A stretch of 64,000 bases of DNA from Ryuthela nishihirai (Eukaryota > Arthropoda > Arachnida > Araneae > Heptathelidae), in contig JAWZYU010000057.1 of assembly GCA_038380435.1 (NCBI GenBank), forward strand, positions 1,612,001 to 1,676,000. The letters run 5' to 3'. The position numbers were made by a program, and so were the translations under genes. The number at the start of each line of letters is the position of its first letter. Within the stretch, counting starts at the first letter, position 1. Shown here one piece after another: positions 1-64,000 of this stretch. The notes beneath the pieces are model-generated. The model had not been told where the DNA came from and did no database searches. It worked only from the letters and a program-made list of their open reading frames with translations.

Positions 1-769
1 TTCATACAGGCCTTTACTCGATGAATCGTACATCAAATTTAATAGCTTGTGAAACCTGATCTTGTTCACCCTTTAACCTTACGACCTCTCCATCTTTGAA
101 TAAAGAGATATTAAAATTTTGAATGTTTCCCATGGATAGGTGGATATCCTGTTAGGATCTTTTATCCGCTGGATAGGGCGGATTTGCCTAATAGAAAAGA
201 GTTTCGAGGGAGGTGTGATTTACAGGTTTAAGTGATTATCTGCATCAGATGAATGAGTAAGTGAAGGTGTAGATTGCCTCCTATATCAACTGGCATCTGT
301 TAATTCGAAGTAGAGGTTTAAGATTCAGGTTTTACTGTTTTTCCTTTTTAAAAGTGAACAAATGTTCATTTCGGGACCATTCATTCTGTTGAGTCAGCAG
401 ACTTTCCCGATCATCAGCTACTAGTGGCGAAAGCTTTAGTGGACAGTCACTTGTCGAGAGCGAAGGTGCTTCATTCGAGAAAGGTTTCTGGTGATGAGAA
501 CGAGGTCTAATCATTTTTAATTAGATCTTGACCAAAAGATGCCATAATAATTCCATTCAATTCATTCAGCAGAGAATTCTGATTCATGCTTTAACGGACG
601 CTTTGAGGTATCTGAAGCCCTCTTTTTCCTTCCACACTAGCTGCCTCTGTGTGGAAGGGTTTTCTCCCGGTTAGTGCAAAACACTCTGACATGGATGGTG
701 CCTTGACGTGGCATCAGAGCTTTTCACTAATCCATACGGCAGAAATATTTTTCATGTCATAGTACATAT
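1..769. other. Unassigned AT-rich DNA with two small hairpins
   Basis: No gene is recognised here. Two inverted repeats are visible. The first has a 10-bp perfect stem at 628-637 and 649-658 with an 11-nt loop. The second is longer and imperfect, with arms 671-697 and 708-730. The last bases before 770 (ATAT) are the left copy of the target duplication of LTR element 1. Confidence 0.5.
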
Positions 770-1407
770 TGTTGCGGATCACAAAAATGGATAGCCACTG
801 AGCGTGAGTATTAAAAGCTATATTTCAAAACCAAATTCAATACAAGGTAAATTGTTACAAAGGAAATATGGATGAAGTATCTTATCAACAAATCAACTAT
901 TAACATGCACAAGTCATCAATCTTCCTGCGTAGAGCACACAATATCAGCTCTGTGTATTTTACTAAATACTACCTTTTACTTGATTTACCAGGTCACCCG
1001 AAGATCTTCACTCGTAAACCAATTCTCGTCCTGTGCTAATAACTTTTCACACAATAGCCGAACAAAAAGACAGTCCGTGTAGACATTCGAAGTTAGCCAT
1101 AAAAGTTCCCACTTTTATACTTCCGCGTATACACAACACATCAAGTTACTTCTTGATACTTAACGATAAAAGATCCCACTTTTATCCTTCCGCGTATACA
1201 CAACACATCAAGTTACTTCTTGATACTTACGCGCCTGTCTCAGAACAGCTCACCGTCCATTTTCGAACTCTCCGACCGTTACAACACACAACGACCGTTA
1301 CAATACAACGACCGTTAACGCTCCACTCTCCTTCTCCAAATTCTCCCAAAGTTCTTATTCGTTGGCTGAAACTTTGCTTTCGGTTGCCAGATTCTTCTGT
1401 CGTAACA
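770..1407 (-). repeat. 3' LTR of element 1
   Basis: This 638-bp LTR is identical by eye along its whole length to 4238-4875. It holds a tandem duplication with a 67-bp period: the motif CCCACTTTTAT..CTTCCGCG starts near 1108 and again near 1175. The element ORF ends inside it, with its stop at 1315-1317. The plus-strand reading frame at 1033-1422 is a by-product of the LTR and recurs in every LTR copy. Confidence 0.93.
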
Positions 1408-4206
1408 CTGCCCCCTTCCTAGGTCTTGTTCGTCCCGAACAATTCTGGATTCCAAAGCTTCTTCAGTTCTTCGATGAAACGGGGCCAAATGATCCACGTG
1501 AACCACCTTGCACTTTGTAGCTGGACATCGACGAATGCGATATACCACGTCTGTGTCAAAATGAAAGCGAATCTCATTATGACGTAGATTTCTTTTCTGA
1601 CTGAAGCCTCGTCCACAAACATAATACGTGTAAGGCCTATAGCCCTTGTGAACACGTTTATGTCTCTGCAGGGAGAAGAATCGACTAAGAGTTTTCGTGC
1701 AAACCCTGTAAAAAGTTTTCTTCTTTGTCGAAAGTTTTCTCCTTTGGATTTTTAATTCTATCAACAGTAACAAGGAATGAAAGTCATTAGTGACATAAAA
1801 TCTAGGGAGGAGTTTCATCCTCCAGTCTGACCATTTTGTCAGTTGACTTTCACTTAATTCAGAACTGTCGTGATGAACCTTCAGCCATATTTCACCTGAT
1901 TCAATTTGATCCCCAAGGTGCTTCACAATTATATCAGCTCCATAATTCTTTTTAGCGCTTCGGTCCATCTCCTCCTTCCATACTCTTGCTAGAACTGCAG
2001 CTTCTAATCCGACAACCTTACCTGTTTCTCCTGTATAAGTGAAATCAGTGATGTGTCGGGCTGCTAGCAATATTTTTTCTGTTTTACCTTCACATAGCCA
2101 GCTTGCAACATCTTCAGATACTCCTTGTTCTATTAACATGTTACGAAACTTGTTCAAAGCATTGCCGTTATGCAGAACCTTGCAGACACGTGATGCTTCA
2201 TCTACCCTATTATCCACAATGTTCACCAAACGCAGAAGTTCTCCTCCTAACTCTTCGACGAGCTCTTGCAGTTCCAAGGATCCGTTACCAAGGAAACACT
2301 GAACAGCTTCCATCACTTCCAGAGAGTTGTCAACAGAGTTTTCAAGAGGTGAATCCATGTTGCTGATAACAGCTGAACTCTTCATTCCACGAGCTTGTGA
2401 TGCTGCAACCATTTTCTTAACTAAATCAACAGCGTCTTCTGTACTGATGAGATCAATAGCTCCTTTTCCGAATTCAACATCATAAACCAAAGCGCACACT
2501 CCTTCAGCCAGCTTTTTGGACACAATTGAGCATCTCATTAGAGGAACGCTATCTACGGTAGCCGTCAGATCCTTGCAGCGGTAAATCTCCTTATCTGTTG
2601 GCACCAGCTCCTCTGTCTGTCCTACGATGCAGCATCCGACGTCTTCCATCATCTGCTCGATTTTATCTTTAGTGCAGTCGACTGTGAAGCCAGGGATGGA
2701 TTCCAATTTGTCCAGAGTATCTCCCATCAATTGGAGAGCACGACCGGAGATCATAGGGACCTTGAGACCTAAAGCAGCAAGTGCAGGAGCCAAGACAAGA
2801 CTCACTTTGTTGCCGACACCTCCTGTGCTGTTTTTATCTACCATCCGATGGCGCCACTCGGGTCTCCAGCAAAACACATGACCCGAGGAGGTCATATTTG
2901 CTGCTTCTTCCGAATTCACTTTCTTGGAGCTCTCATTGTAATTAGCCAGGGAAATATCAGTCATGATTGCCAAATTGTTCATTCTGGAGATCAGCGACGA
3001 GTTCTGTAACATGATATTGTCCACTTTAGAGCTCTTGTAGTCGTGATAAAACTTTTCTATATCCTTATAATCTAAATGGTTATAATGTCCAAATCTGCGC
3101 ATTGACTGTTCAGAAAAGAAATTCAGCATGGTTTCGTTGAGATTGTCTGAGGGCTTTACTTCTCTCTGATCGTAACTCTGAGGCTTAGTTTCATCCAGAA
3201 AGTTAGTCTTTGAAGTACTGTCTCTGCCTGAAGCTCTTTTACTAGCATCACCTGTTATGCTTCTAAGCCATCCTTCGGAATTCCTCTTCCTTAAATCCCC
3301 ACTTTCTATAAACGATTCAAGTGTGGCTATATGCTTCGGAAAAATCTCTCCGACTTCCCCGGTAACGACGAAGGGCACTTTGTATCTATGATGAATGGAC
3401 GCCTCTTCTTTACTCGGACCACTCTGCGAAACGTAAACTCTGTTTCGTTCCCCCTCATTACCACTCGTTACTCTGCCTTTGCGATAAATGTCCATGACAC
3501 ATTTTGCTGACGGCGAGGAATAGAATACCTTTCGTGTGGATCTCTCTTCAGATCGTGCCAGACTTGTATACCTAGGTATTTTGAAGTGCAAAGCGTACTG
3601 TTTAGTCTCACAGCTCTCTAATCTGTGTGATTGTTCTTCACAGTTCCTAGACATGTCACCAGCGACATAGACACTCTGCCATGCATTACCAGTAGTTGCG
3701 TGGTCAAAGGCATTATCTGTGCTATCTCTACAATTCTTGATTTCCAGTAGCAGATCCACATTTTTATATGCGTTGCCTTTCTCTTTTCCATGTTTACAAT
3801 CTAACTTAACACTATCAAGATCATCTTTTTCACTGACAAATTCAACATTTAAACTATTGCATTGTCTATTGAGTTCGGTTTTATGATCCTTGAAGTGATC
3901 AATAATCTTACCAACTCGAGAAGCCACTTCAGCTCTCATCTCAGTATTTTGTGCGGCTATTTCGGCTTTCAAATCATCTTTTCGAGAAACTATCTCCGTT
4001 CTCAACTCATTATTTTGTGCGGCCATTTCGGCTTTCAAATCATCTTTTCGAGAAACTATCTCAGTCCTCAACTCATTATTTCGTGCGGCCATTTCGGCTT
4101 TCAAATCATCTATTTTATCGCTTAGGGCGGCCATATCACCTTTAATATCAGCCTTCAAGTCATTTATCAACTTTACTAATTCATCCATACTTCTAGTTAA
4201 CGGCAT
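1315..4206 (-). CDS. Chimeric retroelement ORF: coiled coil, thymidine phosphorylase, C2H2 remnant, integrase tail
   Basis: An uninterrupted 963-codon ORF whose ATG lies 12 bases inside the primer-binding site. Residues 1-99 form a charged coiled coil with three 22-residue repeats (DDLKAEM..NNELRTEIVSRK type), probably gag-derived. Residues 100-440 are not recognised. Residues about 441-788 are a thymidine/pyrimidine-nucleoside phosphorylase lacking most of the N-terminal helical domain: DKNSTGGVG (457-465), SGRALQLMGDTLDKLE (487-502), the ATVDS..P..SIVSKKLAEG region (549-568) and the C-terminal VHHDS..LSESQL. Against the E. coli enzyme, the catalytic His85 is Asn459 and Arg171 is Lys545. Ser186 and Lys190 (Ser560, Lys564) and the phosphate-site Ser95, Ser113 and Thr123 (Ser469, Ser487, Thr497) are kept at exact spacing. 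Residues about 832-880 are two eroded C2H2 fingers. About 887-910 matches the end of gypsy-type integrases (YRIRR..TK.KVVHVD.LAP). The frame then crosses the polypurine tract into the LTR. Catalytic activity is doubtful. Confidence 0.85.
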   Translation of the reverse strand: MPLTRSMDELVKLINDLKADIKGDMAALSDKIDDLKAEMAARNNELRTEIVSRKDDLKAEMAAQNNELRTEIVSRKDDLKAEIAAQNTEMRAEVASRVGKIIDHFKDHKTELNRQCNSLNVEFVSEKDDLDSVKLDCKHGKEKGNAYKNVDLLLEIKNCRDSTDNAFDHATTGNAWQSVYVAGDMSRNCEEQSHRLESCETKQYALHFKIPRYTSLARSEERSTRKVFYSSPSAKCVMDIYRKGRVTSGNEGERNRVYVSQSGPSKEEASIHHRYKVPFVVTGEVGEIFPKHIATLESFIESGDLRKRNSEGWLRSITGDASKRASGRDSTSKTNFLDETKPQSYDQREVKPSDNLNETMLNFFSEQSMRRFGHYNHLDYKDIEKFYHDYKSSKVDNIMLQNSSLISRMNNLAIMTDISLANYNESSKKVNSEEAANMTSSGHVFCWRPEWRHRMVDKNSTGGVGNKVSLVLAPALAALGLKVPMISGRALQLMGDTLDKLESIPGFTVDCTKDKIEQMMEDVGCCIVGQTEELVPTDKEIYRCKDLTATVDSVPLMRCSIVSKKLAEGVCALVYDVEFGKGAIDLISTEDAVDLVKKMVAASQARGMKSSAVISNMDSPLENSVDNSLEVMEAVQCFLGNGSLELQELVEELGGELLRLVNIVDNRVDEASRVCKVLHNGNALNKFRNMLIEQGVSEDVASWLCEGKTEKILLAARHITDFTYTGETGKVVGLEAAVLARVWKEEMDRSAKKNYGADIIVKHLGDQIESGEIWLKVHHDSSELSESQLTKWSDWRMKLLPRFYVTNDFHSLLLLIELKIQRRKLSTKKKTFYRVCTKTLSRFFSLQRHKRVHKGYRPYTYYVCGRGFSQKRNLRHNEIRFHFDTDVVYRIRRCPATKCKVVHVDHLAPFHRRTEEALESRIVRDEQDLGRGQCYDRRIWQPKAKFQPTNKNFGRIWRRRVER
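1408..1420 (-). other. Polypurine tract of element 1
   Basis: On the sense strand the 13 bases next to the 3' LTR read AGGAAGGGGGCAG, directly before TGTTACG. This is the position and composition expected for the plus-strand primer of an LTR retrotransposon. The same tract is present in element 2. It is translated as part of the long ORF. Confidence 0.85.
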
Positions 4207-4217
4207 TCAATAAATTA

Positions 4218-4235
4218 ATCCCACTTCTGACACCA
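4218..4235 (-). other. tRNA-Leu primer-binding site of element 1
   Basis: The sense strand reads TGGTGTCAGAAGTGGGAT two bases after the 5' LTR. Its complement, ATCCCACTTCTGACACCA, is the 3' end of an animal tRNA-Leu (T-arm, acceptor stem and CCA). The match is 18 bases and reaches back into AATCCCAC of the T loop, so reverse transcription is probably primed by tRNA-Leu. Confidence 0.85.
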
Positions 4236-4237
4236 AA

Positions 4238-4875
4238 TGTTGCGGATCACAAAAATGGATAGCCACTGAGCGTGAGTATTAAAAGCTATATTTCAAAACC
4301 AAATTCAATACAAGGTAAATTGTTACAAAGGAAATATGGATGAAGTATCTTATCAACAAATCAACTATTAACATGCACAAGTCATCAATCTTCCTGCGTA
4401 GAGCACACAATATCAGCTCTGTGTATTTTACTAAATACTACCTTTTACTTGATTTACCAGGTCACCCGAAGATCTTCACTCGTAAACCAATTCTCGTCCT
4501 GTGCTAATAACTTTTCACACAATAGCCGAACAAAAAGACAGTCCGTGTAGACATTCGAAGTTAGCCATAAAAGTTCCCACTTTTATACTTCCGCGTATAC
4601 ACAACACATCAAGTTACTTCTTGATACTTAACGATAAAAGATCCCACTTTTATCCTTCCGCGTATACACAACACATCAAGTTACTTCTTGATACTTACGC
4701 GCCTGTCTCAGAACAGCTCACCGTCCATTTTCGAACTCTCCGACCGTTACAACACACAACGACCGTTACAATACAACGACCGTTAACGCTCCACTCTCCT
4801 TCTCCAAATTCTCCCAAAGTTCTTATTCGTTGGCTGAAACTTTGCTTTCGGTTGCCAGATTCTTCTGTCGTAACA
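4238..4875 (-). repeat. 5' LTR of element 1
   Basis: This 638-bp LTR is identical by eye to 770-1407. On the sense strand it should hold the promoter and transcription start of the element, though I see no unambiguous TATA box. It is followed on the plus strand by ATAT, the right copy of the target duplication. Confidence 0.93.
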
Positions 4876-4879
4876 ATAT

Positions 4880-6060
4880 ATTAAATTTGGTAAACCTTCA
4901 ATTTATTTCTTGTATAGAGTTGAACAGATGTATTTTGAAGTAATTCAGTTTTATTTTACATTTTGCATGCATATAATTTTATGAAGAATATATCCATAAG
5001 AGTATGTTCTCATGTGGTTACAAACATTAGTACGTTATTAAAATTTACCGCCAAAGATGACATCTCACCATCAGGCACTTATAAATTAAATTATTTTGTG
5101 AACTAAAAGATTAAAATTGAAACTCTATATACACTTGAAGAAATACTACAATCCAACTCATAATAGAAAACAAGTTTTTTACATCTGTAAAGTTTTGAAT
5201 CAATTTCTTAACTTTCTTAGTAAAACTAAAAAACACAATTTTTTATTTAGTTTGGTACTGTTCTATAAATTTAGAACTCAGTAAATTCAATGTTTTATAA
5301 AATGATTTTATCTGCCAGCAATTCGTATGAAAACATGCTTTTACCAGATCTAATATTCTGCATGTCCTAACGTTTGATAGCATAGTGTAGAATACACCGC
5401 ATGTGTTATATGTAACTCTATGGTTTTTGCCAAATGATAGCAAGCAAATATGTAATGTTAAAATTTTAGTTAGGGAAGTAAAAATATGGATATTTAACTA
5501 TGAGAACAATGGTTTACTGTTGTTAAATTAACTTCTATCTATTCGTTATATTTCTTAACTTGCTTTCTATCCTAATTGTATTATTAAACTTTTATTGTGA
5601 GCGTTCATGCACATAAATACTCTTATAGATAAATAGAACAGTTTTTGTTAAATGCATCTGTAAGCAGACGAGTGATAAATAATAATAAATAAAATTAAAG
5701 TAGTGTGGAATTTCTGAAAATCGTAGTATTTAAAATAAAAGAGGTTGCCCATCAAAGAGAAACCAAGAGAAAATCTTCTGCATTCATAGCGATCCATTGG
5801 TCTATATTCAAGCCACTATTTTCACTGTATTCTGCTAATATTGGGTATGGGGGGGACTGTCTTTAGTCGGGTGGGATTCGAACCCGATCATGTCATCAGG
5901 AGTTCGTCGGTTTAAAATCACATTCGGCTCAACAAAAGAAATTTTCTTTTATACACAGTAATAGTAGAATAGAGGAAAGATATAGTGGCTTGAATATAAA
6001 ATAATAGATTTCTATGAATACAAAAGTTTATGAGTATGGTAACTAAGATATACCAACAAG
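4880..6060. other. Unassigned AT-rich DNA
   Basis: No coding sequence is recognised. At about 5865-5905 there is a tRNA-like B-box on the minus strand (GGTTCGAATCCCACCCGAC), probably the head of a decayed SINE. A G-rich run sits just before it at about 5848-5855. Confidence 0.4.
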
Positions 6061-6072
6061 TAGATTGCATGG

Positions 6073-6449
6073 GGTGCGGGGGGGTCTCAATCGGTAGCGC
6101 TCCAGGCTCGTGATCTGTAGTTCTCAGGTTTGAGTCCCTGCTGGGTCAGCGTTGAGATTTATCTCCACAAAACTCCCGGACTTGCCCACGGTCGGTAGGG
6201 GACACCGATGGGCTTGGAAAGACCGTCGTCCGTCGGATGGATGTTAATGCGTGACCCCGTGTGCAGGAGAACCATACCCTTGCACGTTAAAGAACACGTT
6301 AGATGGCCTTGACTACCATCTGTCTCCCAACAACTGTCCCAGTGTGTTCCCTCCCCCAACGTTCTCTGAACCTTCGGGGTCCATGTGACCTGGCCATTTA
6401 GCCCATGGAGTGCAAAAAAAGTGCCGCTCAGAGGTAAAACAACCCAACC
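6073..6449 (+). repeat. SINE family 1, near full length
   Basis: This element of about 377 bp has a tRNA-like head with A-box (TCAATCGGTAGCGC) and B-box (GGTTTGAGTCCC), then a long body with the landmarks GGACACCGATGGGCTTGGAAAG, TGCACGTTAAAGAACACG and a 3' end GCCGCTCAGAGGTAAAACAACCCAACC. It is flanked by a 12-bp target duplication TAGATTGCATGG at 6061-6072 and 6450-6461. The same family recurs at least fourteen times in the window. The reading frame on the other strand is a by-product. Confidence 0.88.
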
Positions 6450-6461
6450 TAGATTGCATGG

Positions 6462-8347
6462 AGAGATATGAAATATTATCCTAAAATGATACCAGTTGGA
6501 TTGCCTTGTTGATGTGCTGGTGTTTTGCACGAGCCTGGAACAGCTCAGATAAATGGAGACTTTTTCTGCAATCATGGCATCTATTTGAGACTAAGATATG
6601 ATACTTAGCAACAGCAACAGAGGAACTCTTCATCTACGGCAGGTAGCATGGCGAGCAGAGCATCTGGCATTATATTCAGAAGGTCGTTGGTTCAGGAAGG
6701 TCGTGGGTCGAAAGAACCTGGCTCAAGACAATTTCCCAATATCCACTATTAACAGAATGCAGCGAAGATGGTGGCTTAAATAAAGAAACTAAGAGAAATC
6801 GAGTTGAGACGGTTTGAGCAGGCAAACAACAAATTATGTACGAAATATATTATAAATTTGATATTTTCTGGGAGAAGAGCAATAGAGATTTATCTTATTG
6901 TGCTCAATACATCTTTGTGAAAGAAAAGGTGGCACTTGCTCTATAAGGCGGTAAGAGAAAAAATTTAGTTGCTAACATTCTTTGCATATTTGCATTGATT
7001 TATTCGTTTTATAAATTTAATTGTAACAAATCCTGTAACTGACTCAGCATAAAGAATGTTTCTTTGATACTTTATTTGGTGTAAAAATTAATACTCAGAG
7101 AGTGTAACCTAGTTTTATCCCATAAGAAAATTCTTTCTGCATTCTCCACACTTTTCATTACGTGATTCCGCATTTTTTTTCTTTAACATTCGTAATGAAC
7201 TTGTAATTCTTCATCCTTATAATAAATAAATTGTTCTTGTTATCATATGTCTGTACATCTCAGTCATAAACAATCAAAATTTTCCCTGTGGGCAACAAAA
7301 TTTTTCTTTTTACTGAAAGGTGATTTGTGCTAGTATTAATTTCTTGTAATACAATAAACAAATTGGCAACTATTATAAAGGATGGCTGCCATTTTAGTGG
7401 CGTATTCCAAACTTATTTATGTGTTAGTTTTTGGAGAGAGTTGTACAATTTTGAAATTATTATTTATGTTCAATTATATATTATCAATACTATACGCATC
7501 ATCTATTTCGCATGCCAGTGAAATAGCCTGTTGTGTCACTTGTCAACATGCATGTTTATTTCCAAAATCCTGGCTTTCTGTGAATTGTATATGTCTGTAT
7601 TCTTCTGTAGTCTGCAAGTGGTTTTAAGTTATTTTTGGTTTATTGCTACATAGACATATTCTGTGTTTCATGATATATGATGTTTTCTAAATTATATTTG
7701 CCATTGATAGATATTAAATAAACATTTTGGAATGTTTCAGGTCAGTGATTTCTGATAGAAGATACATCCAATCTCTCCTTTTTTGAATAATAGGTCCTTC
7801 AGTTAGAATAAAGTATACATTCACTTCCCAGATGTCATAAATATCAGCTACCTTTTAGAATGCATCGTTATGTTAAAACTAGGTTATATTTCACATAGGT
7901 GATGGATATCATGCTACAGTAGAGTGTTTATATGGGATATAAATAGGCGTTCACACTCGTACAGACTGTATTCATCATTGAAGACGACGTGATGCCAGTC
8001 ATCCCTTCACGATACTGCTCCTACACCATACCAATTGCAGCCCATGATAGTAGAGAACAAATGGCCAACAGTGCAATAGATGACATAAGTGCATCCCTAT
8101 CTCTGAGTTTATTTCCATGCTTAAAAAGAACCATGTTAAGGGGGACGGCAAGACTAACATTAAACTCGCTTAATAGTGAACAGCACAACAGTTCACAACC
8201 ACAGTTTGCCACCGGATCTTGAGGTCTTCCCACAGTGTTGCTCGTCTGTTTACTCCAAACTATTCCTAAAGGATGTCAGTGACTCTCTCTACAGTATCAA
8301 AGCCGTTACCAGCTTGTTAAAAGTTTTGTTTGTTATGAGAATATTAA
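6462..8347. other. Unassigned AT-rich DNA
   Basis: I find no domain or repeat that I can name. Short open frames at 7327-7627 and 7989-8222 are low-complexity and lack recognisable motifs. The stretch 6600-6780 is more GC-rich, but its 61-codon frame has no visible family features. Confidence 0.35.
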
Positions 8348-8545
8348 AAAATACCTCCTGAAGCAGCTGCTTGCCACATAGATCTGACAGGAGCCTGTCA
8401 GTTTGTATGCCATAGTAGGTCTTAGAGGATGGCAGGACCTCAGCAGAAAAACGACACACATCCATGCCTTACCCGGGGCTCGAACCTAGGTCCCTTAAAT
8501 CAGTAGCCAAGCGCGCTAACCACTCGGCCACAGGACGGCTAGAGA
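8348..8545 (-). repeat. SINE family 2, full length
   Basis: On the minus strand it reads: tRNA-like head GGCCGAGTGGTTAGCGCGC (A-box), GATTTAAGGGACCTAGGTTCGAGCCCCGG (B-box), GGTAAGGCATGGATG, a body with GGTCC..CATCCTCTAAG, then a 3' end GGCAAGCAGCTGCTTC. The end of this family contains the near-palindrome CAAGCAGCTGCTTG. Other copies lie at 11745, 12935, 20385, 36525, 51010 and 62490. Confidence 0.8.
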
Positions 8546-10200
8546 GAATATGCCATATCATAATTCGCTATATCACATTTCATACGCATTATTTTATTCT
8601 GTTATTTAAATTGGGGTAGCCCTCTCAGAAAATTACTGTAGCCACTTAATGTTTCTTTTCTTCCCCATCATTCTCTCTAAAAGAATGAGGGTGGTTCTCT
8701 GGGAGGTTATATGACACGTTGTGAACCACAGAAATATAACACATAACGTATATACTCATTTCAAAACATGGATGTTTTTCAAATATTTTTTAGCGAGTTA
8801 TGGAATAAACCACTTATCTGCATACCGTAACGCGTATGATTTCGATTAGTATTTAACCGGGAATTAAACACTAATATTTTAGATTCCGAGATTCAAAGTG
8901 GAAGTTATCTACATTTATCTGTTAGCCTACTTGTCATAAACATATAGGTATAGAAGAAATAAAATTTAAATATTATGCCCAAAATTCTAATACTAATAAA
9001 GTGAATGAAACGTGCTGAAAAAACTTCACTTTTGAAATCTGTGAATACCCTTACAATTAAATAAAAATATATATTTGCATAAACCAAATCACAATCTAAT
9101 GGCCTTGTGACTGAAATTAAAATAATATTACTTAAATATACTTCAAGGAACAATTCAGTGGATACATGGGATATTTCAAATACACGCATTTTAAACAATT
9201 GATGAAGCAATATATCAAATAAAGCATAGTTCAGAATTCCACTACAAGGTATTTTTTATTTCTCATAACGCTCGCCAAACGCTACTTTTTGCAGTGATAA
9301 ATAAAAAAAAGTGGTAAGATCAAATTGTTCGTTTCAGTGTACATTATGAAACAACTGATGTTTGAAATGACATCTAAAATGTGAAGCACAAATCTGAACA
9401 CATATGTGCAATATAGAAGTGGTTCAGATTTTCAGATGTGTTAATGTATTCGAATTCCTTCGATAAATGTAGTTCTCAAAATGTTCCATAACCAAAAATT
9501 ACCAAGTAATGAGGAACACATGCTTATTACAATGTCACGAGTATGTATCAACAGTTTTTCAGGAAAGAGGACAGACGTGAAGACACTCCAATTTGTACTC
9601 TAATGTCGTACTTCAAACCAAGGCAGGTTCTAAAAAAAAGTTGATATAGAGCCAAAAAAAAACATAAACAGAGCCTGCATTTCCATTGCAGTATAACATT
9701 TAATCTTTATTTTTTGAGGTCTTTAAACTTTTTCTTGAAAAAAAAAATGCATGAAAATGTACAAGTTTAACAATAGGGAGGGCGGGAGCATCGCCCTCGT
9801 AAGTCCTCCTTTGCTTTGGAAGAGTCACTTTGTTGAAGTGAAGGAGTCAACAAATGCCAGAGCATCAGGGTGCATTGGTTATTATTAATGACGTGTGAAT
9901 CTACTGGAACAGTTCATAATAAAATTCCAGCGACCCTCAATGGAATGAGCTGTTAAATCGTTCATCTCAAGAACCTTTTTATGAATGAAGATGAATCTCT
10001 TAATTATAAACGTATTTCTTCTGCATTTGTATTCTATTCCCAGTCACCGATTCATAAGTACGTGGATGTTTATATTTTTAGATTCATATTTCTGAAGTAT
10101 TACTGATGAAAATACACAAGATTCTTTACATTTTCGAAATTAGCAGCGTGGTTCGATTAATAAAAGTCGAAATTTTATCTCCATAAATCAGACGTAACCA
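8546..10200. other. Unassigned AT-rich DNA
   Basis: No gene or nameable repeat is seen. Several A-runs occur at 9300-9310, 9635-9660 and 9738-9747. The minus-strand frame at 8905-9210 is AT-driven and has no motif. Confidence 0.35.
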
Positions 10201-10275
10201 AACAGTCGATCGCATTCAACTGTTTGGTCGTTAACGTAGCTGGCATAGCTGGTTATCAGCTTACATTAAATGTGA

Positions 10276-10428
10276 AAGCACTGGTCTGCCTCTACTGTGT
10301 CATAAGTTTTAGTGTTTGTGAGCGAACCAGAATTATACAGTTCATTAAAAAAATCCGTTAAATCTAGCTGCAGATTCGCTCACAAACACTAAGACTTGTG
10401 ACACAGTAGAGGCAGATCAGTGCTTTTC
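10276..10428. repeat. Foldback repeat with about 50-bp arms
   Basis: The arm 10276-10325 (CACTGGTCTGCCTCTACTGT...) is the inverted complement of 10377-10428 (...ACAGTAGAGGCAGATCAGTG), with a spacer of about 50 bp. The outer flanks also share inverted words (AGCTTACATTAAATG at 10258-10272 and CATTTAATGTAAGCT at 10477-10491). The two levels of symmetry suggest a larger palindromic element or MITE. Confidence 0.65.
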
Positions 10429-10549
10429 AATGATAACAGCTGATAACCAGTAATAATAATAACAGTACTGATAACCATTTAATGTAAGCTGATAACTACA
10501 AATGGAACAGCGAGAAAAGCGTTGAACGATTTCAATAATAGGCGAATGA

Positions 10550-10785
10550 CATCTGACAGTAACGATTGAGAATGCATTATTTGCACAGTCGCAAGGAAGT
10601 GACATTTCCATTGTTTCGTATTCCCAACAGAGGGGTTTGTTTACTCTTCCGCACTGACGTTTTTCGATACCTTCTATACAAAATTTACTAAAAATTATGG
10701 AGCAGAAATAAGATGCACTTCTTTAAATTTAGTACCTCTTTCAAAAGTTTTTCGGATTCACCGTCAGTATCTTAAATATCTCTTT
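10550..10785. repeat. Dispersed repeat, direct copy of 22440-22670
   Basis: The landmarks TGTTTCGTATT, TTTACTCTTCCGCA, AGAAATAAGA.GCA and TCGGATTC occur in the same order at 22440-22670. In both places LINE sequence lies downstream: directly at 10786 here, and farther away at the right-hand site. The family is not identified. Confidence 0.6.
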
Positions 10786-11200
10786 TTGGGGAGGCAAGAC
10801 AATAAACATCATCAAGGCGTGGGTCTGCTTCTCAGCAGACACGCTAGTGATGCTCTTCTAGGATAAGAGTGCATTAATGAAAGATTGTTTACAGCAAAAT
10901 TACAGACAAGCGTTAAGGACTTCAATCTTATCTACTGTTATGCCCCCACTGAGAATGCCGATGAGAATGAGAAAAAAGGTTTTACAGACTTCAAGCTATT
11001 TTGAATTCTGTGAAGAAATGAGATATTACACTTGTTCTAGGTGACGTCAATGCCAATGTTAAACTCGATGGCTTCAGAATAACTAACACTTATTACAAAC
11101 ACCGCGACATACATAAGTATACGTGGGTTTCACCTCATGCGCTGCATAAGAACGTTATAGATTATATATTAATTAACAGCAAATGGAGTATTTATAGTAC
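10786..11200 (+). mobile_element. LINE copy A, internal endonuclease fragment
   Basis: This matches the endonuclease region of LINE copy C (23940-24420): CATCATCAAGGCGTGGGTCTGCTTCTCAGCAGACAC, the TGTTATGCCCCCACTGA segment (Cys-Tyr-Ala-Pro-Thr) and GCAAATGG near the end. The stretch coding the region after GD.NA is deleted, and there are frameshifts. It is a dead fragment missing both ends, but it keeps TGT where copy C has a stop. Confidence 0.75.
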
Positions 11201-11416
11201 TTCTTCACGTATATCAAATTTATAACATGAAGAATTAAAGAAATGAAGGTTCTTTGTACTTTACTGTTAGGCTGATGTAAAGAATATTTTCGTGACTTTA
11301 AACCGTTAGTTGTATTGCATATATTATTGTATTTAAATTTTCCTGTTAGACGTGCATATGTATTATGCTAGGCACGGACTTTACAATTTGTTTCCTTTCT
11401 CCTCAGTCTTGTTTCT

Positions 11417-11590
11417 ATTGCTATGTGTATGTAAAGACTTTAAGGAGACCTAAAAATTGTGCTGATAATTTTTGATATTAACTGTTATGGAAATACTAAA
11501 GAAATTTTTCAGCGTAAGAACTAAGTTTCTTTTTTTTTTCAAAGTAAAACTTACCGGGTTGGTTTTAAAGAAAATAAATATATAAAGAAT
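11417..11590. repeat. Dispersed repeat, direct copy of 17076-17240
   Basis: The words CTATGTG.ATGTAAAGACTTTAAGGAGACC, TTTTTGATATTAACT and TTGGTTTTAAAGAAAATAAATATATAAA occur in the same order at 17076-17240. The family and function are unknown. Confidence 0.65.
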
Positions 11591-11744
11591 TCTCAAATTC
11601 TTTTTTGATTTATATCCTATTACTGTTACCTGAAACATAAAACTGTGTGTAAAATGTTTATTCGTATGCATCACAGCGCATTCCTGCTATTATATTCTCT
11701 AAAATTTGCTTCAGGATGTTTCTCAACTTTTAATAATAAATAAA

Positions 11745-11938
11745 TAAATAAATATCCCATCAAGCAGCTGCTTACCACAGAGGTCTGACGGGAGCCTGTC
11801 AGTTTATATGCCATAGTAGGAGGTCTGAGAGGATGACACGCCCTCAGCAGAAAAACGACACAAAACAGCCATGTCTTACCCGGAGCTCGAACCCAGGTCT
11901 CTTAGATCAGTAGCCAAGCGCGCTAACCACTCCACTTT
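11745..11938 (-). repeat. SINE family 2 copy
   Basis: The 3' end CAAGCAGCTGCTTACC is at the left. The B-box region (CTCGAACCCAGGTC on the plus strand) and A-box region (GCCAAGCGCGCTAACCAC) are at the right. It ends at a run of A bases. The left flank has AATA tandem repeats (11733-11752). Confidence 0.78.
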
Positions 11939-12159
11939 TTAAAAAAAAATCCTTCTTAATAAACAATAGGAATAATCTAATTCAATGCACCCAATTCTGT
12001 TTCGAATTCTGACACGGTAGATAGGTTCCCGAGAAAACCGTATAAAAAAATAAACCTTTAAAAAAAATACAGTGGATATGAAAAAACAGATATGAAAATC
12101 TTAAGTATCCATTTGACTTTTATTAATTTAAACACATTTTTTATTATATAAATGTTTAT

Positions 12160-12880
12160 TATCTCGTGTAAAAGTGGAAGTTAAAACAGAGTGGTGAGAA
12201 AGACAAATGGCGGCATGACAAATAAGTCAACTCCTAAAATTAGTGCTGCCTATGAATACGGGTTAATAATAAAGTAGCAAAAACACCGAGATGACGTCAG
12301 CAGTACTCTTTCGTTGTGTTGCCAGCAGATTTTGTGTAATATATTACAGGCACGTTGAAGTTTTAAAAGTGCTTTTCTTAATCATAATAATGTTGCTATT
12401 TTAGGCATATTTTTATATTATGTTTCGATCATCTCAGGTACGTAAGATGCATTTTTATTTTGCAACAGAGAAGAAAAATGGTTATATAAAGTTTCGGAGA
12501 AGTATAGACGAAACATTGTGAAGCCGTAGTAAAAGGTGGAAGTTGCATACTTTGAGTTTCGCATTGCAAGCTTTTTTGAGTTGTTCCACTGGATGTTTTT
12601 TCTCACCCTCGTATGATCCACGGAGGAAGTAACCATTCTTTTGTTTAATATATTTTGGGTGAGATTTTAGTGATGTACTGCAATGTGGAAGGGCTTTACG
12701 TAGGCAGCAATCATTTATACGTTTACGAACCGTTAAAGCTTTGGAAATTCCGGTTTTTGAAAAGTCGTTTTTGGTAAAAACTTTGGTATTTGCGAGTAAT
12801 CTGAAAATTAATATTATTGTTTTGGCCCAGAAATGAAAATCAACAGTTATGTGCACGTCCTGGTGTAATAAGATAGAAAA
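12160..12880. repeat. Unidentified dispersed repeat R, left copy
   Basis: This segment of about 0.7 kb is present in inverted orientation at about 19670-20350. Shared blocks include CGAGATGACGTCAGCAGTACTCT (12288 here; reverse at 20213), the GACGAAACATTG..GCCGTAGTAAAAG block (12508 here; reverse near 20000) and AAAAGTC.TTTT.GGTAAAA. A partial copy lies at 17265-17440. It contains a perfect TGACGTCA at 12292-12299. The minus-strand frames here show no known domain. Confidence 0.6.
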
Positions 12881-12884
12881 ATAG

Positions 12885-12930
12885 GAATGGATTTGCATCG
12901 CACCTTAAGCCTTTTGCCGAACGTTTGTAG
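12885..12930. repeat. Terminal-like 46-bp inverted repeat, left arm
   Basis: GGATTTGCATCGCACCTTAA and the following bases up to CGAACGTTTG are repeated almost perfectly in inverse orientation at about 14957-15000. The 2-kb block between the arms could be an element with inverted termini, although a SINE and other repeats lie inside it. Confidence 0.65.
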
Positions 12931-12934
12931 TGAA

Positions 12935-13020
12935 AAACACACAAACAGTGATGCCTTAGCCGGGGCTCGAACCCAGGTCCCTTAGATCAGTAGCCAAGCG
13001 CGCAAACCACTCGGCCATGG
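12935..13020 (-). repeat. SINE family 2, head-only fragment
   Basis: It contains only the tRNA-like head on the minus strand: CCATGGCCGAGTGGTTTGCGCGC, then GGTTCGAGCCCCGGCTAAGGCATC. The body and 3' end are missing, and it directly follows the 46-bp inverted-repeat arm. Confidence 0.7.
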
Positions 13021-13249
13021 ATATCAAATCGAGGGATACATAAGCTAAAATCAACGTTTTTTAAAATGTTTTTAAAAGATTCCTGTTTATCGGTGATATA
13101 TTTAAAAATTTCAACCCATCTACTGCGCGCCAATATTCAGTTTACTATTTTAATTCACGAAAAAGAAGGGAAAAAATCGCCATTTTAGAAAAAAATAAAT
13201 CTAAAGGACAGAGCAGTGAAATAAAGGACTCTCCTGTTAAATAAAGGAC

Positions 13250-13511
13250 GTATGGTCACCGTACATATATGATATCATTAAAATATCCTCTTCCTACATC
13301 CGTGACTTAAAAGACGGCTTATTTTTCTAACCACAACTAATCTTCGATTCCCTAGAAGAAAACGTGAAAAATGTCGACGCTACTACGTACGTTTGACTTC
13401 AACAGATTTCATTAACTGTATACTGTTTGAAAGTAATCGTAATAATTCTTTGCTGACGTCTTGACAATAACATTGTTGATGAAATTGTTTTCCGACTTCG
13501 AAAGAAGTGAC
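13250..13511. repeat. Inverted-repeat arm pairing with 17445-17707
   Basis: Reading inward it shares GGTCACCGTACATAT, ATGATATCATTAAAATATCCTCTTCCTAC, TTTCTAACCACAACTAATCTTC, GATTTCATTAACTGTATACTGTTTGAAAGTAAT and AATAACATTGTTGAT with the reverse complement of 17445-17707. It is clearly one repeat family in opposite orientations. Confidence 0.75.
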
Positions 13512-13606
13512 ACCTATCCATATCCTATGAAAAAAAAAAGGAAGTGACTATCTCTCCATAACAAACTTCTGTCTCTCCAAGCTTCCTTTCTCACCGTTTC
13601 TCGTAC

Positions 13607-13982
13607 GGGGGGGGGGGGGGTCAGTCTGTAGCGCGCCAATCTCGTAATCTGTAGTTCCCTGGTTCGAGTCCCAGCTGGGTCAGCGTTGAGACTTATCTCC
13701 GCAAAATTCACCGCCCTGCCCACGGTCGGTAGGGGACACCGATGGGGTTGGAAAGGCCGCTGTCCGTCGTGTTAAGCCGTGGCCCCGTGTGCGGGAGAGC
13801 TATACCCTGTGCACGTTAAAGAACACGCTGGATGGCCTTGACGGGATGCTACCATCTGTCTCCCAACAGCTGTTCCAGTGGGTCTTCTCCCCCAATCTTC
13901 TCTTAACCTTCGGGGTCCATGTGACCTGGCCATTTAGCCCATTGTGTTCAAAAAAGTGCCGCTCAGAGGTAAAACAACCCAA
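13607..13982 (+). repeat. SINE family 1, full length
   Basis: The copy starts with a run of 14 G, then GTCAGTCTGTAGCGCGCC (A-box) and GGTTCGAGTCCCAGCTGGG (B-box), and ends AAACAACCCAA. The 7-bp CTCGTAC at 13600-13606 and 13983-13989 is the probable target duplication. Reading frames on both strands across this copy are not genes. Confidence 0.87.
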
Positions 13983-13989
13983 CTCGTAC

Positions 13990-14956
13990 CTGAGCGAAGC
14001 CAATTAGTGAATATTATAGGAACGAATATTATCGAACATAACGTAGCAGTGGGGATCGCCATCAAATAACCAAAGATAATCGAATAACGAAACTTTCCCC
14101 GCCTGTACACGTTAAAGGATAAAATATCCCACGTGTACCGTGTAAGACACGGTACACGTGTCTAAAACGTGTGCCATAAATAAGAAAACTGAAATATGTG
14201 GGCGCCTTATTAATAAATTGGAGAAAGCACAGAGATGACGTCAGCAACGCAGTTTCGGCTACTTTCCAGCATAATAATGTGAAGAGGAAAAGCATTTTCA
14301 GTGTCTCGTGAAAGCCATACAACAAAACTATATTGTGAAATCACAGTTTATTATTCAGTTCAATACATTTTTTAAAACATATTTTCTCCTGAGGTCACTC
14401 ACAAAACCTATCTCATGGACAAAATAAAAGGTGACATTGCCATAATATCTTAGTAGCCAAATATCTTATTCAATATCATTTGCATTATATATCTCTCACA
14501 CCTGTACGACATACGTGTAATATCGAATATAAAAACGGTGGTTGCCGTAATATATAAATGATGAACACTGGAATATTTAATACGCGAAACAAAAAAATAT
14601 TAAACGCAAAGTTGACATGAAACTTGAAATCACGTTTAGATTTCAGTTTTACTCTTAATAAACTAATTAGTGTATTGCACCGGATAATTATTTTGCATCT
14701 TGACATTTGTAAAATTATCCTATAGATCTTAACTCTAAAAACGCAAATAACGTCGTTCAAAATACGCCATTTCCATAGCTACAATTAGGAAGACCCTATT
14801 TCGTGTCAACACAAATATTTCATAGTCAATTCCTATTTATAGAAAGATAATTGCAACTGTTTTTTTCATCTGTCGATAAATAAGGTTTACCCCACCATTC
14901 ACTCTAAAACGAAATATTTATTCACCATAAACATAAATTTTAAACACTGCAAACGT
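13990..14956. other. AT-rich DNA with a repeat R fragment
   Basis: The stretch 14210-14300 resembles repeat R (CAGAGATGACGTCAGCAACGCAG..TTTCCAGCATAAT), with TGACGTCA at 14236-14243. An imperfect palindrome (CCACGTGTACCGTGTAAGACACGGTACACGTG) is at about 14131-14162. No gene is recognised. Confidence 0.45.
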
Positions 14957-15430
14957 TCGGCAAAAGGCTTAAGGTGCGATGCAAATCCATTCATTCCTTC
15001 ATTGGTTTAAGTTAAGTTAAAGTTAATTTAATTTATTTTAATAACATTCTAAATAATTTACTTATTTAGATTATATTTAAATATTTCAGAATATTATAAA
15101 AATATTTACCAATATTAAAAAAAGAAATAACTACCATTTAATATTTTAGGATTAGAAGTGTTTTGATTTATAGACTTTGGGTTTGAAAAATATTATAGAA
15201 ATAATATTGGCAACATTCAACATACCATTGATGACGTCACGTCCGTGTTTTCGCGATATCATTTGTAATTCTAATTTATCTGCTGTATTCCTCTGTTAAT
15301 TTCCCTTTTTATTTATAACCACACGTCGTAGACTTTTATTGTGAGGAAGTGATCTCATTTTTTTAATGTGCGACAATCTGTAGCTGAATTTATTGTTTTG
15401 AAAATAATAATTGCAAAATATTTGACCAAT
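14957..15430. repeat. Inverted-repeat arm pairing with about 20885-21310
   Basis: Landmarks shared with the reverse complement of 20885-21310 include TTAGGATTAGAAGTGTTTTGATTTATA, the TGATGACGTCACGTC.GTGTTTTCGCGATATCATTT block, GACTTTTATTGTGAGG.AGTGATCTCATTTTT and GTGCGACAATCTGTAGCTGAATTT. It holds TGACGTCA at 15232-15239. The first 44 bases are the right arm of the 46-bp inverted repeat that begins at 12885. Confidence 0.75.
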
Positions 15431-15834
15431 CATAAAAGAGATAGAGCAAAAACCGTTGTGAACGCGGTAATAAGGAAATATTTCACTAGAAATACATTAA
15501 TACCACTTCCAGGAATTTCGTTCGTTCGGCACTGAACGTGGTACCTATGAGAAAGTACATAACTTGAGACACATTTATGCATTCAAGTTTCAAAACTTTA
15601 AGCAACGCTGTTATAATATTACCGCATACCATATCTGAATATTAATTTAGAATTCATCTTTTTTTTTTTCTAAAACTATTACTTATTTCAGGCATTCCTG
15701 AGAAGAAATAAAATACTGTTTCTCGGCTAAAAGGGATAAATAGGCAAAACATAAGACCAATGACTCTTGTTTTAAGAGATTGTTTAAACAATAATATTTA
15801 TTTTTGCGGTTAAAAATATAAAGAAAATTTATTT

Positions 15835-16000
15835 ATCAACTCAAGCATCTGGTTGTTACAGAGGCTGTTATGTTACACGCCGTAGTTGAAGGCGTCATCC
15901 CAGCATAAAAGCAACCGAAACATCCGGTCGTTACAAGTGGTTGGAGCACCTTGGATCGGCAGCTAAGCACGCTAACCTCTGGGCAACGGATATTGTAATA
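15835..16000 (-). repeat. Decayed tRNA-headed SINE
   Basis: The layout is like SINE family 2 on the minus strand: CCCAGAGGTTAGCGTGCTTAGC at the head, GATCCAAGG next, and a 3' end CAACCAGATGCTTGAGTTG. Similarity is low, so this is either an old copy or a sister family. Confidence 0.4.
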
Positions 16001-16009
16001 AGCATATTT

Positions 16010-17070
16010 TTCTAGTCTTTACCTGGTTTTAATGAATATTCTTTATTAGGGGTAACTTCTGAGAAATGATTGGAAGTAATTTAAGGTTCTGCCTTGTTTA
16101 GACATATTCACTCAGGTAATAACCTTAATCTTTTCAGTAAACACTACAGCGCCAGACTTAACGGTTAACTTCGCAGTCAATAGTGTGGAATAAATTGTAG
16201 AATGCAAAACTGAAAGATTACCGTAGAAAGATTAAGCCTAGCCACGTTTTCTTTTATTTCCTCAATTAGGTGGATTATTTTGATTCAAGGAATTAAATTA
16301 ATTAACCTTATTCGTGACGGAAATGCAAATTACGAAACAAAAGGCGTATCCGGTTTAACGATTCGAAAAGCATTGTTGTAGTTTCATCGATTATTTAGCA
16401 TTTGATCTGTTTTCTTCCTTTCTCTTTAATCGTGAAACTAACAATATAACATTTACTAGTGAATATAAAACTTAGGTTTTCAACTGCAATAGATTTAATT
16501 GGTTATTTAGATATGGTTCTTTCCGGGAGGCTTCGAAACGACACTTAGGAGTCATTTCTGCAGATAAATTTAGTCGAAATAGGTTTTCCTCAATTACGAA
16601 TAGTTTTGGAATACAACCGACTCCTTTGTCACGGCATGATACTGTTGCATGAGAGTTCACTTCAGTGAACTCTCATTACGACGGATGTTATGCAAATATG
16701 CCTTTACACAAACCATTGGTGTTCGCCTTTCTAACCGATATAACGATGGGGTGTTTAACGTAAATTAATCAGAACTTTGAGTGAAGTGGGAATCGACCCT
16801 GGGAAATGCATATTTCTTTCCTGTAGCAATACCTAACGTTCCACCCCTTCACTTTCATGAAAGCACTCCTGATACTATGTCTTTTGGTGGCATTCGTAAT
16901 AGCAAGGCGGAAGACCACTTAATACGAAAGCAGATATCGTTACTTCGCGATGACGTATAATATATACGTAACTGCGGATCTCAACGCTGTCACAGGTGCT
17001 ACTCTAACCAGAAAAAAAAACTGCACACGAAGAGAAACCATAGCGGTTATTCATTCCTTATCGCAAAGAA
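16010..17070. other. Unassigned DNA with a 28-bp palindrome
   Basis: No gene is seen. At 16649-16676 there is a palindrome with perfect 13-bp arms (ATGAGAGTTCACT) around a 2-base centre. A tRNA-like B-box remnant on the minus strand is near 16785-16805. Confidence 0.4.
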
Positions 17071-17075
17071 ACTTG

Positions 17076-17440
17076 CTATGTGCATGTAAAGACTTTAAGG
17101 AGACCTAAAACATTGTGCTGATAGTTTTTGATATTAACTATTATGGAAATACTACGTAAGAACTGTTTTTTTGTTTGTTTTTTTTTAAATTAAAACCCAC
17201 CTGTTTGGTTTTAAAGAAAATAAATATATAAATAATTTTAATTTTTATATATTTAGTTTTAAAACTTCATCTCCTTGTAATATATTATACAGTATCTGGT
17301 GGCAACGAAAGGGTACTGCTGACGTCATCTCGGTGTTTTTCCTACTACATTATTATCCCGTATTCACAGACAAGCACTAATTTTAGGAGTTGCTTTATTT
17401 GTCATTCAGAAGGAACTTTGTTGCGGATGTGGAGAGATGT
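17076..17440. repeat. Dispersed repeats: copy of 11417-11590 followed by part of repeat R
   Basis: 17076-17240 is a direct copy of 11417-11590. 17265-17440 is a partial repeat R in the orientation of the 19670-20350 copy, with GGGTACTGCTGACGTCATCTCGGTGTTTTTCCTAC and TGACGTCA at 17320-17327. Confidence 0.65.
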
Positions 17441-17444
17441 TACT

Positions 17445-17707
17445 TCCTTCGAAGCTCGGAAAACAATTAAATCAACAATGTTATTGTCAGACGTCAGTCA
17501 TTTTTGAAAGTAATTATTACGATTACTTTCAAACAGTATACAGTTAATGAAATCTGTTGAAGTTAAACGTACTTAGTAGCGTCAACATTTTTCACGTTTT
17601 CTTCTAGGGAATGGAAGATTAGTTGTGGTTAGAAAAATAAGCAGTCTTTTAAGTCACGGAGGTAGGAAGAGGATATTTTAATGATATCGTATATGTACGG
17701 TGACCAT
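17445..17707. repeat. Inverted-repeat arm pairing with 13250-13511
   Basis: This is the reverse complement of 13250-13511, with scattered substitutions. It stops at GGTGACCATAC, where LINE copy B begins. That suggests the LINE inserted at the edge of this repeat. Confidence 0.75.
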
Positions 17708-17709
17708 AC

Positions 17710-19668
17710 CTACTAGACTGGACTTGTTTATGGATTTGAGCTTGATTAGTGATCCTGGACTTGCTGCACTGGTGGGCCTCTGTTGAGGGACAGTCTGCCG
17801 CTGTGTTTTCTGTTTGCTTCTGGGTTGCCAGCTCTAAGTGAACAGAGGCATGGGATACCTTACATCAGCTGGTGAATAATCCTAATCATAGGCCATCGCA
17901 GGTACCTAAACCTTACTTAGCTAGATGGGCATCGTCAAGCCTAAACTGGAGTAATGTGTCTCAGGCAGGCCATGTGGTTCTTGAAAAAGTCCACTTGAAA
18001 AGGTGGTGCATGAAGTTCCTACCAGCATCGGTGACTTCAGCCTTTAGCGGAGGAGGAACAGGTCTTTGCCCCATGCCTGCGATCATGGGGCTGTTTGATA
18101 TTGTTGGCCTTACCTATCTCAATAAACCTAATTTCTTTAAAAATCCTACTAATCATTTTCTCTCTGCAGGAACGTGGAACGTGAGAACATTATATAGAGA
18201 TTATTCTCTTGATGACATCATGCAGGAATTCCAGCGCTATAACCTAGATATTCTAGGCTTGCAAGAGACCAGATGGACAGGTAAAGGTGAGATACTTAAA
18301 AATAACCTTAAATTTCTCTTTACAGGGAGGGAGGATGGAAAGCATCACCAAGGCGTAGGTCTGCTGCTCAGCAGACATGCTAGTGATGCTCTTCTAGGAT
18401 ATGAGTGCATTAATGAAAGGTTTCTTTAAATTTCAGATAAGCAAAATTTCAGATAAGCATTAAAGACTTGAATGTTCCTGTTATGCCCCCACTGAGGATT
18501 CTGATGAGGATGAGAAGGATAGGTTTTACGGACAACTTCAGGATATTTTGAATTTTGTCAAGAAAGGAGATATTACCCTTGTTCTAGGTGACTTCAATGC
18601 CAGAGTTGGTACTGACTCTGACCTTTGGGGAGGGGTGATAGACCCTTTTGGTATTGGTAGCTGCAATGGCTATGGGCAACGTCTCTTACAGGTAAGTAAA
18701 CTCAATGATTTCAGAATAACTAACACATATTGCAAACACCACGACATACATAAATACACATTGGTTTCACCTGATGGGCTGCATGGAAATATGATTGATT
18801 ATATATTAATTAACAGCAAATGGGCTAGTTCGGTTAGGAATACCAGGGCATATAGGAGAGCTAAAATTGTATCTGACCATTACCTTGTTAAAAGTGTATT
18901 GCAACTTAAACTTAAAAAGAATTGTGTTAAGGTTAAAAAATTTACTTTTAATACTGAAGCTCTGAAAGACCCAGTTATAGCTAAAGCTTACCATGATTGG
19001 TTGCTTAGTCATTATGGCAGTCATGGTTTGCTTACTACTGAAGTTGAGAAATAATGCGGCCGTTTTAAACAGGCTTTTCTGGAAACTAACAGTACTCTTT
19101 TAGGACAAAAGGAGCAGAGGAGACAGAATTATTTAAGTGATAAGGCGCTTGAGCTTATTTCAGAAAGAAGGAACTGCAGGAATATCCTTAATCTGTAACC
19201 TACTAGACCTAATAGAAAGGATTACAGAGAGCTTAATAAACGTGTAAAGGATCAGTTAACTTCTGATAAGAATCTTTGGCTTGATGGCTTGGCTGACAAA
19301 GCTGAGGAAGCAGTTAGGCAGCACAACAGCAGAGAGCTGTACCAGATAGTTAATGTTTTTTGTGGTAGAAAACGGACAGGTATACAGAGATTGAAGGATA
19401 AACAAGGTAAGGTTATAGAAGGTGAGGATTCTGTCATGGCTAGGTGGACTTAGCACTTCAGTGATATTCTAAACAATGTGGTTAGTTCTATTCTCATTGT
19501 TTGCAATGATGATAGATGCATTGGTGGCTTTAATGTTGGCCCTATAACACCAAATGAAGTTATTTTGGATGTTTCTAAACTTAAACTTCATAAATCCCCA
19601 GGGGTAGATGAAATTACTACAGAATTGCTTAGAGCTGGGAATGTTTCGGTTACCACTTGGAGATAAGT
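17710..19668 (+). mobile_element. LINE copy B, RTE-like, lacking the reverse transcriptase
   Basis: The first intact frame (17872-18429) runs from 5' leader into the AP-type endonuclease: GTWNVRTLYR, LGLQETRWTGKG (catalytic Glu) and VGLLLSRHASDALLGYE. After a frameshift the frame at 18548-19054 has LGDFNARVGTDS (the catalytic GDFN is kept), MIDYILINSKW and SDHYLVKS, the end of the endonuclease. Linker segments at 19255-19440 and 19478-19666 (SPGVDEITTELLRAGNVSVTTW) stop just before the reverse transcriptase, where repeat R begins. Copy B is dead, but it preserves residues that copy C has lost. Confidence 0.85.
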
Positions 19669-19669
19669 G

Positions 19670-20350
19670 TTAATTTTGATTTGTCAGCCACAACAGAAAT
19701 ATTAATTTTGATATTATTATTCGAAAAAAAAAAAGAGTTTTACCGAAAATGACTTTTCACATACCGGAATTTTCAAAGTTTTAACGATGGGTATTCATAT
19801 GAATGGCTGCTGCCAACTTAAAAGCCCTGCAATATCGCAGTCCATCACTAGAATCTCACCCGAAATATATTTAATAAGAAATTGTTTATACCCTCTACCC
19901 CCTTCCACTGTGGATGGTAGTAGTGTAAGACAACTCATCCCGTGGATTTCTCATCACACAGAAAAAATAGCTTGCAATACGAAACTTCCAACTTTTACTA
20001 CGGCTTCGCAATGTTTCGTCTGTACCTCTACGCATCTTACATAAACATTTTCGATTTTCTCTAGAAAAATATTTATTACGTAACAGGTACATCGAAATAT
20101 TTCACTTTGCAGATATTCGTTCCACTAAAGTAGCAATATTATGATTTTCAAAATATTTGTAAAATTTTAATATGCATCTAATATACAAAATGTACTGGCA
20201 ACACACGGAAAGAGTACTGCTGACGTCATCTCGGGGTTTTACCTACTTTATTACTAACCCTTATTCACATGCCGCACTAATTTTAATGAATTCACTTATT
20301 TCCGATGCCGCCATTTTTTTTTCTCACCAATCTATTTTTAACTTCGAATT
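19670..20350. repeat. Unidentified dispersed repeat R, right (inverted) copy
   Basis: This is the reverse of 12160-12880, starting exactly where LINE copy B is cut off. It holds TGACGTCA at 20221-20228. The plus-strand frames at 19787-20044 and 20172-20363 have counterparts in the other copy's opposite strand but show no recognisable domain. Confidence 0.6.
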
Positions 20351-20384
20351 TTATATGAGATAACTAACGTTATTTCCCGCCGTC

Positions 20385-20575
20385 CGTGACCGAGTGGTTA
20401 GCACGATTGGCTACTGATCTAATGAACCTCTGTTCAAGCAGCAAGTAAGGTACATATGTCTGCGTTCTCTTTTTGATGAGGTCCCTTCATCCTCAACATT
20501 CCTACTCTGGCGTATTAAACTGTCACGCTCATATCAGACCTCTGTGGGAAGCAGCTGCTTGAGTTGGCATTTATT
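20385..20575 (+). repeat. SINE family 2 copy
   Basis: The head GTCCGTGACCGAGTGGTTAGCACGATTGGCTACTGATCTAA is at the left, with an eroded B-box. The body has GTATTAAACTGTCACGCTC. The 3' end GGAAGCAGCTGCTTGAG is at the right. Confidence 0.78.
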
Positions 20576-20884
20576 TATTGCGTTATTTCGAACTATAAAA
20601 GAATGCTAAAAATAACGGCAATTACGTACACAGGAATGGATTTCCACTGCTTAGTAACCACCCACCAATATTTATTTTTGCTTTCTCGAAGTCTGCTCCT
20701 ATTGCCAACTATTTCATATTTCACTACAAGCATAACTTTTTAATTTATACTTCGGTCAAAGGTGCAGTAAAATAAGTTATTAATTATGTTAATTATTAAC
20801 TATTAAATATTCACTGCACCGAAGAAATATTCTGTTCTTCTCCTCAAACCTATTTCCCACTACCGAAATTTTAAATGTGACGTA

Positions 20885-21310
20885 ACTAATTATTTTTTTC
20901 AAAACAAGAAATTCAGCTACAGATTGTCGCACATAAAAAAAAAAATGAGATCACTACCTCACAATAAAAGTCTACAACGTGTGGTTATAGACAAAAAGGG
21001 AAATTAACAGAAGAATACAGCAGGTAAATTAGAATTAGAAATGATATCGCGAAAACACCGACGTGACGTCATCAGTGGTATGTTGAATGTTGCCAAAATT
21101 ATATCTATAATATCTTTCAAAACCAAAGTGTATAAATCAAAACACTTCTAATCCTAAAATATTAACTGGTAGTTATTTCTTTTTTTTAATTTTGGTAAAT
21201 ATTTTTATAATATCCTGAAATATTTAAATAAAATCTTAATAAGTAAATTATTTTGAATGTTATTAAAATAAATTAAATTAACATTAACTTATCTTAAACC
21301 AATGAAAGGA
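20885..21310. repeat. Inverted-repeat arm pairing with 14957-15430
   Basis: This is the reverse complement of 14957-15430, with TGACGTCA at 21064-21071. The two arms are about 5.5 kb apart and enclose LINE copy B and a repeat R copy. Confidence 0.75.
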
Positions 21311-22435
21311 ATTGCTTGTTTAGGCATATTTATTTTCGCTGTTTTTGTTGAAGGCTATCCAGACAGGCGGTATCTAGGTTGCTTTCACAGTACGCGTTTC
21401 CCTGTGGTGTCCAACGAGAAATTCCTAGATCGAGGTGTGAAATCTCTACATATGTCATAGGCAACTTTGTCCTTAGGGGTAAACCAATAAAGAACGCTTT
21501 TTCGTGTGTACCCTAAGGACAACCCTGTGGTTTAATCTAAGGCTTCTATTACACATTTCGCTGTACTGTACATTACCTTCTTCTTAGCTCTGAACAATGC
21601 GTTTCCGTGTAGTGGGTAAAAATATATTTATCGCCAAGTTGACATTTCTTGGGGTCGTTACGTCACCCTATCAGCTCGATATATCTGTTGCGAATATCAG
21701 ACATTGGTTTCGAACTTCGTCCACGATAATGGGCAAATAGATGTGGAAGCCTTGTACATAAAAAAACTCCCGTTTGATCGTTTACGATATAGAAATATTT
21801 CTACGCATACTGTAACGACAAATAACAAAATGAAGAAATCAAAAATTAAGCAAAGAATTTTTTTTCCTCGGACAACCATTAGTTCTACTGAGCGAGCTTT
21901 ACAAAATCCGAGCCGAAATGAAAGGGGTCGTTACTGGTCGACAGCGACAAATAGCGTTTAACTATAAAATTTATATCCCATAATCAGAATAATGTGCTGT
22001 AAAGTAGCTCTCGGTTGAAATTTCATAACTCTCATGCTAAAAAGTGGAAATTTAGATTACCTCTACTGTAAATTAATTATTCACTACAAAGTTACTTACC
22101 TGAAGGAATTTATAAACGAAACACAAACACTATATGAATATTATTAAACTTGATTCACGTGATATTTTTTCGAGCAGCAGAATGATGGTTTAGAGAAGGA
22201 CAATGGGAATACAGTCCGTGTGTATTTTTTAATCGCATAGACCTTGCCAATGGTTGCTTATTACACTGTAATGTGTTCCCGGTAGGCAAAGCTCCGAAAA
22301 TCTCAAAAAACAAACCCCTCAAATTATATCAAATCTTCGCCATATCCATACGCTAACGCGGCAAAGGTAGCAGCAACATAGCCGCTTCATATAAACTCAT
22401 AAACTGACATTATAATTTTTTTTTACCTTGCAATA
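21311..22435. other. Unassigned DNA
   Basis: No gene is recognised. The frame at 21704-21961 (85 codons) and the one opposite it have no domain I can name. The composition at 21340-21640 is a little more GC-rich than its surroundings. Confidence 0.3.
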
Positions 22436-22439
22436 ATAG

Positions 22440-22800
22440 GGTAATGACGTCTGACAGTGACGTTGAAGAATGCACTGTTTGCTCACTCATAGGAAGTGAC
22501 TTTTACAGTGTTTCGTATTGCGAACACAGGTGTGTGTTTACTCTTCCGCATTTATATTTTTCAACATCTTGTTTACGAAAATTACTATGAATTGTGGAAG
22601 AGAAATAAGACGCATTTCTTTAAACATAGTGCCTCTTTCAAGCGTTTTTTCGGATTCGCGGTGAGTATTATTTCTTCAGGATATTTAATAATTATACCTA
22701 CAATTAATAATCCTCACTTTATATCAATGAGGTGGGGTAAGATAAGCTATGACGCTTATTCCTAGTTTCTTCCCAAAAAAATCGATACGTACAACAAAAT
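22440..22800. repeat. Dispersed repeat left of LINE copy C
   Basis: 22440-22670 is a direct copy of 10550-10785. 22672-22800 (TTTCTTCAGGATATTTAATAATTATACC...) recurs directly at 26597-26730, immediately after the LINE 3' tail. Confidence 0.75.
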
Positions 22801-23754
22801 ATATGTTGGAAAGATATATAACATAGTAAATTATGAATAATTACGGTTAATGTTGAAAGAGGTAACCTTGCTTATAACATTGTGACGTTTTGAGCATTTC
22901 AATTATTCATAATTTCAGGCTGTTATTTAATTCGGTAAAAGTTTCAAGGTGATTGAAAGATTTAAGGTCCTAACGAGTGTAAAACGAAATTTGTTCCCTC
23001 CCTCGCATGAGGGGTTCTTTTACGTATGAGGCATCGGTCTGTAAATGGTAGCTAGGTAGTCACTGGAAAAAGAGCTATGCACCAATCCCCTGTGATAATG
23101 CATAGAACCGGCCAGGCCTAGAACCTAATGTCCGACCCCGCCTTCTCGTGGTGCAGACTGTTAGTACATTTCAAAAGAGATACTCTCTTGTGAAAGTGAA
23201 CGGAAAGGGAGGGCTGCCAGATTAGTGTGGCCTACTGATCTGGACAACTATGGCTACGTTTCTTTTTTTTCTACCCTGCTGAGGAGTGGTCAACCACACA
23301 GGGTCCTGGTGCTGACCATATAAACCACTGGACTGGACAGATATATGGCTCTGAGCTTGATTATAGATCTTGATTTTGCTGCACTGGTGGGCTTCTGTAG
23401 AGGGAAAATCTTCGGCTGTGTTTTCTGTTTGTTTGTGGGTTGACAACCCCAAGTGAATAGATTCGCAGGATATGTTTATCAGCTGGTGGATAATTCTGAG
23501 CAGAGGTCATCGCAGGCACCTGAACTCGTTGCTTCTATTGGCATCGTCAAATTCTACATTGGAGGAAGTCTTCCAGTGTAGATGGCTTCAGCCTCCTACA
23601 CTGGAAGATGCACTCATATCCTAGAATAGCATCACTAGCATGTCTGCTGAGAAGCAGACCCACGCCTTGCGGGGGTCTTCGCCTCATGTCTGCGATTAGG
23701 ATGGCTGTTTGATATTGTCGGCATTCCCTCTCTCAATAAGCATAGTTTCTTTAA

Positions 23755-24142
23755 ACATCCCACTAACCATTTTCTGTCCATAGGTAGTTGGAATATGAGG
23801 ACTCTGCACAGAGCTTTTTCTCTTGATGTCCTCACACAAGAATTCCACCATTATAATTTAGATGTTCTCGGCTTGCAAGAGACCAGATGGGCAGATAAAG
23901 GTCAGATTCTTAAAAATAATCTTAAATTTCTCTTTTCAGGGAGGGACGACAATAAGCATCATCAAGCCGTTGGTCTGCTTCTCAGCAGACACGCTAGTGA
24001 TGCTCTTCTACTATATGAGTGCATTATTGAAATGTTTCATACAGCAAAATTTCAGACAAGCGTTAAAGACTTGAATGTTGTCTGCTGATATGCCCCCACT
24101 GAGGATGAGAAGGATAGGATTTATGAACAACTTCAGGATATT
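23755..24142 (+). pseudogene. LINE copy C endonuclease N-terminal part
   Basis: The visible sequence is SIGSWNMRTLHRAFSLD, then LGLQETRWADKGQ (Glu of the AP endonuclease active site) and VGLLLSRHASDALL. It ends at TGA 24086-24088, directly before YAPTED. In this family the domain nicks the target DNA to prime reverse transcription. It is inactive as it stands because of the stop and the divergent upstream sequence. Confidence 0.8.
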
Positions 24143-25258
24143 TTGAATTCTGTCAAGAAAGGAGATATTATACTTGTTCTTCGTGACTTCAGTGCCAAAG
24201 TTGGTACTGACTCTGACCTTTGGGGAGGAGAAATAGGCTCTTTTGGTATTGGTAGCTGCAATGGCAATGAGCAACGTCTCCTACAGGTAAGTAAACTCAA
24301 TGGATTCAGAGTAACTAATACTTATTACAAACACCGCGACATACATAAGTACACATGGGTTTCACCCGATGGGCTGCATACGAATATGATTGGTTATATA
24401 ATAATTAACAGCAAATGGGCTAGTTCTGTTAGAAATACCAGATCATATAGGGGAGCTGAAATTGGATCTGACCATTACCTTGTTAAAAGTGTCTTGCAAC
24501 GTAAACTTAAAAAGTGTTGTGCTAGGGTTAAAAAATTTGCTTTTAATACTGAAGCTCTGAAAGACCTAGTTACAGCCAAAGCTTATCGTGTTAGGTTACT
24601 TAGTCATTATGACAGTCATGGTATGCTTACTACTGAAGTTGAGGAAGAATGGAACCATTTTAAAGAGGCTTTTTTGGACACTAACAGTACTCTTTTAGGA
24701 AAAAAGGAGCAGAAGAGACAGAATTATCCGAGTGATAAGGCTCTTGAGCTTATTTTGGAAAGAAAGAACTGCACGAATGTTCTTAATCAATACCCTACTA
24801 GTCCTAATAGAAAGCATTACAGAGAAATTAATGAACGCGTAAAAGATCAGTTAGCTGCTGATAAGAATCTTTGGCTTGATGGTTTGGCTGACAAAGCCGA
24901 GGAAGCAATTAGACAGCACAACAGCAGAGGGCTGTACCAGATAGTTAATGTTTTGTGTGGTAGAAAACGGACAGGTATACAAGGATTGAAGGATAAACAA
25001 AATAAGGTTATAGAAGGGGAGGATTCTGTCATGGCTAGGTGGGCTGAGCATTTCAGTGATGTTCTAAACAATGTAGTTAGTTCTACTCCCATTGTTTGCA
25101 ATGATGATAGATGCATTGGTGGCTTTAATGTTGGCCCTATAACACAATATGAAGATATTTTGGCTGTCTCTAAACTTAAACTTCATAAATTCCCTGGGGT
25201 AGATGAAATTACTACAGAAATGCTTAGCGCTGGGATGTTTCGGTTACCACTTGGATGA
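24143..25258 (+). pseudogene. LINE copy C endonuclease C-terminal part and linker
   Basis: This 371-codon open stretch carries the second half of the endonuclease. LRDFSAKVGTDS replaces the LGDFNARVG of copy B, so both the conserved Gly and the catalytic Asn are changed. SDHYLVKS marks the domain end. A linker rich in Lys and Glu follows to GVDEITTEMLSAG. The last residues (FRLPLG) are out of frame after the 1-base deletion near 25234. Confidence 0.82.
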
Positions 25259-26190
25259 CTGAAATTCTGAATATCTTTTATGATAAAGGCATGGTTCCTA
25301 AGGATTTTACCAGAACTATTATTATCCCTATTTTCAAAAAAGGTGATCGCAGTCCTTGTGTTAACTATAGGGGTATCAGCCTACTCTCTGTTCCAGGTAA
25401 AGTTCTTTCCATGATTGTGCTTAATAGAATTAAGAATCTGGTTGACAGGCAATTGCGTGATGAGCAATGTGGATTCAGAAGTGGTAGGGGATGTGTGGAT
25501 CAGATATTTTCACTTAGGCAGATTTTTGAGAAATATTTAGAGTTTCAGAAACCTTTGGTTGCTAGCTTTGTTGATTTCAAAAAGGCTTTTGACTCTGTTG
25601 ATCGTCATAATTTGTGGTTGATTGTGAGATCATATGGTATACCAGACAAGTTAGTTAACATAATGAAAGCTCTCTATAATAATACTGAGTCGTGTGTGAG
25701 AGTTGGTAAGGCTTGTAGCAATTGGTTTAGCATTACTTCTAGTGTTCGACAAGGGTGCATTTTGTCTCCTTTTCTCTTTAGCTTGGTTATTGGTTATGTT
25801 CTGCGAAATTCACTGCAAGAGAAAGATTTTGGCCTTAAATGGACTGGAGATACGAAAATTTCTGAATTAGATTATGCTGATGATTTAGCCCTTTTGGCAA
25901 ATGATGTTGATGAGATTAACTCTTTCATTCGTGCTGTTGATGAGACTGGTAGTAGAGTAGGTTTGGTTATAAACAGAGAGAAAACTAAAGTGATGAAAAT
26001 TGGTCAAGCAGGCTGTGATTCAGGTAATCTGAATGGTTGCAGTCTTGAGCAGGTGTCACAGTTTAATTTTCTTGGGAGCTATGTAACAGATAATTGTGAT
26101 GTGCGGCATGAGATTAACAGACGAATAGGGATTGCTGCCGGAATTTTAAGAATCTATGGAGAGTGTGGAGAAATTGGTGTATACACCTAA
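25235..26190 (+). pseudogene. LINE copy C reverse transcriptase
   Basis: The palm and fingers motifs appear in order: PIFKKGDRSPCVNYRGISLL, GFRSGRGCVDQI, ASFVDFKKAFDSVDR (first catalytic Asp), SVRQGCILSPFLFSL and LDYADDLALLAND (YADD), with LGSYVTDN and RRIGIAAG beyond. The frame is open for 311 codons from 25255. It then decays, with recognisable SYGSETWTLC and RRLRSILGIRW in shifted frames and a terminal WRTKLDGLVGPP near 26526. It would make cDNA from the element RNA if intact. Confidence 0.88.
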
Positions 26191-26596
26191 AGACTAAAAT
26201 TAGAATGTGTAAGAGTTTGGTTCTTTCTAGTGTTAGTTATGGTAGTGAAACTTGGACACTTTGTAAATAAGATAATAGGAAACTAGATGCTTCTGATTCC
26301 AGACGCTTACGCAGTATCTTGGGCATTAGGTGGTTCAACTTTGTACCTAATGATGAGGTTAGGCAAAGGAGTCTGCAACCTCCTTTAAGCAGCATATTGT
26401 GCAGAGAGAGAGCCTCATAAAGAAGGGGAGACCTAGGATGCGGTGGGCAATGTCAAACAGGACCTGTTTAGAATTGGTGTTCAGTGCCCTGATGCAGTAA
26501 ATGTAGCTCAGGATAGACTTGCTTGGAGAACTAAATTGGATGGTCTGGTTGGACCTCCGTAGCCCATGGCTGCTTGAGTATGATGATGATGATGAT

Positions 26597-26730
26597 TTCT
26601 TCAGGATATTTAATAATTATACCTACAATTAATAATCCTCACTTTACATCAGTGAGGTGGGGTAAGATAAGGTAGATAGCTATGACGCTTATTCCTAGTT
26701 TCTTCCCAACAAATCGATACGAACAACAAA
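26597..26730. repeat. Direct copy of 22672-22800 after the LINE tail
   Basis: Starting with TTTCTTCAGGATATTTAATAATT directly after the (GAT)n tail, it follows 22672-22800 for about 125 bases. There are a few substitutions and an 8-base insertion (GGTAGATA) near 26670. It may be a very long target-site duplication or a pre-existing repeat. Confidence 0.75.
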
Positions 26731-26840
26731 ATTTACTAACATATAACCTGGGCCGCTTATACAAAAACATAAAAAGGGAAGGACGGGAGTTATATTTCGC
26801 CCTCCGTTTCATGGGTATTTAAAAATAAAGTTTGGATTAC

Positions 26841-27080
26841 GTTTTACCTCTTAGCGGCACTTTTTTTGCACACCATGGTAAATCGCCAGGTGACAAAGAC
26901 CCTGAAGCTGAAGGCTCAGAGAAGGTTGCGGGAGCGCAAACAGTGGAATCCCTGTGGGGTGAAGAAAGATGGTAGCCTTCCGTCCAACCATAGAGTGTGT
27001 TATTTAATATGCTCAGGGTATAGCTCTACCGCACCCTAGGCTACGACTTAACGTCCCATCCAATGGACGGCGCATTTTCC
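26841..27080 (-). repeat. SINE family 1, 3' part only
   Basis: The minus strand reads the body from GGACGGCGCA back to the 3' end GCCGCTAAGAGGTAAAAC. The tRNA-like head is missing. Substitutions are frequent, so this is an old copy. Confidence 0.75.
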
Positions 27081-27980
27081 ATAAAAATAATTTAGTAATA
27101 TGCATGTAATATAAGTAAGGTTATTAATATTGTTCACTCTACTGTTACTAGTATTCTGTGGGACGGAAGGTTATCCTCTATTCCTTTCTTCATTAGAACA
27201 ATCATCCACATGTCTTTTTTTTTTAGGGGAAATCCACATGTCACAATTAGTACTCCCTTACGGGAACAATCATTTTCATATATTCGCTTTCCACGGCAGA
27301 TGTGTTCACCGTCTAATACAGAAAATAATTCGCATCAGATCTACATATCATGAAATTCAAATCTTATAAGAAATCTCTCTCAAATCAACTGCATCTTACA
27401 CCTAAAATAACTTCATATTTTCAATAATACTACACATACGTTGCTACTTTGACGAAACAATATCATGTACTTCCGGTTATTGAAATAAGCTTTATGCGAT
27501 ATAATTGTTGGAAATTCTAGTATTTCCGGCGACGCGAACAAGATTAAGAAGAAGTTTCGTTTCGGAATATAAAAAATAGACTTGGTATTTTAAGACGTTT
27601 ACCTGATTTGAAATCCATATATTGCGATAACAGACGTTATATAGCGAATGGTTAGTCACAGTGAGGTAATTATCAGAGTTTATAATTCAAATAGGAAAGG
27701 GGGATATGTTTTCAACAGGATTCTGAATAGAAAGTAGTTGATTATGAAATAATACAAAGTCTGAAGATTTGGATATTACCCAATGACTTTTAATTTTTTT
27801 TTCTATATTTAAATTATTCATTGTCAATAATTTATTTTGAAATTTTGAGAGGTTTCGTAATTAATAGGTTAAATCCGGTCTTAGGGTATTAATTCAACGT
27901 TACATCATACTGGGCGATCCTTCTCGAAGTTTTCCGAAATGCAATTAAAATTCGAGTTTTGAATTTCGAAAAAAGCTGAC
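27081..27980. other. Unassigned AT-rich DNA
   Basis: No gene or nameable repeat is seen. The frame at 27130-27369 has no domain. Confidence 0.3.
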
Positions 27981-28207
27981 AGTTGGGTTGTTCCACCTAT
28001 GAGCGGCACTTTTTTGCACACCATCGGTTAAATAGTTAGGTCACAAGGACGTAGAAGACCCAGATACCGTTCGAGGAGGGGACCCAATGGAACGGACATT
28101 GGGATATAGACAGTAGCCTCCCGTCAAAGCCATCCAGCGTGTTCTTTAAAGTGGGCAGGGTACGGTTCACGACCTAACGTTCCATCCCAAGGACGGCGGT
28201 CTTTCCA
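27981..28207 (-). repeat. SINE family 1, 3' part only
   Basis: It begins AGTTGGGTTGTTCCACCTATGAGCGGCACTTTTTTGCACACCAT on the plus strand, which is the 3' end of the family. It breaks off at GGACGGCGGTCTTTCC, and the head is absent. Confidence 0.78.
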
Positions 28208-29369
<1,162 letters not shown>

Positions 29370-29404
29370 AGAAAAATAAAGCAAAAAAAAAATGAAACCA
29401 AAAA

Positions 29405-29420
29405 AGCCCTTTTCAGGGCT
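29405..29420 (+). terminator. Histone 3' stem-loop after H4
   Basis: AGCCCTTTTCAGGGCT forms a 6-bp stem with a TTTC loop, 35 bases after the H4 stop. This is the processing signal of replication-dependent histone mRNAs, bound by SLBP. It is intact although the gene is broken. Confidence 0.88.
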
Positions 29421-29429
29421 AATAAGTAG

Positions 29430-29975
29430 TGTCTAAAGGATTACCCATCGTACTTGTATTCGCAAATTTATCATTTTATACGTGAACTCCTAAAGGTAAA
29501 CCAAGTAGGCTATTTAAATATTTTCTCCAACCGCACATGTCACTGCCAAGAATAATAGTTAGTTTCGTTATAGGAACGTATTCAGTGTGTTAAACTATGT
29601 TCTTAATTGGTACACTACACTGTGATAAACAAAACATCTTTTCATAAAACTATTACATATCGCGTCTTATAAATTGCCACAATACGGTTCTTTCAACCGA
29701 TTGTTCATTAATTTACAATTTATTATCAATAATAAAGGTTTAGCGATGTTTTTTTCGTACATTTTATTAGGATTTAAAATCAGTGATGAAATTTACGTGT
29801 AATATAATTGTAATAAAATTAAGTAAGCTTAATGTTTGGTTACTAAATGTTTCCAGTGGTGAATATTTCCTTTTTCAGTAAGTTACTTACGATGGTTATT
29901 TTTCCTACGTGTAGAGTATAAAAAATGTGATTTCACGATAATTTTTTTGTACGGTAGGGCATCCTTTCTACACAA
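29430..29975. other. Spacer between convergent histone genes
   Basis: AT-rich spacer with no gene recognised. A purine-rich block on the minus strand (AGAAAGGATG, about 29961-29970) after the H1 stem-loop sits where the histone downstream element should be. Confidence 0.4.
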
Positions 29976-29980
29976 TATGT

Positions 29981-29996
29981 GGCTCTTAAAAGAGCC
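29981..29996 (-). terminator. Histone 3' stem-loop after H1
   Basis: On the minus strand GGCTCTTTTAAGAGCC is a perfect 6-bp stem with a 4-base loop, exactly the metazoan histone consensus. It lies 31 bases after the ancestral H1 stop at 30028-30030. Confidence 0.92.
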
Positions 29997-30027
29997 TTTT
30001 GTTATTGATTTCTTATTTTATAGTTCA

Positions 30028-30633
30028 CTACTTCCCAATTTTCTTTGGAACAGTTTTCTTCGTAGCAGGGCTTTTTTTTTAGGTGCTTTCGGTTTGGTCA
30101 CCTTGTTTTTTTTTCGGACTCTTAGCAGGTTTGCTTTTCTTGGCAGCGGAAGGTTTCTTCTCTGCAGCCGTTTTCTTCTTCTCACCGGTTTTTTTGGGCT
30201 TCGATACCTTTTTCGCAACACTGGAGGTTTTTGGCTTTTTTGTTTTTCCTTCTTTCTTAGTACTTTTGATTTTTACTGGTTTTTCTTTCGTCTTCTGACC
30301 AGTAGCACTCAGCTTAAAGGAACCAGTTGCACCTTTACCTTTGGTCTGAACGAGTTGCCCACTGGCTGCTGCTGTCTTGAGATATTTCGTGATAAAGGGA
30401 GCTAGACGTTCGATGTCTACCTTGTAGTGAGAGGCAATGTATTTTTTGATAGCCTGAAACGACGAACCACCTCTTTCCTTCAGTGCAGTGATCGCCGTAA
30501 TCACCATCTCTGACACCTTAGGATGAGAAGCGGCAATCTTCGATTTTTTCGGCTTTCCGGCAGTTGCCTTGCCCCTCTTTTTAGGTGAAACCGCAGCTGG
30601 AACATTGATCTCTGCAGCTGTATCAGACAGCAA
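30028..30633 (-). pseudogene. Linker histone H1, start lost and tail frameshifted
   Basis: The protein reads [12 protein letters not shown], a Lys/Pro-rich segment, the winged-helix globular domain ([20 protein letters not shown] through [15 protein letters not shown], roughly residues 38-100) and a Lys/Ala/Pro-rich tail. The codon before SDTAA is CTG, not ATG, and the upstream sequence is transposase. The 5' UTR and promoter are therefore gone. In the tail the frame breaks twice, each time at a run of nine A: near 30105-30114 the frame moves to [11 protein letters not shown], and near 30071-30080 it moves to ATKKTVPKKIGK followed by TAG at 30028-30030. Without repair the first frame ends at 30079. 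Homopolymer sequencing error could explain the tail breaks but not the lost start. It is convergent with H4, as in a histone cluster remnant. Confidence 0.88.
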
Positions 30634-31269
30634 AAGGGGTCTATAACGCAGTGAACCCGCACCCTGCTGTCACCTTTGGCAGATGCAAAGAGGTTTCCAC
30701 AATCGCGTATGGGTTCTCTCTTGACCAGATGCGACAGTTGTGTTCATTTACACTTCCATTAAGCGAAACGTGCACCTCATCAGTCCACAGGACGTTTGAC
30801 AGCCAGTCCGCATTGTTTTCCATCTCTTGAAAAGCCCAATTTGCAAATTCATGACGTCTCTCGAAATCGGTGGTTTCAGTTCCTGTACGTGTTGGATTTT
30901 GTAAGGATACCTCTTGAGGATGATCCTGAGTGATCGCCACACAGTCTCATACGAAATACCAGTTCGTCTTGAAATATCACGCGCACTGCATTCCCCATGT
31001 GCGGAAGCTGCCGATTGTGTGTCGGCCTCGTGTTCGACCTCGTGCACAACTACAGGAGTTTCTTTGGGTCTCCCGCTTCTTGCACATGCTTCCAAACTGC
31101 CAGTGTCCTCAAACCTTTTCATCATAGCTATCAGTGAGGAACAAGACATCGGTCCCTTTCCTGTTCTAATACCCCTCATCGAACGATAGGTGCGCAAAGC
31201 CTCACCTGCACATTCGGAGTTCTGATAATAGAGCTTAACTAAAAGTGCTTTATCTCGTAACGATAACAT
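30634..31269 (-). pseudogene. Mariner/IS630-like transposase, 3'-truncated at the H1 junction
   Basis: Residues 1-115 hold an N-terminal helix-turn-helix region (MLSLRDKALLVKLYYQN..) and a second one (SARDISRRTGISYETVWRSL). After a 1-base frameshift near 30870 the frame continues DFERRHEFANW, LWTDEVHVSLNGSV (first catalytic Asp region) and [14 protein letters not shown], then meets the H1 coding sequence. The rest of the catalytic domain is missing. The protein would cut and join transposon ends, but this copy is dead. Confidence 0.75.
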
Positions 31270-31358
31270 GCCTCACCTTGGCAGAACGTTTACCTTCGGT
31301 AATATATTTTAAATGCTGAAAGTTTAACTTCAGTATTCACCACATCTAAATTTACGTA

Positions 31359-31571
31359 CAGTCGCTCAAAAAAGTATCCGAACGCCGTAGTTGATTAAAA
31401 AATTCAGAAAAAATATCTGGCAACCATTTTTTTAAAAATTATTGATCTGGCATCCTTCGTGTACTGTACACGAAGGATGCCATATCACTAATTTCTGAAA
31501 AAATCGTTGCCAGATATTTTTTCTGAATTTTGTAATCAACCATAGCGTTCGGATACTTTTTTGAGCGACTG
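31359..31571. mobile_element. Foldback MITE, copy 1
   Basis: This 213-bp element is almost wholly palindromic: CAGTCGCTCAAAAAAGTATCCGAACGC at the left and its complement at the right, meeting at the perfect centre CCTTCGTGTACTGTACACGAAGG. It is flanked by TA on both sides, the Tc1/mariner target duplication. Sister copies lie at 53655-53864 and 55502-55715. Confidence 0.88.
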
Positions 31572-32210
31572 TACCTCACGGCAAAGTCAGATTGATCAAT
31601 GTTCGCAGTCTCGAATCGTTTGAGGAGCGGCGGCCGACGTATCTGTTTAAATAGCGACAGGCACAGCTCCGGACTACTAAAGCGCCACCTTTCGGTGACA
31701 AATATAACTCTTCTGACAATAATATTTTTCGTTATTAAAAAAAACATATCTTTTTGTGCATATCTGTGTAAACCGCATCGTGCTACTGTCCATACTTTTC
31801 GAATTATTACATTTTTACTTTTTCTGTTACTTTTGGATCACCCAGTATTTGAGGTGGTAGTTACTGTTCAAAAGATTTAATAAATATATTCAATGTTTTT
31901 CTTTATAATATTAACTTAAAAGTCTTGGTTTAGAGTACAGTACGTATACTACCTGGCCAAAAAAATATATAAATTCGTTGTTTCCCATAACTGCGATTCG
32001 AATGTAATCAAAGGACACATGTCAAATCACGTGATCCTTGAACCGTTTTAAAATGATCACAGCTACTGGACAATGCCTGACCAAGAGATGGGAAAGCCAT
32101 GTAATATAGACGACTTCAAAAGAGGTGCTAATTTTCATATTGTGGATTGATGCAGGCATATCCAAAACTAAGGAACTCACAAGATCATTCAAGGCTGTCA
32201 TCTGTAACGT

Positions 32211-32607
32211 TGTTGTTTGGTTGGTTGGTTGTTTTACCTCTGAGCGGCACTTTTTTGCACACCATGGGCTAAATGGCCAGGTCACATGGACCCCGAAGGC
32301 TCAGAGAAGGTTGGGGGAGGGGACCCACTGGAACAGCTGTTGGGAGACAGATGGTAGCCTTCCGTCAAGGCCATCCAGCGTGTTCTTTAACGTGCACAGG
32401 GTATGGCTCTCCCGCACACGGGGCCACGGCTTAACGTCCCATCCGACGGACGGCGGCCTTTCCAAGCCCACCGGTGTCCCCTACTGACCGTGGGCAGGGC
32501 GGGAAATTTTGCGGAGATAAATCTCAACGCTGACCCAGCTGGGACTCGAACCTGGGAACTACAGATTATGAGCCTGGCGCGCTACCGACTGAGCCACCCC
32601 CGCCCCC
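32211..32607 (-). repeat. SINE family 1, full length, inside a Tc1-like transposase
   Basis: The 3' end with a (TTGG)n-like stretch is at the left, and the tRNA-like head (GGTTCGAGTCCCAGCTGGG, GGCTCAGTCGGTAGCGC on the minus strand) is at the right. The 12-bp target duplication CATCTGTAACGT is at 32199-32210 and 32608-32619. Confidence 0.9.
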
Positions 32608-32699
32608 CATCTGTAACGTACGTGGAAGAATGTTTGAAATTGGAATCTCGATGTATGGCGGCAGTAATTGTACCGTAATGTTGATACAATAGGAGTTAT

Positions 32700-32985
32700 T
32701 AGGACCTTTACCTTACAGCGGCACTTTTTTCCACACAATGTAATAAATAGGCAGGTCACAAACATCCCAAAATTCAGATAAGACTGAGAAAGGGGAACTC
32801 ATTGGATAACTGTTAACAGATAGATCATAATGTCAGGCCAAGAATATCCAAGAATATCCTTTCTCCCTGAGTGAAGGTTTAGGGGTAGCAGCGATAAATG
32901 AATGTTGGCACAGTTTAGACTTTAGCCTAGGAACTGCAGATATGGAGCCTGGCATGTTAGTGACTGAAATAATCCCTGCTACTGA
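32700..32985 (-). repeat. SINE family 1, old copy
   Basis: CTTTACCTTACAGCGGCACTTTTTTCCACACAATG corresponds to the 3' end of the family, and AACTGCAGATATGGAGCCTGGC to the head. The middle is badly eroded. Confidence 0.65.
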
Positions 32986-33884
32986 TACTATAGGAGAGAA
33001 ACTGTAGAGCATTGTAAAAGCACGTGAAAGTGAAAAGACTTCAATTCTATATGAAATAACCACTACTTTCAACATCGGGCACATCAACACAGACAGTTCG
33101 TTGGGAAATCAGATATTTGCTGTTCGGCAGTCGGTATCTTATTCGGAAACCTTTAGTATCGACTAAAAATCGTAGAACGAGATGTCAGTATTATCAGAAG
33201 AGGCATGAGTGGACTAGATGGTACGGGGAAAGAGTCATGTGATTATATGAAATACGTATGTAATCTCTTTTCAGATGGCAGAACTAGGATATGGTACCAA
33301 CCACATCTATGATTCTGAAGCAATAAACACGGCAGGGACTGGGTCAACTAATATGTCTCAAGGTTGACAAAAGGAATACCGCGGAATATGTAAAAGGCAT
33401 ATTGGTTAACTTATATAGAAGGATAATTTCCGGATGATAATGCAATTTTCCACCTTACGAAATCCGTCTGTCAATGTTTTAAAGAAGATGATGGATAATT
33501 CAGTCGTCTTCCCTGGACATGAATTTGCCTGATTCAATTGAACATTTGTACGATGTAGTGGAACTTGGCAAACAATCATAGAGTCTAATGCATTTGATCC
33601 TGGAGGAACCACATACTGCATTTGATTCTGAAGGAACTGCATACTGCATTTGATCCTAATGGGACTACATATTGCATCCCTGATTTAGAGATCCATGCGG
33701 TGACGGCAGTGGACTACTTGAAGATGGACATCCTCAGACGGAGGTAACAAGATGTCTAAATGTGCCGAGAAAGATGATATCGACATTTTGGAAACAGTTC
33801 CTGGAGACAGGAACCATTAACAGAAGAGCTGGCCAAAGGTGCTCGAGAGTTACTTCACCCTGAACAGATAATTTTATGGCTCTA

Positions 33885-34620
33885 ATGGCAAGGAGGAACA
33901 GTACAATGACTTCACATCAACTCTCTCTCTCGAGGTTGTAAAGCACAGATGAAAAGATTTCCATCAGAACAGTGACACAAATGATTAATGCGGGAGGGCT
34001 CTATGACAAGAGACCAGTGATTTGTGTCTCCCTAATACCCAACATACGGAAATGCTCCTCTAAAATGGTGCCGCCAACATGTCATTTGAAGCCTGAAAGA
34101 TCGACTAATGTTCTGTTTCCTGACAAGTCTCGATTTAGACTATAGCGATTCTAGCTGCTGTTTTATCTGGAGGAAACTAGGAATGCGATACCATTCCTCC
34201 AATATCAGAGATGAGTGGTGGAATTGGTGTGCTGCTCTACAGTGGCCATACTCCAGGTATTCGATACTCCACAATTGCTCAGCAATATGGAAAAGATATC
34301 TTGAAACCTACATGTAAATTTTACGGGATATGTTTGGAGCTGATTTCCTGCTTATGGAAGACAATGTCCTTCGACATAGAGCTCACCTGTTGCAGGACTA
34401 CTTAGAAACGGAATTTATTCAAAGATTTAATTGGTCGGCTGTGTTGACAGAGCTAATTTCCATACTTCAAGTGTAGGATGCCTTAGGAAGACGCATTGCA
34501 AATCGTCAGCCACCTCCTTTGTCACCCAAGGAGATAAAGTAGGTTCATGTGGGATGACATTCTGAAGAATCTTACATCGAGCCTGGAGCTACTCTGTCAG
34601 GCCTGTTTAGAAATGGGAGA
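33885..34620 (+). pseudogene. Tc1-like transposase 2, decayed
   Basis: The start reads MARRNSTMTSHQLSLSRGC. Later come FPDKSRFRL (first catalytic Asp region, about 34119-34145), LLMEDNVLRHRAHLLQDYLETE (second Asp region DN, about 34350-34412), then DALGRRIANRQPPP (third acidic region, about 34479-34520). These are the DD34E layout landmarks of Tc1 transposases. Frames are interrupted by stops and shifts. A possible terminal repeat TACACTGATTGGCAAAATTATGG on the minus strand ends at about 34871. Confidence 0.75.
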
Positions 34621-34871
34621 GAATCATAGTGCATATTGATGTTGTATGTGCATATTTTGAAGCATCTGAATTCAACTTTTGCGATGCTTAATATTTACTT
34701 GTTATAATAATGGTTTTGTAATATTTTCATCAAGGGTATGAAAGCTCTCATTTTCTATAGCTTTTGAAGTTATACTAAAAATACATATCTGGCGAAATTT
34801 CACTTAATTAGATCCTACAATAAGGTTAGGACACTTTTTTGTTGTTACCATAATTTTGCCAATCAGTGTAT

Positions 34872-36020
34872 ATCAATCAGATTTCATTCACCATTGTACC
34901 TGTAGCGAAACACCTAACTAATCTAGTAGCCTAACTAATCTGTAGCGAACACCTAACCAACCAACCTATCTATCTGTTAAGATATCCTATTTATTAAGCC
35001 AATTTTTAAACCAATCCTATCTCTTAAGATATCCACCTATATCTCGGTAATTGCAATATGCCATGAATTTCCCATGGGGTGCTGTAAAAGTCTTTATAGG
35101 GGAATCGATCACCTGTAGAAGCGGATTCATTTGTAACCGTATGATTAAATATTTTAACATGAACTTGTTAATGTTTTGTTTGTGTTTCGCTATATAAGCG
35201 GTGAATATTCCACATCGCTTATTGTTTAAAAATTAAGCGATGAAAATGGCGACAGTTATCAGTAAGCGCGATCAAGCGAAATAATGAATTTTTATAGTTA
35301 TTTTGTGATAAATATTCAAAAGTACAATTATGAATTCTTGTTACATGTGAATTCGTTGGCCGCATTATAAAAGCCACAAAATAAAGGTCACAGAGAGAGT
35401 GAGTCAACCAAGTATGAATCAAAATATCGCTCATAAACACGATTCCGCATGTTTTCCGAAATTCGACAAAATTTGCCCATCAGGTGTCTGCGGAACATGA
35501 GCCAAAATTCGTGTTTATACGATAAAATCTTTTTTTTTTAATTTTAAGCTTATTAGCGAATTTAGTGCATATTCCACATCGCATTGTTCGAAAAGCAGCG
35601 AGGTATAAAATTGGTATAAAAAAACATTTGCTAGTCTGCTGAAGAAAAAAATATATTTTTTGCAATTATTTTATGATAAATATCCAAACGTACAATTGTG
35701 AATTCTAATTTCATGTGAATAACGAAGGCCTAATTTTCAAAAAAGTCACCAAAAAAGTATAAGGTCACTGAGGGAGTGAATCAGTAAAGAGTAGAGTAAG
35801 AAATATACCATAATGTTGTTACCATATATTTTTAGAAAATCAAATTTGCCTGCGGACCTTGAACTATTTCTCTTATTCTCAAAATTTCTTACTTCGGTTT
35901 AAATTTTTTTGTGTCAACTTATAGTTCACTGAAATAATAACTTGTTCGTTGCTTACTTTTCATCAGTATATTAATTTGAATTAAAACAATATAATATTTT
36001 ATTTGTTTCCTTTCCCTGAA
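34872..36020. other. Unassigned AT-rich DNA
   Basis: No gene is recognised. Two stretches, about 35200-35470 and 35560-35800, share words (TTTTGTGATAAATATTCAAA.GTACAATT.TGAATTCT and ATTCCACATCGC) in the same order, so they look like a diverged tandem duplication with a period of about 360 bp. Confidence 0.45.
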
Positions 36021-36023
36021 ATA

Positions 36024-36365
36024 GGCCAGAACTTTTATGAATGTGACAATTGCCATTATAGGTTTACATCATCCAAATTCCTCATTAAACACAAGAGGAG
36101 ATATCGAAAGAAAGAAAAAAGTCGGGGATTCATTTTCTTCGGGTGTCCTTCCTCTCCAATTGTCTAACCAACATCAAGAATGATGTGCCCACTGACTTTG
36201 GAGATTGTCTTAGCAAATGGGGAACAACGCAGAATAAGAAAAATCTTGAAGGGCATCTACGTATCCACAGAGGAGAATGATCATTTCGTTGCAGTACTCT
36301 GTATAAAGCTCCTCTGACAGTAGAAAGTGTTTCTCTTCACATACGAACCCATTTGCCATAAAAGT
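36024..36365 (+). pseudogene. C2H2 zinc-finger fragment
   Basis: One complete finger reads FYECDNCHYRFTSSKFLIKHKRRY, with Cys-x2-Cys and an His-containing helix. It is preceded by a pyrimidine stretch and AG at 36001-36024 that could be a splice acceptor. The frame ends at a TAA near 36166. Further on, NLEGHLRIHRGE is followed by a TGA where Arg or Lys is expected, then SFRCSTLYKA and SLHIRTHLP. It is a remnant of a multi-finger DNA-binding protein exon and not a working gene as read. Confidence 0.65.
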
Positions 36366-36524
36366 CATATATGTGAAAGTATAAAAGTCATTCGTTACAA
36401 ATTGTAATTTAACTCCAAAGCAAAGAGACGTGTTTGAATATTTAATTACTGATTTTAGGTCATCAACATTTGTCACCATTTCGCCGCTTTATAAACTTTA
36501 AAAAAATAATAAAAATAAATACCT

Positions 36525-36615
36525 CCTCAAGCAACTGCTTGCCACACAGGTCTGATAGGAGCCTGTCAGTTTAATACGCCATGGTAGAGGGATCTATGAG
36601 GATGGCGTGTCTTGT
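36525..36615 (-). repeat. SINE family 2, 3' half
   Basis: CTCAAGCAACTGCTTGCCACACAGGTCTGATAGGAGCCTGTCAG on the plus strand is the 3' end of the family. The tRNA-like head is missing. Confidence 0.78.
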
Positions 36616-37212
36616 GTGTGAAAAATTAATAGGTCCACAATTTCATTTTTCGGTTACTGTTGTATACCTATTTGATGTCTGGATAAAATTTAATAGTACA
36701 AAATTGAGAAGAATTTAAAAATCTGTTTCTTGTTTTGTGTTCATTATTAAATTCGTCAATATTATATGTCTGTAAAAACCGTCACTTAATTGTTTTTCGG
36801 ATGAATCAATTGCAGTGCGTAACCTCAGCCATTGTTAATATAATTTGATAGTTGTGTTTATTACCAAAATAAAAATATGACGAAATAAAATTGTTACAAT
36901 TCATTTAGTAAAATTAACGACTCCGATTCTCGGAGACGCCCAAGAATTGCTACATTAATTGCTATATTATGAGCTTTATAATTCAAATATGGAGGCAAAG
37001 GTTTTTCTTGAGTATTGCCGTAAATAAAAGTTATATATGCTGATATGACTCAAACCCATAATGTATTGAAACCCAGTGAGGAGAACCGTTTAATGTAATC
37101 AATATCGGATTAACTTCTGTATAACTAAAGTTCGTTCATACAGAAGCTTGCTCAAACATGAATGAGTCTTATGATTATTATTTGATTTAATTAATTGAGT
37201 AATACCCATGCT
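36616..37212. other. Unassigned AT-rich DNA
   Basis: I see no gene or nameable repeat in this stretch. Confidence 0.3.
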
Positions 37213-37425
37213 TAGGTTGGATTCAGTTGTTTTACCTCTGAACCGTCCTATTTTTGTGCACCATGGGTAAAATGGTCAGATCTCAAGGACCCAGAAGTCT
37301 AGGAGAAGTTTGGGAGAGGAAACACGCTGAAACAGCTGCTGGGAGACAGATGGTAGCCTCCCATCAAGGACATTCAGCGTGTTCTTTAACATGCACAGGG
37401 TATGGCACACAGGGTCACGGCTTTA
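37213..37425 (-). repeat. SINE family 1, 3' part only
   Basis: The plus strand shows CAGTTGTTTTACCTCTGAACCG, TGCACCATGGGTAAAATGG, GGGAGACAGATGGTAGCCTCCC and TGTTCTTTAACATGCACAGGGTATGG. The head is missing, so the reading frame here is not a gene. Confidence 0.8.
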
Positions 37426-37429
37426 GGCA

Positions 37430-38495
37430 CATTTAAAGAAAAGATAACAAATAGTTACGATTTTAGGTGGGAATGAAAAATCTCTACACAAAAAAGTGAA
37501 AACAACTTTTTATGTACGCTAACCCCCTCCTTATTGGCAATTAAAAATATGCGCGTGCAAAACTGGATCCTTTCTTCTATGGAATGAAAAAGGTATATCG
37601 AAATCGGTTAATTAGTTGCAGAAACATTGCCTCCATAGAAACACAGATATAAAAACATATGCGTGCAAACTGAGACTTTTCCTCCATCCAAAGCATAAAG
37701 AACCAATGAAATCGATCGATTGGTTACAGATATGCTGAATACACAGACAGATGGACGGACAGTCGGACCTGACGATGTCATTAGCAAATTTTGTTTTTAA
37801 GAAAATCTGTTAAAAGCAAATAAAAAAACAAATTCTTGATTCACAATAATACCAACGAAATAAAACAGTCAGGTCCTGATCTAGAAAAAAAAATTAAGAG
37901 TAAGGGGATAGGGGTGATGGTAAGAAACTGAATTCTGTTGCAGTAAAATGCTTTCCCCTTCGTTTTAGAAGTTTTCAAAACATTGTTTGAAAAATGCATA
38001 ATATATACCGAAGAGCCAAAACATTTTGACCAGCGCACCTTTATGCAAATCGAAGCAACTGCAGGTAAACGAAGACGACTATGAAGGTCATGAAACGGTA
38101 TAAACAACACTGAGGCTCTGTATCACATATTTAGGTGGTGTACCTAACAAATTGACATCTCAGTGTATACTATACATTTATGATTTTGTTTCGATTCTGT
38201 ACTGGTTACTGGCATTCTCAAAGGGGAGAGCAGCTCCTGTAACGAACTGAAATGGATAACTCTCACGTGGTATACATTTGAGTCATACTATTGCCAGATG
38301 CAAAAACATTATAAGTTGCATAATCCGTGACACATAGATTACATTTATCGCCTTTTTTCACCACTCGTTTTATGGCACTTCACACACTTTTTCCCTTTCC
38401 TTTCATTTCTTGGTTCCTTTTATTGAAATTTAATTCATATGTTTTTAAATGGAACTTTAATTCGTACTTACTAGAGTGCTGCAGTGTTTTAGTTT
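37430..38495. other. Unassigned AT-rich DNA
   Basis: No gene is recognised. The minus-strand frame at 37841-38110 has no visible domain. The words at 37545-37760 (GCGTGCAAACTG.., ACAGATGGACGGACAG) resemble a tandemly related pair of segments, which I cannot assign. Confidence 0.3.
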
Positions 38496-38496
38496 T

Positions 38497-38595
38497 TTAA
38501 TCATCATCATCAACAACAACAACAACACGATCATCATCAAGCAGCCATGGCCTACGGAGGTCCAACCACACTGTGCAATTTATTTCTCCAAATCA
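38497..38595 (-). mobile_element. LINE 3' tail, severely 5'-truncated
   Basis: On the minus strand it reads GGTTGGACCTCCGTAGGCCATGGCTGCTTGATGATGATC and a triplet tail, the same as the 3' end of LINE copy C at about 26520-26596. Only about 75 bp of the element plus an imperfect triplet repeat are present. Confidence 0.8.
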
Positions 38596-38734
38596 CTACT
38601 GCATAATTCAGATAAATCATGCTTGAATTTATCCATCTAAATAGTTTATTTACAAGAATTTAAGTTCGATTTTTTAATTAACATCAGCGAAACATTAAAC
38701 TGGAGCTGGATACGAAGGCGTAACTTTGAAAGAT

Positions 38735-38905
38735 GGACGAAGTTATTAAACTCTACAATGAGCCTCTCACTAACGATGAACTTCAGGATTTATAATTCAA
38801 CGCTGCTTTTGAAGAACAACAAAAATCTGAACCAGAAATAGTGTTGGCATTTAAATATTTAGATTTCACTGCACAAAAAACGCATGGATTTGTTGAAGGA
38901 TCATG
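38735..38905 (+). pseudogene. Possible transposase C-terminal relic
   Basis: The frame MDEVIKLYNEPLTNDELQDL, then a stop, then FNAAFEEQQKSEPEIVLAF resembles the acidic C-terminal region of pogo/Tigger-type transposases. The match is from memory of family style only, and no catalytic motif is present. Confidence 0.35.
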
Positions 38906-39353
38906 TTATTGATATTTCGTGACTCGATGCCATAAGACGATGTTGTGACCAGTTAATGGAATGCTAGAAATATACATACGCAAAAAGAGGCAAGCAATGC
39001 AAACCAGCTAGTTTCGCTCCATATTAAGAAATAAACTGTAAAATTAATTAATCGATCACATATTTACCTACCTAATTATGCATATATGTAATCTTTAAAT
39101 AAATATTGAGAATTATGATTATTTTTGTTGAAATAAAACATCCATTACGAAACTAAGAAAAGGAAAAAAGATCAATAAGATAGGCGAAAATACAAACAAA
39201 TAAAGAATCCTCTCGTTTTACACGGAAATTCGTTTAACAATGGTCTTCCCGGAACTCATCTCCCGCATTAAAGGAGAGTTACCTGTATAACTGTTCCGTT
39301 TCCGAATTATTCATTAATTCGTATTTTCAGAGTTAAACTACCACAAAATATAT

Positions 39354-39975
39354 TGTTGCGGATCACAAAAATGGATAGCCACTGAGCGTGAGTATTAAAA
39401 GCTATATTTCAAAACCAAATTCAATACAAGGTAAATTGTTACAAAGGAAATATGGATGAAGTATCTTATTAACAAATTAACTATTAACATGCACAAGTCA
39501 TCAATCTTCCTGCGTGAGCACACAACATCAGCTCTGTGTATTTTACTAAATACTACCTTTTACTTGATTTACCAGGTCACCCGAAGATCTTCACTCGTAA
39601 ACCAATTCTCGTCCTGTGCTAATAACTTTTCACACACTAGCCGAACAAAAAGACAGTCCGTGTAGACATTCGAAGTTAGCCATAAAAGTTCCCACTTTTA
39701 TCCTTCCGTGTATACACAACACATCAAGTTACTTCTTGATACTTAACGATAAAAGATCCCACTTTTATCCTTCCGCGTATACACAACACATCAAGTTACT
39801 TCTTGATACTTACGCGCACTGTCTCAGAACAGCTCACCGTCCATTTTCGAACTCACCGACCGTTACAATACAACGACCGTTAACGCTCCACTCTCCTTCT
39901 CCAAATTCTCCCAAAGTTCTTATTCGTTGGCTGAAACTTTTTGCTTTCGGTTGCCAGATTCCTTCTGTCGTAACA
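39354..39975 (-). repeat. 3' LTR of element 2
   Basis: This 622-bp LTR is identical by eye to 42708-43329 at every site where it differs from element 1, for example TATTAACAAATTAAC, GCGTGAGCACAC, CACACTAGCCG and ATTCCTTCTG. The 67-bp internal duplication is retained. The ORF of the element stops inside it at 39880-39882. Confidence 0.92.
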
Positions 39976-42675
39976 CTGCCCCCTTCCTAGGTCTTGTTCG
40001 TCCCGAACAATTCTGGATTCCAAAGTTTCTTCAGTTCTTCGATGAAACGGGGCCAAACGATCCACGTGAACCACCTTGCACTTTGTAGCTGGACGTCGAC
40101 GAATGCGATATTCCACGTCTGTGTCAAAATGAAAGCGAATCTCATTATGACTTAGATTTCTTTTCTGACTGAAGCCTCGTCCACAAATATAATACGTGTA
40201 AGGCCTATAGCCCTTGTGAACACGTTTATGTCTCCGCAGGGAGAAGAATCGACTAAGAGTTTTCGTGCAAAACCTGTAAAAAGTTTTCTTCTTTGTCGAA
40301 AGTTTTCTTCTTTGGATTTTTACTTCTATCAACAGTAACAAGGAATGAAAGTCATTAGTGACATAAAATCTAGGGAGGAGTTTCATCCTCCAGTCTGACC
40401 CTTTTGTCAGTTGACTTTCACTTAATTCAGAACTGTCGTGATGAACCTTCAGCCATATTTCACCTGATTCAATTTGATCCCCAAGGTGCTTCACAAATAT
40501 AATATCAGCTCCATAATTCTTTTTAGCGTTTCGGTCCATCTCCTCCTTCCATACTCTTGCTAGAACTGCAGCTTCTAATCCGACAACCTTACCTGTTTCT
40601 CCTGTATAAGTGAAATCAGTGATGTGTCGGGCTGCTAGCAATATTTTTTCTGTTTTACCTTCACATAGCCAGCTTGCAACATCTTCAGATACTCCTTGTT
40701 CTATTAACATGTTACGAAACTTGTTCAAAGCATTGCCGTTATGCAGAACCTTGCGGACACGTGATGCTTCATCTACCCTATTATCCACAATGTTCACCAA
40801 ACGCAGAAGTTCTCCTCCTAACTCTTCGACGAGCTCTTGCAGTTCCAAGGATCCGTCACCAAGGAAACACTGAACAGCTTCCATCACTTCCAGAGAGTTG
40901 TCAACAGAGTTTTCAAGAGGTGAATCCATGTTGCTGATAACAGCTGAACAACTCAAACTCTTCATTCCACGAGCTTGTGATGCTGCAACCATTTTCTTAA
41001 CTAAATCAACAGCAACATCTTCTGTACTGATGAGATCAATAGCTCCTTTTCCGAATTCAACATCATAAACCAAAGCGCACACTCCTTCAGCCAGCTTTTT
41101 GGACACAATTGAGCATCTCCTTAGAGGAACGCTATCTACGGTAGCCGTCAGATCCTTGCAGCGGTAAATCTCCTTATCTGTTGGCACCAGCTCCTCTGTC
41201 TGTCCTACGATGCAGCATCCGACGTCTTCCATCATCTGCTCGATTTTATCTTTAGTGCAGTCGACTGTGAAGCCAGGGATGGATTCCAATTTGTCCAGAG
41301 TATCTCCCGTCAATTGGAGAGCACGACCGGAGATCATAGGGACCTTGAGACCTAAAGCAGCAAGTGCAGGAGCCAAGACAAGACTCACTTTGTTGCCGAC
41401 ACCTCCTGTGCTGTTTCTATCTACCATCCGATGGCGCCACTCGGGTCTCCAGCAAAACACATGACCCGAGGAGGTCATATTTGCTGTTTCTTCCGAATTC
41501 ACTTTCTTGGAGCTCTCATTGTAATTAGCCAGGGAAACATCAGTCATGATTGCCAAATTGTTCATTCTGGAGATCAGCGACGAGTTTTGTAACATGATAT
41601 TGTCCACTTTAGAGCTCTTGTAGTCGTGATAAAACTTTTCTATATCCTTATAATCTAAATGGTTATAATGTCCAAATCTGCACATTGACTGTTCAGAAAA
41701 GAAATTCAGCATGGTTTCGTTGAGATTGTCTGAGGGCTTTACTTCTCTCTGATCGTAACTCTGAGGCTTAGTTTCATCCAGAAAGTTAGTCTTTGAAGTA
41801 CTGTCTCTGCCTGAAGCTCTTTTACTAGCATCACCTGTTATGCTTCTAAGCCATCCTTCGGAATTCCTCTTCCTTAAATCCCCACTTTCTATAAACGATT
41901 CGAGTGTGGCTATATGCTTCGGAAAAATCTCTCCGACTTCCCCGGTAACGACGAAGGGCACTTTGTATCTATGATGAATGGACGCCTCTTCTTTACTCGG
42001 ACCACTCTGCGAAACGTAAACTCTGTTTCGTTCCCCCTCATTACCACTCGTTACTCTGCCTTTGCGATAATTGTCCATGACACATTTTGCTGACGGCGAG
42101 GAATAGAATACCTTTCGTGTGGATCTCTCTTCAGATCGTGCCAGACTTGTATACCTAGGTATTTTGAAGTGCAAAGCGTACTGTATAGTCTCACAGCTCT
42201 CTGATCTGTGTGATTGTTCTTCACAGTTCCTAGACATGTCACCAGCGACATAGACACTCTGCCATGCATCACCAGTAGTTGCGTGGTCAAAGGCATTATC
42301 TGCGCTATCTCTACGATTCTTGATTTCCAGTAGCAGATCCACATTTTTATATGCGTTGCCTTTCTCTTTTTCTTTTCCATGTTTACAATCTAACTTAACA
42401 CTATCAAGATCATCTTTTTCACTGACAAATTCAACATTTAAACTATTGCATTGTCTATTGAGTTCGGTTTTATGATCCTTGAAGTGATCAATAAACTTAC
42501 CAACTTGAGAAGCCACTTCAGCTCTCATCTCGGTATTTTGTGCGGCCATTTCGGCTTTCAAGTCATCTTTTTGAGAAACTATCTCAGTTCTCAACTCATT
42601 ATATTGTGCGGCCATATCGGCTTTCATATCAGTCATCAGCTTTATTAACTCATCCATACTTCTAGTGAAAGGCAT
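39880..42675 (-). CDS. Chimeric retroelement ORF with thymidine phosphorylase (element 2)
   Basis: 931 codons without interruption, with the same domain order as in element 1. The coiled-coil region is 40 residues shorter (59 against 99), having fewer 22-residue units. Other differences are in-frame: +2 residues in KEKEKGN, +1 in EDVAVD, +3 in GMKSLSCSAV and +1 in IIFVKH. In the part overlapping the LTR, a +1 and a +2 base insertion cancel out. The phosphorylase again has Asn (421) for the catalytic His, now preceded by Arg instead of Lys in DRNSTGGVG, and Lys for the second nucleoside-site residue (YRCKDLTATVDS). It reads SGRALQLTGDTLDKLE, keeping a family Thr lost in element 1. The eroded C2H2 segment and integrase tail (RIRRRPATKCKVVHVDRLAP) follow. 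Confidence 0.85.
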   Translation of the reverse strand: MPFTRSMDELIKLMTDMKADMAAQYNELRTEIVSQKDDLKAEMAAQNTEMRAEVASQVGKFIDHFKDHKTELNRQCNSLNVEFVSEKDDLDSVKLDCKHGKEKEKGNAYKNVDLLLEIKNRRDSADNAFDHATTGDAWQSVYVAGDMSRNCEEQSHRSESCETIQYALHFKIPRYTSLARSEERSTRKVFYSSPSAKCVMDNYRKGRVTSGNEGERNRVYVSQSGPSKEEASIHHRYKVPFVVTGEVGEIFPKHIATLESFIESGDLRKRNSEGWLRSITGDASKRASGRDSTSKTNFLDETKPQSYDQREVKPSDNLNETMLNFFSEQSMCRFGHYNHLDYKDIEKFYHDYKSSKVDNIMLQNSSLISRMNNLAIMTDVSLANYNESSKKVNSEETANMTSSGHVFCWRPEWRHRMVDRNSTGGVGNKVSLVLAPALAALGLKVPMISGRALQLTGDTLDKLESIPGFTVDCTKDKIEQMMEDVGCCIVGQTEELVPTDKEIYRCKDLTATVDSVPLRRCSIVSKKLAEGVCALVYDVEFGKGAIDLISTEDVAVDLVKKMVAASQARGMKSLSCSAVISNMDSPLENSVDNSLEVMEAVQCFLGDGSLELQELVEELGGELLRLVNIVDNRVDEASRVRKVLHNGNALNKFRNMLIEQGVSEDVASWLCEGKTEKILLAARHITDFTYTGETGKVVGLEAAVLARVWKEEMDRNAKKNYGADIIFVKHLGDQIESGEIWLKVHHDSSELSESQLTKGSDWRMKLLPRFYVTNDFHSLLLLIEVKIQRRKLSTKKKTFYRFCTKTLSRFFSLRRHKRVHKGYRPYTYYICGRGFSQKRNLSHNEIRFHFDTDVEYRIRRRPATKCKVVHVDRLAPFHRRTEETLESRIVRDEQDLGRGQCYDRRNLATESKKFQPTNKNFGRIWRRRVER
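39976..39988 (-). other. Polypurine tract of element 2
   Basis: The sense-strand bases AGGAAGGGGGCAG lie directly before the 3' LTR, identical to element 1. Confidence 0.85.
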
Positions 42676-42687
42676 TCAATTAAATTA

Positions 42688-42705
42688 ATCCCACTTCTGA
42701 CACCA
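42688..42705 (-). other. tRNA-Leu primer-binding site of element 2
   Basis: TGGTGTCAGAAGTGGGAT on the sense strand, two bases inside the 5' LTR, is complementary to the 3' end of animal tRNA-Leu and unchanged from element 1. Confidence 0.85.
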
Positions 42706-42707
42706 AA

Positions 42708-43329
42708 TGTTGCGGATCACAAAAATGGATAGCCACTGAGCGTGAGTATTAAAAGCTATATTTCAAAACCAAATTCAATACAAGGTAAATTGTTACAAAG
42801 GAAATATGGATGAAGTATCTTATTAACAAATTAACTATTAACATGCACAAGTCATCAATCTTCCTGCGTGAGCACACAACATCAGCTCTGTGTATTTTAC
42901 TAAATACTACCTTTTACTTGATTTACCAGGTCACCCGAAGATCTTCACTCGTAAACCAATTCTCGTCCTGTGCTAATAACTTTTCACACACTAGCCGAAC
43001 AAAAAGACAGTCCGTGTAGACATTCGAAGTTAGCCATAAAAGTTCCCACTTTTATCCTTCCGTGTATACACAACACATCAAGTTACTTCTTGATACTTAA
43101 CGATAAAAGATCCCACTTTTATCCTTCCGCGTATACACAACACATCAAGTTACTTCTTGATACTTACGCGCACTGTCTCAGAACAGCTCACCGTCCATTT
43201 TCGAACTCACCGACCGTTACAATACAACGACCGTTAACGCTCCACTCTCCTTCTCCAAATTCTCCCAAAGTTCTTATTCGTTGGCTGAAACTTTTTGCTT
43301 TCGGTTGCCAGATTCCTTCTGTCGTAACA
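42708..43329 (-). repeat. 5' LTR of element 2
   Basis: A 622-bp LTR identical by eye to 39354-39975. It is followed on the plus strand by ATATATATT, which includes the right ATAT of the target duplication. Confidence 0.92.
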
Positions 43330-43608
43330 ATATATATTAAGTTAATAGAATTATTTGCCTTTCGTTTAATCATTGAATAACTTGTTCCGCAAACTGAAAA
43401 CTGTATATCACGGATGTATCTTAATGATACGTCCAAGGTTTAAGAAAAACAGATTTTCATCAACGATATTTTCACGCTTTCAGTACCGATTATTGGATTA
43501 TCATCACTACAGTTATTGATACTATCCTCCCTAAGTGATTCTGATGTTACCAGGTTCGGATCACAAATTAGCCTGCATTGCAAATTTTCTCCTCTAACGC
43601 TTCTGGTC

Positions 43609-45620
43609 AGTAAATGTTCGGCACAAACTGGAAGGATAGCTGTGTAGCAATCGCCAGTGATGACGCATAGAACCTTCCGGGTCTAGCACATAATGTCCGA
43701 CCCCGCCTTCCCTTGGTGCATGCCGTTAATACCTTTCAAAAGAGATACTCTTTTTTCGAAGGGAACAGAAGTTGAGGTCTGTCAGACTGGTGTGCCCTAC
43801 TGATCTGGTCATCTGCGACAACTTTTTTCTTTCTTTCTGCCCTGTTGAGGAGTGTTCAACTTCGCAGGGTTGTGGTGATGGCCATTTATGCCTACGAGAC
43901 TGGACTGGTTTACGGCTTTGAGCTTCATTATGTCTTCTTGACTTGCTGCAGTGGTGGGAATCTGTTGAGGGAGAATTTGCCGTTGTGTTTTCTGTTTGCT
44001 TGTGGGTTGCCAGCCCTAAGTGAACAGAAGCACGGGATACCTTATATCAGCTGGTGGATAATCCTGATCATAGGCCATCGCAGCTACCTGAACCCTCACT
44101 TAGCTAGTTAGGCATCTCTAATCCTAAACCGGAGTAATGTGTCTCAGGCAAGCCTTACGGCTCTTGAAAATATCCACTTCAAATGGTGGTGCTTGAAGTT
44201 CCTAGTAGTATGGATGACTTCAGCCTGTAGCGGTGGAGGAACAGGTCTTTGTCCCATGCCCGCGATCAGGGGGCTTTTTGATATTGTTTGTCCTACGTTT
44301 CTCAATAAACCTAGTTTCCTTTTAAATTCCTACTTATCATTTTCTTTCTGCAAGTATATGGAATGTGATGACGTAACGTTCAGGTTATTCTCTTGATGTC
44401 CTCACGCAGGAATTCCAGCGTGAGGACACCTATATATTCTACGCTTATCGATTTGCTTCTCAGCGGAGATACGCCAGTGATGTTCTTCACTAGGACATCA
44501 CTGGCGGTATAATATAATGCAGTCATATCCAGGATATGACTGCGTTAATGAAGGAATTTATAAAGCAAAATTTAAAACAAAAATTGAAGACGAATGTCAT
44601 CTGTTGTTACGCCCCCACGAAGGTCTCTGATGAGAATGAAAAGAATATTTTACAGACAGCTACTTGATATTTTGAATTCTCTAAAGAAAGGAGATATTGC
44701 TAAGGTTGGTACTAAGTCTGACCTATGGGCAGGAATTTTAGGTCCCTTTGGCATTGATAGTTTCAATGGCAATGGAGAACGTCTCCTACAGGTAAGTAAT
44801 TTAATGGTTTCTGAACAGCTAATACATGCTACAAGCACCGGGACATTTATAAATATACATGGGTTTCACCTGATGGGTTGCACAGGAATATGATAGATTA
44901 TATTTTAATTAATAACCAATGGACTATTTTGATTAGGAATACCAGACAATACAGGGGAGCAGGAATTGGGTCTGACCATTACCTGGTAAAAAGTGTCTTG
45001 CAACTGAAGCTTAAGAAATGTTTTGCTGAGGTTAAGAAAATTACCGTTAACACTGAAGGTCTGAAAGATCCAGTTATAGCTAAAACATACTATGATAGCT
45101 ATGTGGTCATTATGACAATCGTAGTTTGCTTACTGTTGAAGTTTAGAATAAATGGGAGCAGGATTTTCTTAAAACTAACAGTACTCTTTTAGATAAAAGG
45201 GAACAAAGGAAACAAAATTATTTGAGTGATAAGGCCAGGAACTTATTTTTGAAAGAAGGAAGTGCAGGATTAATATGAATTAACACCCTACTATTCGTAA
45301 CAGACAACATTATAACAAGCTTAATAAACGTGTAAAAGAACAGTTAACAGCTAATAAGAATCTTTGTCTTGATAACTCGACTGATAAAACAGGGGAAGCT
45401 CTTAGACAGCACAACAGCAGGGGATTATACCAGATTGTCAATGTTTTGTGTGGGAAGAAACAGGATATATAAACTGATACACAGGGACTGATGGAGAAAC
45501 ATGGTTAAGTGGGTGAAGATGAGAATTCTCTGATGACAAGGTGAGCTGAGCATTTCAAATATGTTCTAAACAATGTGATTATTTCTACTTCCATTGTTTG
45601 TAATCAGGAAAAATGCATTA
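43609..45620 (+). mobile_element. LINE copy D, RTE-like, without reverse transcriptase
   Basis: It aligns with copy C from the leader (CATAATGTCCGACCCCGCC at 43687) through the endonuclease and into the linker, ending near CCATTGTTTG at about 45600. Readable pieces are MIDYILINNQW and SDHYLVKS (44890-45000) and RQHNSRGLYQIVNVLCG (45394-45447). The middle of the endonuclease (44395-44550) is scrambled by three hairpin-forming inverted insertions, and frames are broken throughout. The reverse transcriptase is absent. Confidence 0.82.
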
Positions 45621-45624
45621 TATA

Positions 45625-46034
45625 TGTTAGTTATCGGTTTGTAGATACCGCTTCTCTAAACGAAGTTTTCGATGTCTTTCATTACGAATTGTTGATTAAC
45701 AAAAGCACTAGATGATATTGATATTGTAGACATTTTCGTATACCATACATTTTTCCAAAGGGTTCTGCTGATATAAACACCAGTCCAATTTTTATTCCTT
45801 TATCAATTTTTTATTATGAAATAAGGTAGCCATTAGATATGTGCCAGATCTGGACAAAAGTCTAAAATAAACTATAAACTCAATCGAAATATTTATTAAC
45901 TACTAATTAACTACATTTTCAACGGTAATATATATATATGAGATTCAATATAGAGTTCCTACCAAAAATTCCTCAAGAGATCGGTGGAGTTAAATTACAC
46001 AATGCAGCAAGAAAGTAAGGAAATTGAAATGAAA
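45625..46034. other. Unassigned AT-rich DNA
   Basis: I see no gene. There is a short TA run at about 45928-45940. Confidence 0.3.
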
Positions 46035-46436
46035 TTTGGGTTGGGTTGTTTTACCCGTGAAAAGCCCTTTTTTTTACACACAATGGACTAAATGGTCAGG
46101 TCACAAAGACCTCAAGGGCTTTTGCAAGAAGATTTGGGGAGGGGAACCATTGGACAGCTGTTGGGAAACAGATTTTAGCCTCCCATTAAGGCCACCCAGA
46201 ATGTTCTTTGATGTGCACAGTATATAACTCTCTGACACAGAGTTCCACATCCTGATGACCCATGTGACGAACGGTGGCCTTTTCAAGCCCATCGGTGTCC
46301 CCTACTAACCGTTGGCAGGGTGGGGAGTCTTGCGGAGATAAATCTCAACGCTCAACCAGCTGGGACTCGAACCTGGGAACTGCATTTAATAATTACGAGC
46401 CTGGTCTGCTATCGACTGAGAATCCCCAGCCCCTGG
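46035..46436 (-). repeat. SINE family 1, near full length, diverged
   Basis: The 3' end TTGGGTTGGGTTGTTTTACC is at the left, and the B-box (GGTTCGAGTCCCAGCTGG on the minus strand) and head are at the right. It is more diverged than the 58303 and 60134 copies. A 10-base insertion (ATTTAATAAT region) splits the head near 46385. Confidence 0.83.
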
Positions 46437-47030
46437 AGTTTTCTTATTTAAACAGTAACATTCAGTTCTGAAATTTCGAATTTTAAATTAACAATTCCGG
46501 AGTCTAAGCTAAGCACAATGCCTCTTCTTCTTCCAAAATCAAAATATAATGTCCGAATCCTCGACTTTCACATTGCCACTCCGCTGTATGCTGTATTAGG
46601 CGAGAGTCATGTGTGACCCAAATGACCTGCGCATCGTGGAAGGCCGTGACGCGGGATCTGCTGTGCGCGTACAACGGGAAGGAAGGGGGAAGTGGTGTCC
46701 GTCAGGAAAAACAGGAACTTCTCTCCTCACCATCGAAAGGGATGGAAGTAAAGTATATTCCTGCGCTGCTGCAAGCTATCATATTTGAAAGAATTTTTAA
46801 TAAAGTCGGGTCAACACTCTAGGACTGTGTACCTGGATATTCTCGGTGGGGCAGTGGATTAAGGCTGTATCTATATATGTATATATTATATATGTAGCTA
46901 ATATGAAGTGTTGTTCATTAAATGTAATATTTAATCGAGAGATACGGAGTTGATGGTTTCATTGAGTACGTTAGCTACTGTGTGATTATGATCCACTAAA
47001 GACATTCGTTTAACACATCTCTCAAATAAA
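46437..47030. other. Unassigned DNA
   Basis: The frame at 46613-46822 (69 codons) lies in a GC-richer patch, but I recognise no family. A TA-rich microsatellite is at about 46871-46898. Confidence 0.3.
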
Positions 47031-47785
47031 TAAGAGCGATCTTGAGTAGATCTTTGAAACTTTTCTTTAAACATGCAAGAAAAACTCATAAAAATAATGA
47101 TTTTTTAATCAATTAACTTTAACAGCATTCTCAAATGGTGGGTGGATTGCCCCCTTGGACCCGTTGGATTCGACCCTCGGTACCAATGAATTTTTAAATA
47201 TCTACTTACGGAATTTTACTCTAATGAAGTAAAAAGTCATAAATTTTAGAGTCATTTTGTTTTCAGACAAATGATATCCCAATAACGAAACAAAACACGT
47301 ATCCATGGAAACCATAAGCTTCCTGGTTTAGCGAGGTGACCAGTACTATTATTTGTGGATTTAAAAGAGTAACATACACCAAAGTTTCTCGAAATTAACT
47401 TTCGTTTTCCTTTTAATTTCGATTTCTCAATTAATAAGCCCAGGGTTTTAGAATATCGATATTGTAAAAAATATTCGCACACTGGATATAACCAGCATCT
47501 TTCCTGACAGTATAAGTTTTGTATAGAAAGTATCCGTTGGATACATTCTAGATTCCAAAAAACAGCGGCATGTGCTATAAATTTATGACTATTTACGTAC
47601 AGTGCTAGCTGACCCAAAAGTTATTGAATGAGCATTTTATCCCGTCCAGGAGCGCATTTTACGATACCTGGAAGAGCCGTTGTATTTTTTTTAGTACTTT
47701 TGTAGAATTTTTAAAATTAATATGTAAATTAATACATTTACTCATCTTGCGAACATGTAACTCAATGTATGTTGAAGTTTTGTTC
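47030..47785. repeat. Left arm of an inverted duplication with 59890-61760
   Basis: 47030-47540 matches the reverse complement of 61250-61760 (TTTAAACATGCA.GAAAAACTCATAAAAATAATGA, ATCCATGGAAACCATAAGCTTCC). 47600-47785 matches the reverse complement of 59890-60050 (GAATGAGCATTTTATCCCGT, CATCTTGCGAACATGTAA). The order is consistent with one duplicated unit whose right copy was later split by SINEs. The minus-strand frame here is not recognisable. Confidence 0.75.
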
Positions 47786-47909
47786 CGTGGAGCATATCGA
47801 TGCATTTGGGTGTCTGCATTCAATTACCAAGGCCCCAGAATTAAGTAACCGAAAGTCGAAAAACGCTTCGACTATTTCAGGAATAGTCGTCTCTAAATAA
47901 GTTAATTGA

Positions 47910-48690
47910 GCCAGTGCTGACTCTGGTCCTGTGATCTGGTGCTGGAATCTAGATGCTTTGAATCGGTGATGTAATCTGGGTCCTTTGATTCGGTTCTGGA
48001 ATCTGGATCCTTTGAACTGGTGCTGGAATCTGGATCCTTTGAACTGGTGCTGGAATCTGGGTTCTTTGTTCCGATGCTCATACCAAGGTGTTTAATCTTG
48101 GACTGGAACCTAGGTCCTTTGATTATGTGTTGGAAACTGGGTTTTTTATTCAGAGCTCGAAACTCGGTTCTTTGAACCGGTGCTGCAATATGAGTCTTTT
48201 GAACCGCTGCTGAGATCTAGGTCCTTTGATCTTATGTTGGAATCTAGGTCCTTTGATCCGATGCTCATACCAAGGGGTTTAATCCTAGACTGGAAAATGG
48301 GTTCTTTAATATTGGTCTGGAACCTGGGTTTTTGATTTTGGACTTGAAACTTGGTCCTTTGAACCGGTGCTACAATCTGAGTCTTTTGAACCAGTGCTGC
48401 AATCTGGGTCCTTTGAACCGGTGCTGGAATCTAGGTCCTTTGATCCTGTGCTGGAATCTGGGTCTTCTGTTTCGATGCTCATACCAAGGTGCTTAATCCT
48501 GAACTGCAATCTGGGTCCTTTGATATTGGGCTGGAACCTGGGTTTTTGATTCTTGGCTCAAACTGGGTCTTTTGAACCGGTGTTGGAATCTAGGTCCTTT
48601 GATCCTGTGCTGGAATCTGGATCTTTTGTTTCGATGCTCGTACAAAGGTGCTTAATCCTGGACTGCAACCTGGATCCTTTGACATTAGTT
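47910..48690. repeat. Minisatellite, about 30-bp unit with higher-order structure
   Basis: There are many imperfect units of the form GGTGCTGGAATCTGGGTCCTTTGAACC. A different 47-base block, TGCTCATACCAAGG.G.TTAATC.TGGACTG, recurs at about 48075, 48259, 48472 and 48632, giving a higher-order repeat of about 160-215 bp. The minus strand stays open over parts of it and encodes a 10-residue repeat (SKDPDSSTG type), but there is no start or context for a gene. Confidence 0.85.
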
Positions 48691-48734
48691 ACAACAGCGG
48701 TCACCTTTGGTTGGTTTTGATGCCAGTTTCGCTG

Positions 48735-48930
48735 CACCCAGTATATTGAAACTATGCTATGATCTATGCTGCTTCCATATCCACGTATCATCACAGAGGC
48801 ACTGCCATGCCTAACACTATTTCCCAACAGGATAATGCACAGCCATATACCACCCAGCTCACCTCCAGTGATTCTGTCATGGGTCTCTCCTTGCTTAACC
48901 CACCCAACTACCCCTGGCTAAAAAAGCAGA
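48735..48930 (+). pseudogene. Tc1/mariner transposase fragment
   Basis: The frame reads YHHRGTAMPNTISQQDNAQPYTTQLT, where QQDNA.P.T corresponds to the second catalytic Asp region of Tc1/mariner transposases. NPPNYPWL follows in place of the usual SPDL stretch. Only this short piece remains. Confidence 0.55.
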
Positions 48931-49039
48931 AAACCCTGCTAGATAATACAGCTATAGAGATTTACATCAAATTACAAATATTTTGTGTTGGAATAAACGG
49001 AATAGGCTTCATTAAATCAGAAGTAAATATGGTAATTCA

Positions 49040-49330
49040 AAGTAAGGATTCTGTCACTGAAAGATGACTTGAAAATTTCAATAATGATTTGAACTATTTA
49101 TTTAATACTACTCTCATCGTTTGCCAAGGAAAATAATTATGTCACTTAGATAGGAATCCCCCAATACAATCGGAACTACCTCAAAATTAGACTACTCAAG
49201 TCACCAGGTATGGACAAGATTACAGATGAAATGATCAGCCATATAAGATTCCATTGTCATATAACTGAGCAAATTATTGATTACCTTCAGTGATGTAGAC
49301 GTTGTTCATAAAGGTTTTACAAGAGCTATA
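49040..49330 (+). mobile_element. LINE linker fragment, diverged
   Basis: The order GGATTCTGTCA, TTTCAATAATG, ACTCTCATCGTTTGC, CAAGTCACCAGGTATGGA and AAAGGTTTTACAAGAGCTAT parallels 25020-25320 of LINE copy C (linker to RT start). It is strongly diverged and has stops, so it is an old or sister copy. Confidence 0.6.
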
Positions 49331-49468
49331 TTCATTATAGCATTTTCTTCTGAATGGTCGTTTCCTTCGTTATGCTACAGTTTGCGCCTATATTATAACT
49401 CTCTCAACATTAGTCACGTTGCTAAAAATTCAGAGGAATTAGAAACGTTATTTTTCAGAAGTTTGTAA

Positions 49469-49970
49469 TGTCGCAGTGGTTCAGTCGCTTATGCACCAGG
49501 CTCGTAATATCTGGTTCTCAGGTTCGAGTCACAGCTAGACAAGCGTTGAGATTTAACTCCGCAAAATTCCTCGCCCAGCCCACTGTCAGTAGTGGACACC
49601 GATAGACTTGGAAAGGCCACAATCTTTGGATGAGACGTAAAACCGTGGCCCCGTGTGTGGCAGAGGCATACCTTGCTAACGTTAAAGAACATGCCAGATG
49701 GCCTTTACGGAGGCTACCATCTGTGCCCCAACAGTTGTCCAGTATGTCCCCTATCCCCAATCTTATCTGAGCCCTTGGGATCATTGTGGCCTGGTGTCAA
49801 AAAGCCATTAGTGTCATTGTGACGTGGTGTCAAAAAGGACCACTGGGGTCATTGTGAACTGGTGTCAAAAATGCCCATTGGGGTCATTGAGATCTGGTGT
49901 CAAAAAGGACCATTTTCGCCATTGTGACCCTGTGTAAAAATAGCTCATTGGGTTAAACAACTCAATCCTA
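49469..49970 (+). repeat. SINE family 1 with an internal tandem expansion
   Basis: The head (GTGGTTCAGTCGCTTATGC, GGTTCGAGTCACAGC) and body are typical to about 49770. Then a unit of about 40 bp ending TGGTGTCAAAAAG.CCATTGGGGTCATTGTGA is repeated about five times (49765-49955) before the 3' end GGGTTAAACAACTCAATCC. The unit comes from the family's own GGGTCCATGTGACCTGG...TGCAAAAAAG segment. Confidence 0.82.
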
Positions 49971-51005
49971 CATTTCATAAGCAATTATTAGAAAAGAAGA
50001 CTTTATGAACAAAATAAAAAATTATAAAAAAATTTTCCAAAGAAATGCAAATTCAAAGAAGGGAGAAAGCATAGAGGACCGCCTTTCAAGTCCTATCTTC
50101 TCGATAATGGATAGGGTTTTAAACAAATCTTAAACTTTAAGGTTAATTAAATGTAAATGTTTCAGTTCCTTTCTGAAACATTTCAAAGAAATATTTTCAA
50201 TCATTTGACGTTTTGATAAATTATGATTCATAAATTGCGGTTGGCGAAAAGTATTTCCATTATTTTTCATTTAAAGCGAAAATATTTTTTCTGCAATGTA
50301 ATATCTACAAACCAATTATATAATAACTTGATGGGTTCAATTCAATAACAATGGAGAAGGAGGAAAAGGGAGGCAAAAGTTCCTACGTCACAGTATGCCC
50401 GTAATATGCTAATAATAGAATAAATCTGATTTAAAATATAGTTTTTTTAATTAAGGTACATTTTGAAACATAAGTCGTAGCTATAATTTTTAAGAAATAT
50501 GGTATTAATTTTTTTCATGTTATAGAATTAAAAAAATAAATCGCTTCCACCTAAATTTTAAACAAATTGAAACACTCAATTTCTTATGCTTCCCTTTGAA
50601 GACAGTAGAGCAATGTCATCAGTGTAAAAGTGCCGTAAAGTGCTTTTCGCCTTTTGTTTAATGTCTGTTCAGGTCCGGTGTATCTCAAAGTGCCTAGGTT
50701 GTCTCAGTCTGTATCACGATGGTCTTTTGTAATCTGATTAGGCCGTGTTTCCATGTGCAAAAAAAACCATATATCTCATGCCAGGCATGTACACAAAATT
50801 TTGTTTCGGGGAGGGTTCGAGAATTTAGCTTCTGCTGGGGGAGGGGGGGTCTCAGAATAAAACCTGAGTAGGATTTACCAATTACTGAAATATATTCCAT
50901 CCGACAAGAAATCCCGAAAGGAATCTGTGTTGAGTGTTGCATATATACTCTGGGGAAAAAATAAAATTATACAAAATAACTATTTTGGACTTTAAAGCAG
51001 GTAGA
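49971..51005. other. Unassigned AT-rich DNA
   Basis: I see no gene. A G-rich stretch is at 50835-50850. The minus-strand frame at 50694-50942 has no known domain. Confidence 0.3.
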
Positions 51006-51009
51006 TAAA

Positions 51010-51205
51010 ATGGGCCTTCCCGGTGGCCGAGTGGATAGCGTTCTTGGCTATTGATCAAAAGACCCGGTTTCTAGTCCTGGGTAAGGCATGGATGTTCGTG
51101 TTGTCTTTCTAGACCCTGTCATCCTAACAGACCCTCTACTATGGAGTATTAAACTGATACGCTCCTGTCATACCTATGTGGCAAGCAGCTGCTTGAGGGA
51201 ATATT
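51010..51205 (+). repeat. SINE family 2, full length
   Basis: GGTGGCCGAGTGGATAGCGTTCTTGGCTATTGATC (A-box) leads into an eroded B-box (GGTTTCTAGTCCTGGGTAAGGCATGG). The body has GTATTAAACTGATACGCTCC, and it ends at GGCAAGCAGCTGCTTGAG. Confidence 0.82.
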
Positions 51206-51214
51206 AAGTTATAT

Positions 51215-52150
51215 TGAGAAGTTTGAGGTTTTCGTATAAGATGACAGGATTTTTTGGGGGGATGGGTTCTGACTCCCCCCCCCGAGTACGTCCTTGCCCT
51301 ATGCGGTATCTGAAACACTGAACCGCTAATTAATTTTAAATAGCTTAGGTTGTTTAAAATTTGAAGACTCGTGAAAAAAGTTGTGTTATCTATATCTTAA
51401 TATTTCTTGGCAGCTTTTTTTTGGGGGGATGAGTTTATTAACAAATATATAATATTTAAATTTGAAGAATTATCAAGTACTTATTTGGAAGAAATGCGAA
51501 ATTTATTGTTTTCCTAATTTTTCACACTCTAATAGAGAAAATGAAACTAACAGATGAGTCAGAAATGCCAATAGGAATATTTCCTTAAAACTTATTCAAC
51601 TGAAAAGGAGTTTTCCACATATTTTTCTTATTGTTTTTCCTCGTGATATGTCTGTTTGTTTTTCGGTTATATGACAAACATACAAAACAATAAATGATGT
51701 TACTTTGCGTGGTAAAGTGTCACAAATTTCCTGTAGACATGAACAAAATAATAAGCTGAGAAAAACTGGTTTTGCTATGAGTGAGATTCGAACCCACATC
51801 TTCCAGTAACCGGTAAGGTATGCTAACCATTACACCATCAACTACTAACGTTTTTTCTTCAGCTTGTATGACTTTCCCGCATTTTTTTTTTATTTGATTC
51901 GCATAGTGGCGCCATCTATCGGGAATGGTAACTATGCTGTCTCTTAGAGCTGAAATTTATTATTTGTTATTCCTGACAATTTCTTTCAGCTTATTATTTC
52001 ATGTGTCACTTTGTGTGCTTCTCAAGGCAATTGTTCCACCAAACATAGTACACTCTGCGTTAAGTGAATACTTGGGTGTGAGACGCGTTATGGAATGTAA
52101 AAATTCCTCTCCCACCTAATTTTCTACCCATAAAAGAGGAGATTTATGCA
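51215..52150. other. Unassigned DNA with a tRNA-like relic
   Basis: At 51778-51842 the minus strand has tRNA-like boxes (GATGGTGTAATGGTTAGC and GGTTCGAATCTCAC), but the flanks do not form a 7-bp acceptor stem. This is therefore a SINE head or tRNA pseudogene. G-rich and C-rich runs occur near 51256-51283. Confidence 0.4.
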
Positions 52151-52152
52151 AA

Positions 52153-52401
52153 TCATCCTTCTATCTTCGGAATATGAGTATCCACAGTTAGATTGTCAAA
52201 TGAAAGCTTATCTTGTGCAGAGTGTCGTAATCGTATGCCTTTGGATCCGTTTTCGCCATTTTTGTCTACATCCTCCAACTGGCGCCATTTCGAAATGAAT
52301 TGCCTCCTTTTGTCTTTTCCCCTTTCTCGATCCTTTGTTTCTTCCGCCTGACCTGTTAGAAACATCGAAGAGGTGTTAGGCAGACTTCTAGAAAGTTCCA
52401 T
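52153..52401 (-). CDS. Unrecognised ORF, possible exon
   Basis: 82 codons in a patch that is more GC-rich than its AT-rich surroundings. The product is hydrophilic and basic/acidic (QAEETKDRERGKDKRRQF, KWRQLEDVDKNGENGSKG), with no membrane segment or known motif. An overlapping frame upstream (52356-52550) is also open, and a pyrimidine-poor CAG lies between them. It could be a terminal exon, a transposon relic or chance. I do not recognise it. Confidence 0.25.
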   Translation of the reverse strand: MELSRSLPNTSSMFLTGQAEETKDRERGKDKRRQFISKWRQLEDVDKNGENGSKGIRLRHSAQDKLSFDNLTVDTHIPKIEG

Positions 52402-52559
52402 AGCACCGCTTCCCTCTTCATTTCATCTGCATACGTATGATGCTCGTGCCACGTGCATGGCAAGTCACGTCCACTAATACGAAGGTCAAGATGCAATGGA
52501 GATGTCCCGTTGCGCAAGTGTCTCACCAATGAGAGAACTCTAAAGTTCACAGATAAAGG

Positions 52560-53025
52560 AGAAGATAGATATGTAACGATTTCAAACTGTAGTGTAGCGC
52601 CACCTAACTTAAGGCTCTAATTATTCATTTTCTCTGTTATCTCGTAATCTGTGTGGTGTTTTCAACAGAAGACAGAAATGTGTGAAAGATCTATTGATAA
52701 TCTGTTTTATTTCTTCATTTAATCTAGTGGTTTAAGAATTACGAATTATTAAAACAAATTGAAAACGCAACAAATTTCGAGTAAAGAAAATAAGAAAATA
52801 ATTTAAAAAAGGAATGAAATTTGAAAGTTAACTACCACCTCTTTTATAAACCAATTTAATTAAACTAACTTTAGTTCGTTTAATTAAAAACGATTGTCAG
52901 ATATAAATGGAAATTGTACATCACGGATGTATTTCAACAATATGTCCATCCTTTATAAGAAAAGCAAATTTTGCTCAAATTAGTTGCCACGAATATACAC
53001 CAGTTTAGTCTTGCAAAAAAAAAAT
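52560..53025. other. Unassigned AT-rich DNA
   Basis: No gene or nameable repeat is seen. There is a short poly-A run at about 53016-53025. Confidence 0.3.
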
Positions 53026-53026
53026 A

Positions 53027-53260
53027 TTGAGATCTGCTGTCGATGTCCCTTGGTTTCTTACTAACAGACAACTTCATAAAGATTTGGGCATCGACCACAT
53101 ATATACCCATATTAAATGCATCTCAAAATGGTTCCTTGAGGTTGTTAAAAATAATCCTAATGAGATTATTTCTTCTTTGCTTACTTGTGAACATAATGTT
53201 CTTAATAAGTACAAGAGGCCTAAAATGATGGCTTTCTATGAAGAAGGCTACTCGTTTTAG
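53027..53260 (+). pseudogene. Non-LTR retrotransposon C-terminal fragment, jockey-like
   Basis: The frame reads AVDVPWFLTNRQLHKDLGI and, further on, LLTCEHNVLNKYKRPKMM. This is the style of the extreme C-terminus of jockey-type pol proteins (APW..N..LH.DL.I). It differs from the RTE-like LINE in this window. Only the 3' end remains. Confidence 0.55.
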
Positions 53261-53654
53261 GTCTATTGTGCATGATATATGCTATTTCTAGCTTGTGTTT
53301 TATGTTAGCCTCTAGGGGCCCACCTATTGGTGGTTTATTTATTATATGTTTTTACTTATGCCAACTGGACGTATTCTCATACGGAGATGGAAATTGGTAA
53401 AGTTTTTCGTGGAACTGAGATTAGTTGCCTATAATCTCAGAATCTGAGCATGCGCATAAAGCTTCAAATGCTTTATTCCTCGTATACTTGTAACATATGT
53501 TGTCATCTGCTTCAGGATGATGTTTGTAAATAGAGAAGACAAGAGATACGGGGGTTTCCTACGATAATAGTACACTGGAAGTATAAAAGTTTATATCATT
53601 AATTGAGATATCTTAATGGCAGTCAGTAGTTCAAAGGTGAGAAAGGGTCCGGTA
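53261..53654. other. Unassigned DNA
   Basis: No gene is seen. It may include the 3' untranslated part of the preceding retroelement fragment. Confidence 0.3.
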
Positions 53655-53864
53655 CAGTCGCTCAAAAAATATCTGAATATTATGGTTGATTACAGAATTC
53701 AGCAAAAATATATGGCAACCATTTTTTTAGAAATTAATCATCTGGCAACCTTAGTGTACAGTACACGAAAGTTGCCAGATCACTAATTTCTAAAAAAATC
53801 GTTGCCAGATATTTTTCTGAATTCTGTAATCAACCATAGTGTTAGGATATTTTTTGAGCGACTG
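53655..53864. mobile_element. Foldback MITE, copy 2
   Basis: 210 bp, TA-flanked, with the same palindromic layout as 31359-31571. The centre is CTTAGTGTACAGTACACGAAAG. It is more diverged, with the left terminus CAGTCGCTCAAAAAATATCTGAATA. Confidence 0.85.
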
Positions 53865-53919
53865 TATCCACCTAATGCAAACTTGTACAATGCCAATTAT
53901 GTCTGACAGGATTGACTGG

Positions 53920-54125
53920 TCCAGTGCCAAAATTGTCAAACAGGGACGATTCGGCCAATGGACAATTGGTGTAAAGAGATGATTCGTCCAATGGAATAGC
54001 TTGTCCAAAGCACAATTGTCCAATGGGACAGCTCATCCAAAGTAAAATTGTCCAAAGAGAGAATTCTACAAAAGTCGATTCATCCAATGAAACATTTCGT
54101 CCAAAGATTTTTCATCCCAAGTGAA
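53920..54125. repeat. Degenerate tandem repeat of (A)TTG/GTCCAA words
   Basis: Short units such as TTGTCCAAAG.ACAATTGTCCAATGGGA and ATTCGTCCAATGGAATAGC recur with spacing of about 18-22 bases. It is probably an eroded minisatellite, and the open frames across it on the minus strand are by-products. Confidence 0.6.
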
Positions 54126-54234
54126 ATAGCCAATGACGATAATATGCTATGAGAACCTATACCTGAGATAGGCTGCATTACCCACGAGAATTCAAGGAAG
54201 GGTAAAGGAGACGAAAAAACTGATAAATTTACAT

Positions 54235-54900
54235 ACAGTAGACTCCCTCTTATCCGGTCCTTAAGGGACCGGACCTTTGCCGGATGAAAGGAAGGACGAG
54301 TAACCCGAAAATTGTGTCAGAAAATTAAAAAAAATTACAGATGACAAAAAAACTAACTGTACTTTATTTTTATTAATATTTTGTTGTACAATATTAATAA
54401 TTTACTCACACTCAGTTGAAAAATTCCGTGATTTTCTTTTGTGTCTTTGAACTTAACACTCTTTCCCTTGCAAAGTCTTGCCATTTTTTAATAAACATCA
54501 CACGAATCGCAGGTAAGGACTTTTGTTGTTGAATGTATCTTACTGCAACATCAAAAGTTTCTTTTCTTTTAATATGGTTAACTTTCCATTCTTCCTCTTC
54601 ATTCTCCTATTCTTCTCCGTTCCCTTCTTGGCAGACTGCATTAATAATTTCTTAATCATTCAGTGTTTCATTCTCCAAGTGCTCATCACCTTTTAACTAT
54701 TTTTCAATGTCATCTTCTTCAAAGTGTGTCACATCCAGGCAGCAGTTTAAAGTCATTAAGTAGCGAAATATTGACATTCGATACTTCCGTGTTGTCGTCT
54801 TTGGTTCTTTCTACACAGTTTTCAACTTTGGGCCAAAGTTTTCTCCATGACTTCACAAACGTTATACAAGGTATTTCTTGAAAAGCTCTTGCGAACATGG
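54235..54900 (-). pseudogene. Pogo/Tigger-type transposase 3' part with terminal repeat
   Basis: At the left, CAGTAGACTCCCTCTTATCCGG is the terminal sequence typical of pogo/Tigger elements. On the minus strand the coding relic runs from about 54880 to 54430: FVKSWRKLWPKVEN, LLPGCD, then RYIQQQKSLPAIRVMFIKKW and TQKKITEFF, which fit the C-terminal region of these transposases. Several stops interrupt it, and the N-terminal DNA-binding half is absent. Confidence 0.7.
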
Positions 54901-55501
54901 TAGATCACATCCTTGATATATTTATTGTTTTCAAAACATTTAAAAGTTCTATTCCCTCATTTTCGGTTTTTAAAAACAAGTGAATACTTTCAGGTTATTC
55001 GATATTATTTCTGTATAATTGTGATAAATAATTTATTCTATTTCATACTGGTTTTTAACTCTATGCAATATTGCAGTAGGTGGCTGTGCGCAAGATCACG
55101 ACACAAAAAAAAACTGGTTCCATAGTCTGATGTTAGTGGCGCAAAAATTGCCGAAACTGTAGGTGAGTGACTCTCTGTATCATACAGTGACTTGAAATAA
55201 TTTCTTGAAAACTCTGGTTGTTCTGAGTGGGACCCGAACCCGTGACTCCAAGAAGCACGTTGGGCCTACTAACCGCTGGACATTCAGAAGCTGACAATTC
55301 TTTTTAGCAAAGTAATATTATATGCATTCCTGGAATTTTTGCTGATTCACCAGTGGCGTCATCTATTATCAGGTAACGAGACAACCAAGCACAACACCTC
55401 CTATACCAGAAGGTTGATGGACCCAGTTATGACGTCGTCGTACGTCGTCCTATATCTAGAAAAACTCTTAGAAATATTTTTCTAATTTTATTAGTGGTGT
55501 A
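54901..55501. other. Unassigned DNA with a tRNA-like relic
   Basis: At 55212-55290 the minus strand has tRNA-like boxes (TGTCCAGCGGTTAGTAGG and GGTTCGGGTCCCACTC), probably a SINE head. Nothing else is recognised. Confidence 0.4.
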
Positions 55502-55715
55502 CAGTCGCTCAAAAAAGTATCCTAACGCTACGGTTGATTAGAGAATTCAGAAAAAATATCTGGCAACGATTTTTTTAGAAATTAGTGATCTGGCAACCTT
55601 CGTGCCACGTGACACGAAGGTTGCCATATCACTAATTTCTAAAAAAATCGTTGCCAGATATTTTTTCTAAATTCTCTAATCAACCGTAGCGTTCGGATAC
55701 TTTTTTGAGCGACTG
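55502..55715. mobile_element. Foldback MITE, copy 3
   Basis: 214 bp between TA dinucleotides. The arms are nearly perfect over about 105 bp, with the centre CCTTCGTGCCACGTGACACGAAGG. This is the most symmetrical of the three copies. Confidence 0.9.
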
Positions 55716-56480
55716 TACTATTATATATCAATATATTTTGTGGAAATGGACTGATGCCAACTCTGTCTTTTTTCCACTAAGTGTGACTATCACTCTTCCC
55801 GCGATTTCAGTACCTACTTTTGGCGCCATATATGGTCTCGGGTGAACATTTAAAAAGACAAAAAGTAACACTGTGATTATCAATTACCACTATGAATAAT
55901 AATATTTATTTAAAAATATACCTAATTTTGAAGGAAAATTATTCGTATTTATTTAGGGATTCTAATATATAAGAATAATGTTTCCTTCCTTTCAGACACT
56001 GATATAGATATTATTAGAAAAGGACACCAGTAATAATAATAGAAATAGATTTTCGCATTCCCTTTAATTGCGTTAACAATTGATATTTCAGGAAGTTGTC
56101 AGAGTATATCTTGAATGCTAAGGCAGTGAAGGTGGTGTAATTTTATGAGACAAAATAGCATTGGATGAAACTTGGCATTGATATTTTGACCAAGAAATAT
56201 CGATCACCCACAGTATCCAGAATACTCTACCCACAAGATATCTAAGTGGATCAGTTCATATCCAGTGATTGTCTCAGATATCTATGGTATATTTTCTGGA
56301 GATTTCGTTTGTGTGGCTAGCCACATGATCCAGTTCTAGTCTTAAGCTCTCTAATGTGCTTTGTCAGAGACCCATGCTTACTGAGTGATTGGATTCACTT
56401 TTGATTTGCACATATACTGAATGGCCACTTTATTCTCAACATCCCTTGGACTGCATGTCATAGAATGTCCTTTACCATCT
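55716..56480. other. Unassigned AT-rich DNA
   Basis: I see no gene or nameable repeat in this stretch. Confidence 0.3.
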
Positions 56481-56499
56481 CCACGTGCACCAGGATCGC

Positions 56500-56872
56500 A
56501 ATTTTATGTTGCCAGCTTTACGTCTCAACTGGGCATGCATTGAGAATTTTATCCGCTAATTCCTGTTCTGCCTTCGATGAGAAAGGGTGCATCGAAGGGC
56601 TTGAAAATGCACGGGCTTTGTAAGATCGCCGTCCGTCCAAAGAATCATTAAACGTGGATCAATCTAGAGGACAGCGATAACGAAGTGATGCAAATTGTTT
56701 AATATTACATCACTTGAAGTTATGCATTAAAACTTAAAGGATGTATTAAAACGAGTTAAATATGTCTTCACGCGAACGTTCAATCTGTCTGTTAACAACT
56801 GTGTAGAGGAACTATTTCCCCAACTTTCTCTGAACCGATGGTGTCCATGGGATCTAATTTGGCCTTTGTCTA
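56500..56872 (+). repeat. SINE family 1, very old copy
   Basis: The words GCATCGAAGGGCTTGAAAATGC, ATCGCCGTCCGTCC and CCCCAACTTTCTCTGAACC..TGGTGTCCATGGGA line up with the body of the family. The head is not readable. Confidence 0.55.
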
Positions 56873-56875
56873 ACT

Positions 56876-57140
56876 AAGGGGAGGACGTGGCTCAGTCGAT
56901 AGCGCGCCAGGCTCTTAATCTGCAGCTCCCAGTTTCGAGTCCCAGTTGTGCAGGAGTGCCATACCCTGTGCACATTAAAGAACATACTGGATGGTCTTAA
57001 CGAGAGGCTACCATCTGTCTCCCAACAGCTGTTCAATGGGTCCCTTGTCCCAACCTTCTCTGAACCTTTGGGGTCCTTGTAACCTGGCCATATAGCCCAT
57101 TGTATGCAAAAAAAAGTTCCGCTCAGAAATAATACTATTA
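56876..57140 (+). repeat. SINE family 1 with an internal deletion
   Basis: A complete head (GTGGCTCAGTCGATAGCGCGCC, GTTTCGAGTCCCAGTTG) joins directly to GCAGGAGTGCCATACCCTGTGCAC. About 110 bases of the body are missing. The 3' end AAGTTCCGCTCAGAAATAATA is present. Confidence 0.8.
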
Positions 57141-57539
57141 AATCCAATGTGCTAAAAAAAGGGCCTTTCGGAGATAAAATGTTGCACACCCCCTGTTCAT
57201 GCACAGCTGAAAGAGGGAAGAGTAGGGAAATAACAAACTCGGGGTGATTAATTGTATTGTGTCTTTAATTACAATTTCAGTGATCGTATAATAAACTTTA
57301 TACGGTTAGTACAATTAATTATAATTATTTATTTTTCTCTGCTATTTTCTTGCACCATTTTGTAATCGGGCCTTCCTCTTATGGTTCTTTAAATGAAACT
57401 AGTTAATCAAAAATATCTAGAATGGCTTTCGTTCAAAGTTATTCATCAGAATGAATTTTATAACTTCCGGAAAATTAGAGATTTTACATATTTGATTCTA
57501 CCATGTGAACTTTGTATGCCCATGTGTTGCTGCCCATGA
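57141..57539. other. Unassigned AT-rich DNA
   Basis: I see no gene or nameable repeat in this stretch. Confidence 0.3.
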
Positions 57540-57735
57540 GTACTGCCTATGAGTTGGGTCTGCCTGTAGTTGGTCTGGCTCATAATCTTTGGTTCCCAGC
57601 CTCAAGTCCCTAATGTTCTATCACTGAAATTTACTCCCATATCCTTTGCCTGCCCTCAGTAACAAAGGAAAGACTTAATGGTGTGGAAATGTCTGGAGTT
57701 CTTCGGATGGGACTTTAAAACAAGGTTCTTTATGC
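57540..57735 (+). repeat. SINE family 1, old 5' half
   Basis: GTCTGGCTCATAATCTTTGGTTCCCAGCCTCAAGTCCC corresponds to the head, and GGTGTGGAAATGTCTGGAGTTCTTCGGATGGGACTTTAAAAC to the first part of the body. It ends where the next copy begins in opposite orientation. Confidence 0.6.
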
Positions 57736-57736
57736 A

Positions 57737-58105
57737 GTTGACTTGTTTCACGCTGAGCGGTCATTTTTTGAACAAAATGGGCTAAGTGATCAGGTCACAA
57801 GGACCCCGAGGGCTCAGAGATGGTTACGTGAAGAGGACCCATTGGAACAGCTGTTGGGAGACAGATGGTAGCCTCCCGTCAAGGCCATACAAAGTGTTTT
57901 TAAGGTGTAAGAGAATGGCTCTCCCGCACACAGAGCCAAGGCTTAGAGTCCCATTCCACGGACAACGGCCTTTCCAATCCCATCGGTATCCCCTATTGAC
58001 GGAGGGCAGGGAGTTTTTCAGAGATAAATCTCAACTCTGGCCCGCCTGGGACTCGAAACTTGAACTGTAGATTATGTACCTGGCACTGTTCCTAATGAGC
58101 CATTC
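57737..58105 (-). repeat. SINE family 1, near full length
   Basis: The 3' end (CACGCTGAGCGGTCATTTTTTG) is at the left, and the B-box (GTTTCGAGTCCCAGGCGGG on the minus strand) and head are at the right. It is head-to-head inverted against the copy at 58303. Confidence 0.83.
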
Positions 58106-58302
58106 CTATCTACGTCGGGAATCGGGGAAGTAGCCGTGTAGGTAAAGATCCCATTAGTTTCAGACAAGACAATGCATTTGTTAAAGACACTGTCAGAGTC
58201 AGGACAGAATATAGAAACAATAATAGGGTCGGGGGTTAAAATAGGGGGTGGGGGTTAAAGAAACTGGATTTCCTTTACATTGTAACACTTACCATTTAGA
58301 GG

Positions 58303-58675
58303 GGGGGGGGGTCGGTAGCGCGCCAGGCTAGTAATCTGCAGTTCCCAGGTTCGAGTCCCAGCTGGGTCAGCGTTGAGATTTATCTCCGCAAAATTCCTCG
58401 CCCTTCCCATGGTCAGTAGGGGACACCGATGGGCTTGGAAAGGCCGCCGTCGTCGGATGGGACGTTAAGCCGTGGCCCCGTGTGCGGGAGAGCCATACCC
58501 TGTGCACGTTAAAGAACACGCTGGTTGGCCTTGACGGGAGGCTACCATCTGTCTCCCAACAGCTGTTCCAGTGGTCCCCTCCCCCAACCTTCTCTGAGCC
58601 TTCGAGGTCCATGTGACCTGGCCATTTAGCCCATGGTGTGCAAAAAAGTGCCGCTCATAGGTAAAACAACCCAAC
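58303..58675 (+). repeat. SINE family 1, full length and well preserved
   Basis: It opens with a G run and GTCGGTAGCGCGCCAGG, has the B-box GGTTCGAGTCCCAGCTGGG and ends GTAAAACAACCCAA. The 11-bp target duplication CCATTTAGAGG is at 58292-58302 and 58676-58686. It is a good reference copy for the family. Confidence 0.9.
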
Positions 58676-58931
58676 CCATTTAGAGGTTTTGGAAAACAAT
58701 TCATCACAAATTCTTTAAATATGCACAAGAATAATAATTTGTGTTTTCCATTACCCTTATTAGGATTCTCAAAAGGAGAAAATCATGAACCTTTCCCTCC
58801 TAAATCCGGCCCTGCTATATCGTTATTTTTAGTCTTCTATCGGTCGTAACCATTTATGTATGAAAAGTGTGTCACATGTGGCACCACGTGAGTCATTGGC
58901 ATTTTCTTCAATGATTATCACTCATTTGGTC

Positions 58932-59000
58932 TTGCGGGGGGGAGGAGATCTGTCGGGAAAGCGCCAGGTTCGTAATCTGTAGTTCCTTGGTTCGAGAAAT
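58932..59000 (+). repeat. SINE family 1, head fragment
   Basis: CGGGAAAGCGCCAGGTTCGTAATCTGTAGTTCCTTGGTTCGAG matches the tRNA-like head. The sequence diverges right after the B-box. Confidence 0.7.
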
Positions 59001-59888
59001 ACCACCTTGATACACCAGCTGGACAACCTTGAACAAAAGGAGATATATTAATTATGCATAAAACTTCAGGTGATTGGAATTCTTTGTCCTTCCTCGGATT
59101 TCTGCCTAGCCTACTTCAAGTGATGCGCATTGCTTAAAATTACATCACTTGAAGGCATGTATTAAAACGAATTGAAATAAAGTAATTTATTCATTACAAT
59201 TTTATTAAAGTATTTCAGAATATTATAAAATTAATTACCAAATTTTTAAAAATAAGTAGGTAACAGCCGCCCAACTAAGGAATGTCAAAGGGAGAAAAGA
59301 GCCAGCTCCATACGCGTAATATAAAGTTTTCGATTGTAGCATCCTCTAAACATAGCAGTTTCGTGTGTTGCAGTGAAGCCACCTAGCCAGGAAGAGGAGC
59401 GAATTTACCTGCATTAGTTTTTCACTGCCCAGCAAGGTTTTCCATCGCTTACCCAAAACGTGACTAATTTTACGTACACCTTGACTGAAAATTGTTCATT
59501 TCCAGAATACTTGCTTTTATGAGACACCATTGTAATTTCTTTTCCTACGGAGCAAAAAAGCGAGGAAAAATTAAAATTCTTAATAAAATCGTATTTTGCA
59601 AACCTCGTAGTAGCTATGCTCATTAAGCAAATTTTAATATTTTAAACATTCTACAATATTTAATATATTATAATGAGTTCAGATTTATGTGTAGCTGCAC
59701 ACGATAATGTGTTTTATACAGTTATATTTTATACGATTATAAATATTAAAAAAAATCCATGTCTAGTTTCTTACTTGTATAAACTGTCAACAGATGGCAG
59801 CAGGCATTTCATATATCAACCATAAAATGAACGTCACTATTAGAACAAAGTGCCGACATCTATATACATCGATATGTTCAAGGGAACA
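59001..59888. other. Unassigned AT-rich DNA
   Basis: I see no gene. The minus-strand frame at 59414-59623 is not recognisable. Confidence 0.3.
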
Positions 59889-59889
59889 A

Positions 59890-60050
59890 AACTGCAACAT
59901 ACATTGACTTACATGTTCGCAAGATGATTAAATGTATTAATTTACATATTAATTTCAAAAATTCTGCAAAACTATTTAAAAAAAACTGTTCCTGCAGGTA
60001 TCGTAAAATGCGCTCCTGAACGGGATAAAATGCTCATTGAATAACTTTAG
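59890..60050. repeat. Right arm of the inverted duplication, part 1
   Basis: This is the reverse complement of about 47600-47785, including AACGGGATAAAATGCTCATTGAAT. It is separated from part 2 (61250-61760) by SINE insertions. Confidence 0.75.
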
Positions 60051-60133
60051 TTTAACCACTGTACGCAAATAGCGATGGGTGTTAGACAGTTTGAAACACT
60101 AATTAAATCACATTAAATATTTCAAGGGTAAGG

Positions 60134-60505
60134 TTGGGTTGGGTTGTTTTACCTCTGAGCGGCACTTTTTTGCACACCATGGGCTAAATGGCCAGGTCAC
60201 ATAGACCCCGAAGGCTCAGAGAAGGTTGGGGGAGGGGACCCACTGAAACAGCTGTGGGAGACATATGGTAGCCTCCCGTCAAGGCCATCCAGCGTGTTCT
60301 TTAACGTGCACAGGGTATGGCTCTCCCGCACACGGGGCCACGGCTTAACGTCCCATCCGACGGACGGCGGCCTTTCCAAGCCCATCGGTGTCCCCTACTG
60401 ACCGTGGGCAGGGCGGGGAATTTTGCGGAGATAAATCTCAATGCTGACCCAGCTGGGAACTACAGATTACGAGCCTGGCGCGCTACCGACTGAGTCACCC
60501 CCGCC
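60134..60505 (-). repeat. SINE family 1, full length and well preserved
   Basis: GTTGGGTTGTTTTACCTCTGAGCGGCAC (3' end) is at the left, and GCGCGCTACCGACTGAGTC (A-box complement) at the right. About 12 bases with the B-box core are deleted after CCCAGCTGGGA. The target duplication CAAGGGTAAGG is at 60123-60133 and 60506-60516. Confidence 0.9.
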
Positions 60506-60689
60506 CAAGGGTAAGGCAAAGCATAGCTACAGCGGGTTAAAATGATTGCACTGCGCATGTGCAGATAGCCTCTTACAGTTGTTTCTGTGCCTGTACACTA
60601 ATTAGCCACGTACAACTTCGGCAAAATTCCACAGTGTGGCGCCACTTACGCTTGCGTGAAGCGGCATTCTTCTCCATAGACCTTATTTG

Positions 60690-60815
60690 GCCCTACCCTA
60701 CCCTCTGTCAATAGGGGACAACAATGGGCTTTGAAAGAGCGTCGTCCGTCAGATGGGACGTTAAACCATGGCTCAGTGTGCTGGAGATATGTATATATGT
60801 TGTGCACGTTAAAGT
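60690..60815 (+). repeat. SINE family 1, middle fragment
   Basis: CTCTGTCAATAGGGGACAACAATGGGCTTTGAAAGAGCGTCGTCCGTC and GATGGGACGTTAAACCATGG match the central body. Neither end is present. Confidence 0.72.
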
Positions 60816-61249
60816 AAATGAGTGTCCATTAGAATAAAAAAAATAATACTAATGCCTTTATGGAGGATATTGTGTATTAGTTTGTAACAAAGAAATTTTT
60901 TTCGTAATGGGGGAATTTAAATTCTAAGAAAATGTTTACCGAAATCAAGATTTATTGTCCTATGATCTGTTCTTGTTTCCCTAGATCCGTTCTGTTAGGG
61001 TTGCAATAAGTATAAAATTCACCAATGATTATAACTATTTGAAACGGAATTTTGCAATAAATCTAAACGTTGAGAGTCGATATAAATCAAATATTTAATG
61101 CATGTAATCAAACGAGCATAATTCTGAATTTCTTTTTATTCAACATGTTATTTCCATCCGTTTCATTTATATTGCAAAGAAAGCATTAAACGAATTGTTC
61201 CATTTAATTCAACATTCACTTTGTTTAATTCTTCAGTATTTGGAAAGTA

Positions 61250-62110
61250 TCCAATGGATATTTAATATACAAAATTTATACTGTCATGAAAGATGCTGGT
61301 TATATCCAGTGTACGGTTATTTTTAAAATATCGATATTCTAAAACCCTAGGCTTATTAATTGAGAAATCGAAAGTTAATTTCGAGAAGCTTCAGTGAATG
61401 TCACTCTTTTAAATCCACAAAATAGTACCGGTCACGTTGGTAAACAAGGAAGCTTATGGTTTCCATGGATACGTGTTTTGTTTCGGTATTGGGATATCAT
61501 TTGTCTGTCTGAAACCAAAATGACTCTAAAATTGATGACTTCTTTTATTTCATTAGAGTAAAATTCCGTAAGTAGATATTGAAAAATTCATTGGCACCGA
61601 GGGTCGAATCCAATGGGTCCAAGAGGGCCATCCACCCACCATTTGAGAACGCTGTTAAGGTTAATTGATAAAAAAAATCATTATTTTTATGAGTTTTTCG
61701 TGCATGTTTAAAGAAAAGTTTCAAAGATCTTGTCAAGATCGCTCTTATTTATTTGAGAGATCTGTTAGACGAATGTCTTTAGTGGCTCATAATCACACAG
61801 TAATCACCTGCTAAACAAGGAAGCTTATGGTTTCCATGGTTACGTGTTTTGTTTCGGTATTGGGATATCATTTGTCTGTCTGAAAACGAAATGACTCTAA
61901 AATTAATGACTTTTTTTTCATTTCATTACAATAATATTCCGTAAGTATATAATTAAAAATTCATTGGCACCCAGGGTCGAATCCAAGGGGTCAAAGAGGG
62001 ACATCCACTCATCATTTCAGAATACTCTTAATTGATATAAAAAAATAATATTCATGGATTTTTCGTGCATTTTTCAAGAAAAGTTTTAAAGATATCTATC
62101 AAGATTGCCT
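61250..62110. repeat. Right arm of the inverted duplication, part 2, with a tandem partial copy
   Basis: 61250-61760 is the reverse complement of 47030-47540. A second partial copy follows in the same direction at about 61812-62110 (AAACAAGGAAGCTTATGGTTTCCATGG.TACGTGTTTTGTTTCGGTATTGGGATATCATTTGTCTGTCTGAAA at both), giving a tandem pair with a period of about 370 bp. The family is unknown. Confidence 0.78.
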
Positions 62111-62489
62111 CTTAAGCAAATGAAAGTAATTCCTATTAGCTTAAATAATAAATATATTTTCACATACTGAATTGAATTAAACTGCCCAAAATAATAATAA
62201 TTTCCATGTTATGTCAATGGTAATCTGACTTCGAAGTTCTGTGAGACGAAAAATTGCATTTAATTGAATAATAACACTGAGGAAAAAGTAATAATTTATT
62301 GTTTTAATTTTTTTAAAATAATAATTAAATCTGTTTCAATCCAGATTATCAACATATTCTTTCAGTATTTATAAAAGAGTTATGGAAGCTAAAATATTTC
62401 ACCATAATAGTACTTCAAAAGAATTTATCTCAGAAATTAAACTTAAAAAATAAGTATTATTTCAAATCGTTTAATAATAATAAAAAATA

Positions 62490-62585
62490 TTCCCTCAAGC
62501 AGCTGCTTGCCACAGAGGTCTGACAGGAGCTTGTCAGTTAATATGCCATACTAAATATGAGTGATTGGCGGGACCTCAGCTGATT
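62490..62585 (-). repeat. SINE family 2, 3' half
   Basis: The perfect palindrome CAAGCAGCTGCTTG begins the copy at the left. CACAGAGGTCTGACAGGAGC.TGTCAG and GGCGGGACCTCAGCTG follow. The tRNA-like head is missing. Confidence 0.8.
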
Positions 62586-62814
62586 ATCTATATTTAATAA
62601 AATATACATTTTAGAAATTTGCGTAATGATTTTTTTAAATTTTTTTTAATTAGAAATTACCAGAACTTTCTGAAATAGAAAATATAAATTCATTTTGTAG
62701 TGTTACGTTAGAAAGCTACATTAAGTAGCGGTCGCTGTTACCAGTACAAGATAACATAGAACGCCACAGCTGCTCTGAGGTATTAAATACCCCTCAGTCA
62801 ACATCAAATGCCAT

Positions 62815-63157
62815 TATTCGAAATCTCGATCGTGAGGGCTTGAAATATCCGAAGCTTGAATTTGTCAGTGTTTTAGCTGTTATGAAAAAAGCTGTAAACA
62901 AAAAGTACTACCCACTTTGAGTTCAAAGAGAAAAAGTGTTAACCCTGTTAAAGTTAACATTTCTACCAAGGTTATACAAAAATAAATTATTTCATTGTTC
63001 TTTTAATGATGAGAGCCACATAAAAAACGTTTGTAAGATAATAATACAGAATTTTTTAAAACCATATTTAACGAATTATGGTAGTAAGTATACTGAAGAA
63101 GTTGTACAACTCAAGCTGAATTCTAAACCCCTGTCAAGAAAAATGCTTAAATTATAA
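62815..63157 (+). pseudogene. Decayed coding relic, probably transposon-derived
   Basis: One frame reads NLDREGLKYPKLEFVSVLAVMKK, then a stop at about 62919, then a shifted 73-codon frame with LLKLTFLPRLYKNKLFHCSF and IIIQNFLKPYLTNYGSKYT. The segments run on sensibly across the break, so this was probably coding. The style recalls C-terminal tails of arthropod transposases, but I cannot name the family. Confidence 0.35.
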
Positions 63158-63835
63158 ATATTTCAGTTGCCAATTCCTGGTATATTTCTGATAGAATGTT
63201 TACGTATTCAATAAAATCCTTGAATTGCACAAATACTTGAATAAATATTCTTTAATGCGAGATTTTAAGATCAGAAGTAATTAAGAACTGAAATTTTAGC
63301 AACACTGAAATAAAGGTGTTATGAGAAAGAGTGAATTCTGTGCTGCAGCATGACCTTCATTTGTGTCTATTGATAAAGTTCCATTGCCTATGGAACCAGC
63401 ATTATGCAGTAAAATTATTCCGTTAAAGAATTCTGCATATATATTATAGAAATAAGCCATGGATTAACCTAAACTGAAGGTAAAGTGATTTATTTTTTTT
63501 ATTAATGTTTTAGTGAATTTTCCTTCAAATAATTACCGTTGAATTGGTCGACCAGATCGCTATATACTTAACGTTAGCGTAGAGTAGCTTACCAGGGAAC
63601 GGTGCTGCCCTCATATGGCAAGTTCTGAAGCTTCCTATGCGCTTTCTGCGGAAATCGGCAGGCATTCCATTATGCAGGCACCGATATAATGCTTAAAAGA
63701 ATGAAACAATCACCTAATCGGGGATCGTACCCACGACCGAAAAAAATAAACGGCGACACCATTTTTGACGCATCTATGTAATTAAAATATTATTGCAGTT
63801 ATATAAATTGAACACTTGAATTGCCATTTAAACTA
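63158..63835. other. Unassigned DNA with a possible SINE head
   Basis: No gene is seen. At about 63706-63740 the minus strand reads GGTCGTGGGTACGATCCCCGATTAGGTG, which resembles a tRNA B-box region of a third SINE type. Confidence 0.35.
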
Positions 63836-64000
63836 TAGTACACTCTCTCTTATCCGGTTTCGGCTCAATCGGCCACCGTTTTAACCAATCGTTCCAAGAA
63901 GCGAAAGCAAGTCTCCACGTGTTTTGTTTATAGTACAGTAATTTTAACGTAATTTTGTTTATAGTACAGTATGTGTTGTAATCTATTAATTATTGTGTGG
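63836..64000 (+). mobile_element. Pogo/Tigger-type element terminus, cut by the window end
   Basis: TATAGTACACTCTCTCTTATCCGGTTTCGGC is the terminal sequence type of pogo/Tigger elements and resembles the terminus at 54235. A small direct repeat, GTTTATAGTACAGTA, occurs at 63927 and 63957. The element body, if any, lies beyond the window. Confidence 0.55.

What the first reader, a model, noticed from the sequence alone, without database searches (positions are those of the whole stretch)
770..4875. LTR retrotransposon family that carries a thymidine phosphorylase in place of its polymerase
The sequence shows two complete LTR elements (770-4875 and 39354-43329). Each has a single ORF in which an intronless thymidine/pyrimidine-nucleoside phosphorylase sits between a gag-like coiled coil and the last residues of a gypsy-type integrase. 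Pol is otherwise absent. Capture of a nucleotide-salvage enzyme by an LTR element is unusual. The element copies RNA into DNA and so depends on the nucleotide pool this enzyme family affects. The capture, rather than chance adjacency, is shown by two independent insertions with the same gene order inside LTRs, primer site and polypurine tract.
Basis: partly seen in the sequence, partly recalled or inferred. Interest (0 to 1): 0.92.

Follow-up and report, generated by a model that had tools for sequence, protein, structure and literature searches.

The report
Jumping element carrying a dead enzyme
In what is probably a spider genome, a mobile genetic element has swapped most of its own genes for a piece of an animal enzyme gene, has spread widely with likely help from intact relatives, and still keeps that stretch readable although the enzyme looks dead.

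Summary
Two LTR elements (770-4875, 39354-43329) each hold one minus-strand ORF (963, 931 aa): Gag coil, captured segment with an animal-type thymidine phosphorylase (TP) fragment and damaged zinc fingers, integrase tail. Each LTR pair is identical and their flanks differ. In the host genome (3.11 Gb, probably a spider) 116 of 116 scored TP matches were full length, among 2545 first-look candidates. I found the likely autonomous partner: 6.2-6.3 kb elements with the same ends; 3 of 4 have an unbroken gag-pol ORF. Ten of 11 TP copies share one integrase-side junction and all 11 the same gag-side limit, so one capture replaced about 4.4 kb of gag-pol. TP is probably inactive: the human R202, G153 and H150 equivalents are changed in 17 of 17 copies, and K115 is Glu in 8 of 17. 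The captured segment shows no amino-acid constraint (omega 1.01; TP 1.13; gag-pol control 0.28), yet 161 substitutions gave 0 stops (7.5 expected). Best reading: a trans-mobilised, gene-capturing LTR element, like maize Bs1 but abundant, kept for an open frame rather than an enzyme. The donor gene was not found and expression was not tested.

The parts
770..1407 (-). 3' LTR of element 1 (638 nt)
   Evidence: 100% identical to 4238-4875
4238..4875 (-). 5' LTR of element 1
766..769 (.). ATAT beside the 3' LTR (target-site copy)
   Evidence: ATAT beside the 5' LTR in 12 of 13 and beside the 3' LTR in 13 of 13 elements
4876..4879 (.). ATAT beside the 5' LTR (target-site copy)
4218..4235 (-). primer binding site, 18 nt, two bases inside the 5' LTR
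   Evidence: same 18 nt in 4 of 4 gag-pol copies and 9 of 15 TP copies read, one mismatch in 5 of 15, absent at that place in L014
1408..1420 (-). polypurine tract next to the 3' LTR
   Evidence: same in 14 of 15 TP copies and 4 of 4 gag-pol copies
1315..4206 (-). single ORF, 963 aa, with stop codon
3793..4206 (-). Gag N-terminal coiled coil, residues 1-138, shared with the gag-pol partner
2896..3792 (-). captured segment, part of unknown source, residues 139-437
   Evidence: no homologue at E 0.001 (proteins of 530-1685 aa only); PANTS-like match below cut-off
1843..2895 (-). captured TP fragment, residues 438-788, probably inactive
1552..1722 (-). remnant of two C2H2 zinc fingers, residues 829-885; first Cys of both is Tyr
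1318..1551 (-). integrase C-terminal tail, residues 886-963, running into the LTR
   Evidence: PF22938; homologous to gag-pol copies from L013 element position 5491 on
39354..39975 (-). 3' LTR of element 2 (622 nt)
42708..43329 (-). 5' LTR of element 2
39880..42675 (-). single ORF of element 2, 931 aa, same order of parts

Best explanation
A non-autonomous Ty3/gypsy-type LTR element family. Once, in an ancestor copy, about 4.4 kb of gag-pol (most of Gag, protease, reverse transcriptase, RNase H, most of integrase) was replaced by about 2.2 kb that joins in frame an unidentified segment, an animal TYMP fragment and a zinc-finger stretch. The cis parts were kept (LTRs, PBS, 5' gag, PPT), and the family is copied in trans by the gag-pol partner still present in the genome. 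Shown: the anatomy, the partner, shared junctions, recombination between the two kinds, young insertions and many copies. Inferred: trans-mobilisation, and capture from a spliced mRNA by template switching. The TP domain has very probably lost catalysis and its amino acids drift neutrally, but the frame is kept open, which suggests that RNAs whose reading frame is cut short leave fewer copies (for instance through nonsense-mediated decay).
For: LTRs, PBS, PPT and flanking ATAT shared with 6.2-6.3 kb gag-pol copies. Unbroken ORFs of 1649, 1663 and 1685 aa in 3 of 4 paired gag-pol copies, with CCHC, protease, RT, RNase H and integrase domains in L013. Against L013, gag-side homology ends at position 1073-1084 in 11 of 11 TP copies; integrase-side homology starts at 5491 in 10 of 11 (L021, with a deletion, at 5554). 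Mosaics: L034's first 973 nt are 98.4% identical to gag-pol copy L017 but 91.4% to L013 over its first 841 nt; L042 joins the captured segment to gag-pol from residue 335 on, at 97% identity. LTR pairs identical in 8 of 14 TP copies measured, L014 left out as atypical. TP search: 116 of 116 scored matches cover residues 1-351, 114 without a stop. 161 substitutions in residues 139-805 of 17 copies: 0 stops, 7.5 expected, P 4.4e-4, omega 1.01. Indels in residues 139-820: 9 in frame, 2 shifting; in 821-963: 1 in frame, 6 shifting (read by eye; Fisher p 0.009). Gag-pol control, same method: omega 0.28 for the replaced region, p 3.7e-5. Active-site changes in 17 of 17 copies, of kinds reported inactive or harmful in human TP.
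Against: No RNA, protein or transposition data. The donor gene was not found, so capture from a spliced mRNA is inferred. In the gag-pol control stops were not depleted (2 seen, 1.8 expected in the replaced region), so an open frame is not a general demand on this family's RNA, although that sample is small. For TP alone the stop deficit is weak (75 substitutions, 3.4 expected, P 0.03). A cruder pairwise method gave dN/dS 0.43 for residues 139-437 and 0.45 for the zinc-finger part, so some constraint there is not excluded. A lineage with a 19-nt shifting deletion at residue 821 (L020, L034, L035) still spread. 3 of 17 copies have early breaks (L024a, L034, L035).
Confidence: 0.7

Rival explanations
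1. The open frame is only a sign of youth: a few intact source copies made the family, and the frame has had too little time to decay. Neither protein nor translation matters.
For: Most paired copies have LTRs with 0-1 differences; dead copies exist; gag-pol copies show no stop deficit.
Against: The copies differ by 161 substitutions and yet show no stop (P 4.4e-4). In the 10 copies with 0-1 LTR differences, where the changes must nearly all predate insertion, 126 substitutions gave 0 stops (5.7 expected, P 3.1e-3; this subset includes atypical L014). In-frame indels prevail in residues 139-820.
Confidence: 0.25
2. The fusion protein acts structurally: the Gag coil docks on partner Gag and the TP fold serves as a dimerising filler, so a folded protein matters but its exact residues do not.
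For: The Gag coil is kept; the TP core is still predicted to fold (mean pLDDT 77.2, pTM 0.79, core blocks 85-98); frames are kept open.
Against: Omega for TP is 1.13 (0.66-2.01), with no sign of constraint on core residues. The N-terminal helical part, which in human TP forms the dimer interface (PMC2719695 passage), is not recognised by sequence and is modelled with low confidence. Copies that lack parts of it or of TP also exist (L018, L021, L027).
Confidence: 0.2
3. The TP is an active enzyme that changes the nucleotide pool to the element's benefit.
For: The TP segment is clearly homologous to human TP (E 1.6e-79) and open in 114 of 116 scored copies.
Against: Human R202, G153 and H150 equivalents are Lys, Asp and Leu in 17 of 17 copies; H116 is Asn in 15 of 17; K115 is Glu in 8 of 17. 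Human K115E, R202S, H116F and H116K lacked activity (K115A kept it) and G153S is found in patients (passages). No amino-acid constraint.
Confidence: 0.04
4. Chance adjacency, segmental duplication or assembly artefact.
For: Element 1 and its flanks occur twice, inverted, on one contig.
Against: Element 2 and the other fetched copies have other flanks and each sits between ATAT sites; the TP segment is scored in 116 places on many contigs.
Confidence: 0.01

Closest known systems
Bs1 of maize
   Same: LTR retroelement with fragments of several host genes joined into a hybrid ORF (review passages, PMC13317346)
   Different: Plant; three identified donors (H+-ATPase, xylan endohydrolase, glucanase). 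Low copy number of Bs1 is recalled, not from a call. Here: animal, many copies, partner found, one identified donor type, frame kept open without amino-acid constraint.
Crocodilian ERVs with captured KIT-ligand or nectin3
   Same: Animal LTR elements with a captured host mRNA; nectin3 replaces env (passages, PMC4299795)
   Different: There the captured ORF shows purifying selection and nectin3 is represented by six insertions in one species; here no constraint, and nearly all of gag-pol is replaced.
Bdelloid rotifer LTR retrotransposons with extra enzymatic ORF3s
   Same: Invertebrate LTR elements that gained enzyme ORFs (esterase, exonuclease; some encode dUTPase) (abstract, PMC5408684)
   Different: There gag and pol are kept and the enzyme is an added ORF; here gag-pol is replaced and the enzyme looks dead.
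Plant LTR retrotransposons with additional ORFs
   Same: Foreign ORFs in LTR elements; abstract says transduced ORFs occur in one or a few copies (PMC7264820, abstract and introduction)
   Different: Here a transduced gene piece is present in at least 116 scored places.

Membership tests
Ty3/gypsy-type LTR retrotransposon family (as a non-autonomous member) | paired identical LTRs, PBS, PPT, short target-site duplication | tested here: met
Ty3/gypsy-type LTR retrotransposon family (as a non-autonomous member) | partner with PR-RT-RNaseH-IN order and the same ends | tested here: met
   the clade within Ty3/gypsy was not determined
Ty3/gypsy-type LTR retrotransposon family (as a non-autonomous member) | mobilised in trans by that partner | not testable with these tools
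   only inferred from shared ends and mosaics
Gene-capturing (transducing) LTR element, Bs1-like | host-derived coding sequence inside the LTRs in several insertions | tested here: met
Gene-capturing (transducing) LTR element, Bs1-like | identified donor gene in the host | tested here: inconclusive
   no TP N-terminal exon found with PF02885 or two N-terminal queries; a third query did not complete; short exons can be missed
Thymidine phosphorylase (active enzyme) | conserved active-site residues | tested here: not met
   with human mutant data
Thymidine phosphorylase (active enzyme) | N-terminal helical domain PF02885 | tested here: not met
   absent, present in three cellular TPs; a low-confidence model puts helices there, so a far-diverged remnant is possible

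The most novel reading that the evidence does not exclude
The captured gene works as a readable filler: a sequence-indifferent open frame that lets ribosomes cross nearly the whole genomic RNA, so that the RNA escapes decay of transcripts with early stops and reaches the partner's particles. Selection would then act on translation of the RNA in cis and not on the protein, a state in which a mobile element keeps a gene-sized ORF open with omega near 1.
Probability: 0.3. Interest if true: 0.8.

Novelty: new variant of a known kind. Interest (0 to 1): 0.6.

Why it matters
Gene capture by LTR elements is known, but mostly as a few copies or with the captured protein under selection. This case offers a natural experiment with over a hundred scored copies, an identified partner and a clean separation between selection for an open frame and selection for amino acids. 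That makes testable whether translation itself is a cis-requirement of LTR element RNA. It also warns annotators that hundreds of open thymidine phosphorylase-like ORFs in one genome can be a mobile element and not a gene family.

Tried and rejected
Donor gene: PF02885 search gave one match of 9 scored candidates, on C16, whose 319-aa ORF reads to my eye like a bacterial anthranilate phosphoribosyltransferase, not TP. N-terminal TP queries from Gryllus and Chamberlinius gave only E 1.27 and 7.06 with stops.

Second donor: residues 158-203 match PANTS-like PF11326 weakly (17.8 bits, cut-off 27). The genome's own PANTS exon (C12, 33.4 bits) shows no convincing similarity to the element, so I do not claim this origin. 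The search of residues 1-437 found none of 7993 scored proteins at E 0.001, but only proteins of 530-1685 aa were candidates. The same length limit means that TPs of ordinary size were not compared.

Viral source: no relative in viral contigs (6 pattern matches, none confirmed).

Fold search: the job failed and a new one was not accepted; not tried again.

Enzyme-for-nucleotides reading: rejected for the reasons under rivals. Pairwise NG86 dN/dS (12 of the 14 copies then aligned; L011 and L027 left out) gave 1.12 for TP, 0.43 for residues 139-437, 0.45 for 789-885, 0.86 for the coil and 1.03 for the integrase tail. The spectrum-corrected counts (15 of 17 copies, 17 of 17, with the badly aligned tails of L011, L021 and L027 masked) replace it.

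Literature: no held paper links LTR retrotransposon or gypsy with thymidine phosphorylase except one fungal genome paper that holds the words (listings only). Other listings. One query was malformed. The 2010 Bs1 paper is not held.
Full report
What is there. The window holds two LTR elements, 770-4875 and 39354-43329. Within each the LTRs are identical (638 and 622 nt) and ATAT lies on both outer sides. Read on the minus strand, each has a PBS two bases inside the 5' LTR, one long ORF (963 and 931 aa) and a PPT at the 3' LTR. The ORF of element 1 is: residues 1-138 a coiled coil, 139-437 unassigned, 438-788 a TP segment (human TP E 1.6e-79), about 829-885 a C2H2 zinc-finger stretch, 886-963 an integrase tail. 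The two window copies have different flanks, so they are separate insertions. Element 1, however, is present a second time on the same contig, inverted and with identical flanks over all 1769 bases compared; I count that pair as one.

How common it is. The window lies in a 3.11 Gb genome in 1680 contigs. A search with the TP segment gave 2545 first-look candidates; only 116 were scored, and 116 of 116 match residues 1-351, 114 of them without a stop; 111 of 116 lie in frames of at least 820 aa. That ranking favours intact copies. A second sample, ranked by a 46-residue stretch of the unassigned part, gave 149 matches, of which 146 look like element copies (not each checked); 120 of these 146 have frames of at least 820 aa. 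The host was placed by histone H1 alone: the first named matches are spiders, with other chelicerates and some insects lower in the list (120 of 1060 shown).

The partner. A search with element 1's LTR scored 40 of 1720 candidates. They come from 26 places, all of which I read: 16 carry TP (one is the duplicate of element 1; one place, L024, has two copies), 7 carry gag-pol, and in 3 no internal sequence was seen. Four gag-pol copies with both LTRs are 6.2-6.3 kb; three have an unbroken frame of 1649, 1663 and 1685 aa, the fourth (L012) has one stop. L013 has zinc knuckle, aspartic protease, reverse transcriptase, RNase H and integrase domains, the Ty3/gypsy order (order recalled).

One capture. 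I compared 11 of the TP copies with four gag-pol copies. On the gag side homology to L013 ends at 1073-1084 in 11 of 11; on the integrase side it begins at 5491 in 10 of 11, and at 5554 in L021, which has a deletion. So about 4.4 kb of gag-pol was replaced by about 2.2 kb, once. The two kinds still exchange sequence: L034's first 973 nt are 98.4% identical to gag-pol copy L017, but only 91.4% to L013 over its first 841 nt, and L042 joins captured sequence to gag-pol. Such mosaics are what co-packaging and template switching give; this is inference. LTR pairs are identical in 8 of 14 TP copies measured, leaving out atypical L014; the copies were picked by LTR similarity, which favours young ones.

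Where the TP came from. In a tree of 37 proteins the element's TP falls among animal TPs (support 0.894 for the animal group) and beside the arthropod ones (support only 0.677), on the longest branch of the animal group. The protein search that supplied these covered only proteins of 530-1685 aa, so nearer relatives of ordinary size are not excluded. The donor gene was not found, which is weak evidence, since short exons can be missed. The TP segment runs without interruption against cellular TPs, as expected from a spliced mRNA.

The enzyme is probably dead. In 17 of 17 copies the equivalents of human R202, G153 and H150 are Lys, Asp and Leu; H116 is Asn in 15 of 17; K115 is Lys in 8, Glu in 8, Arg in 1; S117, S144, T154, Y199, S217, K221 and K222 are kept in 17 of 17 (human numbering by my alignment). 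In human TP, K115E, R202S, H116F and H116K were inactive, K115A was nearly normal (passages of PMC2719695). R202K is predicted to lose its bonds to thymine and R202T and G153S occur in patients (passages of PMC11069602). PF02885 is not recognised, though an AlphaFold model puts low-confidence helices there (mean pLDDT 77.2, pTM 0.79). Both zinc fingers have Tyr in place of the first Cys in 13 of 13 readable copies.

Open but unconstrained. Over residues 139-805 of 17 copies there are 161 substitutions; the observed spectrum predicts 7.5 stops and there are none (P 4.4e-4), while omega is 1.01 (95% interval 0.71-1.46). For TP alone: 75 substitutions, 3.4 stops expected, 0 seen (P 0.03), omega 1.13 (0.66-2.01). 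In the 10 copies with 0-1 LTR differences (L014 included): 126 substitutions, 5.7 expected, 0 seen (P 3.1e-3). Distinct indels, read by eye: 9 in frame and 2 shifting in residues 139-820 (9 of 11, p 0.0014; if the shared 19-nt deletion at 821 is added, 9 of 12, p 0.0039), but 1 in frame and 6 shifting in 821-963. So shifts gather at the very end of the frame. By copy, 14 of 17 have an open frame of 770 aa or more; L024a, L034 and L035 are broken early. As control, seven gag-pol copies give omega 0.28 for the region that the capture replaced (p 3.7e-5) and 0.05 for RT-RNase H; TP differs from that control (Fisher p 1.1e-4). Against my reading: the same control shows no lack of stops (2 seen, 1.8 expected), and a cruder method gave dN/dS of 0.43 for residues 139-437.

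How it most likely works. Shown: cis parts kept, trans parts lost, partner present, exchange with it, recent spread. Inferred: the partner's proteins package, copy and insert TP-element RNA. The TP is cargo. What seems to be kept is a frame that can be read through. The simplest cause is that RNAs with early stops are removed before packaging; a structural role of a tolerant fusion protein, or plain youth, remain possible.

What is known. Gene capture by LTR elements is known from maize Bs1 (review passages), from crocodilian ERVs with KIT-ligand or nectin3 under purifying selection (passages), and as added enzyme ORFs in rotifer elements (abstract). A review abstract states that transduced ORFs in plant elements occur in one or a few copies. 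I saw no paper on a TP-carrying LTR element. I therefore rate this a new variant of a known kind.

Noticed in passing
L042 (C15:34694682 region): A copy with a 1772-aa open frame that runs Gag coil, captured residues to about 414, then gag-pol from residue 335 on: a recombinant of the two kinds that has lost TP.
   Followed up: partly
L020, L034, L035: Three copies share a 19-nt deletion at residue 821 that changes the frame of the ORF's tail; a subfamily with a shortened tail has spread.
   Followed up: partly
L014: Atypical copy: after its first LTR come bases like those beside its other LTR, not the PBS.
   Followed up: no
770-4875 and L009 (C57:136085-142190): The element 1 locus with its flanks is present twice, inverted, about 1.5 Mb apart on one contig: recent duplication or assembly artefact.
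   Followed up: partly
L012-L019 and others: ATAT beside the 5' LTR in 12 of 13 and beside the 3' LTR in 13 of 13 elements: a strong target-site preference.
   Followed up: no
30082-30669, stem-loop 29956-30001: Histone H1-like ORF on the minus strand with a histone 3' stem-loop. The first and most of the top named hits are spiders, with horseshoe crab and tick also listed (120 of 1060 shown), which is how I place the host; its first in-frame residues show no Met start.
   Followed up: partly
C16:11097126-11098082 (L029, L031, L032): Open frame that reads like a bacterial trpD: horizontal transfer or contamination (label by eye).
   Followed up: no
17842-19051 and 23651-26187: Two LINE copies with endonuclease and, in the second, reverse transcriptase reading frames (label by eye).
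   Followed up: no
47904-48686: Array of repeats with 27-nt spacing.
   Followed up: no
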